A stretch of DNA of 49,797 bases from an uncultured Bacteroidota bacterium (GTDB taxonomy: Bacteria > Bacteroidota > Bacteroidia > B-17B0 > Aurantibacillaceae): NCBI GenBank assembly GCA_903834765.1, contig CAILKE010000014.1, positions 1-49,797 of the forward strand. The letters run 5' to 3'. The stretch's first letter is position 1; each line of letters opens with the position of its first letter. Positions 1 to 49,797 of the stretch are shown here, one piece after another. Made by a program: the position numbers and the translations under genes. Under the pieces are notes generated by a model. It made no database searches. It was not told the DNA's origin and saw nothing but the letters and a program-made list of their open reading frames with translations.

Positions 1-38
1 GCCATTTTATGTCTTTTTCTTTTCTTTCCGCTTGGCAT
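1..38 (-). CDS. 5' end of a small basic protein, AURKAIP1/COX24 (bS22/mS38-like)
   Basis: Partial gene leaving the left edge of the window. The complement of 36-38 is an ATG and reads M-P-S-G-K-K-R-K-R-H-K-M-A before the edge. This start matches, from memory, a tiny very basic protein widespread in Bacteroidota and annotated with the AURKAIP1/COX24 domain, which in mitochondria and some bacteria is a small-subunit ribosomal protein (mS38/bS22). It follows the HU and TPR genes on the same strand and probably shares their transcript. Only 13 codons are visible, so the call rests on that short match. Confidence 0.55.
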   Translation of the reverse strand, partial: MPSGKKRKRHKM

Positions 39-65
39 AATTTGTTGTTTTTAATGGTTAATAAT

Positions 66-887
66 TTATTTTTTTAATTGTTCTATATATTTCAGTACTT
101 CTTGTTTTGCCATCGCATCATCTGTGAGGCTGGCATATTTTTGCAACATTTCTATTGTTTTATTTTTATCACCTTTTTGCTCATACGCATCTGCTAAATG
201 TAAATACGCTTCTATATAAAGTGTGTCAATTTGCAATACTTTTTCAAAACGCTTTATTGCTCTATCCCATTGTTGGGATTTCACAGAGAAGAACGCGAAA
301 TTCAACTGCAATTTCACATTATTACTATCCGTTTTTTCAACTTCTCTTAATAAGCTAATTCCCTTCATAGGATCTTGAGTTCCTTCAACATAACAAGCCG
401 CCAATTGTATTTTGGCATCTATGTTTTTAGCATCTTTATCTAAAGCTGTTTGATAACATCGCATAGCGCTTTGGTATAGCACCGGAATTTCATTGTTATC
501 TTTGATGAAACGAACCGAAAAATAATATCGATCACCTGCTTTAACGAAAGCAGAAGATTGGTTCTTTTTAGAAGCTATTTTCTCAACAAAATAAGACGCT
601 AAATCAGGTCGTTTTAATTTATCCCAAAATTGTACTACTGGAATAAATGCTGTATCTATTGATGAAGAAGTTGCTGATGCTAATAAAGCATCATATGCTT
701 TTTTATCTTCTACACTTAAAGTTTTAGTAACCATATTTATAAATGGTTCAATGGTTGCTAAAGGCGCAGTCTCTTTAGCTTTGTCTTCAGACTTACCTGT
801 GTGAGTTTTTGGTGCAAGAAATAAAAGAACGAATAAACAAATGGATATTGCTACTAATACAATTTGTGTTTTACGTGCTAGTGTCAT
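66..887 (-). CDS. Membrane-anchored tetratricopeptide-repeat protein
   Basis: A 273-residue protein with a short cytoplasmic N-terminus, one hydrophobic anchor at about residues 9-26, and a soluble region. The C-terminal half (about 140-265) is built of TPR helices; examples are the segments with RCYQTALDKDAKN, AIKRFEKVLQIDTLYIEAY and LHLADAYEQKGDKNK. TPR domains hold protein partners, but no partner can be named. Its ATG overlaps the stop of the HU gene in an ATGA junction, so the two are translationally coupled. The arrangement HU, TPR protein, small basic protein is common in Bacteroidota. Confidence 0.85.
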   Translation of the reverse strand: MTLARKTQIVLVAISICLFVLLFLAPKTHTGKSEDKAKETAPLATIEPFINMVTKTLSVEDKKAYDALLASATSSSIDTAFIPVVQFWDKLKRPDLASYFVEKIASKKNQSSAFVKAGDRYYFSVRFIKDNNEIPVLYQSAMRCYQTALDKDAKNIDAKIQLAACYVEGTQDPMKGISLLREVEKTDSNNVKLQLNFAFFSVKSQQWDRAIKRFEKVLQIDTLYIEAYLHLADAYEQKGDKNKTIEMLQKYASLTDDAMAKQEVLKYIEQLKK

Positions 888-1201
888 TCAATTTGTTTGT
901 TATCTAATGGCTCAGCCACTTTTACATTACGCTTTACTCTATCAGCAAATGTTTTGGCTGGTTTAAAAGCTGGGATAAAATGCGCAGGAATTACAACAGT
1001 TGTATTTTTAGAAATATTACGTCCCACTTTTTCGGCACGTTTCTTCACTACAAAAGTTCCAAAACCTCTTAAATAAACATTTTTACCATCAGTCATAGAA
1101 GTACGAATTGATTTCATAAATGCTTCTACGGTTGTTTGCACAACTATCTTTTCGATGCCTGTTTTTTCTGAAATTTCGTTTACTATATCCGCTTTAGTCA
1201 T
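884..1201 (-). CDS. HU family DNA-binding protein
   Basis: A 105-residue histone-like protein that bends and compacts DNA in the nucleoid. It begins MTKADIVNEISEKTG and carries the HU core GFGTFVVKKR, followed by the DNA-binding arm RNISKNTTVVIPA and the closing FKPAKTF. About 12 residues extend past the usual 90-residue HU end (VAEPLDNKQIE), ending in the ATGA overlap with the TPR gene. A strong Bacteroidota-type promoter lies 46 bases upstream of the ATG. HU versus IHF subunit cannot be separated by eye, so no symbol is given. Confidence 0.93.
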   Translation of the reverse strand: MTKADIVNEISEKTGIEKIVVQTTVEAFMKSIRTSMTDGKNVYLRGFGTFVVKKRAEKVGRNISKNTTVVIPAHFIPAFKPAKTFADRVKRNVKVAEPLDNKQIE

Positions 1202-1247
1202 TTACAAAATATTTATAATCAACGATTTAAAAATAAAAATCGGGGTG

Positions 1248-1275
1248 CAAAGATATTGTTTTTATTGTAATTCAA
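1248..1275 (-). promoter_or_regulatory. Bacteroidota-type promoter for HU operon
   Basis: On the minus strand TTG (1273-1275, within TTTTTG) is followed after 17 bases by TATCTTTG (1248-1255), matching the TTG-N17-19-TAnnTTTG consensus of Bacteroidota housekeeping promoters. It leaves a leader of roughly 40 bases before the HU start codon. Confidence 0.7.
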
Positions 1276-1374
1276 AAATTTAAAGGCGTTTTTTTGAGAA
1301 AAATCAATGGATTTAACAAATAAATGGAAAATAACATAAGACTTACCTGTTTTTCTCTTCCCTATAAAGTTCAA

Positions 1375-1409
1375 AATTCCGGCTCTTCTTTAATAGGATA
1401 GCCGGAATT
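1375..1409 (-). terminator. Stem-loop terminator at end of copper-type operon
   Basis: A 10-bp perfect inverted repeat AATTCCGGCT (1375-1384) / AGCCGGAATT (1400-1409) with a 15-base loop, 27 bases beyond the stop codon of the MbnP-like gene. It lies between that gene and the HU promoter and would end the minus-strand operon that starts at about 3940. The T-run is poor, so it is called from position and stem strength. Confidence 0.6.
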
Positions 1410-1436
1410 AAGTATTAATTTAATGAAAACCTATGG

Positions 1437-2228
1437 TTACTGATATATAAACATAGATGAGATATTATTAGCAATTTGATTAGATATAGAGCTAGTATTA
1501 TCTAATGGACTTAATACATTTAAATTACTATTGCCATTCAAAATAATACCATTAAATAATTTATTATAATCAATCACTATGTGAATAAACTGTGTTTGAT
1601 CAGGGCTTATTGTATAATTCTGGTCGGGCATACTAACGCTTTTTAAATGCGAATCAGTGCCAATTCTATATGAAAAGGTTTGCATCCCTGCAATTGTTCC
1701 ATTTGCAGCATTCGAGGTATCTATTTTACCTTGAAAATTCACAAACACATATCCGTTCCATGGTTGAACCGTATTGCCAAACCACATGTTCGGTTTATAA
1801 AAAGTACTATCACTTGGTTCTGGCAGTAATGCATTAGATGCAGGAGACAAGCCTACATTAAAGCGAATGGATTTATAATTACCCGCAGGAACACTTCCAA
1901 GCATATATTCTTCAATTGGTTGTGTTTTTGCAATCGTCAATCCAGAAATATCAACTGTAGAACCATCGGCTTTCACTAATTGAATGTTGGAAATATACAA
2001 TTGCGCAATGCTAATAGATATTTTTCGTCCATTAGCCATTACATAAATACTGTCATAATCAGCGACTTCAATTGTATCTACATTTGTGTGAAGATGTAAC
2101 ACTGCTGACCCATTTGCTGGAGCAGGCTCTGGTTCTGGTGTAGGCGAAGTAGTATCTTTTTTACAAGATACATTTACCAGTGTGATTAAAACTAAAATTA
2201 TTGCGATTTTTTTTGTTATTGATTTCAT
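1437..2228 (-). CDS. MbnP-like lipoprotein, probable copper protein
   Basis: A 263-residue predicted lipoprotein: hydrophobic signal, then the acylated Cys at residue 22 (VNVSC) and a Pro/Glu linker. The body has features of the MbnP family: an opening strand GSAVLHLHTNVD, the segment ISIAQLYISNIQLVK, PAGNYKSIRFNVGLSP, and a Trp-rich central part (PNMWFGNTVQPWNGYVFVNF). MbnP proteins are periplasmic, are linked to copper acquisition and often act with MbnH-type di-haem enzymes; no MbnH is seen here. It is the last gene of a four-gene minus-strand unit with a Met-rich barrel, a micro-membrane protein and a Cys-rich small protein. Confidence 0.75.
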   Translation of the reverse strand: MKSITKKIAIILVLITLVNVSCKKDTTSPTPEPEPAPANGSAVLHLHTNVDTIEVADYDSIYVMANGRKISISIAQLYISNIQLVKADGSTVDISGLTIAKTQPIEEYMLGSVPAGNYKSIRFNVGLSPASNALLPEPSDSTFYKPNMWFGNTVQPWNGYVFVNFQGKIDTSNAANGTIAGMQTFSYRIGTDSHLKSVSMPDQNYTISPDQTQFIHIVIDYNKLFNGIILNGNSNLNVLSPLDNTSSISNQIANNISSMFIYQ

Positions 2229-2258
2229 AAAGTGTTTTTTGAGATTAATAGTTAATAA

Positions 2259-3341
2259 TTAAAATGACATTTGCCATCCTGCAAAAATCATTTGAGTTGT
2301 TTTCATTTGAATGCCATTTGCTTGTTGGTAAAACGGAATACCATATTCGATTAAAAGTTGGTTGCCTTTTAAACATCCTTTTGGAATTAAAAAATTCAAT
2401 CCACCAAAAACTCCCAATCGCTTGCCCCCACTATTTTTTGTGTCGGCCATAGGATCAATTGCTCTATATGGAGATATTTCTTTATCAAAACCATACATTT
2501 TAGCAGATGCGTTTCCTTCAACCCGTATTGAATTACTTATCCAGTTATTACATTTATAAGCAATCCAAGCAGTGGCATTAGCTGCATTTCCATAAGAATA
2601 GTTATAACGGTTAACACCAATATTGATAATTCCTGTAGCTTGAACTCCCCACGAAAAATGATTGGCATAACCAGTATATGTTAATCCTGGCAACCAAGCA
2701 TAGGTGCCAGTTCCCAATTGCATGCTATACGATTTACGCTGATCTTGTCCTGCATGTGTTGTACCATATAATGAAATACTGCCTGTAGGAAGGTTAATAC
2801 CGTTGCTTACCAAAATTTCATGATTATTCTTATGAATCAATTTATATAAAACATATAATTTTGTATCACTAAATCCTTTCGAATTATCCGTCATATCCAT
2901 AGTAGAGTTCATTGAGGTCATATTCATACTTCCCATATTCATGTTGCCCATGCCATACATACTCATGGTCATATCCATATCATTCACAACATAGTTTGCC
3001 ATTGCCATCAATGTTATTTTATCTGTGATGCCATACATAAGCATCAACATGTGCATTTGCATTTGCATGTTGTTGGGCGACATGATATAATTTTGCATAA
3101 TGGCATCTGATTCAATCGGAGAAGTATTTTTAATATTCCCTTTCATAAACATGTTCATATATCTATAAGAGATCATCCATTGACCCTTATCGTGACCATG
3201 ATCTAACATAACACCAATAGGCGCATGGAAATCAGGTCTGGAATTACAACCACAATTTTTTTTACAGATACTGTCTTGTGATATAGCGTTACTCATATTA
3301 ATTATTAATATGAGTAACCATACATTTTTTAGTGAAACCAT
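2259..3341 (-). CDS. Methionine-rich outer-membrane beta-barrel, putative copper transporter
   Basis: A 360-residue secreted protein with an N-terminal signal and then a Cys cluster (CKKNCGC, residues 26-32). It has the family opening DHGHDKGQWMISYRYM and a pattern of amphipathic strands ending in Phe, as outer-membrane barrels do. It contains 35 Met, 26 of them between residues 56 and 150. At residues 92-102 every second residue is Met, and a similar run occurs at 122-128, so Met side chains would line one face of strands. Met-rich stretches commonly bind Cu(I). It lies between the MbnP-like gene and the micro-membrane gene. Function as a copper channel is inference; a Phenol_MetA_deg-like barrel is the other family it resembles. 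Confidence 0.7.
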   Translation of the reverse strand: MVSLKNVWLLILIINMSNAISQDSICKKNCGCNSRPDFHAPIGVMLDHGHDKGQWMISYRYMNMFMKGNIKNTSPIESDAIMQNYIMSPNNMQMQMHMLMLMYGITDKITLMAMANYVVNDMDMTMSMYGMGNMNMGSMNMTSMNSTMDMTDNSKGFSDTKLYVLYKLIHKNNHEILVSNGINLPTGSISLYGTTHAGQDQRKSYSMQLGTGTYAWLPGLTYTGYANHFSWGVQATGIINIGVNRYNYSYGNAANATAWIAYKCNNWISNSIRVEGNASAKMYGFDKEISPYRAIDPMADTKNSGGKRLGVFGGLNFLIPKGCLKGNQLLIEYGIPFYQQANGIQMKTTQMIFAGWQMSF

Positions 3342-3355
3342 CTTTTTAAGTTTTA

Positions 3356-3469
3356 TTAAATGTTTGGTTTCTTAAGTTTTTCAATGGCCTTTGAATATTT
3401 TCGCACCAAACGAAATTCGTTTAATACTAATAATACAAAAACCAAGAAAATAAAGCTAATTATTTTCAT
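3356..3469 (-). CDS. 37-residue single-pass membrane peptide
   Basis: A short open frame on the minus strand, ATG at 3467-3469 and TAA at 3356-3358. It starts MKIISFIFLVFVLLVLNEF and ends with a basic tail including RKYSKAIEKLKK. The first 16 residues are a hydrophobic segment and the rest is a charged cytoplasmic-type tail. It fits between the Cys-rich gene and the barrel gene, 14 bases upstream of the latter, in the same direction. Small membrane peptides are common companions of metal transport genes. No family is recognised, and existence as a gene rests on composition and position only. Confidence 0.4.
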   Translation of the reverse strand: MKIISFIFLVFVLLVLNEFRLVRKYSKAIEKLKKPNI

Positions 3470-3534
3470 TGCCTAAGTTATTAATTGATGAATGTTAAAT
3501 TGAATTAAGTACTGGAAAAATCCAGTAAAATCAA

Positions 3535-3915
3535 CTAAACACAGGGCGGATGAAAAATAATAGATGGGAAACTTTCTAATAAAACATTAGAAAATGGAAA
3601 TGTAAGTTCTTGTAAAATCGAATGTTGATAAACTTGATAAGTTATACATCCAGTAAAAATTTCTGCTTTTTCTATTTTATCTTTAAGAGATGAGGGTAAA
3701 TCAGATTGACGTTTATCTTCCTTTTTTAGTTCCTTATCTAACACACACTTCCCGGCACAACAGCTTTTAGCCTTGTTTCTATTTTCGCATAATGTTTTAG
3801 CGATTTCTTTTTGGTTAAACGCGAATTTCAAATAAATAAAGGACTTTGCGCCACATTGCCATGATAAACTCATAAAGAGCAACATAGAACATAGTATTTG
3901 AAATCGTTTTTTCAA
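3535..3915 (-). CDS. Secreted Cys-rich small protein of copper-type clusters
   Basis: The core LCENRNKAKSCCAGKCVLDK matches, from memory, a Bacteroidota family of small periplasmic proteins that sit beside copper receptors and MbnP genes; the CENRxK...C..GKC motif is a plausible metal site. I place the start at the TTG at 3913-3915, giving KKRFQILCSMLLFMS as signal peptide. The alternative is ATG at 3885. The open frame extends to 4014, but a consensus promoter lies inside that extension (3939-3969), so the longer form would not be fully transcribed. The C-terminus FHPPCV is also typical. First gene of the four-gene unit. Confidence 0.65.
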   Translation of the reverse strand: MKKRFQILCSMLLFMSLSWQCGAKSFIYLKFAFNQKEIAKTLCENRNKAKSCCAGKCVLDKELKKEDKRQSDLPSSLKDKIEKAEIFTGCITYQVYQHSILQELTFPFSNVLLESFPSIIFHPPCV

Positions 3916-3938
3916 TTTATATTGAGCTTTAAACACTA

Positions 3939-3969
3939 CAAATATACTTGCTTTTATAGAGTTGGCAAA
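3939..3969 (-). promoter_or_regulatory. Promoter of the copper-type operon
   Basis: Minus-strand TTTG (3966-3969), 19 bases, then TATATTTG (3939-3946), a full match to the Bacteroidota consensus. The predicted transcription start lies just upstream of the TTG at 3915 and sets that gene's start. Confidence 0.65.
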
Positions 3970-4032
3970 TACAGGATTAATAAATGAGGTAAATTCACTT
4001 AAAAATAAGATCACATTGTAAATCAGAAATTA

Positions 4033-4518
4033 TTAATTTACCAATCCAGTTTCTACATCCTTACTAAAAGCCCGTTTATCAACCTGTTTTCCTAAAGTAT
4101 CAAAAAACAACCATAAGCTATCGCGTAAATCATTTTTGAACCATCCCTTATACTGTGGTTTTCCATTGGGATAATACACGTTGGATGCGCCTTGTTTTTT
4201 ACCTTTATCATAATAACATTCGCTCCACATATTTCCATTTTCATAAAAAGCCATCCACTGTCCGTGACGTTGACCAAATCTATAAAAGCCAGAAAATTTC
4301 ACAATACCGTTTGGATACTTATCTACGTAATCTCCTGTATAATCTGTATCTGGGGGGGCAATTAAATATTTATTAGCAACGGCTGAGACAGTATTACTAG
4401 CTATGGTTTTTAGAGAATCTTGTTTAGCTGTTTCTGATGCTTGATTGCTTTTACAGTTTGAGAAAAAAGTAATAGTTATTAATAAAAAAACGATAATGGT
4501 GAATGTCAATTTTTTCAT
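4033..4518 (-). CDS. MORN-repeat lipoprotein (YwqK-like)
   Basis: A 161-residue lipoprotein: signal MKKLTFTIIVFLLITITFF and acylated Cys22. From about residue 60 it has MORN_2-type repeats of about 23 residues: YPNGIVKFSGFYRFGQRHG, ENGNMWSECYYDKGKKQG and PNGKPQYKGWFKNDLRDS. Members are often annotated as YwqK antitoxins, a label that should not be taken literally. It lies 13 bases after the polyprenyl synthase stop on the same strand, so it is probably cotranscribed. Role unknown, perhaps envelope. Confidence 0.75.
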   Translation of the reverse strand: MKKLTFTIIVFLLITITFFSNCKSNQASETAKQDSLKTIASNTVSAVANKYLIAPPDTDYTGDYVDKYPNGIVKFSGFYRFGQRHGQWMAFYENGNMWSECYYDKGKKQGASNVYYPNGKPQYKGWFKNDLRDSLWLFFDTLGKQVDKRAFSKDVETGLVN

Positions 4519-4531
4519 AGGAATATGTATC

Positions 4532-5506
4532 TTATTTTTTTCGTTCGATGGAATAATTAACTAATTGTATTAAGCTTTGCTTTGATGGACTATCCTTTAC
4601 TGTTTCTAAGCAAGATAATGACTTTTCTTTGAACTGCTGCATCACTTTTTCAGCATAATCAATACCACCTTTTTGATGAACAAAACTAACAACTTCGGCT
4701 ACTTTTATAGGATCATCGTTATGATTTTTAATGATATTGATCATCTTCCGTTTTTCTGACCAAGTACAATTATTTAGAGCATAAATTAATGGCAACGTCA
4801 TTTTTTTTTCTTTAATATCAATACCTGTAGGTTTGCCTATCGATGTATCGTCACCGAAATCAAACAAATCATCTTTTATTTGAAAAGCAATTCCCGTATT
4901 AATTCCGAAATCCAAAAACTGATCTATAACTTTTTTATCATCTGTTAAAGAAGCCACGCCGGCTGCACAACAAGCAGCAATGAGTGTTGCTGTTTTTTTA
5001 CGAATAATTTCAAAATATATTTCTTCAGAGATATCGAGTTTACGAGCTTTTTCAATTTGCAACAATTCACCCTCACTCATTTCACGAACAGCATTACTTA
5101 CTATTTTTAATAAATGGAAATCACTATTATCGATGGAAAGCAATAAACCACTTGATAATAAAAAATCACCAATTAATACAGCAATTTTATTTTTCCAAAG
5201 TGCATTAACACTAAAAAATCCTCGTCGCTCGTTACTATCATCAACTACATCGTCATGCACTAAAGTTGCTGTGTGAAGTAATTCAATTAAGGATGCCGCT
5301 CGGTAAGTACTTTCATTAATTTCTCCAACGCACTGTGCACTTAAAAACACAAACATGGGACGCATTTGTTTACCCTTACGTTTAACGATATAACCTGTGA
5401 TTTTATTTAATAAAGGTACATTACTCTTCATCGACTGTTTGAACTTAATTTCAAACTCATCCATGTGCTTTGTAATCGGCGCTTTTATTTGATCAACAAT
5501 ATTCAC
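4532..5506 (-). CDS. All-trans polyprenyl diphosphate synthase
   Basis: A 324-residue class I trans-prenyltransferase that extends an allylic diphosphate with isopentenyl diphosphate; in Bacteroidota it supplies the menaquinone side chain. First Asp-rich motif HDDVVDD at residues 84-90 (D85, D86, D89), second motif in FQIKDDLFDFGDD near residue 215, and the substrate GKQMRP (45-50) at the start. The start codon is GTG at 5504-5506. Chain length (hepta/octa) cannot be read from sequence by eye, so ispB is not asserted. The menaquinone methyltransferase in this window (19983-20720) would act on the same pathway. Confidence 0.9.
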   Translation of the reverse strand: MNIVDQIKAPITKHMDEFEIKFKQSMKSNVPLLNKITGYIVKRKGKQMRPMFVFLSAQCVGEINESTYRAASLIELLHTATLVHDDVVDDSNERRGFFSVNALWKNKIAVLIGDFLLSSGLLLSIDNSDFHLLKIVSNAVREMSEGELLQIEKARKLDISEEIYFEIIRKKTATLIAACCAAGVASLTDDKKVIDQFLDFGINTGIAFQIKDDLFDFGDDTSIGKPTGIDIKEKKMTLPLIYALNNCTWSEKRKMINIIKNHNDDPIKVAEVVSFVHQKGGIDYAEKVMQQFKEKSLSCLETVKDSPSKQSLIQLVNYSIERKK

Positions 5507-5563
5507 TACTTAATAAAAAGTTGGGTAAATATAAGCTTTAATGAAGTGGTAAAAAACAAAATT

Positions 5564-6625
5564 TTACTTAAAAACTTGCACGGTTGATTTATTTTTATTG
5601 ACCAATTGTCCGCAAGCAGCGTCAATGTCTTTTCCTCTGCTACGGCGCACATTTACAATAATACCTCTGCTTTCTAAATGCGCTGTAAAAGCGTCTAAAC
5701 GCTCAGGAAGCGTTTGTTTAAATTCACCATCATCAATAGGATTATATTCGATGATGTTCACTTTAGCGGTGGTCTTTTTACAAAAATCAGCTAACTCTCG
5801 CGCATCTTGTATACCGTCGTTAAAGTCTTTAAACACTATATATTCAAAGGTTACACGCGAACCTGTTTTATCGTAAAAGTAATTCAATGCTTCTTCTAAA
5901 CTAGCCAAAGAATTCGATTCATTAATTGGCATGATATGATTTCTTTTTTCATCATTAGCCGCATGAAGCGATAATGCCAAATTAAATTTCACGTTATCAT
6001 CACCCAACTTCATAATCATTTTAGCAATACCGGCTGTACTAACCGTAATGCGTGATGGACTCATTCCTAAACCATCAGGGGAAGTAATGCGATCTACCGA
6101 ACGAATCGTTTCCGAATAATTCAATAAAGGCTCGCCCATGCCCATGTATACAATGTTTGTAAGTGGTTGGTTGTATTTACTTTCAGCTAAATTTTTGACT
6201 AAAGCCACTTGATCATAAATCTCATCGGCATTCAAATTACGCAAACGTTTTAATTTACCTGTAGCGCAAAATTTACAAGTCAAGCTACAACCTACTTGAG
6301 ATGAGATACAAGCCGTCATGCGTGTTTTAGTGGGTATCAAAACACTTTCAACGACATTACCATCCGCTAGTTTCATCGCGCATTTTATGGTACGATCAGC
6401 ACTCACTTGCATATCACTAATCGACACGGCATTAATCACAAATTCTTGCTTCAACCAATCTCTAAGCGACTTAGAAAGATTTGACATATCATCAAACTGA
6501 TGAGCCGATTTTTGCCACAGCCATTCGTAAATTTGCTTAGCGCGAAATTTAGGCTCACCTTTTTCTTTCAAAATATCAATGAGTTGTGCTTCTGTATAGC
6601 TTCGTATATCTTTTAAATCTGACAT
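5564..6625 (-). CDS. rlmN: 23S rRNA/tRNA adenine C2-methyltransferase RlmN
   Basis: A 353-residue radical-SAM enzyme that methylates A2503 of 23S rRNA and A37 of some tRNAs at C2. The iron-sulfur ligands are C113, C117 and C120 in CSLTCKFCATG. The resolving Cys is C338 in DIDAACGQL. The SAM-binding GMGEP and the LHAAND loop are also present. Full family length. Transcribed divergently from the amidohydrolase at 6702, with a -7 element 12 bases ahead of the ATG. Confidence 0.97.
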   Translation of the reverse strand: MSDLKDIRSYTEAQLIDILKEKGEPKFRAKQIYEWLWQKSAHQFDDMSNLSKSLRDWLKQEFVINAVSISDMQVSADRTIKCAMKLADGNVVESVLIPTKTRMTACISSQVGCSLTCKFCATGKLKRLRNLNADEIYDQVALVKNLAESKYNQPLTNIVYMGMGEPLLNYSETIRSVDRITSPDGLGMSPSRITVSTAGIAKMIMKLGDDNVKFNLALSLHAANDEKRNHIMPINESNSLASLEEALNYFYDKTGSRVTFEYIVFKDFNDGIQDARELADFCKKTTAKVNIIEYNPIDDGEFKQTLPERLDAFTAHLESRGIIVNVRRSRGKDIDAACGQLVNKNKSTVQVFK

Positions 6626-6636
6626 AGTTTGTGTTG

Positions 6637-6644
6637 CAAAGGTA
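6637..6644 (-). promoter_or_regulatory. -7 element of rlmN promoter
   Basis: Minus-strand TACCTTTG fits TAnnTTTG and lies 11 bases before the rlmN ATG, giving a very short leader. No clean TTG was found 17-19 bases upstream. Confidence 0.45.
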
Positions 6645-6701
6645 AGTTTTATTACCGAAAATTGGTTTATATTTAGACTCTTGTTTAATTTTTAATTCTT
6701 C

Positions 6702-7862
6702 ATGCGCTTTATATCAGCCACTCAGCTATTTTCTGGTAAGGATTTTTTAAATTCTGACTCGGTTATTGTTCTAAATACTGATAATTCTATTGAAGATATT
6801 ATTTCATCTATAGACATAGATCCTACTAAAATAGAGCATTTTGAAGGCATTATATGTCCTGGATTTATTAATACCCACTGCCATTTAGAATTAAGTCATT
6901 TAAAAAATACGATTCCTTATCACACAGGCATTATTGATTTTGGCTTGGAGATCATTAAAAACAGAAATACTATTCCTGAAGAATTACAACTCGACTACAT
7001 GCAACAAGCAGATACTGACATGTATCAAGCGGGCATTGTAGCCGTTGGAGATATCAGTAATACCAAGCTTTCTATACAACCTAAAAAAAAATCATCGATT
7101 TTCTATCACACGTTTGTGGAATTAATTGGGTTAAATCCTGAAAGAGCTGCCTCCGTTTTTGATGCTGGTAGACAAACGCTCACGCAATTTATTATTAAAG
7201 ATTTAGCTTGTTCACTTGCTCCACATGCCCCCTATTCTGCTTCGCCATTATTAATTGAGCTAATATCTCAAATGTGCTTACAAACTGGGAATCCTACAAG
7301 TATTCATAATCAAGAAAGCAAAGCAGAAAATGATTTTTTTAATTCAAAAACCGGAGATTATTTAAGATTATATGAAACATTAAAACTATCCTTAGATTTT
7401 TTTAATCCTACAAACAAAAGCAGTTTAGAATCTGTATTACCATTCTTTCAAACAGACTTAAAAACATTATTAGTTCACAATACGTTTAGCTCTCAGCAGG
7501 ATATTGATATTGCAAATAAACTTCATCCAAACCTATATTGGTGTTTATGTCCTAATGCTAATTTATACATTGAAAATACCTTGCCTAATATAGAACAATT
7601 AGTAAAATCGAATTGCATAGTAACTCTTGGAACCGATAGTTTAGCAAGTAATACAGGCTTATCGATCTTAGATGAAATTAACATCATCATTAAACACAAA
7701 CCTTCTATTCCATTAAAAATATTGCTAAAAGCAGCTACATACAATGGCGCGCAGTTTTTGGGAATAGAAGATACATTTGGATCTTTTGAAAAACACAAAA
7801 CACCGGGACTGAATTTGTTACAAAAAAAATCGACGCGCTATACTATCACTAAAATAGTCTAA
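6702..7862 (+). CDS. Amidohydrolase-family metal-dependent deaminase/hydrolase
   Basis: A 386-residue member of the ATZ/TRZ (chlorohydrolase-like) branch of amidohydrolases. The metal motif PGFINTHCHLELSH holds the HxH pair, APHAPYSAS and SIHNQES supply the later His and Glu, and LGTDSLASN carries the catalytic Asp. This branch deaminates or dechlorinates nucleoside or guanidine-like substrates, including S-adenosylhomocysteine and aminodeoxyfutalosine. The substrate cannot be set here. A futalosine-pathway role would be unexpected given the UbiE/MenG gene at 19983, although that methylase is shared by both menaquinone routes. Confidence 0.85.
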   Translation: MRFISATQLFSGKDFLNSDSVIVLNTDNSIEDIISSIDIDPTKIEHFEGIICPGFINTHCHLELSHLKNTIPYHTGIIDFGLEIIKNRNTIPEELQLDYMQQADTDMYQAGIVAVGDISNTKLSIQPKKKSSIFYHTFVELIGLNPERAASVFDAGRQTLTQFIIKDLACSLAPHAPYSASPLLIELISQMCLQTGNPTSIHNQESKAENDFFNSKTGDYLRLYETLKLSLDFFNPTNKSSLESVLPFFQTDLKTLLVHNTFSSQQDIDIANKLHPNLYWCLCPNANLYIENTLPNIEQLVKSNCIVTLGTDSLASNTGLSILDEINIIIKHKPSIPLKILLKAATYNGAQFLGIEDTFGSFEKHKTPGLNLLQKKSTRYTITKIV

Positions 7863-7915
7863 TACGCTTTAACTTAAAATAACCTAAACTTAATTTCATT
7901 ACATCAATTTTTAAT

Positions 7916-7923
7916 TACATTTG
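7916..7923 (+). promoter_or_regulatory. -7 element directly before an ATG, possible leaderless start
   Basis: TACATTTG fits TAnnTTTG and ends four bases before the ATG at 7928. With the usual 5-7 base distance to the transcript start, the mRNA would begin at or next to the start codon. No clear -33 TTG is visible. Confidence 0.4.
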
Positions 7924-7927
7924 CTTT

Positions 7928-8941
7928 ATGACTAAAATTATTTTCTCAACCATTATTTTATTGAGCTTCATTTCAAATTTTGCTCAAACTAAAGGCCCTA
8001 TTACGGTGGCATTTTATAACTGCGAAAACTTTTTTGATATCAAGGATGATCCCAATAAAAAAGATGATGAGTTCTTGCCTGAATCACCAATGAAATGGGA
8101 TGAAACGCGCTATATGAATAAACTAAATAAAGTTGCTCAAGTTTTAGATTCTACAGTTGAAGGTCCGGGATTACCAGCATTAGTAGGTTTAGTGGAAATT
8201 GAAAACAAAGAAGTACTTGAAGATTTAGTTTCTAAATCTCAATTCAAAGACAAATCTTATGGCGTCATTTGCACGGATAGTCCTGATGAGCGCAGCATTG
8301 ACGTTGGATTATTATATAATAAAACTATATTTACATTAGTAGAATTTAAAGAATTAAATGCAACAAATCCAGCTATAGGCGATTACAAAACGCGTAATAT
8401 TTTATTTGCTACTTTAAAAGCAAAGAATGGAGATGTGATTTACGTCTTTGTTAATCACTGGCCAAGTCGCAGAGAAGGGGAAAAAGAAAGCGAACCTCGT
8501 CGTGTTTATGCTGCTGAACAAGTGCGAAACAAAATAAATGAATTACAAAAGAAAGATGGAAAAGCTAAAGTGATTGTAATGGGCGATTTCAATGATCATC
8601 CCGACAACAATAGTATTTTAAATATCTTGAAAGCAAGCGATAAACCTAAAGAAAAAGGAGATTTATATAACGCTTATCAAACATTAGATGCAGAAAAACA
8701 AGGCACACATTATTTTGATAAAGAATGGAGAGTGTTAGATCAAATAATCGTTTCTCAAGGATTTATTGGTGCTAAAAAAGGCTATAAGTTTGAGCCTAAA
8801 AATGCTCATATCTTGAAAAAAGATTTTGTATTATATAAAAATGCTAAAACAGGTGAAGTGAGTCCGAGCAGAACATATAGTGGTACAAAATACTACAATG
8901 GTTATAGTGACCATTTATCTGTATACATTACTATCGATTAG
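7928..8941 (+). CDS. Secreted endonuclease/exonuclease/phosphatase-family protein
   Basis: A 337-residue protein with a signal peptide (MTKIIFSTIILLSFISNFAQ) and the EEP fold. Motifs in order: FYNCENFFD near the start, VEIENKEVLEDL with the metal Glu, VNHWPSRREGE, MGDFNDHP with the catalytic Asp/Asn, and the closing SDHLSVYI with the general-base Asp-His. Family members hydrolyse phosphodiesters or phosphomonoesters with Mg2+. A periplasmic or secreted nuclease or phosphatase is likely; the substrate is not determined. It overlaps the convergent gene at 8938 by four bases. Confidence 0.88.
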   Translation: MTKIIFSTIILLSFISNFAQTKGPITVAFYNCENFFDIKDDPNKKDDEFLPESPMKWDETRYMNKLNKVAQVLDSTVEGPGLPALVGLVEIENKEVLEDLVSKSQFKDKSYGVICTDSPDERSIDVGLLYNKTIFTLVEFKELNATNPAIGDYKTRNILFATLKAKNGDVIYVFVNHWPSRREGEKESEPRRVYAAEQVRNKINELQKKDGKAKVIVMGDFNDHPDNNSILNILKASDKPKEKGDLYNAYQTLDAEKQGTHYFDKEWRVLDQIIVSQGFIGAKKGYKFEPKNAHILKKDFVLYKNAKTGEVSPSRTYSGTKYYNGYSDHLSVYITID

Positions 8942-9357
8942 TGTTTTTTATTTTGACCCTTTAATTGCTGTAAACACCAACTTTCAGCATCTACGATATT
9001 CTTAAATAATTTAGATGGGTTAACAGGTTTATTGATTTTTAAATAAAAATTAGCAATAAGTCGATGAGCTAAAGAAGTCACTACAAATGCGCTACAAATT
9101 TTAGGAAATTCATGTTGATTTTGTTTAGAATATGCATTACCCTCGGCAGTGAATACGACAGAGCCGTCTTCAGCTGAATAAAGATAAGGATAACTCACTC
9201 CTTCAACTAAATCATTAAATACCTCGAATAATTTCTTTAAAGCAGAAGGATCAATTTCTTTGTTTTTCTTAAACAGAACTCTAACAATACCATCATTACA
9301 CATTGATATATATGCAACCTCCGTTTCAACTTTTTTTATAACAATGTAGTTTGACAT
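8938..9357 (-). CDS. Conserved hypothetical with STAS/SpoIIAA-like pattern
   Basis: A 139-residue soluble protein without signal or membrane segment. The alternating strands and helices (VEVAYISMCNDGIVRVLF-type opening, then a helix with ALKKLFEVFNDLVEG, then the strand FVVTSLAHRLIANFYL) resemble small Bacteroidota proteins of the STAS/SEC14-like type. It is transcribed convergently to the EEP-family gene, the two stops overlapping by four bases. Family assignment is weak; the gene itself is convincing from frame length and position. Confidence 0.65.
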   Translation of the reverse strand: MSNYIVIKKVETEVAYISMCNDGIVRVLFKKNKEIDPSALKKLFEVFNDLVEGVSYPYLYSAEDGSVVFTAEGNAYSKQNQHEFPKICSAFVVTSLAHRLIANFYLKINKPVNPSKLFKNIVDAESWCLQQLKGQNKKH

Positions 9358-9408
9358 TTAAAAAAATAAGTATATTAGTAAAAACAAATATAACAATCTA
9401 ATCGAAAA

Positions 9409-10698
9409 ATGAAATATTCTGCCATTAAAAAAGACCTATTCATCGATAATCGTAAAAAATTCGCCAAACACTTAAAACCAAATTCATTAGCATTATTTGT
9501 AAGTAATGATTTTTTGCCAACTAATGGAGATGGTTCTTTTGGCTTTGTACAAAACTCCGATTTATTTTATTTAACGGGGGTTGACCAAGAAGATACCATT
9601 TTAATGATATTTCCAGACGTGAAAGACGGAAAAAATAAAGAAGTATTATTCATAAAAGAAACATCTGAATTAATTGCTATTTGGGAAGGAGCAAAGCTTA
9701 CCAAAAAACAAGCAACTGAAGTTAGCGGTATTGAAAATATATATTGGATTCATGAATTTGAAAAAACCTTTAAAACCTTTGCCTTTCAAGCTGAAAATTT
9801 CTATTTGAATAGTAACGAACACACGCGTCGTTATATAGATATGGAAACCGCGGAAATGCGTTTCAATAATAAGTTAAGAGCACAATTTCCATTACACTCC
9901 ATTCTTCGTTCTGCTCCAATAATGCATAGCATTCGTTCGGTTAAACATCCTATAGAAATTGAGTTAATGCAACAGGCTTGTAACATTACTGAAAAAGGAT
10001 TCCGTCGCTTATTAAATTTTGTAAAACCAGGCGTTATGGAATACGAAATTGAAGCCGAATTGATTCATGAATTTGTGCGTAATAGGAGCCGTGGTTTTGC
10101 CTATGGTCCTATCATTGCAAGCGGAGGCTCTGCATGTGTTTTACACTATGTAGACAATAATAAACCTTGTAAAGATGGTGATGTTATTTTATTAGATGTT
10201 GCAGCCGAATACGCTAACTATGCAAGTGATATGACGCGCGCTATCCCTGTATCAGGCAAATTTACGCCACGTCAGCGCCAATTATATGATGCCGTATTGC
10301 GCGTGATGAAAGGAGCTACTAGTATGCTCAAAGCAGGTAATACCTTTGAAAAATATAACGTTGCGGTTGGTGATTTAATGACAGAAGAATTATTACAATT
10401 AGGGTTATTAAAAACAGAAGACGTTAAAAATCAAAATCCTGCTTGGCCGGCTTACAAAAAATACTTTATGCACGGAACGTCTCACTTTATTGGGTTAGAC
10501 GTGCATGATGTTGGCTTTTTTGCAGAACCGATGCAAATTGGCAATGCTTTTACAGTTGAGCCTGGTATTTATATTCCAGAAGAAAATTTAGGAATTCGAT
10601 TAGAAAACAACATCATCATTACTTCTAATGGAAATGATGATCTTATGAAAAATATTCCTTTAGAAGCTGAAGAAATTGAGGCTTTAATGGGTAAGTAA
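9409..10698 (+). CDS. pepP: Xaa-Pro aminopeptidase (aminopeptidase P)
   Basis: A 429-residue M24B peptidase that removes an N-terminal residue ahead of proline. The N-terminal creatinase-like domain runs to about residue 165 and the pita-bread domain follows. Metal ligands appear in order: LLDVAAEYANYASDMTRA (two Asp), HGTSHFIGLDVHD (His), TVEPGIYIPEE (Glu) and RLENNIIIT (Glu). Cytosolic, no signal peptide. Full length for the family. Confidence 0.95.
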   Translation: MKYSAIKKDLFIDNRKKFAKHLKPNSLALFVSNDFLPTNGDGSFGFVQNSDLFYLTGVDQEDTILMIFPDVKDGKNKEVLFIKETSELIAIWEGAKLTKKQATEVSGIENIYWIHEFEKTFKTFAFQAENFYLNSNEHTRRYIDMETAEMRFNNKLRAQFPLHSILRSAPIMHSIRSVKHPIEIELMQQACNITEKGFRRLLNFVKPGVMEYEIEAELIHEFVRNRSRGFAYGPIIASGGSACVLHYVDNNKPCKDGDVILLDVAAEYANYASDMTRAIPVSGKFTPRQRQLYDAVLRVMKGATSMLKAGNTFEKYNVAVGDLMTEELLQLGLLKTEDVKNQNPAWPAYKKYFMHGTSHFIGLDVHDVGFFAEPMQIGNAFTVEPGIYIPEENLGIRLENNIIITSNGNDDLMKNIPLEAEEIEALMGK

Positions 10699-10761
10699 TT
10701 AATATCAAAAAACTGAGGTTACCTTTTTAATTAATTGGTATTAATCTAAACAAAAGACTTT

Positions 10762-11322
10762 ATGTCGAAAGTATCGTACACCGACCTTGATTTTATAGAA
10801 GGGCTCAAGCATAATAACGATGCGGTGTTAAGGGCTTTATACAAAAAGTATTATAACCTCGTTCTTAAATATGTTGTAAACAATAGTGGTAGCAGTGAAG
10901 CCGCAGCCGATATCTATCAAGAAACGTTGATTGTATTATATGAAAATGTTCAAAAACCAACGTTTGAGCTTAATTGCCAATTACAAACCTTTATTTTTTC
11001 TATTGCTAAACGCTTATGGCTGAAGCAACTTCGTGGAAATGGTCATTTAGCTCGCTTTAACGAAGGCGAAGAAGATGATGTAGTTGATGTATCTGATGAA
11101 ATAACTGACCACCTTAAAAAGGAATCAGACATTTTGAAAATGAATACCTGTATGGACAATTTAGGCGAACCCTGCAAAACTATTTTAAAGGACTTTTATG
11201 TGTATAAGCTAAGCATGGATGAGATTTCTGAAAAATTCGGTTATACAAATTCTGATAATGCTAAAACGCAAAAGTATAAATGTTTACAACGCTTAAAACG
11301 ATATTTTTTTGAAGATAAATAA
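10762..11322 (+). CDS. ECF-type RNA polymerase sigma factor
   Basis: A 186-residue sigma-70 family protein. Region 2 includes AADIYQETLIVLYENV, the usual core-binding helix, and region 4 is the helix-turn-helix in KLSMDEISEKFGYTNSDNAKTQ. The region between is short, as in group 4 (ECF) factors. The next gene, 36 bases on, encodes a protein with an anti-sigma-like N-terminus and a membrane anchor, so the pair is probably one regulatory module responding to an envelope signal. Confidence 0.9.
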   Translation: MSKVSYTDLDFIEGLKHNNDAVLRALYKKYYNLVLKYVVNNSGSSEAAADIYQETLIVLYENVQKPTFELNCQLQTFIFSIAKRLWLKQLRGNGHLARFNEGEEDDVVDVSDEITDHLKKESDILKMNTCMDNLGEPCKTILKDFYVYKLSMDEISEKFGYTNSDNAKTQKYKCLQRLKRYFFEDK

Positions 11323-11358
11323 TATAAAAAGCCCTTAAAAGCTTATAACTAGAGAGAC

Positions 11359-12450
11359 ATGAGAACGGCAGAATTATTTGATAATTACTTATTTGGAAAC
11401 ATTTCAGCTTCTGATAAACAAGCATTTGAAGCACGTTTACAATCGGACGCTGAATTTGCCCTAGCGTTTGACAAACATAAAACATTAATCGAAAGCATTA
11501 ATCAACAAGAGCAGCGTACGCATTTAAAACAAATACTTTCTACTATTCATAATCAAGAATACGGAAAAGACGCTAAAATCATATCGATTAAAAAGGAAAC
11601 ATTTATTGAAAAACACGGTAAAACATTTGCTGTAGCTGCTTCTGTGGCTATAGTTGCTGTTTTAGGAACTGTTACATTATTAAGTACTGGCGGTTATTTA
11701 TTAAAAAAACAAAGTAACGACATCACTGATTTAAAGAGAGATGTAACTGAACTAAAATACTCTCAAGATGCAATAATAGAGGGGATTACAGATGCTTCTA
11801 AAAATCGTATAAAAAAATATGCGCCTGCAAATATTGAGGGGACTGGCTTTGCATTAAACAATAAAGGGTATTTTATTACAAGTTGGCACATGGTAAAAAA
11901 TGCTGATTCTGTATTTGTTACCAATGGCTCATTAGACAGAGCATCTGCTAAATTAATTACGAGTAATCCACAATTAGATATTGCTATTTATAAAATAGAA
12001 AATTGCGATGCCTTAAAAAATATAATTTTTCCATTTTCATTTAAAACAAACACTTCCGAAATTGGCGATAAAATATTTACCCTTGGATATCCTCGCAGAG
12101 ATGCGGTATATGGTGAAGGTGCTTTAAGTTCAATGACTGGATTTAATAATGACACAACTATGTATCAAATTTCAATTCCAGTTAATCCAGGTAATAGTGG
12201 TGGCCCATTAATGGATGAACAAGGTACTATTATAGGTGTGATTAGAGGTAAATTAACTTCAGCAGAAGGAACTGGTTATGCTATTAAATCTGATTTGATA
12301 CAACAAACTATCAATTCATTAGAAAATGATTCGTTGAAAAAAGAATTGACTTTAGATACTAAAAAATCAAGCTTACGCGGTTTAAAACGTAGCGAACAAG
12401 TGAAACGCATTCAGCCATTTGTGTTTAATGTCATGGTTTACAAAAGATAA
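11359..12450 (+). CDS. Membrane-anchored trypsin-like protease with anti-sigma-like N-terminus
   Basis: 363 residues in three parts. Residues 1-45 (LFDNYLFGNISASDKQAFE...) have the form of the short helical N-termini of Bacteroidota anti-sigma factors. Residues 90-112 are a membrane segment. Residues 150-330 are a periplasmic S1C/DegP-like protease domain with His177 (SWHMV), Asp207 (QLDIAI) and Ser280 (NPGNSGGPL). No PDZ domain follows. The gene comes directly after the ECF sigma factor. Inference: the cytoplasmic part binds the sigma factor while the protease senses or acts on periplasmic substrates. A strong terminator follows. Confidence 0.85.
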   Translation: MRTAELFDNYLFGNISASDKQAFEARLQSDAEFALAFDKHKTLIESINQQEQRTHLKQILSTIHNQEYGKDAKIISIKKETFIEKHGKTFAVAASVAIVAVLGTVTLLSTGGYLLKKQSNDITDLKRDVTELKYSQDAIIEGITDASKNRIKKYAPANIEGTGFALNNKGYFITSWHMVKNADSVFVTNGSLDRASAKLITSNPQLDIAIYKIENCDALKNIIFPFSFKTNTSEIGDKIFTLGYPRRDAVYGEGALSSMTGFNNDTTMYQISIPVNPGNSGGPLMDEQGTIIGVIRGKLTSAEGTGYAIKSDLIQQTINSLENDSLKKELTLDTKKSSLRGLKRSEQVKRIQPFVFNVMVYKR

Positions 12451-12473
12451 AATTGTACTTCTTTTAAATTATT

Positions 12474-12499
12474 AAAATCCTCACAAATGTGAGGATTTT
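12474..12499 (+). terminator. Intrinsic terminator after the sigma/protease pair
   Basis: An 11-bp perfect stem AAAATCCTCAC (12474-12484) / GTGAGGATTTT (12489-12499) with a 4-base loop, followed by more T. It is nearly symmetric and would work on both strands. Confidence 0.85.
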
Positions 12500-12578
12500 T
12501 TGTTTTGATTATAACTAATTAAATTGCATTTTTATAATTCATAACAACCGCATAATAAAAAATGCTAAACTACAACTC

Positions 12579-15269
12579 ATGAATTTTAAACACATCTTAC
12601 TTACTTCATCAATTATAGGATTTACTGTTGCCTGTTCTACTTCTAAAAAAACACAATCAACTAACACTATTGCTGTTGAAGAACCTTCTATCACTTTAGA
12701 TACCATTAAAGTGTCTGCAGAAGAGCCCCCTAAAAAGAAAATATATCAAGCCACAAATACAAAGCTAAATGATATCATCCACACTAAACTATGGGTAAGT
12801 TTTGATTGGCAAAAATCACAACTAAATGGAAAGGCGGAAATTGAAGTGAAACCCTATTTTTATGCTACAAGTATGCTCTACTTAAATGCTAGAGGTATGG
12901 ATATCAAATCAGTTCAATTATTTGAAAAATCATCCGTTGGCGCTAAGACTTCTTTAAAGGCCAAGGAATATGAACAAAAGAGTGATCTAACCGAAAAACC
13001 AAATACTTACAAATATGAAAACGATTCATTAAAAATAAATTTAGGTAGGGAATATTCTTCCAAAGAAACGTATTATGTTACAATAGAATATGTTTCTAAA
13101 CCTAACGAATTAAAAAAAGGCGGTAGCAATGCGATCAGTGATGATAAAGGATTATATTTCATTAACCCTACTGGCAGCGATCCAACTAAAATGCCTCAGA
13201 TATGGACTCAAGGCGAAACTCAATCGAACTCAGCGTGGTTTCCTACTATAGATAATCCAACTGAAAAAATGACCGATGAAATTTACATGACAGTAGAGGA
13301 TAAATATATGACACTATCTAACGGTTTATTAACTGACTCTAAAAAAAATGCTGATGGTACACGAACAGATCATTGGAAAATGGATTTACCGCATGCTCCC
13401 TACCTAGTGATGATGGCTGTTGGTGAATTTAAAAAAGTAATTGATGAGCCATGGAACGGGAAAGAAATTTCTTATTATGTAGAAAAAGAATATGAGCCGC
13501 ATGCGAAAGCCATTTTTGGTAAAACAAAAAAAATGATTGAGTTTTATTCAACTAAGCTTGGAGTTCCTTACGCTTGGCCTAAATATGCGCAAATAGTTGT
13601 TCGTGATTATGTAAGTGGTGCAATGGAAAATACATCCGCAACCTTACATGGCGATTTTGTGTGCTACCAAACAAAACGAGAAATGATTGATGAAGCTAAA
13701 GGTGAATCTACTATAGCACACGAATTATTTCACCAATGGTTTGGAGATTTGGCAAGCTGTGAAAGCTGGAGTAATTTAACCCTTAACGAATCATTTGCAA
13801 CTTATGGCGAATATCTATGGGAAGAATTTGAACATGGAAGAGATGCGGCAGATGATCATCATGCTGATTCGAGAAAAGGATATTGGGCAACATCAGAAAG
13901 AAAACAGGTTGACTTAGTTCGCTTTGATTATGAAGATAGAGAAGATATGTTTGACGGTATTAGCTACAACAAAGGCGGACAAATTTTACATATGTTACGT
14001 AAATATGTTGGTGATGATGCCTTTTTCACATCATTAAAATTATACCTCGAAAAAAACAAATTTAAAACTGCTGAAGCTCACGATCTTCGCTTAGCATTTG
14101 AAGAAGTAACGGGTGAAGATTTGAATTGGTTTTTTAACGAATGGTATTTTGCAAAAGGACATCCGGAATTAGATATAAAAAAATCATACGATGCAATTAC
14201 AAAAAAATTAACCTTAACTATTACGCAACAGCAAGACTTTAAAATATCGCCATTATACAAATTACCAATAGATATAGACATCTATTGGGATGGAAAAAAA
14301 GAACGTAAACGAATTTGGATAGATGATGTAAAAAATACATTCACGTTTGATGTAAGCTCTAATCCAAGTCTTGTCAACATAGATGCGGAAAGACAATTAT
14401 TAGCAAAACTAACTTATGAAAAAACAAAAGAAGAATATGTGTTTCAATACAAAAACGCGCCACTATGGGGCGATAGAGAAGAAGCATTAAATTATTTTGA
14501 AAAACATTTAGATGATAAAACAATATATGAATTAGTAAAAACGATTGCTGAAAAAGATTCTTGGAAAGAATTCAGAAAAGATGCAATAGCTATGTTAGCG
14601 GATAAAACCAAAGATAATGAAGCTGAATTAAAACCATTATTTACATCTATTTATAAAAATGATTTAGTTACAACAGTAAGAGCAAACGCATTAAATGCAT
14701 TAACAAAAAGCTTTAGCGGTAACGAGTTGAACCCCTTATATGAAAGCGCCTTAAATGAACAGTCATACGCTATAGTTGCTGAAGGTTTGGCTGGCATTTC
14801 TAAAAGTAATCCTGAGTTAGCTTTACAAAAAGCTAAAGCTCTTGAAGGTGAAACATCTGCTAAAATTATGTATGCTGTTGCAGATTTATATGCGACTTCA
14901 GGTAACGATGATAATGCCACTTATTTTAGAAAATCAAAAAGTCAATTTACAGGATTTGCCTTGATGGGATATTCCAATATGTATGGTAAATTTTTGAAGC
15001 ACTGTACGAAGCCTCAAACGGCTATTGACGGAGCAAATGATTTTGCATCTATTGCTAACACCGATAATAAATATGTAAAATATACTGCATTAAAAGTATT
15101 GAAGGATAATGTATTAAAAACATGGCAAGAGAAAGAAGATAAATTAAATTCGGCTATAGAAAAATCAAAAGCGACAAATGCTGATACATCAACTTTAACA
15201 AACGAACTAAAAACAGCATCAGATACTAAAAAACAAATTTTAGATATATATAATTCAATTAAGAAATAA
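12579..15269 (+). CDS. M1-family zinc aminopeptidase lipoprotein
   Basis: An 896-residue peptidase. Signal with acylated Cys19 (IIGFTVAC), so it is probably anchored to the outer or inner membrane facing the periplasm. The exopeptidase motif GAMEN lies near residue 347, and zinc motif HELFHQW near residue 380 is followed after 18 residues by the third ligand in NESFATYGEYLW. A HEAT-like helical region fills the C-terminal third. It releases N-terminal residues from peptides. It heads a block of three peptidase genes (M1, S9, M20) likely to work together in peptide use. Confidence 0.93.
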   Translation: MNFKHILLTSSIIGFTVACSTSKKTQSTNTIAVEEPSITLDTIKVSAEEPPKKKIYQATNTKLNDIIHTKLWVSFDWQKSQLNGKAEIEVKPYFYATSMLYLNARGMDIKSVQLFEKSSVGAKTSLKAKEYEQKSDLTEKPNTYKYENDSLKINLGREYSSKETYYVTIEYVSKPNELKKGGSNAISDDKGLYFINPTGSDPTKMPQIWTQGETQSNSAWFPTIDNPTEKMTDEIYMTVEDKYMTLSNGLLTDSKKNADGTRTDHWKMDLPHAPYLVMMAVGEFKKVIDEPWNGKEISYYVEKEYEPHAKAIFGKTKKMIEFYSTKLGVPYAWPKYAQIVVRDYVSGAMENTSATLHGDFVCYQTKREMIDEAKGESTIAHELFHQWFGDLASCESWSNLTLNESFATYGEYLWEEFEHGRDAADDHHADSRKGYWATSERKQVDLVRFDYEDREDMFDGISYNKGGQILHMLRKYVGDDAFFTSLKLYLEKNKFKTAEAHDLRLAFEEVTGEDLNWFFNEWYFAKGHPELDIKKSYDAITKKLTLTITQQQDFKISPLYKLPIDIDIYWDGKKERKRIWIDDVKNTFTFDVSSNPSLVNIDAERQLLAKLTYEKTKEEYVFQYKNAPLWGDREEALNYFEKHLDDKTIYELVKTIAEKDSWKEFRKDAIAMLADKTKDNEAELKPLFTSIYKNDLVTTVRANALNALTKSFSGNELNPLYESALNEQSYAIVAEGLAGISKSNPELALQKAKALEGETSAKIMYAVADLYATSGNDDNATYFRKSKSQFTGFALMGYSNMYGKFLKHCTKPQTAIDGANDFASIANTDNKYVKYTALKVLKDNVLKTWQEKEDKLNSAIEKSKATNADTSTLTNELKTASDTKKQILDIYNSIKK

Positions 15270-15277
15270 ACTTTGAA

Positions 15278-15653
15278 CGTCATGCTGAACTTGTTTCAGC
15301 ATCTCACATATAAACATGAAACTTACTAATGCGTTTGTTTACATTATGTCAAATAAAAATGTAACGACATTTTATATAGGTGTAACAAATGATTTAGAGC
15401 GAAGAGTAAAAGAACATAAAGAAGGAAATGGTTCAGAATTCACATCCAAATATAAGCTAACCCATTTATTATATTACGAAACAATAAGCGACATCAAAAC
15501 AGCTATCAGTCGAGAAAAACAACTTAAGAATTGGCATAGAGAATGGAAAATAAATTTAATAAAAGAATTAAATCCTTTAATGACGGATTTAGCAGCTGAT
15601 TGGAATTAATTAAAAACTAATTTGTGGGATGCTGAAACAAGTTCAGCATGACG
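15278..15653 (+). mobile_element. GIY-YIG gene framed by 31-bp inverted repeats
   Basis: A 376-bp unit. Left end 15278-15308 and right end 15623-15653 are inverted repeats with 30 of 31 matches (the mismatch is A against G near the inner end). Each end is itself a hairpin, ATGCTGAA / TTCAGCAT around a 5-base loop, as in REP-type palindromes. The only gene inside is a GIY-YIG nuclease. No target-site duplication was found at the edges. It lies between two peptidase genes that look intact. The arrangement suggests a small self-spreading or nuclease-mobilised repeat. Confidence 0.6.
15316..15609 (+). CDS. Small GIY-YIG (URI-type) endonuclease
   Basis: A 97-residue protein that is little more than a GIY-YIG domain: YIM at 9-11, YIG at 20-22 (FYIGVTND), the catalytic Arg around 29-30, and the Glu-bearing helix ISREKQLKNWHREWK. 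Such proteins cut one or both DNA strands. Bacteroidota genomes carry many copies of unclear function. It begins seven bases inside the left inverted repeat and ends 13 bases before the right one, so gene and repeats look like one unit. Confidence 0.88.
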   Translation: MKLTNAFVYIMSNKNVTTFYIGVTNDLERRVKEHKEGNGSEFTSKYKLTHLLYYETISDIKTAISREKQLKNWHREWKINLIKELNPLMTDLAADWN

Positions 15654-15678
15654 TAACTCAAAAAATAAACATCATAAT

Positions 15679-17820
15679 ATGAAAACTCTATTTGTAATTT
15701 CAATTGCTTTTATCATCAGCACTACACTCGCACAAAACAAACTATTAACCATACAAGATGCTGTATTAAAGGGGCGCACAACTCTTGCTCCTAAAAAATT
15801 ACAAGGATTAACGTTTATTGCTGGAGTAGATAAATTCTCTTATATAGACAACAATGTCATTAAGATTGGTGATAATGCGAATGGTAAAACAACAGATGCA
15901 TTATCCTTAAAAGAGTTAAACACAGTATTAAAATCTACCTCTAAAGATACACTGGCTGCATTGACTACAATAACTTGGAAAAACGCTAATCAATTTTATT
16001 TTTCTAACAAAAAGGGAGAACTCATTTATTCGTTAGATAAAAAAACAATTTCAGAAACGGATAAAAAAACAGAAGATGCCACATTAGAATCGTTTGAAAA
16101 AGAGCCTGAAACAGGCGCTACCACATATTGCAAAAATTACAACTTATTCGTTTCCAAAGACGGAAAAGAAACACAAGTAACAACTGATGGCTCAAGCGAC
16201 ATTGTTTATACTGGAAAAAATGTGCATCAAAACGAATTTGGAATTAACGGCGGTACATTTTGGAGTACTAACGGTAACTACCTTGCGTTTTACAGAATGG
16301 ATCAATCGAATGTGACTAATTATCCAATCATTGATTGGACTACTCACCCAGCAGTAAATAAAAACATTAAATATCCAATGGCTGGAAATCAAAGCCACTG
16401 GGTTACTTTAGGGATTTATGATTTAAAAAATAATAAAACCTGGTATGTAAAAACCGAAGGCGACAAAGAACAATACTTAACAAATATTGCATGGAGTCCT
16501 GACGAAAAACATATTTACATTGCCATCTTAAGTCGTACACAAAATGACATGAAATTGAATGAATACGATGCATTAACAGGAAATTATACTCGAACCTTAT
16601 TTGAAGAACACGATGACAAATACACAGAGCCTCTTCATGCTATGCTATTTGTAAAAAACAATCCTAATCAGTTTATTTGGCAAAGCAGAAGAGATGGCTT
16701 TAATCATTTTTACTTATATCATATTAATTGCACGTTGATTAAACAATTAACTAAAGGAAATTGGGAAGTGAAAACTGAAAATGGATTTGATGAAAAAGGA
16801 GAACGTTTATTTTTTCATGCCAATGCGGAAAGCCCTGTTAATCAAGATTTTTATAGCGTAAATCTAAAATCAGCAGAAGTGAAAAAATTAACATCTGGAA
16901 ATGGAGTACATACTTGTTCCATAGATGCTAAAGGAAATTATGTGATAGATAATTTTAGCAGCACTTATACACCAAGAGAATATGCCGTCATTAATACAAA
17001 CACCAAAAAATCAATCTCAATATTCAAAGCAGAAAATCCTATTAAAGATTACAAATTAGGAAATTGGAGTTTATTTACCATAAAAAATAACGAAGGCACT
17101 GATTTATATTGTCGCTTATTTAAACCCGTTGATTTTGATTCAACTAAAAAATATCCTGTATTAGTGTATTTATATAATGGCCCTCACTCGCAAATGGTAA
17201 CTAATACTTGGATGGCAGGCGGTGAGCTTTGGTATCAATACATGGCAGAAAAAGGCTTTATTATATTTACAGTAGATGGCAGAGGAACAGATTACCGAGG
17301 CAGAACATTTTCTCAAGCGACGCATCGTCAATTGGGAACTAAAGAAATGGAAGATCAACTATCTGGTGTTGCCTATTTAAAATCATTACCTTATGTAGAT
17401 GCAAATAGATTAGGGGTTCATGGGTGGAGCTTTGGTGGCTTTATGACGACCTCCTTAATGACTCGCAACCCAGGAGTATTTAAAGTAGCAGCTGCCGGTG
17501 GTCCTGTAATCGATTGGACGTACTATGAAATCATGTACACAGAGCGGTATATGGATTCTCCACAAGATAACAAAGAAGGTTACGAAAAAAACAACTTACT
17601 TAATTACGTAGATAAATTAAAAGGAAAATTATTGATGATACATGGCGCACAAGATCCTGTAGTTGTGTTACAACATAGTATTTTATATCAGAAAAAAGCT
17701 GTGGATAAAGGCATTCAACTCGATTTCTATTTATATCCTGGGCACGAACATAATGTGTTAGGAAAAGACAGAGCACACTTAATGGAAAAAATTACGAATT
17801 ACTTTATTGATAATTTATAA
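15679..17820 (+). CDS. Dipeptidyl peptidase IV-like S9 peptidase
   Basis: 713 residues with a signal peptide (MKTLFVISIAFIISTTLAQ), an N-terminal beta-propeller to about residue 450, and a C-terminal alpha/beta hydrolase domain. The triad is Ser584 (GWSFGG), Asp659 (HGAQDP) and His689 (GHEHN). DPP IV enzymes cut Xaa-Pro or Xaa-Ala dipeptides from N-termini in the periplasm. The usual Glu-Glu motif that anchors the substrate N-terminus was not confirmed by eye, so DPP IV specificity is likely rather than certain. Confidence 0.9.
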   Translation: MKTLFVISIAFIISTTLAQNKLLTIQDAVLKGRTTLAPKKLQGLTFIAGVDKFSYIDNNVIKIGDNANGKTTDALSLKELNTVLKSTSKDTLAALTTITWKNANQFYFSNKKGELIYSLDKKTISETDKKTEDATLESFEKEPETGATTYCKNYNLFVSKDGKETQVTTDGSSDIVYTGKNVHQNEFGINGGTFWSTNGNYLAFYRMDQSNVTNYPIIDWTTHPAVNKNIKYPMAGNQSHWVTLGIYDLKNNKTWYVKTEGDKEQYLTNIAWSPDEKHIYIAILSRTQNDMKLNEYDALTGNYTRTLFEEHDDKYTEPLHAMLFVKNNPNQFIWQSRRDGFNHFYLYHINCTLIKQLTKGNWEVKTENGFDEKGERLFFHANAESPVNQDFYSVNLKSAEVKKLTSGNGVHTCSIDAKGNYVIDNFSSTYTPREYAVINTNTKKSISIFKAENPIKDYKLGNWSLFTIKNNEGTDLYCRLFKPVDFDSTKKYPVLVYLYNGPHSQMVTNTWMAGGELWYQYMAEKGFIIFTVDGRGTDYRGRTFSQATHRQLGTKEMEDQLSGVAYLKSLPYVDANRLGVHGWSFGGFMTTSLMTRNPGVFKVAAAGGPVIDWTYYEIMYTERYMDSPQDNKEGYEKNNLLNYVDKLKGKLLMIHGAQDPVVVLQHSILYQKKAVDKGIQLDFYLYPGHEHNVLGKDRAHLMEKITNYFIDNL

Positions 17821-17825
17821 TTTTT

Positions 17826-17935
17826 CAACACAGAGAAAGAAGAGTAAATAGAGAATCGCAGAGTTTTAAAAATTAAATAAAAATAACTTAAATACAGAAT
17901 CTCAGTGTTCTCAAAACCTCTGAAACTCTGTGTTT
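17826..17935. repeat. CTCTGTGTT-family repeat, empty copy
   Basis: An intergenic unit opening CAACACAGAG (17826-17835) and closing AAACTCTGTGTTT (17923-17935), the two ends being inverted. The left arm continues through GAATCGCAGAG, a pattern shared with the copies at 20727 and 23873. About 110 bp long with no gene inside. Confidence 0.6.
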
Positions 17936-17952
17936 AAATAAATAAAAAAGAA

Positions 17953-19203
17953 ATGGACTTTACAAAATACAATCATACAGTTACAGAACGATTTATTCGT
18001 TACGCAAAAATTGATACACAATCAGATCCTAATTCGGAAACTTGCCCAAGTACGATGAAACAAAAAAACTTAGGCAAATTATTAGTAGAAGAATTATTAG
18101 CTATGGGAATTAAAGATGCTGAAATGGACGAGCATGGCTATATATATGCAACAGTTCCAAGTAACACTACAAAGCAAGTGCCTGTTATTTGTTTTTGCTC
18201 TCATATGGACACATCACCAGATTGTAGTGGCGAAAATGTAAACCCTATCATACACGCTAATTATAATGGCAATGATATTGTATTGCCAAATGATAAAACA
18301 CAAATTATTAAGTTTGCTGAACATCCTGATTTAGCAGGACAATTAGGTAATGATATTATTACAACAGATGGAACAACATTATTGGGAGCGGATAACAAAG
18401 CTGGAATCGCTGAAATTATGGATGCCACACATTATTTAATGAGCCACCCAGAAGTAAAACACGGCGCTATTCGTATTTTATTTACACCTGATGAAGAAAT
18501 AGGCAGAGGTGCTGATAAAGTCAATATTAAAAAATTAGGCGCACAATATGGTTACACGATGGATGGCGAATCTCGTGGACATTTAGAAAATGAAACTTTT
18601 AGTGCTGACGGCGTTACTATTACAATCCACGGCCTACCAACACACCCTGGTTTTGCAAAAAATAAAATGGAACATGCTATTAAAATAGCTGCTGAAATTG
18701 TAAATCGTATTCCGAAAAATAAAACTCCTGAAACTACTGAAAAGAAAGAGCCTTTCATGCATCCGGTTGCTATTAATGGTGGATTAGAAAAAGTTGAAAT
18801 CAAATTTATCATTCGTGCTTTTGATACACCAACATTAAAAATGCTAGAGACAGAATTAGAAGAGATCACCAAATCTGTTTTAACAAATTATAAAAAATCG
18901 AGTTACGAATTTAAAGTAACAGAGCAATATAGAAACATGAAAGACATGTTAGATACATGCTATCATGTTGTTGATTACGCATTAGAAGCAATTAAACGCA
19001 CAGGTGTAACTCCAGTATTATCAAGTATTCGTGGCGGAACGGATGGCTCTCGTTTATCATTTATGGGATTGCCTTGTCCTAATATTTATGCAGGTGAACA
19101 CGCGTTTCATAGCAAACAAGAATGGGTGAGTGTACAAGATATGCAATTAGCGACTCAAACTATTGTCCATTTAGCAAGCATTTGGGAAGAGCATAGCAAA
19201 TAA
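17953..19203 (+). CDS. pepT: Tripeptide aminopeptidase PepT
   Basis: A 416-residue M20B zinc peptidase, cytosolic, that removes the N-terminal residue of tripeptides. Metal and catalytic residues are seen in FCSHMDTSPD (His and Asp), GADNKAGIAEI (bridging Asp), DEEIGRGADK (Glu pair) and GEHAFHSKQEW (C-terminal His). Full family length. It follows two exported peptidases, consistent with import and final breakdown of short peptides. Confidence 0.95.
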   Translation: MDFTKYNHTVTERFIRYAKIDTQSDPNSETCPSTMKQKNLGKLLVEELLAMGIKDAEMDEHGYIYATVPSNTTKQVPVICFCSHMDTSPDCSGENVNPIIHANYNGNDIVLPNDKTQIIKFAEHPDLAGQLGNDIITTDGTTLLGADNKAGIAEIMDATHYLMSHPEVKHGAIRILFTPDEEIGRGADKVNIKKLGAQYGYTMDGESRGHLENETFSADGVTITIHGLPTHPGFAKNKMEHAIKIAAEIVNRIPKNKTPETTEKKEPFMHPVAINGGLEKVEIKFIIRAFDTPTLKMLETELEEITKSVLTNYKKSSYEFKVTEQYRNMKDMLDTCYHVVDYALEAIKRTGVTPVLSSIRGGTDGSRLSFMGLPCPNIYAGEHAFHSKQEWVSVQDMQLATQTIVHLASIWEEHSK

Positions 19204-19256
19204 AACACTAATTCATCAAGTAAATTATGATGCTTCTATGTAAATACGAATAGGAT

Positions 19257-19961
19257 ATGGCAAAACATATTAAACAACAAGTCCCTATTATTCCCGCATC
19301 TAGCGTGGCATTTCTGAAATTATTAAAAAAGAATAATGACAGAGATTGGTTTGCTAAACATAAAGATGAATTCATAATAGAGCAAAGTTATATTGAAACA
19401 TTTGCAGATGCCTTATTAGCGGAGCTTAACACGCATGATGTAATTGAGACTCCTTCTGGCAAAAAAAGTTTGCATCGCATTTATAGGGACACACGATTTT
19501 CAAACAACAAAACTCCTTATAAATCTAACTGGAGCGGGAGTTTTAGACGAGCTACCAAACAACGTCGTGGTGGCTACTATTTTCACATCGAGGCTGGTAA
19601 CAGTTTTATAGCAGGAGGGTTTTGGTCGCCAAATCCAGAGGATTTAAAACGCATTCGTGATGATTTTGCTTATGATTCAAAACCATTACGAAAAATTTTA
19701 AAAAGCAAATCCTTTGTTTCTACTTTTGGAACTTTACAAGGCGAGCAATTAAAAACAACACCTAAGGGATTTGACGCTGAAAGCGAAGCCATTGATTTAC
19801 TGCGCTACAAGCAGTTTTTAGTGATTAGAAAATTTACAGATAAAGAAGTGTTGAGTGATACCTTTTTAAAAGAAGCTAATCAAACCTTTAAAAACATGCG
19901 TCCATTCTTTGATTACATGAGTGAAGTGTTAACAACCGATGTGAATGGAATTGAGATTTAA
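19257..19961 (+). CDS. DUF2461-family protein
   Basis: A 234-residue cytosolic protein of the DUF2461 family, recognised by FLKLLKKNNDRDWFAKHKDEF near the start, RIYRDTRFSNNKTPYKSNW, and GGYYFHIEAGNSFIAGGFW. The family is widespread and has no established biochemical function. Its stop is 21 bases from the convergent ubiE/menG stop. Confidence 0.9.
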   Translation: MAKHIKQQVPIIPASSVAFLKLLKKNNDRDWFAKHKDEFIIEQSYIETFADALLAELNTHDVIETPSGKKSLHRIYRDTRFSNNKTPYKSNWSGSFRRATKQRRGGYYFHIEAGNSFIAGGFWSPNPEDLKRIRDDFAYDSKPLRKILKSKSFVSTFGTLQGEQLKTTPKGFDAESEAIDLLRYKQFLVIRKFTDKEVLSDTFLKEANQTFKNMRPFFDYMSEVLTTDVNGIEI

Positions 19962-19982
19962 TTAAAATAAAAAATTATTTAT

Positions 19983-20720
19983 TTACTTTTTCTCAGCTAA
20001 ATAAATAGCAGCTAAACCAAAACTAACCGACTGAAACGTTGCTTTACAATAGCCTGTTTTTTCAAGTATTTCAATGAATCGCTCATTATCAGGAAACACT
20101 TTAATAGATTCTGGCAAATAGGTATACGCACTCGAATCTTTAGAAAATAATTTGCCTAACGTTGGTGTGATGTATTTAAAATGAAATTTATAAAACTGTT
20201 TCATCGGAAATTTGCGAGGTGTAGAAAATTCTAAAATACAAATTTGTCCACCTGGTTTCAATATCCGATTCATATTCTGTAATCCCTTTTCCAAATTTTG
20301 AAAATTACGAACCCCAAATCCTACTGTAATAGCATCGATGGAATTACTTGGCAAATCACAAGTTTCAGCATCACCATATTGTAATGAAATTTTATGATGA
20401 AGATTTAATTTTTCAATTTTTTCTCTCCCAAATTTCATCATCCCCTCGCTGATATCAATTCCAATAACAGAGGTCGGATTTAATTTCATGCATTCTATAG
20501 CAAAATCAGCAGTGCCGGTAGCAACATCCAATAAATTTTTTGGATTTTTTTCAGAGATCAATTGCACACATTTTCGTCTCCAACCTTTGTGAATACCAAG
20601 GGACAATAAAGAGTTTAAAAAATCATAGCGATAGGCAATGTTATTAAACATTTGCGCTACTTGATCTTTCTTGGAGTCGTTGTTATTATAGGGGGTTACT
20701 GTTTCCATTTTATTTTTCAA
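19983..20720 (-). CDS. ubiE: Demethylmenaquinone methyltransferase
   Basis: A 245-residue SAM-dependent methyltransferase that makes the last step of menaquinone synthesis (C-methylation of the ring). SAM motif LLDVATGTADFAIE; family signatures FNNIAYRYDFLN and FGVRNFQNLEKGL; C-terminal part with ILEFSTPRKFPMKQFYKFHF. The start may be the ATG at 20720 or the in-frame ATG four codons later. Bacteroidota generally use menaquinone only, so the MenG role is expected. It works downstream of the polyprenyl synthase at 4532. Confidence 0.94.
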   Translation of the reverse strand: MKNKMETVTPYNNNDSKKDQVAQMFNNIAYRYDFLNSLLSLGIHKGWRRKCVQLISEKNPKNLLDVATGTADFAIECMKLNPTSVIGIDISEGMMKFGREKIEKLNLHHKISLQYGDAETCDLPSNSIDAITVGFGVRNFQNLEKGLQNMNRILKPGGQICILEFSTPRKFPMKQFYKFHFKYITPTLGKLFSKDSSAYTYLPESIKVFPDNERFIEILEKTGYCKATFQSVSFGLAAIYLAEKK

Positions 20721-20726
20721 TTTTTT

Positions 20727-20987
20727 AACACAGAGTTTAGGAGAAAAAGGAGTTCGCTGAGTTTATTTTTATTGTTATAATGTGAAATTTAGAAACTTTT
20801 TAAATTTCCGTTAATTTTTCTTTTAATTCCTTGGGTTAATAATGGAACGTTAAAATTGATTAATAACCCAAGCTTTTTATTTGATAGTTTAAGATAAGAC
20901 ACCAATTGTGCCTCATGCACTGGTAAGATTGTTTCTATAGATTTTAATTCTACTATAATTTCATCTTCAACTCAGAAACTCTGTGTT
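20727..20987. repeat. CTCTGTGTT-family repeat carrying a GxxExxY remnant
   Basis: 12-bp perfect inverted ends AACACAGAGTTT (20727-20738) and AAACTCTGTGTT (20976-20987). The left arm runs on as GAGAAAAAGGAGTTCGCTGAG, closely like the 23873 copy. Enclosed is the truncated gene at 20789-20971. Confidence 0.65.
20789..20971 (-). pseudogene. Truncated GxxExxY protein gene, 3' part only
   Basis: On the minus strand a frame opens after a TGA at about 20972 and reads [20 protein letters not shown], then [39 protein letters not shown] and stop at 20789-20791. This is the conserved C-terminal half of GxxExxY proteins (family TIGR04256 from memory). The N-terminal half with the name motif is missing, and there is no start codon. 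The 5' break coincides with the right arm of the repeat. The remnant shows the repeat unit once held a complete gene. Confidence 0.8.
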
Positions 20988-20996
20988 GAAAAAAAA

Positions 20997-22013
20997 CTAC
21001 TTCACAAAATCCAACTTCAATGCTTCTTCTAATAACTGTTCCTTACTAACAGGTACCACGCCAATTTGTTCGCAAACTAAGCCACCTGCTAAATTCGAAA
21101 TAGCAGCCATAACAACTGGATTAACATGAAGTGCCATTAATAAGGCTGCCACACTAATTACTGTATCCCCCGCTCCACTCACGTCAGCAATACTACGAAT
21201 ATGTGCAGGCGTGTGTTCTTTAATAGATCGAGAATTAATTAATACACCTTTTTCAGCTAATGTCACCAAAGCCGTTTCAAATTTTTGCTTTACTCTGAAA
21301 CTACTAATAGCACGTTGCAATTCATTAATATTATCTGAACTAATATCCAATTTTAAACCTTCTCGTAACTCTTTTAAATTTGGTTTAAATAAGGTTACTC
21401 CTTTATACGCATTAAAGTTTTTCTTCTTAGGATCAACGCAAGTTGGAATACCTTTACTTTTAGCCAATTCTACTACTTTAGATATTAACTTAGGAGTAAT
21501 CAATCCCTTATTATAATCTTCAAATAAAATAACATCTATCTTATCATGTTGAATGATGTATGAAATCAATGTGATTAATTGCTGTGTTTCTGCTGGCGCA
21601 ATATCCTCATCTATCTCTTCGTCGATACGCATTAATTGATGATTATTACCAATAACACGTGTTTTTTCTGTAGTAATTCGTGTACGCGATTTTAAAATTC
21701 CTTTCTGACTTAATTTTTGAGTTTTCAATAAATCCAAAAAATTTTGTCCTTCAAAATCAATGCCTATAACCGAACATAAAATAGGATTGGCTCCCATCGC
21801 TTGTATGTTAAGAGCTACGTTAGCAGCGCCACCCAAACGTTTTTCCTTTTTTTGAACTGCAACAATAGGCACTGGAGCTTCAGGAGAAATACGATTTACT
21901 TTTCCCCACAAATAACTATCAATCATCACATCACCAATAATCAATACGTTTAAATTACTAAACGATCTAAAGATTTCGCGGATGTGTTCTTTCTTTACAG
22001 ATAATTTTTTCAT
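20997..22013 (-). CDS. hldA: D-glycero-beta-D-manno-heptose-7-phosphate kinase
   Basis: A 338-residue PfkB-family sugar kinase matching the kinase half of RfaE/HldE. The N-terminal part holds GDVMIDSYLWGKVNRISPEAP and RLGGAANVALN; the C-terminal anion hole and catalytic Asp are in DVSGAGDT. The nucleotidyltransferase half of the bifunctional HldE is absent, so a separate HldC-type enzyme is needed. It makes ADP-heptose precursors for lipopolysaccharide. It lies 28 bases after the aspartate aminotransferase stop on the same strand. Confidence 0.9.
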   Translation of the reverse strand: MKKLSVKKEHIREIFRSFSNLNVLIIGDVMIDSYLWGKVNRISPEAPVPIVAVQKKEKRLGGAANVALNIQAMGANPILCSVIGIDFEGQNFLDLLKTQKLSQKGILKSRTRITTEKTRVIGNNHQLMRIDEEIDEDIAPAETQQLITLISYIIQHDKIDVILFEDYNKGLITPKLISKVVELAKSKGIPTCVDPKKKNFNAYKGVTLFKPNLKELREGLKLDISSDNINELQRAISSFRVKQKFETALVTLAEKGVLINSRSIKEHTPAHIRSIADVSGAGDTVISVAALLMALHVNPVVMAAISNLAGGLVCEQIGVVPVSKEQLLEEALKLDFVK

Positions 22014-22041
22014 GTATTCTTTATTCTATTTTCCCGTCTAT

Positions 22042-23235
22042 TTATTTTAATTTATCAATCGCTTCTTTCATTCTCTTCAATGCTTCTATCAATTTATCTT
22101 CTGAAGTTGCATACGAAAAGCGAATATATTTATCGTCACCAAAAGCTGCGCCAGGAACTAATGCCACGTGAGCGACATCTAATAAGAACATCGATAAATC
22201 AGTTGCGTTATTAATAGTATACGTTTCATATTTTTTTCCGAACAAGGCTGAAACTTCAGGATATACGTAAAATGCACCTTGAGGGACATTGGTTTTAAAT
22301 CCTTTAATGTCTTTTATTAATTCCAATACTAAATTACGACGATTCAAAAAAGCATCACGCATGTAGTGCGTAGATTCAGCAGGCAAAAGCATTGCTGCTT
22401 CCATTGCCTTTTGTGTAATACTACAAGTAGCTGAAGTAAATTGTCCTTGCATTTTATCACAGGCTTGCGCAATCCATCTCGGAGCAGCCATTATTCCGCC
22501 TCTCCAGCCTGTCATTGCAAAACCTTTTGATACACCATTGATGGTAATTACTCTATCTTTAATATCAGGAAACTGGGCCATACTTTCATGTCCACCTACA
22601 AAATTAATGTGTTCATATATTTCATCACTCATGATATAAAGTTCATCATGCTGTTTTACCACGTCAGCAATTTCTCTTAACTCTTGTTTGGTATATACAG
22701 AACCAGTTGGATTACATGGTGTGCTAAACATCATCATCCGTGTTTTGGGCGTGATGTGTTTTTTTAATTGTTCAGCCGTTACTTTAAAGTCATTATCTAT
22801 TTCAGTATCAATGATTACAGGAACGCCTCCAGCTAATTTTAAAATTTCCAAATAACTAACCCAAAATGGCGCAGGAATTAATACCTCATCACCAGGATTG
22901 ATGAGGCATAATACCGCATTAGCAATACTTTGTTTAGCACCTGTAGAAACAACAATGTCATCAGCTTCATAATCCAACCCGTTGTCGCGTTTAAATTTAT
23001 GAGCAATGGCTTGACGTAATTCTAAATAACCGCTCACGTGTGTATAATAACTAAAGTTATCGTTAATAGCCTTTATAGCTGCTTGTTTTACTACTTCGGG
23101 AGTTGCAAAATCTGGTTCCCCCAAACTTAAACTTATAATATCAATACCTTGTGCCTTTAATTCACGACTTTTACGCGCCATCGCAATAGTTTGCGATTCG
23201 GAAATAAGATTGATTCTATCTGATAAATGTGCCAT
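22042..23235 (-). CDS. Aspartate/aromatic aminotransferase, class I
   Basis: A 397-residue PLP-dependent aminotransferase of the thermophilic-type AspC subgroup. N-terminal ISLSLGEPDFATPEVVK, the Asn in FSTPCNPTGSVY, Asp/Tyr in MSDEIYEHI, the PLP lysine in INGVSKGFAMTGWRGG and the substrate Arg near YIRFSYATS. It moves amino groups between aspartate and 2-oxoglutarate, and may also serve prephenate or aromatic acids. Cytosolic, full length. A TAnnTTTG element sits 23 bases upstream. Confidence 0.92.
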   Translation of the reverse strand: MAHLSDRINLISESQTIAMARKSRELKAQGIDIISLSLGEPDFATPEVVKQAAIKAINDNFSYYTHVSGYLELRQAIAHKFKRDNGLDYEADDIVVSTGAKQSIANAVLCLINPGDEVLIPAPFWVSYLEILKLAGGVPVIIDTEIDNDFKVTAEQLKKHITPKTRMMMFSTPCNPTGSVYTKQELREIADVVKQHDELYIMSDEIYEHINFVGGHESMAQFPDIKDRVITINGVSKGFAMTGWRGGIMAAPRWIAQACDKMQGQFTSATCSITQKAMEAAMLLPAESTHYMRDAFLNRRNLVLELIKDIKGFKTNVPQGAFYVYPEVSALFGKKYETYTINNATDLSMFLLDVAHVALVPGAAFGDDKYIRFSYATSEDKLIEALKRMKEAIDKLK

Positions 23236-23257
23236 AATTCTGTTTTAAAATGCTTAG

Positions 23258-23265
23258 CAAATCTA
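23258..23265 (-). promoter_or_regulatory. -7 element of aminotransferase promoter
   Basis: Minus-strand TAGATTTG fits TAnnTTTG, 22 bases ahead of the ATG. No consensus -33 box at the right distance. Confidence 0.4.
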
Positions 23266-23306
23266 ACAAATACTATCACATAACACGTCTTTTTATATAA
23301 ATTTTA

Positions 23307-23341
23307 TGTTGTGATTTGTTATCAATTTTCTGTTGTGATTT
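23307..23341. repeat. Paired 11-bp direct repeat in divergent promoter region
   Basis: TGTTGTGATTT occurs at 23307-23317 and again at 23331-23341, start to start 24 bases, in the gap between the divergent aminotransferase and EVE genes. It could be an operator for a dimeric regulator; the AT-rich context makes chance possible. Confidence 0.3.
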
Positions 23342-23411
23342 TCTGTTTTATTAAGTAATTTTCAGATTAAATTCAATTAAATATCGTTTATTAAACATTC
23401 ACAATTGCATT

Positions 23412-23819
23412 ATGAACTATTGGTTAATCAAATCGGAGCCCTTTAAATATAGCTGGGATCAATTTAAAAAAGATAAAAAAACATGCTGGGATGGCGTGCG
23501 AAATTACCAAGCACGTAACAATTTAAAAGCCATGAAAAAAGGCGATTTACTCTTGTTTTATCATAGCAACGAAGGCATGTGTATAGTAGGTATAGCAAAA
23601 TTGGTAAAAGAATATTACCAGGATCCAACTACAAGTGAAGACGCCTGGGTAAGTGTAGATGTAGCGCCTTTTAAAGCTTTAAAAACACCAGTAACCTTAG
23701 CGCAAATAAAAGCCGACGAATACTTAAAAGATATGCAATTGATAAAACTACAACGCTTATCAGTAGGAATGGTAAAGCCTGAAGAATTCGATAGAATTTG
23801 TATGCTTGGCGGATTGTAA
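23412..23819 (+). CDS. EVE-domain protein
   Basis: A 135-residue protein that is a single EVE (DUF55) domain, PUA-like. It opens with the family hallmark YWLIKSEPFKYSW, then CWDGVRNYQARNNLKAMKKG and LLFYHSNEGMCIVGIAKLVK. EVE domains bind modified bases in DNA or RNA and, in bacteria, often accompany modification-dependent restriction, but this stand-alone form is a common housekeeping-type gene. No restriction genes adjoin it. Confidence 0.92.
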   Translation: MNYWLIKSEPFKYSWDQFKKDKKTCWDGVRNYQARNNLKAMKKGDLLLFYHSNEGMCIVGIAKLVKEYYQDPTTSEDAWVSVDVAPFKALKTPVTLAQIKADEYLKDMQLIKLQRLSVGMVKPEEFDRICMLGGL

Positions 23820-23872
23820 CTAATAAAGAATTCTGAATTATATGTTACACAACCATATAATATATACTTTTT

Positions 23873-23976
23873 CAACACAGAGGTAAAGAGAAAAAAAGAG
23901 TCCGCAGAAATTATTATTATTGATTTCGTGAAATAGAAAACTCCGTGAACTCTATGAGCTTCTAATCTCCGTGTTA
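23873..23976. repeat. CTCTGTGTT-family repeat, third copy
   Basis: Opens CAACACAGAG (23873-23882) followed by GAGAAAAAAAGAGTCCGCAGA, and ends CTCCGTGTTAAAAC. The end arms are inverted with some mismatch. No gene inside. The left arm aligns with the copies at 17826 and 20727. Confidence 0.55.
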
Positions 23977-24007
23977 AAACTCAAACTGTAAATAAAATAA
24001 AACAACC

Positions 24008-24535
24008 ATGAAAAATATCCTGTCCATACTAAGCATCTGCATTTACTTTAATGCATCTGCTCAAACAAAACCAACCTTCCCTACCCTTGCAGGACATACA
24101 TTGGAAGGAACAGCTATTAGCTTACCTGAACAACCAGCAAAGAAATTTTCTATCATTGGCATTTGCTTTAAGCGCACTGCCGAAGAAAATTTAAAAACAT
24201 GGATTACTCCTATGTACGAAACCTTTGTAGCCAAGGCAAACGGAACAGATTACTTTGATGTAGCTAATTATTATGATGTGAATTATTTTTTTATTCCATT
24301 GATTAGTGGGTTTAAAAAAGCGGCAAACGATTTTAAAGCTAGCACGCAAAAAGAATTATGGAAAAATGTAATTGATTGCGACACCGATATTAAATTGCTT
24401 AAAGAACAGCTAAAACCGAGCGACGACAACCAACCTTATTTTTTTGTATTAGACCTTAACGGTAAAATAGTAGAAGTGGTTTCTGGTAAATATTCAGAAG
24501 ACAAAATGGACAAATTGCAAGACGCGATTGATTAG
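24008..24535 (+). CDS. Secreted protein, thioredoxin/ATP10-like pattern
   Basis: 175 residues with a signal peptide (MKNILSILSICIYFNASAQ). The mature part opens FPTLAGHTLEGTAISLPEQ, then a strand SIIGICFKRTAEENLKTW, and ends in FFVLDLNGKIVEVVSGKYS. This order of strands recalls thioredoxin-like proteins, in particular the ATP10 family, but no CxxC is present. Function not assigned. It overlaps the next gene by eight bases and probably forms an operon with it, ended by the terminator at 24941. Confidence 0.6.
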   Translation: MKNILSILSICIYFNASAQTKPTFPTLAGHTLEGTAISLPEQPAKKFSIIGICFKRTAEENLKTWITPMYETFVAKANGTDYFDVANYYDVNYFFIPLISGFKKAANDFKASTQKELWKNVIDCDTDIKLLKEQLKPSDDNQPYFFVLDLNGKIVEVVSGKYSEDKMDKLQDAID

Positions 24536-24926
24536 AATTATTGAACTTAAACATTCATTATTACTTACCTATATTATCAAAAAACAATTTTCATATATAC
24601 TATTATTTTTCGGTTGTAGCTTTTTAGGAAAAGCTCAGTTAAGGAATCATTTATTATATGAACAATCTAATATCTTTCAAACCCATCATGCATTTTCATT
24701 TAATTTCAAAGGAATTAATTTGCCTGACAATATAAACAACGCGATAATGTCTAATCACGCTACTTTGCAAGTATTACCAAAATCGATTGCTTCCAGCTTT
24801 ATAAAAGACTTGCCATTTTTCTGCGCAATGGAATGTAAAGTTCATAAGCTCACCAATATCTGGATAAAACTTCGTGCAGGTGATGATGAAAGCTATATGA
24901 AATTAATTAAATCTGCATCTCGATAA
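24528..24926 (+). CDS. Exported hypothetical protein
   Basis: 132 residues from a TTG at 24528; the hydrophobic stretch KKQFSYILLFFGCSFLGKAQ at about residues 18-37 looks like a signal peptide, so the true start may lie a little inside, at a non-ATG codon. The mature part has FKGINLPDNINNAIMSNH and FFCAMECKVHKLTNIWIKLR, a pattern I associate with uncharacterised Bacteroidota proteins, with a Gly-Asp-Asp-Glu turn before the last helix. Overlaps the stop of the gene upstream. Role unknown. Confidence 0.6.
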   Translation: MIRIIELKHSLLLTYIIKKQFSYILLFFGCSFLGKAQLRNHLLYEQSNIFQTHHAFSFNFKGINLPDNINNAIMSNHATLQVLPKSIASSFIKDLPFFCAMECKVHKLTNIWIKLRAGDDESYMKLIKSASR

Positions 24927-24940
24927 AATAAATTCCATAA

Positions 24941-24970
24941 AAAAACCGTAGCCTTTCGACTACGGTTTTT
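24941..24970 (+). terminator. Intrinsic terminator
   Basis: 11-bp stem AAAAACCGTAG (24941-24951) / CTACGGTTTTT (24960-24970) with an 8-base loop, 14 bases after the stop of the upstream gene. Works for both strands. Confidence 0.88.
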
Positions 24971-25137
24971 AAAATTTTGAAATCTCTTTTATTTTTTAAT
25001 GCAACTAAGCAAATGAAGTGTCTAATAAGAAAATTCAAGTTCGAGGCTTGCGAAGGCTTAAATAATGGGAGTTTGCTTTCCGCAAATGACCATTTTTAAG
25101 GTGAGCATAACGATGAAATTGAATATTCTTGCTGACA

Positions 25138-27300
25138 CTATTTGCGTAAATCTAACTCTGCAATAATATTAGTTGCTCCACCTAATTTTTCTACAACCCA
25201 TAATAAATAACGTACATCTAAATTAATGGTACGATTTAAATCCTTATCAAATTTAATTTTATGACTTAAGGCTTCGTAATTACCATCAAATGCTAAACCA
25301 ATTAACTCACCATTAGCATTGATCACAGGTGAACCAGAGTTACCACCTGTAATATCATTAGAACTAATAAATGATACTACAATGTCTTTTGCTGACGCAT
25401 CAATATATTGCCCAAAATCTTTATTTTTAGCTAACTCAATTAATTTTACAGGAGCATCAAATTCGTAATCTCCTGGCTTGTATTTTTCTAAGATGCCTGT
25501 TAATGTACAAATATGGCTATATTTCACAGCATCTCTTGGAGAATACGATTTTACGTTACCATAACTTACACGCATGGTAAAGTTTGCATCAGGATACATT
25601 TTTTTACCCTTATTCATTTCTAAAATTCCTTTTAAATATAATTTTCCTAACACAAAATTTTGTGCTCCAAAATCAGAAAATAATTTAGCGTATTTAGTAT
25701 TAAAGTTAGTATTAAATGCATTGGCAATTATAAATGCGGGATCTTTGTGTAATGAGGCTGTGTCAGGGTTGGCCATCATTGCATCCCATTTAGCATTATC
25801 TAAAAATGTTGTGTTTTTAAATACATCATTTGCAAAAGCTTCGTAAGTAGCTTTCGTTTTTATATCTCCATACTTATTAGTAACCATTGCGTAAAACCCA
25901 ACAGGATGTTGAGCTACATCGATGTCATTATAAAAAGCTTGAGTAACAAATGCTAAAATATTTTTATCAGAAACTACATTTTCATCTTTAATGAAGTTTA
26001 CACGATCTGCCTTAGCGGCAGCAATTACTTTTGCAATTTCTTCTTTCGTAGCATCTTTTTTACTTAAAGTCGCATCTAATTTTTGTAAAGAAGAAGCAAA
26101 CTTAATTAATGGAGAACCGAAAATACCTTCAGTCATATATACACGTTGTTTAGCATATGGACGCCAAGCATCGTACATTTTTTGATAGTCGTTAAATATA
26201 TTTTCGTATTCCGATTTACCTTTTGCCCATGATAAAAATGCTGCTTCGTTTGCTTGTTTTTCGTCGTAAGTTTTAAACTTTAATAATTGTTTTGATTCGC
26301 CATCAAAAAACTTCCAGTAGTTTGCTACACCTGCATAATATCCAGCTAATTGGATTTTAACAGCAGGATCTTTTTTCATTTCTTCTAACATAAATTTCAA
26401 ACGCGCATCACGCAAATCCACTAAAGATGGATTTTCGATATCTGTTTTTAATTTAACACCATAAGATGTTTCATAGCGATTAGTTCCGCCAGGATAGCCC
26501 CAAATCATAGTATAATCGCCATCTTTAACACCTTTAATAGAAACAGGCAATGAGTATTTTGCTTTTAAAGGAACATTATCTGCTGCGTATTCTGCTGCTT
26601 TACCTTCTTTATTTGTATATACACGAAAGATAGAAAAATCTCCTGTATGGCGAGGCCATTCCCAGTTATCAGTGTCACCACCAAATTTACCAATGCTTTC
26701 AGGAGGTGTGCCAACTAAACGTACATCTTTGTAACGCTCATAAACAAATAATAAAAACTGATTAGCTTTGAACATAGAAGAAATACGACCTTCGTAGCCG
26801 GAACCTTCCGTTTCTTTCGTAGCCATTTCAGCTAAAATACCTGGTAATTTTTGAGTTAATTCTAGTGCAGGAATGTCTTTAATTTTTTCGTTTACTTTAT
26901 CAGTTACATCAACGATCTTCATTAAAAATTGAGCGTGCACACCAGGCGCATAAATTTCTTCTGATTTTGATTTAGACCAAAAACCATCTTTTAAATAGTT
27001 ATGATCTACCGTGCTAGCTGCTGCAATAGCGCTATAGCCACAGTGATGGTTTGTAAAAATTAATCCTTCTTTACTAACTATCTCGCCTGTACAACCTCCT
27101 CCAAAAATAATAATAGCATCTTTAATACACGCTTGATTCATGCTGTAAAGCTGTTCTTTGCTCACTTTCAAACCTTTCTTTACCATATCGGCATAAACTT
27201 GTTCGCCCAATAACATAGGCAACCACATACCTTCATCAGCTTTAGCTAAAGGTTTAAACAAAAAAGTACAGGTAATAATTAAGAGTATTGCTTTTTTCAT
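25138..27300 (-). CDS. S46-family dipeptidyl peptidase, DPP7-type
   Basis: 720 residues with a signal peptide. The S46 serine-peptidase triad is seen as His in FTNHHCGYSA (85-86), Asp in WEWPRHTGDFSIF (about 227) and Ser655 in TGGNSGSPV. It removes dipeptides from N-termini in the periplasm. Residue 673, 18 positions after the Ser, is Gly (LAFDGNYE); Gly at this position marks DPP7 (hydrophobic P1), whereas DPP11, which takes acidic P1, has Arg. So DPP7-like specificity is predicted. The family is characteristic of Bacteroidota that live on peptides. Confidence 0.93.
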   Translation of the reverse strand: MKKAILLIITCTFLFKPLAKADEGMWLPMLLGEQVYADMVKKGLKVSKEQLYSMNQACIKDAIIIFGGGCTGEIVSKEGLIFTNHHCGYSAIAAASTVDHNYLKDGFWSKSKSEEIYAPGVHAQFLMKIVDVTDKVNEKIKDIPALELTQKLPGILAEMATKETEGSGYEGRISSMFKANQFLLFVYERYKDVRLVGTPPESIGKFGGDTDNWEWPRHTGDFSIFRVYTNKEGKAAEYAADNVPLKAKYSLPVSIKGVKDGDYTMIWGYPGGTNRYETSYGVKLKTDIENPSLVDLRDARLKFMLEEMKKDPAVKIQLAGYYAGVANYWKFFDGESKQLLKFKTYDEKQANEAAFLSWAKGKSEYENIFNDYQKMYDAWRPYAKQRVYMTEGIFGSPLIKFASSLQKLDATLSKKDATKEEIAKVIAAAKADRVNFIKDENVVSDKNILAFVTQAFYNDIDVAQHPVGFYAMVTNKYGDIKTKATYEAFANDVFKNTTFLDNAKWDAMMANPDTASLHKDPAFIIANAFNTNFNTKYAKLFSDFGAQNFVLGKLYLKGILEMNKGKKMYPDANFTMRVSYGNVKSYSPRDAVKYSHICTLTGILEKYKPGDYEFDAPVKLIELAKNKDFGQYIDASAKDIVVSFISSNDITGGNSGSPVINANGELIGLAFDGNYEALSHKIKFDKDLNRTINLDVRYLLWVVEKLGGATNIIAELDLRK

Positions 27301-27454
27301 AAGTGTTTAGTGTTTTATAAATCGGGCACTAAACTAAAAGAAAAAATGGAACTAACTGCATTTTTTAGATAAATATCTAATAAGTAATTCTGCGGGTTGT
27401 TTTTTAGGGCTAAACAGAATAATATTATCTATATACCCCTATTAAAGATGTAAA

Positions 27455-28375
27455 TTAATCTAAACGTAAATTAGAAGAACCAATGATAACACCATCGCAA
27501 CTTATTTCAATGATATAATTACCAGAAACTAATTCACCTTGTCCTTCGCAATATGTAACGCCACTTATTTCAGCATTTGAATAATTAAGTGTTTCTTTTC
27601 CTGCAAAATAACCTGATGACTTGTTAAACGTAAATTTATAATTATCATCATAATTTTTAGCCATTTCTTTACCATCAGGTGTTACGATACGCACATAAAC
27701 TGTTTTCTCACCAGCCTTAGCAATTTTATTTTCACCCAAGGAAAATGATACTTTGATTTTTTGAGTACGAGACGCCTTAGTTGTTTCGCTCTCTTTTTTA
27801 CCGCCACTCTTAAATTTAACACCTTTTGCTACTACGTTGAAACAACTTAAAATAGATCCTTTTTGAATAGTTGCTTGTAAATCTTCTTTATCCTTATTTA
27901 AACCAGTAATTTTACCTTTTTCTGTATCTAATTCTTTTAAGACATTGTTTTTTTCAACGATAAGCGTTTTATTAAGTGTGCCTAATGAATCAATCGTTCT
28001 CACATAACCTCTCATGATTTGACGCAATGTTTCTGATTCTTTTTTTAATTTAGAAATGATATATGCATCGCCTTTGTGCTTTTCTGCATCTTCCAGCAAC
28101 TGAGCAATTTCGGCTTTCTTAGCTTCAATTTCAGCTTGTAAGGCTTTATCGCTGGTTTGTAAATTACCGTAATCTTTTTGCAATTGAAGAAGTTCTTCTT
28201 TCACATTGTCACGTTCTAAAATTACTTGCTCTTTTATCACAATCTCAGAAGAGGCTTTATTTTTTTCTTGCCAATACATCCAAAAAGTAACAGTATTTGC
28301 CACAACTAATAAACCTATTATTATCCATAATAAGCCTCCTTTTTTTCTATTGTCTTCTGACGATTGTTCTTCCAT
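27455..28375 (-). CDS. Membrane-anchored coiled-coil protein
   Basis: 306 residues. A short basic N-terminus is followed by one membrane segment (about 14-36), a heptad-rich coiled coil from about 38 to 165 with many Lys/Glu/Leu, a Cys-containing turn (SILSCFNVVAKGVKFKSGG), and a C-terminal beta-rich domain with KIKVSFSLGENKIAKAGEK and VYVRIVTPDGKEM. No family named. Envelope scaffold or sensor is a guess. Flanked by the S46 gene and a small membrane protein, each with its own spacer. Confidence 0.8.
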   Translation of the reverse strand: MEEQSSEDNRKKGGLLWIIIGLLVVANTVTFWMYWQEKNKASSEIVIKEQVILERDNVKEELLQLQKDYGNLQTSDKALQAEIEAKKAEIAQLLEDAEKHKGDAYIISKLKKESETLRQIMRGYVRTIDSLGTLNKTLIVEKNNVLKELDTEKGKITGLNKDKEDLQATIQKGSILSCFNVVAKGVKFKSGGKKESETTKASRTQKIKVSFSLGENKIAKAGEKTVYVRIVTPDGKEMAKNYDDNYKFTFNKSSGYFAGKETLNYSNAEISGVTYCEGQGELVSGNYIIEISCDGVIIGSSNLRLD

Positions 28376-28519
28376 AATTGTATTTAAACATTCAAAAATA
28401 ACATAAAAAAACAGATGAGAAACAATAGTTTTTCAAAAATGTAATGTTTATAGCTTATTGTGACTTTTTAGGGAACTCAACTGTTTATATCTGGGCTTTA
28501 TGAAAAGTTTCAACTGGAA

Positions 28520-29131
28520 CTATTCTACGATGACTTTATCTTTTATTAAATTGGCGGAAATCCAAGCATCCAAAGCTATTTTGAAAGCCTCTTTTTCTTT
28601 CATCATATCAGTTCTCATGGTAATGGCTTCATTTTTATCATTCACGAAATAAGTTAACCCATGTCTAGCTTCAATCTTTGTTATTTCTGAAGCACGCATG
28701 GTATTTAATTTATTGGTAGAAATAATCAGCATATCTCCTTCTAAAGCTACATAACATAAATGTTTAACATACCGCCATACAGTTACAATAATCTCAGTAA
28801 AAGCTATTAAAAAGCATAAAAAAGCCATGTATTTAATAATACTGTCTGAATAATATAATACAATGCCACAACATGCAAATGCTATAATTTTAATAAAACG
28901 TTTAGCAAAAAAACCATCAGTAAAATAAATGAATTTAACTGTTTCTTTTTTGATGCTCGATATTTTAAATGCTTCGAAACAAGCGGCAAATACATATAAA
29001 GCGCCTACTCCTAAAAAAATATATCTAACTTCTTTAAAGCCTATATTATTCGTGAAAATAAACACTAAGCTAATCGTAATGAGAACTAATAAAATAATAT
29101 TTTTAAATAAAATGGAGAAAAGCGAAATCAT
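28520..29131 (-). CDS. Membrane protein with PH-like tail
   Basis: 203 residues with four hydrophobic segments in the first 125 residues and a soluble tail. The tail (GDMLIISTNKLNTMRASEI and KIEARHGLTYFVNDKNEAI) alternates strands like bacterial PH-type domains. No function assigned. The upstream terminator at 29153-29183 leaves only about 20 bases before the ATG, so the start of transcription is unclear: read-through from ppiD or an internal start are both possible. Confidence 0.7.
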   Translation of the reverse strand: MISLFSILFKNIILLVLITISLVFIFTNNIGFKEVRYIFLGVGALYVFAACFEAFKISSIKKETVKFIYFTDGFFAKRFIKIIAFACCGIVLYYSDSIIKYMAFLCFLIAFTEIIVTVWRYVKHLCYVALEGDMLIISTNKLNTMRASEITKIEARHGLTYFVNDKNEAITMRTDMMKEKEAFKIALDAWISANLIKDKVIVE

Positions 29132-29152
29132 AGTAGTTGAAGGATATTATAA

Positions 29153-29183
29153 AAAAAGCCCGTTCTATATAAACGGGCTTTTT
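29153..29183 (-). terminator. Intrinsic terminator after the PpiD gene
   Basis: 12-bp perfect stem AAAAAGCCCGTT (29153-29164) / AACGGGCTTTTT (29172-29183) with a 7-base loop, 10 bases past the PpiD stop codon. Confidence 0.9.
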
Positions 29184-29193
29184 AATTTATTAT

Positions 29194-31350
29194 TTAGAAA
29201 TCAAATTTACCTCGGTGGTCTTCAATATTTGCCTTATCTTTTAAAGCTTCATACAATTCGTAATCTACGCGACTTGCATTTGCTTGCTCCACTTCTTTTT
29301 GTTTCGCTTTAAAATCTTTTGGTAATGGCATTTCGTTTACACCAGTTACACAAACTACAAATACACCATTATCACCTTTAATAGCTTTACTTGTTGTGTT
29401 TGCTTTCATAGAGGTAGCCGTTCCTATTAAATCATCTTCGCGACCAATAGCTGCAACGTTATAAGATGAAAACGTTAAGTTATCTGCTTTTTCAGGCATT
29501 AAGCCCATTTTAGCAGCGATATCTTCAGCTGTTTTCGCAGATCCTGCTTTTGTATTAAATTCTGTAATAAAAGCTTCTGCTTTTTTATCGCGAATCGCTT
29601 TTACTTTTGCTTCTTCTTTTACTTCTTCTAAAGGAGCAACGCCTTTTTCTTTAACAGAAACTAAGTTAGCTACAATGAAACGATCTTTGAATTCAAATAC
29701 AGGAGAAATTTCACCTTTTTTAGATTTATATATCCAACGAATTAATTCTTTTGGATTTTCTAAACCAGCAATGGTCTTATCGTTTTCCTTAATATTATCG
29801 GCAATACGTTTATTTAATTTTTGAGTTTCTATACTTTTATTAAATAAATCAGCTGTTTGGTTTTGACCGGCAAAATCACTTGCTTGTTTAAAATACTCTT
29901 GAGTAGTTTCGCTGCTTGGCCCAATTAATTTAGAGATCTGAGCTACTTTATATGAATTGTGACGTGTTTTAGAAACACCCAATACTTCTATAATATGAAA
30001 ACCGAATTGAGTTGGAACAACACTAATGTTTCCAACAGTACCTTCTAAACCGGCGCTTTTAAATGCATCAACAAAACCTTTATTTTCATCAAACCAACCA
30101 TAATCACCTCCATTGTTAAGCGAGCCACCATCGTCAGATACCGTTTTTACTAACGTATCGAAGCTCACTTGTTTAGCTTTTAATAACACTAATAAACTAT
30201 CTGCCATGCGTTTTGCAGCCTCTGGCGTGCGTTGTTTTTGAGCTCTTTGACTTTGTAAACCAATTAAGATATGACGTACTTTAGCTGAATCGGCTATTGA
30301 TTTTACATCTTCTAATTTGTATATTTTTACAAAAGTACCTTCAGTATAAGGGCCATATACAGTTCCTTTAGGAGCGCCGAATACTGTAGAATCTGAAATA
30401 ATCATATTCTTTTTAGTGAAATTAGAAATAACTACTTGCTCTCCATCACTTTCTTGAGCAATATAACTTGAATCTTCTTTTGCTATTTTTGTTTTAAATT
30501 CTTCCACAACACGCATCGCATCTTTTTGTAAAGCTTCAAAATCTAATTTAGAAGGCATTACATCATAAGCGATGTATTCAATCTTACGAGTTGTTTCTTT
30601 AACTTTATATTCGTTTTGGTGCTTGTTGTAATAAGCTGCAATATCATCATCCGTTACTTTAACTGTAGAATCAGAAACAGAAGAGTAACGTTTCATTACG
30701 AAATTTGTATTTACTTGCTTCGATTGAGCTACAAATGCGTCTTTTGCTTCAGCAGTTGTTACATACAATCCTTTTTTAAGTAAGTTATTATATTTTTCAG
30801 CTGTACGAACTTCTATAATCGATTTTTCTAATTGCTTCCAAAATGTTTCTTGTTCAGCAGTCATTTGGTTTACAAAACCATTTAATTTAGCTGGATCTAA
30901 CGTCCCATCGGGACGGGCAAATTGCTCATACACTTTACCTGTTTGTTGATCCGTTAATTGTTGGACAACATATTGATGTGGATGAACTAGCATTAAATCA
31001 TATAATTCATCATCTGACACGGCAACTCCAACTTTTTTGAATTGTCTTTTGATAACTTCATCATTTATCATCTGATTCCAAACCTGATCAATAATTTGCT
31101 CTTTGGTTTTTTCATCAATTTGTGCTTGAGGATTAGCTTTTTGAATTTGTGCTACTTGCTCATCTACTTTAGTTTTAAAAAGAGTTACATCAATTTTATC
31201 ACCATCAATAACGCCTACTAATCTATCTTGACTAGAAAACAAAGCTCCTCCAGAACCTAGTAAACTTTCTAATACAAATATTAATAAGGCTAAACCTACG
31301 ATTCCAACCAAAAGACCTGTTTTGCTACGGATTTTTTCTAAAACGCTCAT
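29194..31350 (-). CDS. PpiD-type periplasmic chaperone/peptidyl-prolyl isomerase
   Basis: 718 residues: membrane anchor at about 12-33, an N-terminal SurA-like chaperone region (LVGVIDGDKIDVTLFKTKV onward), and a parvulin rotamase domain around 355-460 with AKVRHILIGLQSQ, DDGGSLNNGGDYGWF and QFGFHIIEVLG. A second, weaker half follows. It folds outer-membrane and periplasmic proteins emerging from the translocon. Start supported by the -7 element TATCTTTG 25 bases upstream. Confidence 0.93.
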   Translation of the reverse strand: MSVLEKIRSKTGLLVGIVGLALLIFVLESLLGSGGALFSSQDRLVGVIDGDKIDVTLFKTKVDEQVAQIQKANPQAQIDEKTKEQIIDQVWNQMINDEVIKRQFKKVGVAVSDDELYDLMLVHPHQYVVQQLTDQQTGKVYEQFARPDGTLDPAKLNGFVNQMTAEQETFWKQLEKSIIEVRTAEKYNNLLKKGLYVTTAEAKDAFVAQSKQVNTNFVMKRYSSVSDSTVKVTDDDIAAYYNKHQNEYKVKETTRKIEYIAYDVMPSKLDFEALQKDAMRVVEEFKTKIAKEDSSYIAQESDGEQVVISNFTKKNMIISDSTVFGAPKGTVYGPYTEGTFVKIYKLEDVKSIADSAKVRHILIGLQSQRAQKQRTPEAAKRMADSLLVLLKAKQVSFDTLVKTVSDDGGSLNNGGDYGWFDENKGFVDAFKSAGLEGTVGNISVVPTQFGFHIIEVLGVSKTRHNSYKVAQISKLIGPSSETTQEYFKQASDFAGQNQTADLFNKSIETQKLNKRIADNIKENDKTIAGLENPKELIRWIYKSKKGEISPVFEFKDRFIVANLVSVKEKGVAPLEEVKEEAKVKAIRDKKAEAFITEFNTKAGSAKTAEDIAAKMGLMPEKADNLTFSSYNVAAIGREDDLIGTATSMKANTTSKAIKGDNGVFVVCVTGVNEMPLPKDFKAKQKEVEQANASRVDYELYEALKDKANIEDHRGKFDF

Positions 31351-31374
31351 ATACTATTATTAAATTAAGGAATG

Positions 31375-31382
31375 CAAAGATA
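31375..31382 (-). promoter_or_regulatory. -7 element of PpiD promoter
   Basis: Minus-strand TATCTTTG fits TAnnTTTG exactly and lies 24 bases before the ATG. The -33 region is less clear. Confidence 0.5.
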
Positions 31383-31479
31383 AAATTATTGCCGAAATAG
31401 GGAAAATTAATTGAAATTATTTTTCAGGCTTTGTTTTCCGGTAATTTTAAGGTCAGAAAACCTGAACATCTTTATTTAA

Positions 31480-32805
31480 CTATCTAACAAGCATTAATCC
31501 TAATTGTTGAGCCTGTAGCCTTATTTCGGGCACAGCAATAGTTTCCCACAAAATTCCCTTAAGAGGCGGGCCAATTGTATATAGATATTTATCTATTTGC
31601 CCATTCTCACTGGCGTAAATACCATACTTTAGAGCATCTGCACGGATAATATTATCACGTAACAATTGTTTTATCAAAGGAAAAGCTAATTTTTCAAAAT
31701 TCGATTCAGGTCCCGTACAATTTATTAATATAGCTGCATTTAAATAATTATCCTGCCCTTTGGCAGAATACTGAACTTCAAAACCAGTTACACTTGATTT
31801 AATATCATATACCCGGCCTCTTATAAGCTCCAACTGTTTAGCGTTTAATAACTCATTAATTACTTGCATGCTTTGGCTGGCTGTTCTATGCCGAGCCACG
31901 CCCCATTTATGGCGTAAATGTCTCAAAAATTGCTGTTTATCCTCCAAAGAAAAACCCAACCATAAACGTTGTAAGTGCGGACGAAGGGTGTCGATTACAC
32001 TGTGAATACTATATTGATTAGCCCTGGCATATTTAAGCTGTTGATTGACTAGGCTAAAAAGTTGCAAAAGGGTATAAGTTTGTTGCTCATTAATATAAGA
32101 TGATATTGCTGGCAATGAGTTTTCAATATGTGCATTTGGCAAATAGCCATGCGGTGATATGGCTGTTATTTTGCCTTTATATTGATGTTTATTTAAACTC
32201 AACACAACATCAATCATTGTTAGTCCTGAACCAATAATAAGTATAGACTCTTGAGTTATTGCATGCTTTAGTAATTGAGAGGAAAACGCGTTTTGAAAAT
32301 AACGATTCGATTGTTGAAAATCAGAATGAATAGAGCGGGGATGAGCCGGTAAATAATTTCCAAATGCCAGCACCACTTGTTCAACCTGATAATCCTCATT
32401 AGAAGATACACGATAATCGTTACCTTTTTTGTTTATGGCAGTTACCTCCTCTGCTAAACAAATAATTTTAACAAGTGTGTTAGATTCTTTTAACTCATTA
32501 AACGTACTTGACACGTATTGCCCATAAACAGTTCGAGGAACAAAATCCTGTGAAGAAAACGGTAGTTTTTGTTGAGTTAACCAATTGGCAAAATGCATAG
32601 GTTGATCAGCAAATACAGACATATTAGACGCTCTTACATTTAATAAATGCACCTCTTCATTTGTAGAATAAGCCAAGCCTTTACAAAACGCATTTTTAGC
32701 ATCAAACCATAGAATCTGGGTTGCACGATTACTTTGTTTTAGAATATTTAAAACAACTAACGCACCGCTTAAGCCTCCACCTATAATAGCAATGGTTTTA
32801 CTCAT
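31480..32805 (-). CDS. FAD/NAD(P)-binding protein
   Basis: 441 residues with an N-terminal dinucleotide-binding fold (AIIGGGLSGALVVLNIL), an internal RTVYGQYVSSTF segment, a second Rossmann motif (SILIIGSGLTMIDVVLSL) and a closing FAD region (CTGPESNFEKLAFPL). This matches the FAD-NAD(P)-binding family related to HpnW/siderophore-type monooxygenases; reaction not known. Its ATG directly abuts the stop of the gene upstream (32806), so they are cotranscribed. Cytosolic. Confidence 0.85.
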   Translation of the reverse strand: MSKTIAIIGGGLSGALVVLNILKQSNRATQILWFDAKNAFCKGLAYSTNEEVHLLNVRASNMSVFADQPMHFANWLTQQKLPFSSQDFVPRTVYGQYVSSTFNELKESNTLVKIICLAEEVTAINKKGNDYRVSSNEDYQVEQVVLAFGNYLPAHPRSIHSDFQQSNRYFQNAFSSQLLKHAITQESILIIGSGLTMIDVVLSLNKHQYKGKITAISPHGYLPNAHIENSLPAISSYINEQQTYTLLQLFSLVNQQLKYARANQYSIHSVIDTLRPHLQRLWLGFSLEDKQQFLRHLRHKWGVARHRTASQSMQVINELLNAKQLELIRGRVYDIKSSVTGFEVQYSAKGQDNYLNAAILINCTGPESNFEKLAFPLIKQLLRDNIIRADALKYGIYASENGQIDKYLYTIGPPLKGILWETIAVPEIRLQAQQLGLMLVR

Positions 32806-33024
32806 TTATTTTTTAAGAGGCTTTTGATTTAATTGACGTACTTTATCTTGATTTTTCCGCTGATATTTTCTTAATAAATACATAATAGAGCCAATTAAAA
32901 ATACAAACGAAAAATACAAGGCATCTTGCCTGTTACCCATAATTAAAAAATAAACGGCAATACCAGCACTAACAAGGGCTGCAACTAACCAAAAAATTTC
33001 GAGTGCTCTAAATAATTTATTCAT
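32806..33024 (-). CDS. Small two-segment membrane protein
   Basis: 72 residues with two hydrophobic segments (about 10-30 and 35-52) and a strongly basic C-terminal tail (YLLRKYQRKNQDKVRQ). It lies between lptC and the FAD protein gene in a tightly packed minus-strand unit. No family recognised. Confidence 0.7.
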   Translation of the reverse strand: MNKLFRALEIFWLVAALVSAGIAVYFLIMGNRQDALYFSFVFLIGSIMYLLRKYQRKNQDKVRQLNQKPLKK

Positions 33025-33042
33025 AAAAAAGTATCGTATCGT

Positions 33043-33609
33043 TTATAAATTTTCGTCTCCAATATTTATGGAACCTGTAATCTCTTTAATTTCATATTGA
33101 GTAAAATCTTGGTTGGCTTCTAAGCCTTTACCCATAATGATTTCCTTGGCTGTAGTAATTTTCACAAAAGCATCGGAGGTAATTTTTTTTTTTTGTTCGT
33201 CCCAAATTAAGTGCTCTGTATTTAATTTATCGCCCTTTGCATTCACAACTTCTACATTGTATTTTACCTCCATTCGCTTCGTATCTTCATAACGCACGCC
33301 ATAATTGGCTTTTAATGTAGTTGATTCTTTGCCTTTGTCATCGTAAAAAATAACGAATAAACCTTTAGGCATAATCGTGATACGTTGCTTCACATTTTTA
33401 TCATACATCTGCATTTGAGGAGCTTGCAGTTTAATTTTTAAAATGGTAGAGTCAGAATACAAAAGCGTAATGTCTTTACCTGTTTGAGACGGCATGACAA
33501 CTTTTTTGCCAATAGCCATTACTTCATTTCTATCAGTTTCGCAAGAATAAAACAACATTGAAACTATCAATACTACAACCAAACACAGTATGTTTTTTAG
33601 AATTGACAT
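33043..33609 (-). CDS. lptC: LPS export protein LptC
   Basis: 188 residues with a lipoprotein signal (acylated Cys23, MLFYSC) rather than the plain membrane anchor of E. coli LptC. The LptC/OstA-type strands are seen in LLYSDSTILKIKLQAPQM, YGVRYEDTKRMEVKYNVEV and HLIWDEQKKKITSDAFVKI. LptC carries lipopolysaccharide from the inner-membrane ABC complex towards LptA. Position downstream of coaX and an outer-membrane barrel gene is typical of Bacteroidota. Confidence 0.85.
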   Translation of the reverse strand: MSILKNILCLVVVLIVSMLFYSCETDRNEVMAIGKKVVMPSQTGKDITLLYSDSTILKIKLQAPQMQMYDKNVKQRITIMPKGLFVIFYDDKGKESTTLKANYGVRYEDTKRMEVKYNVEVVNAKGDKLNTEHLIWDEQKKKITSDAFVKITTAKEIIMGKGLEANQDFTQYEIKEITGSINIGDENL

Positions 33610-33619
33610 AGATAAATTA

Positions 33620-35128
33620 TTAATCGTATTTATATTTTATAAACCAACGTTTATTAAACGTAAAGCCTAAAATAATTCGAGCATAATCTTCTTGTAATAA
33701 ATTATTATTGACAGAACCTAAGCGACCAAACTGTGCAGAAATATTGATAACAGCAATGTCGTCAAAACGTCCAATACCAACCGGCAATCCTAAACCAGCC
33801 GTAATTGCATAATTGGTAATGCCAGTACTTTTTAAATCTAAATATCCATCGCTATAAGTAAAACCTATACGGTACTGCACACGTTTCAGGTAATTAGAAG
33901 ACCCATAAGCTATTTTATTTGGAACATAATTTAAACCTGCTGACAAACGCATACTATTTTTAAAATCAGTACTTGGAGCATTAAACAATTTAAATCCACT
34001 CCAATTTGTTATAGCACCATCTATTAAGATTGTTAATTTTTCTCCTTTTTTTACAGAAAGTCCTAAACCCATTTCTAAAGGCAATGTTATAGTTCCTTTA
34101 TTATCCTGAGAATTCACTACTGTATCTTTTGGTCGTTGAGTACCAAAATCATCTATACTATAATTATAAATAATGGTGCTTTGTTTAGCAGCAATATTAG
34201 TGGGCGAATGGATATAAAACCCAGCACCTATTTTTATTTTTTGTTTAAAAGCCCTTCTATGACCTTGTTTCAAGGTGTCTTTTCCATGATAACGGATCGA
34301 ATCAATCGTGAAATGTGTTTGTAAACCAAAGTTAAATGTAAAATCATTTACTTGAATAGAGCGTTGACGTTTACTATTAAAATAATTGTAATATATACCT
34401 GTGGTGGTTGAAGAACTAGGATAAATAACATCTGTTGATTGGTTTACTGTTCCAAATAAATAATTTCCAGTAGCACCAATTGCTAACTCAGATAATAATT
34501 GTTTACTAAATTTTTTACGTTTTAATTTAGCTGACTGTTGATATTTAACAATCGTATCGTATTTACTTGAATGCTGAAACTTTGAAAATTGCTTACGGAA
34601 TGGCTTTAACCCCACTCCAACAAAAACTTTATTAATACCCCCAACACCTTCAAATATATAATTCATAGTACCAACACTAGCTACCTCTTCTGTAGAATTA
34701 ATTTTATATCCTACAGTGCTATAGGGCATCACGCCAAAAGCACCGCCACCGCCTATTTTACGCAGAGGAAAACCAACAGATCCGTATGAAAAGTTTGTAT
34801 TTGTTTTATTAGCTGATAAAGAAGAACTGGATATTTTACTAAACTGCATTTGACCACCCAATTCTAATGTCGTAAGCTTAAGCCCTGCTAAACCTGCAGG
34901 ATTAGATACATTAATGAAAAACGGCGCAATGGTATCTTGATGATAGGCGATAAAAGAACCACCCATAGCAGATGAAGCTGCAAATGTTTGTTGATTTAAT
35001 TCGCCCAAACCATAGCGCGAATAAGGGCTAGAAGTAAGAATCTGTGCAACAGAAAAAAAATTATTACTTAATAAAGCAATAACTAAAATACATTTTTTGA
35101 AAGTGAAAATATGTTTACGTTTGTTCAA
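33620..35128 (-). CDS. Outer-membrane beta-barrel protein
   Basis: 502 residues: signal at the N-terminus, then SSPYSRYGLGELNQQTFAAS, a conserved opening of Bacteroidota PorV/FadL-like outer-membrane proteins, followed by alternating amphipathic strands and a Lys/Tyr-ending final strand (GFTFNKRWFIKYKYD). Substrate unknown. Its start overlaps the end of coaX by 14 bases, and its stop lies 10 bases before lptC, so coaX, this gene and lptC form one operon. Confidence 0.85.
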   Translation of the reverse strand: MNKRKHIFTFKKCILVIALLSNNFFSVAQILTSSPYSRYGLGELNQQTFAASSAMGGSFIAYHQDTIAPFFINVSNPAGLAGLKLTTLELGGQMQFSKISSSSLSANKTNTNFSYGSVGFPLRKIGGGGAFGVMPYSTVGYKINSTEEVASVGTMNYIFEGVGGINKVFVGVGLKPFRKQFSKFQHSSKYDTIVKYQQSAKLKRKKFSKQLLSELAIGATGNYLFGTVNQSTDVIYPSSSTTTGIYYNYFNSKRQRSIQVNDFTFNFGLQTHFTIDSIRYHGKDTLKQGHRRAFKQKIKIGAGFYIHSPTNIAAKQSTIIYNYSIDDFGTQRPKDTVVNSQDNKGTITLPLEMGLGLSVKKGEKLTILIDGAITNWSGFKLFNAPSTDFKNSMRLSAGLNYVPNKIAYGSSNYLKRVQYRIGFTYSDGYLDLKSTGITNYAITAGLGLPVGIGRFDDIAVINISAQFGRLGSVNNNLLQEDYARIILGFTFNKRWFIKYKYD

Positions 35129-35843
35129 GATTATAATTTAAAATATCGTTAAGTCCTTTTAAAACTAAATTTTGGTGGGCAAAGATGCTATTTTTTAACC
35201 GTTTTGCCAAGAATTCCGAATCGCCACCTGTTAAAAGAACTAAAATATCAGGATATTGACTTTTATAGTATTCGATGATGCCATCAACCTCAGCAACACT
35301 GCCATTTAAAACCCCTGATAATATAGAGTTTTGAGTGTTTGTACCTATTAAATCGGAGTAAGACCAATCAGGCTCCACGAATGGTAATTTACTGGTAAAA
35401 TGTTGCAATGCTTTAAAACGCATTCGAATACCAGGAGAAATTGCTCCACCTAAATATTCATTTTTGTTATTTGTGAAATTATATTTAATACAAGTACCGG
35501 CATCAATAGTTAAAACATTGCAATTTGGATGTATATAATAAGATGCTATAGCTGCTGAAAGCCTATCTGAACCTAATGTAGCAGCAGATTGGTATAAATT
35601 AGTAACAGGGATTTTTGTTGATGATGTGAATATGATGATAGGCATTTTTTGTTGCAGTTTTTCATAAAAGGAATCTAACCCTTCTATTACGGAACCGATA
35701 ATAGCATAATTAGCCTTATTGATGAATTCGGTATCGGCTAATAGTTGTTCTAAGGAATCAACTATTTTGAATGCATGAAGCTTACTAGCAACAAATAGTG
35801 CTGATTTTATGCGTGTATTACCAATATCTATTACTAAATTCAA
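35115..35843 (-). CDS. coaX: Type III pantothenate kinase
   Basis: A 242-residue ASKHA-fold kinase for the first step of coenzyme A synthesis. ATP/phosphate motifs: DIGNTRIKSALF at the N-terminus, TLGSDRLSAAIA, the catalytic Asp region TIDAGTCIKYN, and GGAISPGIRMRFKAL. Type III enzymes need a monovalent cation and are not feedback-inhibited. First gene of the operon with the barrel protein and lptC; divergent from tRNA-Phe. Confidence 0.95.
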   Translation of the reverse strand: MNLVIDIGNTRIKSALFVASKLHAFKIVDSLEQLLADTEFINKANYAIIGSVIEGLDSFYEKLQQKMPIIIFTSSTKIPVTNLYQSAATLGSDRLSAAIASYYIHPNCNVLTIDAGTCIKYNFTNNKNEYLGGAISPGIRMRFKALQHFTSKLPFVEPDWSYSDLIGTNTQNSILSGVLNGSVAEVDGIIEYYKSQYPDILVLLTGGDSEFLAKRLKNSIFAHQNLVLKGLNDILNYNLEQT

Positions 35844-35904
35844 TGAGCTAAAAGTAAGTTAAATCTTGCTTCAAGCAATGTATTTTAATATTTTTTAATA
35901 TTTC

Positions 35905-35935
35905 TTTTGCAGTATAAATAATTCTCTTAAATTTG
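35905..35935 (+). promoter_or_regulatory. Promoter of tRNA-Phe
   Basis: TTTTG (35905-35909), 18 bases, TAAATTTG (35928-35935): full consensus fit. The mature tRNA begins 16 bases downstream. Confidence 0.75.
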
Positions 35936-35950
35936 CACCCCAATTAAGTT

Positions 35951-36023
35951 GGTACCTTAGCTCAGTCGGTAGAGCAATAGACTGAAAATCTATGTGTCCC
36001 TGGTTCGATTCCTGGAGGTACCA
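35951..36023 (+). tRNA. tRNA-Phe (anticodon GAA)
   Basis: 73 nt with acceptor stem GGTACCT/AGGTACC, D-loop region TAGCTCAGTCGGTAGAGC, anticodon stem ATAGA/TCTAT around the loop CTGAAAA, and T-arm CCTGG-TTCGATT-CCTGG. The discriminator base is A and CCA is not encoded. It marks the border between core genome on the left and accessory DNA on the right. Confidence 0.98.
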
Positions 36024-36037
36024 CAATCAAAACAAAT

Positions 36038-36070
36038 AAAACCCCTGATAGCAAAGCTTTCAGGGGTTTT
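36038..36070 (+). terminator. Intrinsic terminator after tRNA-Phe
   Basis: 11-bp stem AAAACCCCTGA (36038-36048) / TCAGGGGTTTT (36060-36070), 15 bases past the tRNA. Confidence 0.88.
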
Positions 36071-36071
36071 T

Positions 36072-36405
36072 GATTTAATGGGTAACAACATAGGTACAAC
36101 ATTCAGTTCTGTTCAAAACTTTTCATCCGTTGAACCCTTACCGCTCCAAAAAACACCAACTCATGCTTTATCTATACCTATGGTAGGGAGTAAATATGCC
36201 TTTTACTGTAATTATTATTTCCTTTTTGATGCGAATCGTTATCAAGTAATGCAAACGCAACGCTTTTATGGTCGTGGCGTTTTGATGATTTAGTTTTGTA
36301 GTGTGGAACAAAATCATATTCGCGATAAAGAGATTGTGAAACCAAAATTGAAGCGACTGCAGCGCCTAAATTTTGAAATTCAAAAATCAATCTAAAAATT
36401 AAATC
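36072..36405. other. Spacer between tRNA-Phe terminator and accessory cassette
   Basis: 334 bases without a convincing gene. Short frames on both strands lack family features, and one on the plus strand begins inside the tRNA. No repeat of the tRNA 3' end was seen here. It probably holds the promoter of the gene at 36406; a TAGTTTTG box at 36291-36298 fits TAnnTTTG but no -33 partner is clear. Confidence 0.4.
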
Positions 36406-37155
36406 ATGGCAAGGCAAAAAGGAATAATTAAGCTAAAAGGAAAAATCGGAGATATTTCCTTTTACAAAACACAAGATGGGCATTTAGCTCGAGAAAAAGG
36501 AGGCGTTGATGCTTCACGTATTGCAAACGATAAAGCATTTGCACGTACTCGAGAAAACGGCGCGGAATTCGGCTCCTCTGCCCGTTCGGGAAAAATGTTG
36601 AGAGATGCATTGCGCCCTATGTTGATGACAGCTGCTGATAATCGTTTAACATCACGATTAACCAAGCAAATGACTGATATTAAAAATTTGGATGCAACTT
36701 CGGTAAGAGGCAAAAGATCAGTTGGCGTTGCCATTGCTCTAGTGCCTGCACAAGCGATGTTAAAAGGTTTCAATTTCAATAACAGAGCAATTTTAGGGGC
36801 GGTGTTATTTAAACCATATACTGTGAATACAGTTACAGGTGTAATAACCATTAATGGATTAGTGCCAATTAATGACATTGCTTACCCAACAGGTGCAACG
36901 CACATGACTGTAAAAGGTTCTTGGGCTCGAGTTGATTTTAGTACCGGTATTTATGATGTAAAATTATCAAACGTGGTTAATATCCCAATTGATACAACAT
37001 CAAATAATATTGTATTAACTCCACCAGGTATACCGTCAGGTTTTGGAACAAGTTTGTATTTAATACAAATTGAGTTCTACCAAGAAATCAACGGAGCTCA
37101 ATACTCTCTAAAAAATGGCACTTACAATGCGTTAAGCATTGTTGAGGTAGCCTAA
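36406..37155 (+). CDS. Orphan Bacteroidota protein, MARQKGI...GDISFYK family
   Basis: 249 residues. A basic N-terminus (MARQKGIIKLKGKIGDISFY) is followed by AREKGGVDASRIANDKAFAR, helical and charged up to about residue 100, then a beta-rich C-terminal half (VITINGLVPINDIAYPTG, MTVKGSWARVDFSTGIYDV, SLYLIQIEFYQEINGAQYS). No signal or membrane segment. I recall similar N-termini in many Bacteroidota genomes without function. The beta-sandwich-like C-half and the small membrane-protein neighbours suggest a structural particle or virion-type protein, as inference only. First gene of a compact cassette; a strong nested-hairpin terminator follows. Confidence 0.75.
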   Translation: MARQKGIIKLKGKIGDISFYKTQDGHLAREKGGVDASRIANDKAFARTRENGAEFGSSARSGKMLRDALRPMLMTAADNRLTSRLTKQMTDIKNLDATSVRGKRSVGVAIALVPAQAMLKGFNFNNRAILGAVLFKPYTVNTVTGVITINGLVPINDIAYPTGATHMTVKGSWARVDFSTGIYDVKLSNVVNIPIDTTSNNIVLTPPGIPSGFGTSLYLIQIEFYQEINGAQYSLKNGTYNALSIVEVA

Positions 37156-37158
37156 AAC

Positions 37159-37195
37159 AAAAGCCCTTATCCGCCAGTTGGCGGACAGGGCTTTT
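37159..37195 (+). terminator. Nested-hairpin terminator
   Basis: Outer stem AAAAGCCCT (37159-37167) / AGGGCTTTT (37187-37195), inner stem TCCGCCA (37170-37176) / TGGCGGA (37179-37185). The inner part is a palindrome common in Bacteroidota intergenic DNA. Confidence 0.88.
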
Positions 37196-37232
37196 AAATC
37201 AAAAAAATCATTAATCATTAAAAAAAGAAACA

Positions 37233-37478
37233 ATGAAACTCATTGATAGATTAAAAGCAACAACACCAAAATTCTATAAAATATTAAGAAATATTGGTTT
37301 AGGAATGGCCGCAGCAGGTGGCATATTGGTAGCATCGCCAGTTGCGATACCCGCAGTATTAGTAACCATTGGAGGTTATTTAATAGTTGCAGGAAGCGTA
37401 GCGACTGCAATAAGCCAAACAGTTACAACAACTGAAGGCGATACTTCGACAAGCTCTGCAAACCAAAAAAGCAACTGA
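37233..37478 (+). CDS. Small membrane protein, holin-like
   Basis: 81 residues: basic N-terminus (MKLIDRLKATTPKFYKILR), two Gly/Ala-rich hydrophobic segments at about 20-40 and 42-65, and a polar Thr/Ser tail (TTTEGDTSTSSANQ). Length, two segments and tail fit holin-like or pore-forming small proteins, but no family is recognised. Second gene of the cassette, with its own start after the terminator at 37195. Confidence 0.6.
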   Translation: MKLIDRLKATTPKFYKILRNIGLGMAAAGGILVASPVAIPAVLVTIGGYLIVAGSVATAISQTVTTTEGDTSTSSANQKSN

Positions 37479-37505
37479 GTAATAATTATTAAAATCATTA
37501 TCAAC

Positions 37506-37826
37506 ATGCACGAAGAAAAAAATCAAATCGGAAATACTCAAACGAAAGTTGAGTTACAAATTATTCCTTGCGAAACTAAAAACGTACAAATCAAAGATCA
37601 TCAATCACAAAATGATTGTGGAGGCAAATTAATTTTAGCCATCACTTGTGATGGATCAAAATTAACTAAGGCTGATTCTGGTCGTTTAGATGAATTCCAG
37701 GAGGAAGTTTGGGTAACTCTAAAAACAACCAAAGCAGATGCAGGCAAAATACCTGACATTGATTTGAGTGTTCATGAAAGAAGTACAACTAAAATGACTA
37801 AAGCTAATTCAGGTAAAACTGTTTAA
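37506..37826 (+). CDS. Small soluble protein with three TKA(D/N)xG(R/K) repeats
   Basis: 106 residues, polar, two Cys (PCETK, NDCGG) and one strand LILAITCDG. A seven-residue motif repeats at 54-60 (TKADSGR), 75-81 (TKADAGK) and 98-104 (TKANSGK), spaced 21 and 23 residues. No family or signal. Lies 27 bases after the holin-like gene and 10 bases before the next, so operonic. Confidence 0.55.
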   Translation: MHEEKNQIGNTQTKVELQIIPCETKNVQIKDHQSQNDCGGKLILAITCDGSKLTKADSGRLDEFQEEVWVTLKTTKADAGKIPDIDLSVHERSTTKMTKANSGKTV

Positions 37827-37836
37827 ACATTAAAAA

Positions 37837-38022
37837 ATGTCAACACACAACAACATAGAAAGTGGAACTATACTGGGTACTGTTTCTGGAACGGTTTTAA
37901 CCGTAGCTGTGAACGTGGGTTCATCAGATATTTTAAAAACAGTTATCCTTGCTTCACTTGGTGCGGTGGTTAGTTTTAGCGTGTCTTTGTTGTTAAAGTG
38001 GTTAGTCAAGAAGTTTAAGTAA
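37837..38022 (+). CDS. Small membrane protein, holin-like
   Basis: 61 residues with two hydrophobic stretches (about 10-27 and 33-55) and a basic end (LLKWLVKKFK). The N-terminus is polar (MSTHNNIESG). Size and layout are like small phage holins. Last gene of the cassette, ended by the terminator at 38065. Confidence 0.55.
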   Translation: MSTHNNIESGTILGTVSGTVLTVAVNVGSSDILKTVILASLGAVVSFSVSLLLKWLVKKFK

Positions 38023-38064
38023 TACCTCACCCTAAATCCCTCTCCAATAGAGAGGAACTTTTAA

Positions 38065-38097
38065 AAGTCTTGCACAATGATGTGCAGGGCTTTTTTT
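38065..38097 (+). terminator. Terminator of the four-gene cassette
   Basis: 11-bp stem AAGTCTTGCAC (38065-38075) / GTGCAGGGCTT (38082-38092) with two G-U pairs and a T-run. A short palindromic repeat with CCTCTC / GAGAGG (38039-38055), of a kind common in Bacteroidota, lies just before it. Confidence 0.82.
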
Positions 38098-38102
38098 GTG
38101 AC

Positions 38103-38525
38103 TTACTTTTTTAAATATTTATAAAATAAGGATTTGCGCAATTGCATTAAATAATCTAATTGTGTTTGAAGATTTACTTTTAAAGCTTCAATTTGAGTCA
38201 AAGAATTTTGAACATCAGAAAACGAACGATTGCCGGTATTAACTGAGTTTAAAGTTTCTTCTACAACATCAATTAAATCGCCTAAGCGAATATAATCGAT
38301 TACTGAGCCCATAAGGTGTTTTCTAAAAAAACGAAGCTCCCATAAGCCTAATAATAAGAAAAAGTAAAACTCTTTTTCATTTTCATCATCTGCCAGGAAT
38401 ACAAAACAATTTGAACAATAATGTGGCAATGGTTTGCCTGAGTTTAATCCTTTATTTAAAATAAAGAAATGATGTTGTTTGTAGGTTGTACCTAATTTGT
38501 GTGTTTTAATTTTTGATTTTAGCAT
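38103..38525 (-). CDS. DUF6943-like protein
   Basis: About 140 residues from the ATG at 38525 (MLKSKIKTHKLGTTYK); the frame can be extended to a GTG at 38561. The N-terminal signature KIKTHKLGTTYKQHHFFILN and KGLNSGKPLPHYCSNCFVF is that of a small Bacteroidota family I associate with DUF6943 and mobile DNA. It contains a Cys pair (CSNC) and a long C-terminal helix region (SLTQIEALKVNLQTQLDYL). Function unknown. Convergent with the cassette. Confidence 0.75.
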   Translation of the reverse strand: MLKSKIKTHKLGTTYKQHHFFILNKGLNSGKPLPHYCSNCFVFLADDENEKEFYFFLLLGLWELRFFRKHLMGSVIDYIRLGDLIDVVEETLNSVNTGNRSFSDVQNSLTQIEALKVNLQTQLDYLMQLRKSLFYKYLKK

Positions 38526-38561
38526 AACTATTTTTTTAAGGGTTTGTTTCCCTTTTTCCAC

Positions 38562-38880
38562 CTTGTGCTTTGAACTTTTGATTAATTGAAAACAAAGAAA
38601 AAACGCAAAAAAACGAGCTAAAGAAAAGCCCGAAAAAAATGAAAAAAGAAAGCATTTTGTAAAAGGCTGGACACTGAGGTTGTCAAGGTTTTTGACAAAA
38701 AAAATACTACCTGAATGAGGTAGTATTAAAAATGATTCCTTTATATGAACCGAATGAAGTGTGGAGATTTTTTTTGCAAAACCCGAAGGGCTTGACCTTG
38801 CAATCCGAAAGTGGAAAGCCTTAAATTGCTTTTCTTTTTTTATTTTTGAATAATTTACCTGTTAATACATTCTATTTTTA
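38562..38880. other. AT-rich spacer before the structured region
   Basis: About 320 bases without a gene; A-rich in the first half. It contains the hairpin at 38703-38727 and a -7-like TATTTTTG (38841-38848) without a good -33 partner, which could start a plus-strand transcript of the structured region. Confidence 0.35.
38703..38727 (-). terminator. Hairpin with T-run on the minus strand
   Basis: 10-bp perfect stem AATACTACCT (38703-38712) / AGGTAGTATT (38718-38727), loop GAATG. On the minus strand the stem is followed by TTTTTTTT, a standard terminator; on the plus strand it is followed by AAAAATG. It would stop transcription entering from the right. Confidence 0.65.
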
Positions 38881-39540
38881 AAATAAATATCGATTGGAAT
38901 GTAATGGTAAAAGCGCCTGCGGCGTGGGAAGGAAAACGGTTGCAAAAAATGAAGTGAGGTACGAACAAAATGATTTGCAATCCGTTGTGCGGCGAGCCAC
39001 CTGCGAGTGGAGAGAGGGTGTGCAGCATGGGAGCATGAAGAGGTACGATGAATGCGGATGCAAACTATGTGGCAAGTGTGGCAAACTAAATAAATTAATC
39101 TACCTTAATTTATGCCACACGATAGAAACACAAGGGCAATGGGTTGGTTTATTTTTATGCTTAGCTTTTTGCGTTGGAAAAAATAAGCGCCCATTGAACG
39201 CAGCCCGAACGACTATGCAGGCGAGCTGAAAAGTTGGTAGCCGGTGGACTGAAAGTGGCTGAAATGAGTGAAGTGAAATGAAACCCAGTGTAAGTAGTAA
39301 AGCGGATGTAACGGGTGTAATGTAACGAAATGAATGAAGGTACTTGAAGGACAAAGGAGGCTACCGTGACGAAAGCACGGGCAACGAGCAAAAAATGTGA
39401 CAAACCCAAAGCCCGACCATAGAGATGGGCAAAATAGCTTATGCTTAAAGCCTTGAAAACACGTAGTTAAAGCATGTGCTATTTTGGTTTGGCGCAATTT
39501 GTTGCTTGCACCTGCTGAGGAACACCACTTTACCTGTTAC
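38881..39540 (+). ncRNA. Candidate large structured RNA, about 650 nt
   Basis: A GC-richer, gene-free block between AT-rich flanks. Long complementary pairs: AACGG+TTGCAAA (38935-38946) with TTTGCAA+CCGTT (38974-38986); GTGTGGCA (39076-39083) with TGCCACAC (39113-39120), enclosing TAAATTAA/TTAATTTA; CAATGGG (39137-39143) with CCCATTG (39190-39196), enclosing GCTTA/TAAGC and a T5/A5 stem; GGTAGCC (39236-39242) with GGCTACC (39359-39365); CCGTG/CACGG (39364-39380); CAAAATAGC (39430-39438) with GCTATTTTG (39478-39486), enclosing ATGCTT/AAGCAT. A loop-to-3' pairing TGCGTT/AACGCA suggests a pseudoknot. Strand is uncertain; plus is preferred for purine-rich loops. Not recognised as RNase P, tmRNA, SRP or a group I/II intron. 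Confidence 0.5.
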
Positions 39541-39550
39541 AAGAAGGGAG

Positions 39551-39606
39551 TGTAATCTGAACTGTGTCAAATTATTTTTTTTATATTTGACACAGTTTAA
39601 TTTACA
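39551..39606. repeat. Long hairpin between structured region and AbiE genes
   Basis: 13-bp perfect inverted repeat AACTGTGTCAAAT (39560-39572) / ATTTGACACAGTT (39585-39597) around a T-rich 12-base loop, with an outer TGTAA (39551-39555) / TTACA (39602-39606) match. It could be a terminator for the AbiE operon or the structured RNA, or an element end. Confidence 0.6.
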
Positions 39607-39631
39607 TCCTCTACAAGAAATCAAAATAGAT

Positions 39632-40423
39632 TTATAAAAGTAATAAGAGTTCTTTCTTTACCATTTCATAAGCAACAGTGTGTTCGTATTTTTCTTCGGG
39701 ACGTAACAACGCTGTAATATCTCCTAAAAAGTTTTCGCTTTTCATCTTCGCTTCCATGTTATCTATGAACTCTTTTTGAGATGGAATTTTGCCTACTGAA
39801 AATTCCATGTACTTTTTAAAGCATTGTATTACTTGTTTTCCATCAACGTCAGTTGTAGTAAATGCTTTGTATAAATCATATAAATCCCTTCCTTTTCTTC
39901 TTTGATAAAGAGCTCTTAATTTTGTTCCTAACAGTTCTTCAATTTTATATGTTGTGATATTACACTCTCCATTAAACCATTCTGAGTTTACAATAAATGG
40001 TACTTTTTGCCATCCTAATTCTGCAAAATGTTCTCTACAATTAGTTTCTACTTTTAATTTAATTTGTGTTATTGGTGGAATTTCAGAAGGAAATCTATAT
40101 TTCAATTCAGTCATTAAATCACCAGGAGAAACATTTATTTTTCCTTCAATAAAACTTAAAGCTATTTTTAATCTATCCAAAATTTCACCAAATGGAACTG
40201 CCTTTATTTGAACCAAGTCTATATCTTCTGAATATCTTGGTTGAGGACTTAAAAATAATTTATGTAAAGCTGTACCTCCTCTAAATGCTAAGTTTTCTGC
40301 TAAAAAATCATCGTTGAATATTGCAACTAAAGCTCTGCAAATTACCAAATCCTGTTCTACCTGTTCGTTTGTACTCCATGGAACATTATTACTCCATTCT
40401 ATTATGTATGCTTGAGGTATCAT
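39632..40423 (-). CDS. AbiEii-family nucleotidyltransferase toxin
   Basis: 263 residues of the AbiEii/DUF1814 family, a polymerase-beta-like nucleotidyltransferase. The GGT of FRGGTALHKLF (49-51) is followed by RYSEDIDLV with the metal Asp pair 67 and 69. Related toxins block growth, probably by adding nucleotides to a target RNA. It follows its antitoxin gene by 9 bases. Type IV toxin-antitoxin systems give abortive phage defence and stabilise mobile DNA. Confidence 0.9.
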   Translation of the reverse strand: MIPQAYIIEWSNNVPWSTNEQVEQDLVICRALVAIFNDDFLAENLAFRGGTALHKLFLSPQPRYSEDIDLVQIKAVPFGEILDRLKIALSFIEGKINVSPGDLMTELKYRFPSEIPPITQIKLKVETNCREHFAELGWQKVPFIVNSEWFNGECNITTYKIEELLGTKLRALYQRRKGRDLYDLYKAFTTTDVDGKQVIQCFKKYMEFSVGKIPSQKEFIDNMEAKMKSENFLGDITALLRPEEKYEHTVAYEMVKKELLLLL

Positions 40424-40432
40424 TTTGTTATT

Positions 40433-41254
40433 TTAAATATCTGATTCTACTTCGGTATTAATTATCACTTTCCATTTTTCATCAAAAGGAAATCCTTTCT
40501 TTTCACCTGATTCGCTAAGCGGTTTTCGGTTAAATTTTAATTCTGCTTGCAGACAAATATTATATAGTTTCTCTGCAATTGTATCTTTATTCAAAATTTT
40601 ATCTAAAATATAACCTAGGCGCTGTAGTGTTACCAATGGTATTTCTTTTACAAATTCTTTAGTAATACTTTCTGGTTTTATTTCATCTGCTAATTCTTCT
40701 AACACAGTTGCTACTCTACTTAATCCACCAACTCTTTTTTGAAATTGAATTAAATCAGTAGCTGTTAAAATTGGAGATGATATTTTTATGTAACCAGTTT
40801 CTGTTTTACGGTTTTCGGTATATTGTTCAGGAACTGTTTTTCTACTGATGTAACTAATTTTAATTCCTTTTTTATTAGTTACACGCATTTGCGGAAATTC
40901 AGTTACAACAAAAAATTCTTGAGGTTGCTGATGCGATGCTCCATGAAATACCGCAGCGTTTAAAAGAGCTAAGTAATAAGGTCTTTTATAATATTTCATT
41001 AATCCATCTAAAAAAATAGTAGGTGGTAAAATACCACGCGATGCATATTGAGAAGATATTATTAAGTAATATCCGTTACTTATAGAAATTATTTTATTCT
41101 TTTTGAATAAACGATTAATAGAACGATTTAGTGATATTTCTGAATTTTCAGGAAAGGCCGCCCTTAATTCTTCAATAGAAAACGACGTTTTCCCTTTAGA
41201 AGCTAGTTGGTCTATCCAATCAATTAATCTATTATGAGTATTTATATCTTTCAT
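40433..41254 (-). CDS. AbiEi-type antitoxin/transcription regulator
   Basis: 273 residues. N-terminal winged helix (IDQLASKGKTSFSIEELRAA, RSINRLFKKNKIISISNGYY), then the AbiEi core with PPTIFLDGLMKYYKRPYY, LLNAAVFHGASHQQPQEFF and the VVTEF strand, and a C-terminal helical part (RVGGLSRVATVLEELADEI). In AbiE systems this protein represses its own promoter and neutralises the toxin without stable binding. First gene of the minus-strand pair. Confidence 0.88.
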   Translation of the reverse strand: MKDINTHNRLIDWIDQLASKGKTSFSIEELRAAFPENSEISLNRSINRLFKKNKIISISNGYYLIISSQYASRGILPPTIFLDGLMKYYKRPYYLALLNAAVFHGASHQQPQEFFVVTEFPQMRVTNKKGIKISYISRKTVPEQYTENRKTETGYIKISSPILTATDLIQFQKRVGGLSRVATVLEELADEIKPESITKEFVKEIPLVTLQRLGYILDKILNKDTIAEKLYNICLQAELKFNRKPLSESGEKKGFPFDEKWKVIINTEVESDI

Positions 41255-41606
41255 TGAAGAACTATTTTATGACAAATGTACCGAAAAACGGTTCAATTTG
41301 CATGAAATTGTTTCTTTTCATGTAAACCAATGCTGTTCGTTTCAATTTTTTGGATTTTATTTGACAACATTTACGTTGATATAACGCATTATAAATCAAA
41401 TATTTAGATTTTTCTTAAAGTGTAAAATCAAAGTTCTATCAACAGAATTACTTTTTATAAATTTTGTGGGTTAATAGAAATTTTATTTGTAGCAAATTTA
41501 AAATCAACAAATTGTTTATTTTAATGTCGCTGCATTACAAATGTAGCAAAGCGGGTACTATAATTTAAAATAAATAAATAATTCCCATTAAATTAAAAAT
41601 AAATTA

Positions 41607-41644
41607 AATAATTAGTATTGCATAATTATTTAATATATATTCAA
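41607..41644 (+). promoter_or_regulatory. Duplicated two-part upstream block, copy 1
   Basis: AATAATTAGTATT (41607-41619), 14 bases, TATATATTCAA (41634-41644). The same two boxes at the same spacing recur at 43586-43623. It may be a promoter or a shared regulator site. It lies 283 bases before the next start codon, with a hairpin in between. Confidence 0.45.
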
Positions 41645-41737
41645 ATTCATCAGCCAATATAAAATCACACCAAACTATTAATTAAATAATTACATGATAA
41701 ATATATCTCAGACATCAGTAATTATCTATTCTATATA

Positions 41738-41781
41738 TTTAGAAATCATGTAGTTATTTAAAAAACTACATGATTTCTAAA
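41738..41781. repeat. 18-bp perfect inverted repeat
   Basis: Arms at 41738-41755 (TTTAGAAATCATGTAGTT) and 41764-41781, loop of 8. Unusually long for this region. No T-run follows directly, so a plain terminator is not certain; an element end or operator is possible. Confidence 0.65.
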
Positions 41782-41927
41782 ATAATTCATTTTTCTTGTA
41801 ACTTTTTTTAAAATCCGCGGTATACGTCCGTCCTTACAAATTTTAAATCCCAAAAATATGACCTAACAAAATCAATTTATTATAATATCTATTCTTAATT
41901 CAATTATTAACCTCAAAATCTATAATC

Positions 41928-42374
41928 ATGAAAAATAAAGAAACCAAAACGGATGAAAAATATAAACTTCAAGTTTTTAATCCAAAATACAGGTATAATA
42001 ATAATAAACGAATTACAATTTTAAGGGTAGTTATTGATGAAGAGTATACAAGAGTTGATTTTTTATTTTGGTCACTTAAAAATAATAATATGGGAAAGTG
42101 GATACAAATAGAAAAAGAGACATATATAAAGGCATTTAATTGCGATAAAAAATTAAAGCTGATAAAGGCAGAAAATATAGGTGTTTCGCCAAATAAAAGT
42201 TTTTTTAAAACCAAATTAAATCTATTAAATTTTACACTTTACTTTCCACCGTTACCAAAGGATGTTGTTGCGTTTGATTTAATTGAAAAAGATACAATGA
42301 ATGAAAATTATTTCAATTTCCATAAAATCAATCTAAAAAAAGCTGAAAAAAAGTTTCATGGTTATAAGAATTGA
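41928..42374 (+). CDS. Hypothetical beta-sandwich-like protein
   Basis: 148 residues, no signal. The order ITILRVVIDEEYTRVDFLFW, MGKWIQIEKETYIKAF, KLIKAENIGVSPNKSFF and FTLYFPPLPKDVVAFDLIEK matches a beta domain I recall in Bacteroidota proteins, often in secreted ones, where FTLYF.PLP...FDLIE closes the fold. Here it stands alone in the cytoplasm. Function unknown. Single gene with AT-rich flanks. Confidence 0.65.
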   Translation: MKNKETKTDEKYKLQVFNPKYRYNNNKRITILRVVIDEEYTRVDFLFWSLKNNNMGKWIQIEKETYIKAFNCDKKLKLIKAENIGVSPNKSFFKTKLNLLNFTLYFPPLPKDVVAFDLIEKDTMNENYFNFHKINLKKAEKKFHGYKN

Positions 42375-42451
42375 TCTATATTCATTTATTAAAGAAATAG
42401 GTAATTTTAAAATGAAGTATAAATTTAAATTATAAACTAAAAAATAAAATT

Positions 42452-42880
42452 ATGAAAAACACATTAGAATATTTAAGTCAATTTAAGGATAAGGGTGGAA
42501 TTTATATAGTTCGCCCAAAAAGCATAAAAATTTTAGAGGATATTTGCCTAAAATTAAATTTTGATTTTGTAAGTGAGGTCGCTTATATCGGTAAAGCGGA
42601 AAAAACAAAAACTAGCGATTTATTTAACAGGGGAAAGCAAGAAATGGGATGGTCAAATTTTGAGGGTGCAACTTTCGTAAGGAAAATAGGAAGGTTTCTT
42701 GATTTTGATATTAAAGATAAAAAAAATAAAAATTTGCAAGAACAAACTAGAGAATTCATTTGTAATAATTTCACAATTGAATGTATAGAGTTTACTGAAA
42801 ACATTCAAGATATTGAAACAAAATATATTCATGAATTTAGTCCTTGTTTTAATGTAAAAAAATTGAAAATAAAAAAATAA
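42452..42880 (+). CDS. GIY-YIG nuclease-like protein (Eco29kI-like)
   Basis: 142 residues. GIYIV (16-20) and YIG (45-47, VAYIGKAEK) give the domain name; the catalytic Arg is R60 in LFNRGKQEMGW; FVRKIGRFL resembles the Eco29kI-type restriction enzymes; the metal-binding Glu is E122 (IETKYIHEFSPCFN), followed by H127 and N134. All key residues are present, so activity is plausible. No methyltransferase is next to it, so a normal restriction-modification pair is not seen. Separate from the small nuclease at 15316. Confidence 0.72.
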   Translation: MKNTLEYLSQFKDKGGIYIVRPKSIKILEDICLKLNFDFVSEVAYIGKAEKTKTSDLFNRGKQEMGWSNFEGATFVRKIGRFLDFDIKDKKNKNLQEQTREFICNNFTIECIEFTENIQDIETKYIHEFSPCFNVKKLKIKK

Positions 42881-43022
42881 AACGTCAGTGTATAATAAAA
42901 GAATTTCCAAACAATACAAAAACACTATGTCATCATTCCTGAAAATAATTAACGTATTATGCTTCATTAAAAAAAAGTTGGGCAGTAGACAATCGTATTG
43001 AAATTATTTTTTTTGAAGCTTA

Positions 43023-43541
43023 ATGAATAACATGCAAAAGAAATATTATAGTGAAGAAAGTCCATTTGTTTCGGGAGAAATAAATAAATGGGATTTTTTA
43101 GTTGATTCTTTAGATATTAATGATACCTACATTGAAGTTGTAGAAGAACTTCTTCATAATACCGATGCCGAAGACAGAATGAAAATTAATGGGTTGCTCA
43201 ATAAACCAGTAAATTATTTTAAATGCCAACAACCAACAGAGCGAAGCGTTTCTTTAAGTCCTTTTTTAACAAAAAACACTTATAACTCGGTTTGCTTTAA
43301 ATATAAACTCACCGGTGAAATTATTGATGAGCTAAAATCAACCTGGAAAGAAGAACTAAAAGAAACATCCATAATTACTCCGTTTATTGTATACTATAAA
43401 AAAATACCACTATTATGGGTTAATTTTTATGGTACGGTTGCACTTCTTGGAAATAATGAATTTAACTTTTGGAAACAAACTGGTTTTGATTTTAAAGAAT
43501 GTGTTTTGGAGTTAAATGATATCAGTTATGGAATACTCTAA
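43023..43541 (+). CDS. Orphan protein
   Basis: 172 residues, acidic N-terminal half with helices (YIEVVEELLHNTDAEDRMKI), then a beta-rich half (ITPFIVYYKKIPLLWVNFYG). No signal, membrane segment or known motif. The spacer before it holds an A-run/T-run inverted repeat around GCTTCA/TGAAGC. Single gene; function unknown, though the acidic composition would suit an immunity or inhibitor protein. Confidence 0.6.
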   Translation: MNNMQKKYYSEESPFVSGEINKWDFLVDSLDINDTYIEVVEELLHNTDAEDRMKINGLLNKPVNYFKCQQPTERSVSLSPFLTKNTYNSVCFKYKLTGEIIDELKSTWKEELKETSIITPFIVYYKKIPLLWVNFYGTVALLGNNEFNFWKQTGFDFKECVLELNDISYGIL

Positions 43542-43585
43542 AAAATAATAGCCTTGATAATCAACAATTTAAATTTAAATTAAAT

Positions 43586-43623
43586 AAATAATTAGTATTA
43601 ACTTATTTCCTGTTATATATTCA
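43586..43623 (+). promoter_or_regulatory. Duplicated two-part upstream block, copy 2
   Basis: AATAATTAGTATT (43586-43598), 14 bases, TATATATTCAA (43613-43623), same as at 41607-41644. It lies 124 bases before the ATG of the 486-residue gene and could be its promoter. Confidence 0.45.
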
Positions 43624-43747
43624 ATTAAATCACCAACAAAAAAACGATTTTAATTATCACTTAATGGCATTATAAACAAATTTTAAAAGTTACCTATTCA
43701 AATTCTTCCGATACACGGGAGCATTTATAACTTTTAAAACAGATGCC

Positions 43748-45208
43748 ATGAACACACAAAACTTTAACGAATTAACTCAAACACTTCAATCTTTAATTAT
43801 TGCAAGTGAAAATGAAGGAATGTATAAATTGGATGTTAAATTTCATCCTGATGGGGAAACTATTTCTGGAAGTCAGTGTAAAACTATTTCCAAAATAGAA
43901 AGGTATAATCTAAAAACAAGTGGGTATTTTAATGTTGTATTTCACAATCAGTTGAATGGATCAAATTTTACTATGGGTCATGTATTTAGACTAAATTTTG
44001 AGGTATTAAAAAATAAAATTGATATAGCTCGTAGCTTTGGGTATTTTCCTTTTGATGAATTAGATACTATTGAAGTAAAAAATAGTATTGCGAAACAAAT
44101 TGAGATAAATTATAATGAGTTCAAAATTAATTTGGCTTGTTATAATGGCAAATTTGATAATTATGAAGGTATAGCTAAATTTATTATTAAGTATAATGCT
44201 GAAATTATGTTAAGGGTAAATCCTCGTTTTGAATTTGGATTGTATTTACCTGAAGAAAAAAATAGACATACGTATAGTTTAAATTATAAATTAGAATGGT
44301 ATGAAGACTATTGTATAAAAAGTGGATTAAATTCTGTGAATGATTATTTATTAGGTGAGTTAAAAAAAAGATATGATTTAGAAAACGATTGGCATTATGG
44401 TGTAAATGACATAAGTGAAATGGCATTTAACACAAAAATAGATGTATTTGAAAAAGCAATGCTTAATCTATTTTTTAATTCGGATATGTTAGTTAAAAGT
44501 TATAGAAAATTTGGAAGAGAAGAACTTTTTTTTCATAAAGAGTTAGCTGATGCCTATAATTTTGAATCTCAAATTCAAAGAAGTTTTTGGTTTAATGAAG
44601 TAAATCCAGCTTTATTTAATAATAAAGGGTATAAACATATACCGAATGAAATTGAAAAATGTATTAAAGATGTATTTAAGTTTAGTGAAAAGACTAAAGT
44701 AAATTATTTATTGTTAATAGAATTATGTGTGAATTTAAAATTTTTAAAAGATGAGGAAAGTATATTGTCATTTTTATATAGTTTATTGTATAATTTAAGT
44801 TATATCAATAAGGTAGATGTAAATTTTGAAAGTAAATTAAAAGTATTGAGTCAAAAATTAAATGATATGAGAAAAACTTATGATTCAATAAAATTTATTG
44901 TTCCAGAAAATGATACTGTAAAATTGGATAAGGAGTTTGGTCAAAAAATGGATGATTTTTTAGTTGAAATAGGTGTATGGAGAAAACCTGAAGATGATGA
45001 TAAAGATTTAGGTGATAGAGAATGGGATATTGAAATGAGACAAATTTTATGGAGAGCAAGGTATGTAAATTTAGAAGATGAATTTAATCAGCTTTATCAA
45101 TGTATCTGGTCAGTATGGACTAATAATTTAAGAGGAGGTGGAAGAGATATGAAATTGATTTTTAAAAATTTAAATAAGTGGAAAAAAATAATACCTCCTG
45201 CTTTATAA
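43748..45208 (+). CDS. 486-residue orphan protein
   Basis: A large cytosolic protein with no signal or membrane segment and no motif I recognise. An N-terminal beta-rich part (YKLDVKFHPDGETISGSQCK, YFNVVFHNQLNGSNFTMG) is followed by a helical centre (LFFHKELADAYNFESQIQRS) and an acidic C-terminal region (WRKPEDDDKDLGDREWDIEM) rich in Trp. The largest unknown in the accessory part, just upstream of the ADP-ribosylglycohydrolase gene (54 bases), same strand, so the two may be cotranscribed. Confidence 0.65.
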   Translation: MNTQNFNELTQTLQSLIIASENEGMYKLDVKFHPDGETISGSQCKTISKIERYNLKTSGYFNVVFHNQLNGSNFTMGHVFRLNFEVLKNKIDIARSFGYFPFDELDTIEVKNSIAKQIEINYNEFKINLACYNGKFDNYEGIAKFIIKYNAEIMLRVNPRFEFGLYLPEEKNRHTYSLNYKLEWYEDYCIKSGLNSVNDYLLGELKKRYDLENDWHYGVNDISEMAFNTKIDVFEKAMLNLFFNSDMLVKSYRKFGREELFFHKELADAYNFESQIQRSFWFNEVNPALFNNKGYKHIPNEIEKCIKDVFKFSEKTKVNYLLLIELCVNLKFLKDEESILSFLYSLLYNLSYINKVDVNFESKLKVLSQKLNDMRKTYDSIKFIVPENDTVKLDKEFGQKMDDFLVEIGVWRKPEDDDKDLGDREWDIEMRQILWRARYVNLEDEFNQLYQCIWSVWTNNLRGGGRDMKLIFKNLNKWKKIIPPAL

Positions 45209-45262
45209 ATAGTAAAGCCGTTAATAGAAAATTAAAAAGTAATAATTAAAAAATTATAAAAG

Positions 45263-46195
45263 ATGAATAAAAATAAATGTATAGATATATTATTAGGTGT
45301 TGCCATTGGTGATGCTTTGGGCGTTCCAGTAGAGTTTAAAAATAGGGAGTATTTGAAAGAAAATCCTGTTATCGATATGATTGGTTTTGGAACACATAAT
45401 CAACCAGCAGGAACTTGGTCGGATGACAGCTCTTTAACGTTTTGCTTAGCAGAATCATTGATAGATGGTTATACTATTGAAAAGAGTGCGAACAATCTAT
45501 TAAAATGGTATTCAGAAAATTATTGGACGGCTGATGGCGAAGTATTTGATATTGGAAACACAACCTTAAAAGTAATTATTATACTAAAGTGCGGTGTTAG
45601 TGCAAGTGAAAGCGGATTAACAACTGAACAATCGAATGGTAATGGTTCTTTAATGCGCATGTCTCCATTAATTATATATCTAAAAGATAAACCCATTGAA
45701 ACAAGATATAATTTAATTAAAGAAGAATCATCTATTACTCATGCGCACATGGTTTCTGTGATAGCTTGCTTCTACTTTGTTGAATTTGGAATCGGTTTAT
45801 TAAAAGGTAAAGAAAAATTTGAAGTTTATAAAGAACTACAAAAAACAATGCCAGATTTTTTAAGAACACAGTCTATAAGTGAAAAAGAAATAAAGTACTT
45901 TGAAAGATTACTAGTTAGTAATATTAATGAAGATGAGGAAGATATTATTTTCTCAACAGGATACGTTATTCATACCTTAACTGCATCTATTTGGTGCATT
46001 TTAACTACAAATAATTTTGAAGAAGCTGTTTTAAAAGCGGTTAATTTAGGGCAAGATACAGACACAACAGCCAGTATAGTTGGGGCGCTTGCTGCACTAA
46101 TTTATGGCCAATCTCAAATGCCTGAAAAATGGATCAACACCATTAAACGAAAAGATGATATTATGGATTTAGGTGATCGATTATTTAATTCGTAA
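45263..46195 (+). CDS. ADP-ribosylglycohydrolase family protein
   Basis: 310 residues of the ARH/DraG type, which removes ADP-ribose from modified proteins or nucleic acids using two Mg2+ ions. Metal motifs are complete: GVAIGDALGVPVEF, TWSDDSSLTF (Asp54, Asp55) and LGQDTDTTASIVGAL (Asp265, Asp267), plus NGNGSLMRMSPL in the middle. In accessory DNA such enzymes can serve as antidotes to ADP-ribosyltransferase toxins. No such toxin was found in the window. Confidence 0.9.
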   Translation: MNKNKCIDILLGVAIGDALGVPVEFKNREYLKENPVIDMIGFGTHNQPAGTWSDDSSLTFCLAESLIDGYTIEKSANNLLKWYSENYWTADGEVFDIGNTTLKVIIILKCGVSASESGLTTEQSNGNGSLMRMSPLIIYLKDKPIETRYNLIKEESSITHAHMVSVIACFYFVEFGIGLLKGKEKFEVYKELQKTMPDFLRTQSISEKEIKYFERLLVSNINEDEEDIIFSTGYVIHTLTASIWCILTTNNFEEAVLKAVNLGQDTDTTASIVGALAALIYGQSQMPEKWINTIKRKDDIMDLGDRLFNS

Positions 46196-46329
46196 AATAA
46201 ATAAAGCAAAATATTTGCATTTATCAAAATATTAATATATAGTTGTATAGGACCCTTTCCTGAAATAAAATATTCGATACCTATTTTGAGAAATTTTAGA
46301 GTTTAATCACTATAAACAAAGCTAAACAG

Positions 46330-46398
46330 ATGGAAATCTTATAAAATTATTTAAGTTGCAATATACTGTAACTTTTTATTTAAATTTAATTATAAGTT
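46330..46398 (+). repeat. Upstream block of paralogue pair, copy 1
   Basis: ATGGAAATCTTATAAAAT (46330-46347) and TTTAATTATAAGTT (46385-46398), repeated at 47147-47214. Precedes the 228-residue gene. Confidence 0.6.
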
Positions 46399-46419
46399 TA
46401 ATTTTAAATAATTGTAATT

Positions 46420-47106
46420 ATGAAAACTCAACTCCCAAAACATTTTCAACTTAATAATTGCATTAAATATTACACGATTAGTCATAATGGCAGAGATGTG
46501 TTTTATTTTAATAAAGAGTCTTTTTTTAGTGGATTTCCGCACCAAATGAATGTAAAAACTGAAGTCTTTAATGACCAATTACTAGAATACTGTGAGTCAA
46601 AAATGAATAGAGGTTTTATGACTGATGAGCAAATGGAATTTTATATTGTGAAATATTTTAATCGTTTATTAACACATAAGGAAAAGTTTAATTTATTTAA
46701 AATAGACGATTACCTATTAGATAAAAATGGAAAGTTAAGCTACAATACATTTAATTACGACCGCCGGCTTAGAAAAAGAATTTTTAAGCATGCAGCAAAC
46801 TATTTTCATTTAGATACGCCATACTCTGAAAACAAAAATTGGTACATTTTCAATTGTATTAAAAAAGAGTCTATTAATTTTGAAAAAGATAAAGACATAG
46901 CTGAATTTAGCCGTGCCGAATTTGAAAAAGAATTGAATAATGATCAATTAAGATTAGAATATGTAGAACATTATGATGCTGAAAATAAATTCCATTTTGA
47001 ATTTATTTCAGATGATGAAGAAAATTTCAACTTTGTGAAAATTGTTTTGTATTTGGTTCAAAATGGAAAAATGAAACTATTTTTCTTAAAGGATAATTAT
47101 AATTAG
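46420..47106 (+). CDS. Orphan protein, tandem paralogue 1
   Basis: 228 residues, cytosolic, rich in Phe, Tyr, Lys and Asn. It shares roughly 58% identity by eye with the next gene. Conserved parts are NGRDVFYFNKES, YCESKMN, EFYIVKYFNRLL, YLLDKNGKLS, LDTPYSEN and VKIVLYL...FFLKDN. No motif known to me; several invariant Asp/Lys/Tyr residues could form a site. Preceded by its own upstream block and followed by a broken short frame. Confidence 0.7.
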   Translation: MKTQLPKHFQLNNCIKYYTISHNGRDVFYFNKESFFSGFPHQMNVKTEVFNDQLLEYCESKMNRGFMTDEQMEFYIVKYFNRLLTHKEKFNLFKIDDYLLDKNGKLSYNTFNYDRRLRKRIFKHAANYFHLDTPYSENKNWYIFNCIKKESINFEKDKDIAEFSRAEFEKELNNDQLRLEYVEHYDAENKFHFEFISDDEENFNFVKIVLYLVQNGKMKLFFLKDNYN

Positions 47107-47110
47107 CAAC

Positions 47111-47143
47111 ATGGGCCCAATAGAAAAAACATTTTTATATTAA
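47111..47143 (+). pseudogene. Remnant of the small gene at 48652
   Basis: ATG-GGC-CCA-ATA-GAA-AAA then a stop after 10 codons. The opening matches the start of the gene at 48652 (MGTIEK) in base sequence, ATGGGC..AATAGAAAAAA, with two differences. It looks like the left-over 5' end of a second copy after duplication and deletion. Confidence 0.4.
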
Positions 47144-47146
47144 AAT

Positions 47147-47214
47147 ATGGAAATCTTATAAAATAGTATTAGATACAATTTTGTGACTTTTTAAGGTGAA
47201 TTTAATTATAAGTT
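47147..47214 (+). repeat. Upstream block of paralogue pair, copy 2
   Basis: Same two boxes as 46330-46398 at nearly the same distance from the start codon (70 against 73 bases from the first box). Confidence 0.6.
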
Positions 47215-47233
47215 AAACTTTAAACCTAATATT

Positions 47234-47911
47234 ATGAAAACTCAACTAGTAAAAAACTATCTATTAAATAATTGTGGAAAGTATTACACAATCAGTAAAC
47301 AAGGAAGAGATGTGTTTTATTTTAATAAAGAAAGTAATTTTCAGGGTTTTCCGAATCAATTGAATGTAAATACAGAAGATTTTGATGATGCTTTTTTAAA
47401 ATACTGTGAAGAGAAAATGAACAATTGGTATATAACGGATGAGCAATTAGAGTTTTACATCATTAAATATTTTAACCGTTTATTGAATTATAAAAATAAA
47501 TTTGATCGCTATAAGATTGATGAATATCTGTTGGATAAAAATGGAAAACTAAGTTTTCTTACTTTAAAATACGATAAAAGACACAGAAAAAATATTGGGC
47601 GAAACGTTTCAAATTATTTTAAATTGGATACTCCCTATTCTGAAAATTGTGATTGGTATCTTTTTAATATGATTGTAAAAAGTACGACTGAATCTGAAAC
47701 GTATAAAGATGTAGAAGAGTTGAGCAGAGCTGATTTTGAAAAAGAATTAAGTAGTGATGCTCTGAAATTGGAGTATGTTGAACTTTATGGTGATCAAAAT
47801 AAATTCTATTTTGAACTAATAGACGATTCTGAAGATTTTGAGTACGTGAAAATTGTTTTGTATCTTATAGAGAATGATAAAGTTAAATTCTTTTTCTTAA
47901 AGGATAATTAG
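47234..47911 (+). CDS. Orphan protein, tandem paralogue 2
   Basis: 225 residues, second copy of the gene at 46420. The first five codons are the same and the domain order unchanged; the ends VKIVLYLIENDKVKFFFLKD align. Differences are spread evenly, so both copies appear to have been under selection for some time. Function unknown. The next gene, a RecA-like ATPase, starts 33 bases on and may be in the same transcript. Confidence 0.7.
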   Translation: MKTQLVKNYLLNNCGKYYTISKQGRDVFYFNKESNFQGFPNQLNVNTEDFDDAFLKYCEEKMNNWYITDEQLEFYIIKYFNRLLNYKNKFDRYKIDEYLLDKNGKLSFLTLKYDKRHRKNIGRNVSNYFKLDTPYSENCDWYLFNMIVKSTTESETYKDVEELSRADFEKELSSDALKLEYVELYGDQNKFYFELIDDSEDFEYVKIVLYLIENDKVKFFFLKDN

Positions 47912-47943
47912 ATTTAGAAATAGTATAAATTATATAATTAATT

Positions 47944-48600
47944 ATGAATAAAGAAGAAATTTCAACTGGTTATAATAACCTTGATACAGCTTGGGGATAT
48001 ATAGAGAAAAGCCAACTTATATTAGTAGCAGCAAGGCCGGGCATGGGTAAAACTACATTTTTAGCAAACATTGGTAAGCGAATAGCTAACAATCATACTG
48101 TGCTTTTAATTAGCTTGGAACAATCAAAAATCAATTTGATTAAAAGATATGGCGAATTAAATTTTACTATAAATGACTCACCTGAATTCAATATTGAAAA
48201 GCTTAAGGATGCAATTATAGAATCAAACTGTGAAATAATTTTGATTGATTATATTCAATTGATCGATGGAGATAGAAATAGCATCATTAATTCTTTAAAG
48301 GCTTTGGCTTTAGAATTAAAAGTGTGTATCATTACAACAGGTCAGTTAAGTCGCGAATTGGAATACAGAGCTATTGATCAAAGGCGCCCAGTGATAGCTG
48401 ATTTAAATAATTCTGTATTATTTAATAGTGATCTGATAAATGATTTTGATAAAATTATTTTTTTGTATTCAGATTCCTATTATTCTGCCTATACTTTTAA
48501 AAATAATATTTTGGAAGTAATTTCTTTGAATAAGAATGATACAGAATGGAAAACGACAGAATTAAGAATTAGTGATACAAAAACTGATTTATCTGAATAA
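47944..48600 (+). CDS. Stand-alone DnaB-C-like RecA-fold ATPase
   Basis: 218 residues that match only the C-terminal motor domain of DnaB helicase. Opening STGYNNLDTAWGYIEKSQ, Walker A RPGMGKTT (31-38), Walker B EIILIDYIQLI (97-107), and the DnaB H4-like segment LSRELEYRAIDQRRP with VIADL. The N-terminal helicase-loading domain is absent. Such orphans occur in phages and mobile DNA. It may move on DNA or act as a regulatory ATPase. Confidence 0.85.
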   Translation: MNKEEISTGYNNLDTAWGYIEKSQLILVAARPGMGKTTFLANIGKRIANNHTVLLISLEQSKINLIKRYGELNFTINDSPEFNIEKLKDAIIESNCEIILIDYIQLIDGDRNSIINSLKALALELKVCIITTGQLSRELEYRAIDQRRPVIADLNNSVLFNSDLINDFDKIIFLYSDSYYSAYTFKNNILEVISLNKNDTEWKTTELRISDTKTDLSE

Positions 48601-48651
48601 GGTTCAAAACTATTTTTATAGTCTTATTTTATTTATTTGAAACGAATCAAA

Positions 48652-48828
48652 ATGGGCACAATAGAAAAAAAACTTTTTGAAATAGAAAGTAAAAGAATAG
48701 TAAAACATACTTCTGAAGAGAAAATATCACCACGCGTTCAATTATTTTTGGATGAATGTAAAAGAATAATTAAAATTCTTAAGGATGATAACTTATTAGA
48801 AGAAGAAAGAGCTAAATATTTATATTAG
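48652..48828 (+). CDS. Small charged protein
   Basis: 58 residues from the ATG (MGTIEKKLFEIESKRIVKHT); an in-frame TTG at 48637 would add five. Rich in Glu and Lys, probably helical, ending EEERAKYLY. A copy of its first codons lies at 47111. No family known. The ATG is preferred because the remnant also begins there. Confidence 0.45.
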   Translation: MGTIEKKLFEIESKRIVKHTSEEKISPRVQLFLDECKRIIKILKDDNLLEEERAKYLY

Positions 48829-48909
48829 AAATTCCTTTATTCTCAACCTTAAAGAATTTAAATGTTTACATTATGGATTAACAATTAACTATGATAAAAA
48901 TTAATCGTA

Positions 48910-49518
48910 TTGAAAAACTCACTTAAAATTAGATTTTTTGGTAATGGTTTAATTTATCACTCCGCCACATTTAGTATAGATTGGTGGGAACATATGCTTC
49001 AAAAAAATCGCATAAAACAAGAGGTGTTTCTTGATAATTTATTTATTGATGACTTGTTTTTAGAAAAAACTATTATTCATCCAAATACTGGATTATCTTG
49101 TTGTAATTACAAGGATTTGTTGGGGAAGCATATTTTTAAAGGAGCTTCAGTTAAAGAGCATGGATTTATGGAAATTAAACAAAACAACAAAAATGTATTT
49201 AAAGGAAATATTCAAACTATTTGTTTAGATAATTTATTATTTCCATTATTTAATAGTGAAACTAAGCCATTATTAATTTCAGGAGAAGAAGGAATAACTA
49301 TTACTACTGGTGTTTTTATGAAAGGTTTGGTTGGCTCTTATAATTTATCAATTGAGGAGTTTATTAACGATAAATTACAATTTCATTTATTAGAGTTAGA
49401 CAATTTTAAAACAACAGGAACATTTATGGATTTTATCTCTTATGAAGGATTCATAATGAAGCCTCAGCCTATAGATTATGTCATAACCTCTCAAAGGTAT
49501 TGGTGTGAAATGGTTTGA
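48910..49518 (+). CDS. Orphan protein
   Basis: 202 residues if the TTG at 48910 is used (KNSLKIRFFGNGLIYHS). It alternates strands and turns throughout (TIIHPNTGLSCCNYKDLLG, GEEGITITTGVFMKGLVGS) and includes a CC pair. No signal or membrane segment; no family recognised. Separated from neighbours by AT-rich spacers of 80 and 129 bases. Confidence 0.55.
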   Translation: MKNSLKIRFFGNGLIYHSATFSIDWWEHMLQKNRIKQEVFLDNLFIDDLFLEKTIIHPNTGLSCCNYKDLLGKHIFKGASVKEHGFMEIKQNNKNVFKGNIQTICLDNLLFPLFNSETKPLLISGEEGITITTGVFMKGLVGSYNLSIEEFINDKLQFHLLELDNFKTTGTFMDFISYEGFIMKPQPIDYVITSQRYWCEMV

Positions 49519-49647
49519 AATTGAAGATATATGTAAACTTATTTTATAACTTAAAAATAACTTTGATAATAGCTTTTTTTAATTTATATTTAAAGTGTTC
49601 CTCCTAAAACAAACAAACAACAAAATCTTTGTTAAGAAGCTAAAAGT

Positions 49648-49797
49648 ATGTTTAAAATAAAAGATCATTATATCCTACTTGGAAGCACGGTTGATGTAAG
49701 TTGGGAGTTAGATCCAAACTTAAGATTTTTATTTTTGTGGTACCCTGTTAGTTGGTTGCCTTGGAAAAATTATAAATCAATTGATTCTATGGGTGAA
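49648..49797 (+). CDS. 5' part of a hypothetical gene
   Basis: Open from the ATG at 49648 to the window edge, 50 codons (MFKIKDHYILLGSTVDVSWE...). The stretch FLFLWYPVSWLPW is hydrophobic and Trp-rich. Not identifiable from this part. Confidence 0.45.
   Translation, partial: MFKIKDHYILLGSTVDVSWELDPNLRFLFLWYPVSWLPWKNYKSIDSMGE

Follow-up and report, generated by a model that had tools for sequence, protein, structure and literature searches.

A large structured RNA from Bacteroidia forms a new class, akin in kind to known ornate RNAs

Comparison with described large RNAs

According to PMC12286853, GOLLD and ROOL have their genes in phages and prophages, frequently close to tRNA islands; they form cages, their function is unknown, and the level of GOLLD rises during lysis. 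The RNA described here was found in a 49,797-nt stretch of DNA from an uncultured Bacteroidota bacterium, the whole of which is called the window (Table 1). It resembles GOLLD, as portrayed in that text (PMC12286853), as a large ornate RNA that probably belongs to mobile DNA and at part of its loci lies close to tRNAs, and differs in giving no Rfam GOLLD match, in belonging to another phylum, in being accompanied by a second structured element, hp5, and in giving no hit in 50,697 phage records. With ROOL it has in common a similar length (659 nt for ROOL env-120 in the same source, PMC12286853), many helices and a probable mobile-element setting, whilst it has no Rfam match to ROOL, has P249, DUF6943 and hp5 as neighbours in the window's family and lies beside cargo that varies. 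OLE, as far as its available description goes, is likewise ∼600 nt long, highly structured and of unclear function, but it is described from Gram-positive extremophiles and again there is no Rfam match. As at integron attI/attC sites, varied genes collect beside a structured element; in contrast to those sites, size and G-U strand bias point to an RNA, and recombinase pairs are found at only 8/63 RNA loci. The recombinases at RNA loci are, by Pfam, generic tyrosine recombinases. Setting and size are the grounds on which the new RNA is compared with GOLLD and ROOL.

An earlier note on the window had raised the possibility of another class of very large structured RNA beside GOLLD and ROOL. When the window and 16 loci were searched with the 4227 families of Rfam 15 (cmscan), only tRNA reached gathering scores, which agrees with a separate class. 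GOLLD, ROOL and OLE were absent from the 11 Rfam hits up to E 5 in 38560-39620, and the likeness drawn in the note holds for kind and setting and does not extend to homology. Below threshold, the palindrome at 39530-39620 gave hits to miRNA-type families and SQ2397 (best E 8.2e-5, scoring 34.7 bits where the cut-off is 100), and hp5 gave hits to Phe_leader, tsr26 and sok at E 0.8-4.2. The available part of PMC2864571 lists Bacteroidetes motifs, most with Rfam numbers; the Rfam-numbered motifs of that part gave no match here, the numberless Bacteroides-2 and GUCCY-hairpin lying outside the comparison. No description of the RNA was found in open PMC papers, nor any mention of DUF6943 or DUF6266; the RNA may be described in supplementary files or on preprint servers, which lay outside the search. 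We conclude that the RNA represents a new class of large structured RNAs, found in Bacteroidia, and that in kind it ranks with the known ornate RNAs.

The RNA unit and its consensus structure

A blastn search with 38881-39545 (E ≤ 0.001) gave matches, some of them short, in 32 of 199 related genomes, the window's own included; several families of the class are represented, and the window's own genome has a further copy of 82% identity. The homologues align from GGTAAAAGCGCC to GAACACCNNTTTACC, with mostly unrelated flanks beyond both ends save for a short TGTT tail; the hp5 side is also common to the window, L035 and L036 (L numbers denote loci, G numbers genomes). The 30 full-length copies measure 467-710 nt, much of the difference lying in hairpin tips and side arms. 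Two covariance models were used, R1 for the 3' domain (built from 39386-39534 and 24 homologues) and, separately, R2 for the 5' domain, the window's own genome being included in their tallies. R1 matched 28 of 395 genomes drawn from the class, 27 of 87 family genomes (34 hits) and 4 of 395 genomes drawn from the phylum, all four within the window's class. R2 matched 21 of the 87 family genomes, and 25 of its 26 hits lay beside an R1 hit. All model hits in genomes fall in the window's class, Bacteroidia. No match to the RNA was found among the 50,697 records of the phage collection, and plasmids gave a single weak one (Marivirga, E 1e-3). R1 likewise had no hit in three cultured genomes that carry P249, those of Sediminibacterium salmoneum, Lacibacter cauensis and Mesohalobacter halotolerans.

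The ends of the unit are set by the closing pair 38906-38911/39529-39534. A structured RNA does lie within 38881-39540, the extent originally suggested, and the exact unit is corrected to 38906-39534. The description of a GC-rich island without plausible genes was borne out: among the 500-nt blocks of the window, 39001-39500 has the highest G+C content (44%, against 21-40% in the remaining blocks), and the ORFs within the RNA region, of 68-111 aa, overlap one another, none being conserved. Both strands of 38881-39600 fold better than dinucleotide shuffles (z of −4.2 for plus and −4.9 for minus, 20 shuffles per strand), so that folding energy alone fails to choose the strand; for 38906-39534, z was −3.2 and 0/100 shuffles were as low. 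By our own matching, the helices listed in the note correspond to consensus helices 3, 8, 9 and 14-15, and the main ones are present where described. The motif AGGTAC, which the note had placed in loops, does occur three times (38957, 39041 and 39338, against 0.2 expected by composition), but it is not conserved in homologues, and at 39338 it forms one side of helix 11 rather than a loop.

The consensus was derived with RNAalifold from 23 MAFFT-aligned homologues, which had been found by blastn, blind to structure, and comprises 87 pairs in 15 helices. This alignment, A1, omits L041, L057, L061 and L063 (uncertain 5' ends) and L047, L049, L050, L056, L062, L064 and L066 (partial or poorly delimited at first pass); alignment A2 omits these last seven together with L046 and L061 (long inserts). 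In a count made without prediction, standard pairs fill 96.8% of the 1989 cells, and pairing falls to 33-45% in slid controls with the 3' partners moved by 1-3 columns. Changes on both sides were seen in 55 of the 87 pairs (235 cells), and 0/500 shuffles attained any of five measures. A home-made, R-scape-like test, in which substitutions were re-placed on the tree and all column pairs served as background, gave E<0.05 for 3/87 pairs, E<1 for 7/87, and E<0.05 for one pair outside the structure; we read the small number of significant pairs in this stricter test as low power with 23 related sequences. A further 32 3' domains, aligned without structure after six weak or partial loci and two near-duplicates had been left out, had 88.8% of cells paired, against 41-46% when slid, and double changes in 182 cells, a number that in 300 shuffles never exceeded 72. 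This result is supporting rather than independent because most of these sequences were found with the structural model R1. Compensatory changes, whose absence in homologues the note had named as its refutation, are therefore present in 55/87 pairs, and the further sequences agree.

The closing helix reads GGTAAA/TTTACC in the window and GGTTAT/ATAACC or GGAAAA/TTTTCC in homologues. Helix 3 is paired in 99.4% of cells, its first pair being C-G in 12/23 and U-A in 10/23 homologues. Helix 5 is paired in 100% of cells and 6 of its 8 pairs are invariant; its support is thus conservation and not covariation. In 17/23 homologues helix 10 contains a tandem G-A/G-A internal loop; by eye, sequences capable of Watson-Crick pairing replace it in L035, L043, L059 and L060. 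Helices 14-15 lie at 39430-39486, and helix 15 has double changes at all 10 of its pairs. In A1 the tips of helix 8 and of other hairpins bear palindromes, either AT-rich or GC-rich, that are unrelated to one another, which looks as though mobile palindromes enter tolerant stem ends; a similar tip occurs in hp5 of L043.

At the 87 pairs, G-U cells far outnumber A-C cells (101 against 16), which assigns the RNA to the plus strand. A coding reading of the 111-aa ORF was rejected, as the aligned span is a multiple of 3 in 10/23 sequences, the window included, and not in 13/23. The window RNA thus shows what is expected of a large covarying noncoding RNA, compensatory changes without a conserved frame. 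There is almost certainly a structured RNA under selection for structure on the plus strand at 38906-39534, which would be transcribed.

Some features adjoin the unit. A near-perfect palindrome at 39551-39606, right after the RNA, falls outside it and is missing from nine aligned homologues; parts of it recur at G000:C34:47456-47494 and G000:C57:81282-81307, and it is perhaps a dispersed palindromic repeat or a terminator. The sequence TTTACCTGTTA is present twice, at 38854-38864, just 5' of the RNA, and at 39529-39539, its 3' end, so that the first copy may rival the second in forming the closing helix. A Bacteroidota-type promoter pattern was found in 3/30 stretches upstream of the RNA, where random windows gave 1.1 and shuffles 0.9, with no clear enrichment. 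An extension of the closing helix into the flanks, apparent by eye in some copies, was discarded, since over 28 copies 100/300 flank re-pairings matched the observed pairs and 28/300 the energy.

Table 1. Coordinates of the features of the window, followed by features of other loci
Feature	Position	Strand	Description
tRNA-Phe (GAA)	35951..36024	+	382 nt before P249
Leader between tRNA and P249	36080..36327	+	tandem repeat 36080-36101; conserved TATTCGCGATA 36317-36327
P249	36406..37155	+	Bacteroidota protein
P81	37233..37478	+	small hydrophobic protein; order conserved; hydropathy peak 2.1
P106	37506..37826	+	small protein; order conserved
P61	37837..38022	+	small hydrophobic protein; order conserved; hydropathy peak 2.2
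DUF6943 (PF22105) gene	38103..38561	-	start adjoins hp5
hp5	38635..38847	+	outer A-rich/T-rich inverted repeat, inner CAAGG...CCTTG hairpin, terminal T run
Large structured RNA, 629 nt	38906..39534	+	GGTAAAAGCGCC ... GAACACCACTTTACC; homologues with sharp common ends and 87-pair consensus
Closing helix 1, 5' strand	38906..38911	+	pairs with 39529-39534
Helix 3 hairpin	38940..38980	+	TTGCAAA/TTTGCAA, strands 38940-38946/38974-38980; inner purine-rich stem
Helix 5	38996..39226	+	long-range, ∼230 nt, closes multibranched domain; 38996-39004 with 39217-39226
Helices 6 and 7	39025..39061	+	double changes in 7/8 pairs
Helix 8 hairpin	39076..39120	+	GTGTG/CACAC; double changes in 5/5 pairs; tips vary among homologues
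Helices 9-11	39236..39365	+	arm with tandem G-A/G-A internal loop; helix 9 GGTAGCC/GGCTACC, 39236-39242/39359-39365, span 130 nt
3' domain, helices 12-15	39388..39505	+	core of model R1; double changes in 24/33 pairs
AbiEii	39632-40423	-	Pfam and PADLOC; neighbour after RNA
AbiEi	40433-41254	-	Pfam; type IV toxin-antitoxin pair with AbiEii
L058 integrative element, 6.2 kb, at tRNA-Lys	G167:C72, 2998-9254		RNA orientation; complete-looking; arm-type repeats at each end
Adjacent tyrosine recombinase pair after RNA	L209, L210, L211, L212, L225, L228, L229, L068		

Neighbouring genes, hp5 and carriers

The hp5 consensus comprises 29 pairs, with 94.5% of cells paired against 43-57% when slid (19 members); 9/29 pairs have double changes, and G-U cells outnumber A-C cells by 43 to 3. 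Structure and counts were drawn from one alignment, from which seven rows were left out. A minus-strand hp5 (22 pairs, 97.4% paired, 6 with double changes) was rejected, its alifold energy being −6.4 against −18.0 on the plus strand. hp5 is present at 38/80 P249 loci, and at 29/63 RNA loci it precedes the RNA and has the same orientation. An RNA-profile hit was obtained at 17/80 P249 loci, all 17 with hp5 upstream on the same strand; at four of these (L145, L146, L149 and L184) the RNA matches are weak and partial only, which points to divergent members. The full-length RNA profile gave no hit at 63/80 P249 loci, where some contigs are short.

In the family the usual order is (tRNA), leader, P249, P81, P106, P61, DUF6943 on the opposite strand, hp5, variable genes, RNA, variable genes. 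The gap between DUF6943 and the RNA is 304-356 nt in 4/22 loci and 0.7-5.8 kb in the others, and a DUF5675 gene follows P249 in L036 (by Pfam) and in L039 and L216 (by eye). P81 may be holin-like, judging by its size and profile. At least 460 of 596 candidate stretches in GTDB genomes contained a relative; there were no relatives among 62 IMG/VR candidates and no match in phage records. The structural model of P249 was of low confidence (mean pLDDT 57.6), with a best Foldseek E of 7.8e-3 and a best VIA-align Z of 6.4, none reaching 8; no solved relatives of P249 or DUF6943 were found at E<0.2, and the P249 profile gave no alignment to the DUF6266 protein. Many RNA copies have no P249 within reach.

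The tRNA preceding P249 varies (Phe in the window, otherwise Glu, Cys, Lys, Asp and others). The distance from tRNA to P249 is 362-382 nt in seven loci, namely the window, L037, L038, L043, L048, L055 and L058. Scanning of 60 of the 80 P249 loci, L038 and L043 among them, placed a tRNA 313-581 nt before P249 in 8 and none within 1 kb upstream, on the P249 strand, in 52. The leader carries a tandem repeat of ∼10 bp whose sequence differs between loci whilst its two halves agree within a locus. The RNA had been described as lying in accessory DNA near a tRNA. Its setting is indeed accessory DNA, tied in part to tRNAs; the tRNA-Phe at 35951-36024 is present yet 2.9 kb off, and linkage to tRNAs is partial across loci. 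In four of 15 stretches next to coaX taken from the genus, the gene immediately after tRNA-Phe encodes a protein of ∼415-440 aa. No right border was set for the window's island, because the only G000 match to this protein is distant (30% over 150 residues) and the contig ends.

The best-delimited carrier of the RNA is the integrative element at a tRNA in L058. There the tRNA-Lys region ends in a stretch of 17 nt (3055-3071) that is repeated exactly at 9238-9254, and between these end repeats lie a P249 fragment, the RNA (4604-5294), HipA-type genes and an integrase of 402 aa that has an arm-binding domain. The leader repeat GGGGTAAACATTTT at 3128 recurs at 9115, there in tandem, and a leader-type repeat is thus also seen at the far end of the element. 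Among 12 loci in one test of tRNA-end repeats, and 7 plus the window in another, L058 had a convincing pair; two further loci gave a neighbouring tRNA-like stretch only, L045 a 13-nt match, and the rest nothing. Arm-type integrases like those of L058 or L330 occur at 6/63 RNA loci (L058 included) and 14/80 P249 loci, and some of them do not lie on the RNA's far side. Integrases make up 13/117 neighbour proteins, a tally inflated because third neighbours were added where recombinases had been seen; the count of 8/63 loci with a recombinase pair is unaffected.

Viral contigs were searched through two patterns. For the first, none of 44 loci had an R1 or R2 hit at E 0.01; for the second, none of 7 had R1, and R2 was convincing in L330 only, the other six giving E 0.0039 or worse on DNA of 65-76% G+C. 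L330 is the IMG/VR contig IMGVR_UViG_3300006045_000545, 4.3 kb long and cut inside the RNA. It carries genes for an Arm-type integrase, an endolysin-like protein, a holin (barely above the cut-off, 22.9 against 22.2) and DUF6266, then hp5 (E 2.3e-18) and the RNA start (E 5.7e-8 by R2). The link to phages runs through L330 alone, since P249 has no phage or IMG/VR match and the RNA none in the phage collection.

Many of the neighbours, which differ between loci, are of toxin-antitoxin or defence type. Among the matches listed, the neighbours at RNA loci include AbiE, HipA, Fic, GajA/OLD-type, SocA-like and IrrE-like proteins, and further methyltransferases, secreted proteins and many without a match, the families seen being 25 of 109, 25 of 57 and 25 of 367. 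Some RNA copies without P249 (L213, L214 and L215 in G356, and L212 and L225) adjoin proteins that resemble RHS toxins and toxin tips, with DUF6443 in L213; this suggests a link between the RNA and polymorphic-toxin loci.

Mobility and possible role

The RNA is carried by integrative elements at least in part. A mobile-element setting, previously judged likely, became highly probable with the L058 element. Our best reading, which we consider probable, is that the RNA forms a new class of ornate RNA belonging to integrative elements and resembles GOLLD and ROOL in kind only. Most copies would then ride on L058-like integrative elements, some of them phage-derived; a phage origin would fit the lysis-type genes beside hp5 and the RNA on L330 and the small hydrophobic proteins that the P249 block encodes. 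On this reading the RNA would be a transcript that serves its element in trans as a folded RNA machine. By analogy with proposals for GOLLD and ROOL, it might act as a scaffold, oligomer or ribonucleoprotein, and we put forward a scaffold or ribonucleoprotein mode of action only tentatively.

An unlikely alternative is that the RNA gene is itself mobile, a structured RNA or single-stranded DNA copied with exact ends by a recombinase or by 3'-end reverse transcription and gathering cargo as it goes. It would account for the sharp ends, GGTAAA and TTTACC(TGTT), between mostly unrelated flanks, and for the G356 copies, which are 92-94% alike over 206-480 nt with similarity ending 1-11 nt past the RNA 3' end; similar stops occur in G424 (its 5' side cut by contig starts), G080 and G392. 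Same-genome copies in G000, G088, G132 and G152, on the other hand, share blocks of 1.1-3.7 kb, and neither a target duplication nor an empty site for the RNA alone was found. At 8/63 loci a tyrosine recombinase pair, reading towards the RNA, starts 0.05-1.6 kb past its 3' end, but the pair is absent at most loci. (In L225 a 570-aa gene without a Pfam match lies directly upstream of the pair.) Hits to R1 only outnumber hits to R2 only by 8 to 1 in the 87 genomes, one contig-end-cut case excluded; two of the eight R1-only copies (L227 and L229) keep most of the 5' part by profile, so that the excess is partly a detection effect. In a broader form, hp5 and the large RNA would together make up a two-RNA system carried by integrative elements of Bacteroidia, the large RNA being at the same time a selfish, exactly bounded mobile unit, both machine and cassette border. 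It would be copied to new sites by the tyrosine-recombinase pair or by reverse transcription, and toxin-antitoxin and defence genes would gather around it. We regard this combination as speculative and doubtful.

It is improbable that the element works as folded DNA, a recombination platform capturing gene cassettes like integron attI/attC. Neighbours do vary on both sides of the RNA, partial ends of the RNA are located past the cargo in L065 and L214, and the nearest ORFs are mostly antiparallel to the RNA (upstream 46/58, downstream 44/61), counts that are not independent because related loci enter them and the upstream ORFs include DUF6943. G-U cells outnumber A-C cells six to one, however, 629 nt of branched structure exceeds the needs of a recombinase site, the L058 attachment site is the tRNA end, away from the RNA, and no integron-type array was recognised, without a dedicated search. 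The AbiE, HipA, SocA-like, Fic and GajA/OLD-type genes nearby might instead point to a regulatory or antitoxin-like RNA of adjoining toxin-antitoxin or defence genes. Yet the RNA core is constant while the neighbours differ between loci, and since these are mostly antiparallel as well, the RNA is not their leader; there is little likelihood of such a role. That the region is ordinary coding or decayed DNA with helices by chance, as its overlapping ORFs of 68-111 aa might suggest, is refuted by the compensatory changes and the unkept 111-aa frame and can be given practically no weight.

Few bacterial RNAs are so large and structured, and several of them have no known function. Under our preferred reading of an ornate RNA class of integrative elements, its occurrence in another phylum and in many genomes, its partner genes, hp5 and the exchangeable tips offer independent comparative and experimental leverage on ornate RNAs. 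If the RNA is a mobile unit, it would be a new kind of mobile element. If the setting seen in L058 and L330 is general, ornate RNAs would be a recurrent invention of integrative elements.
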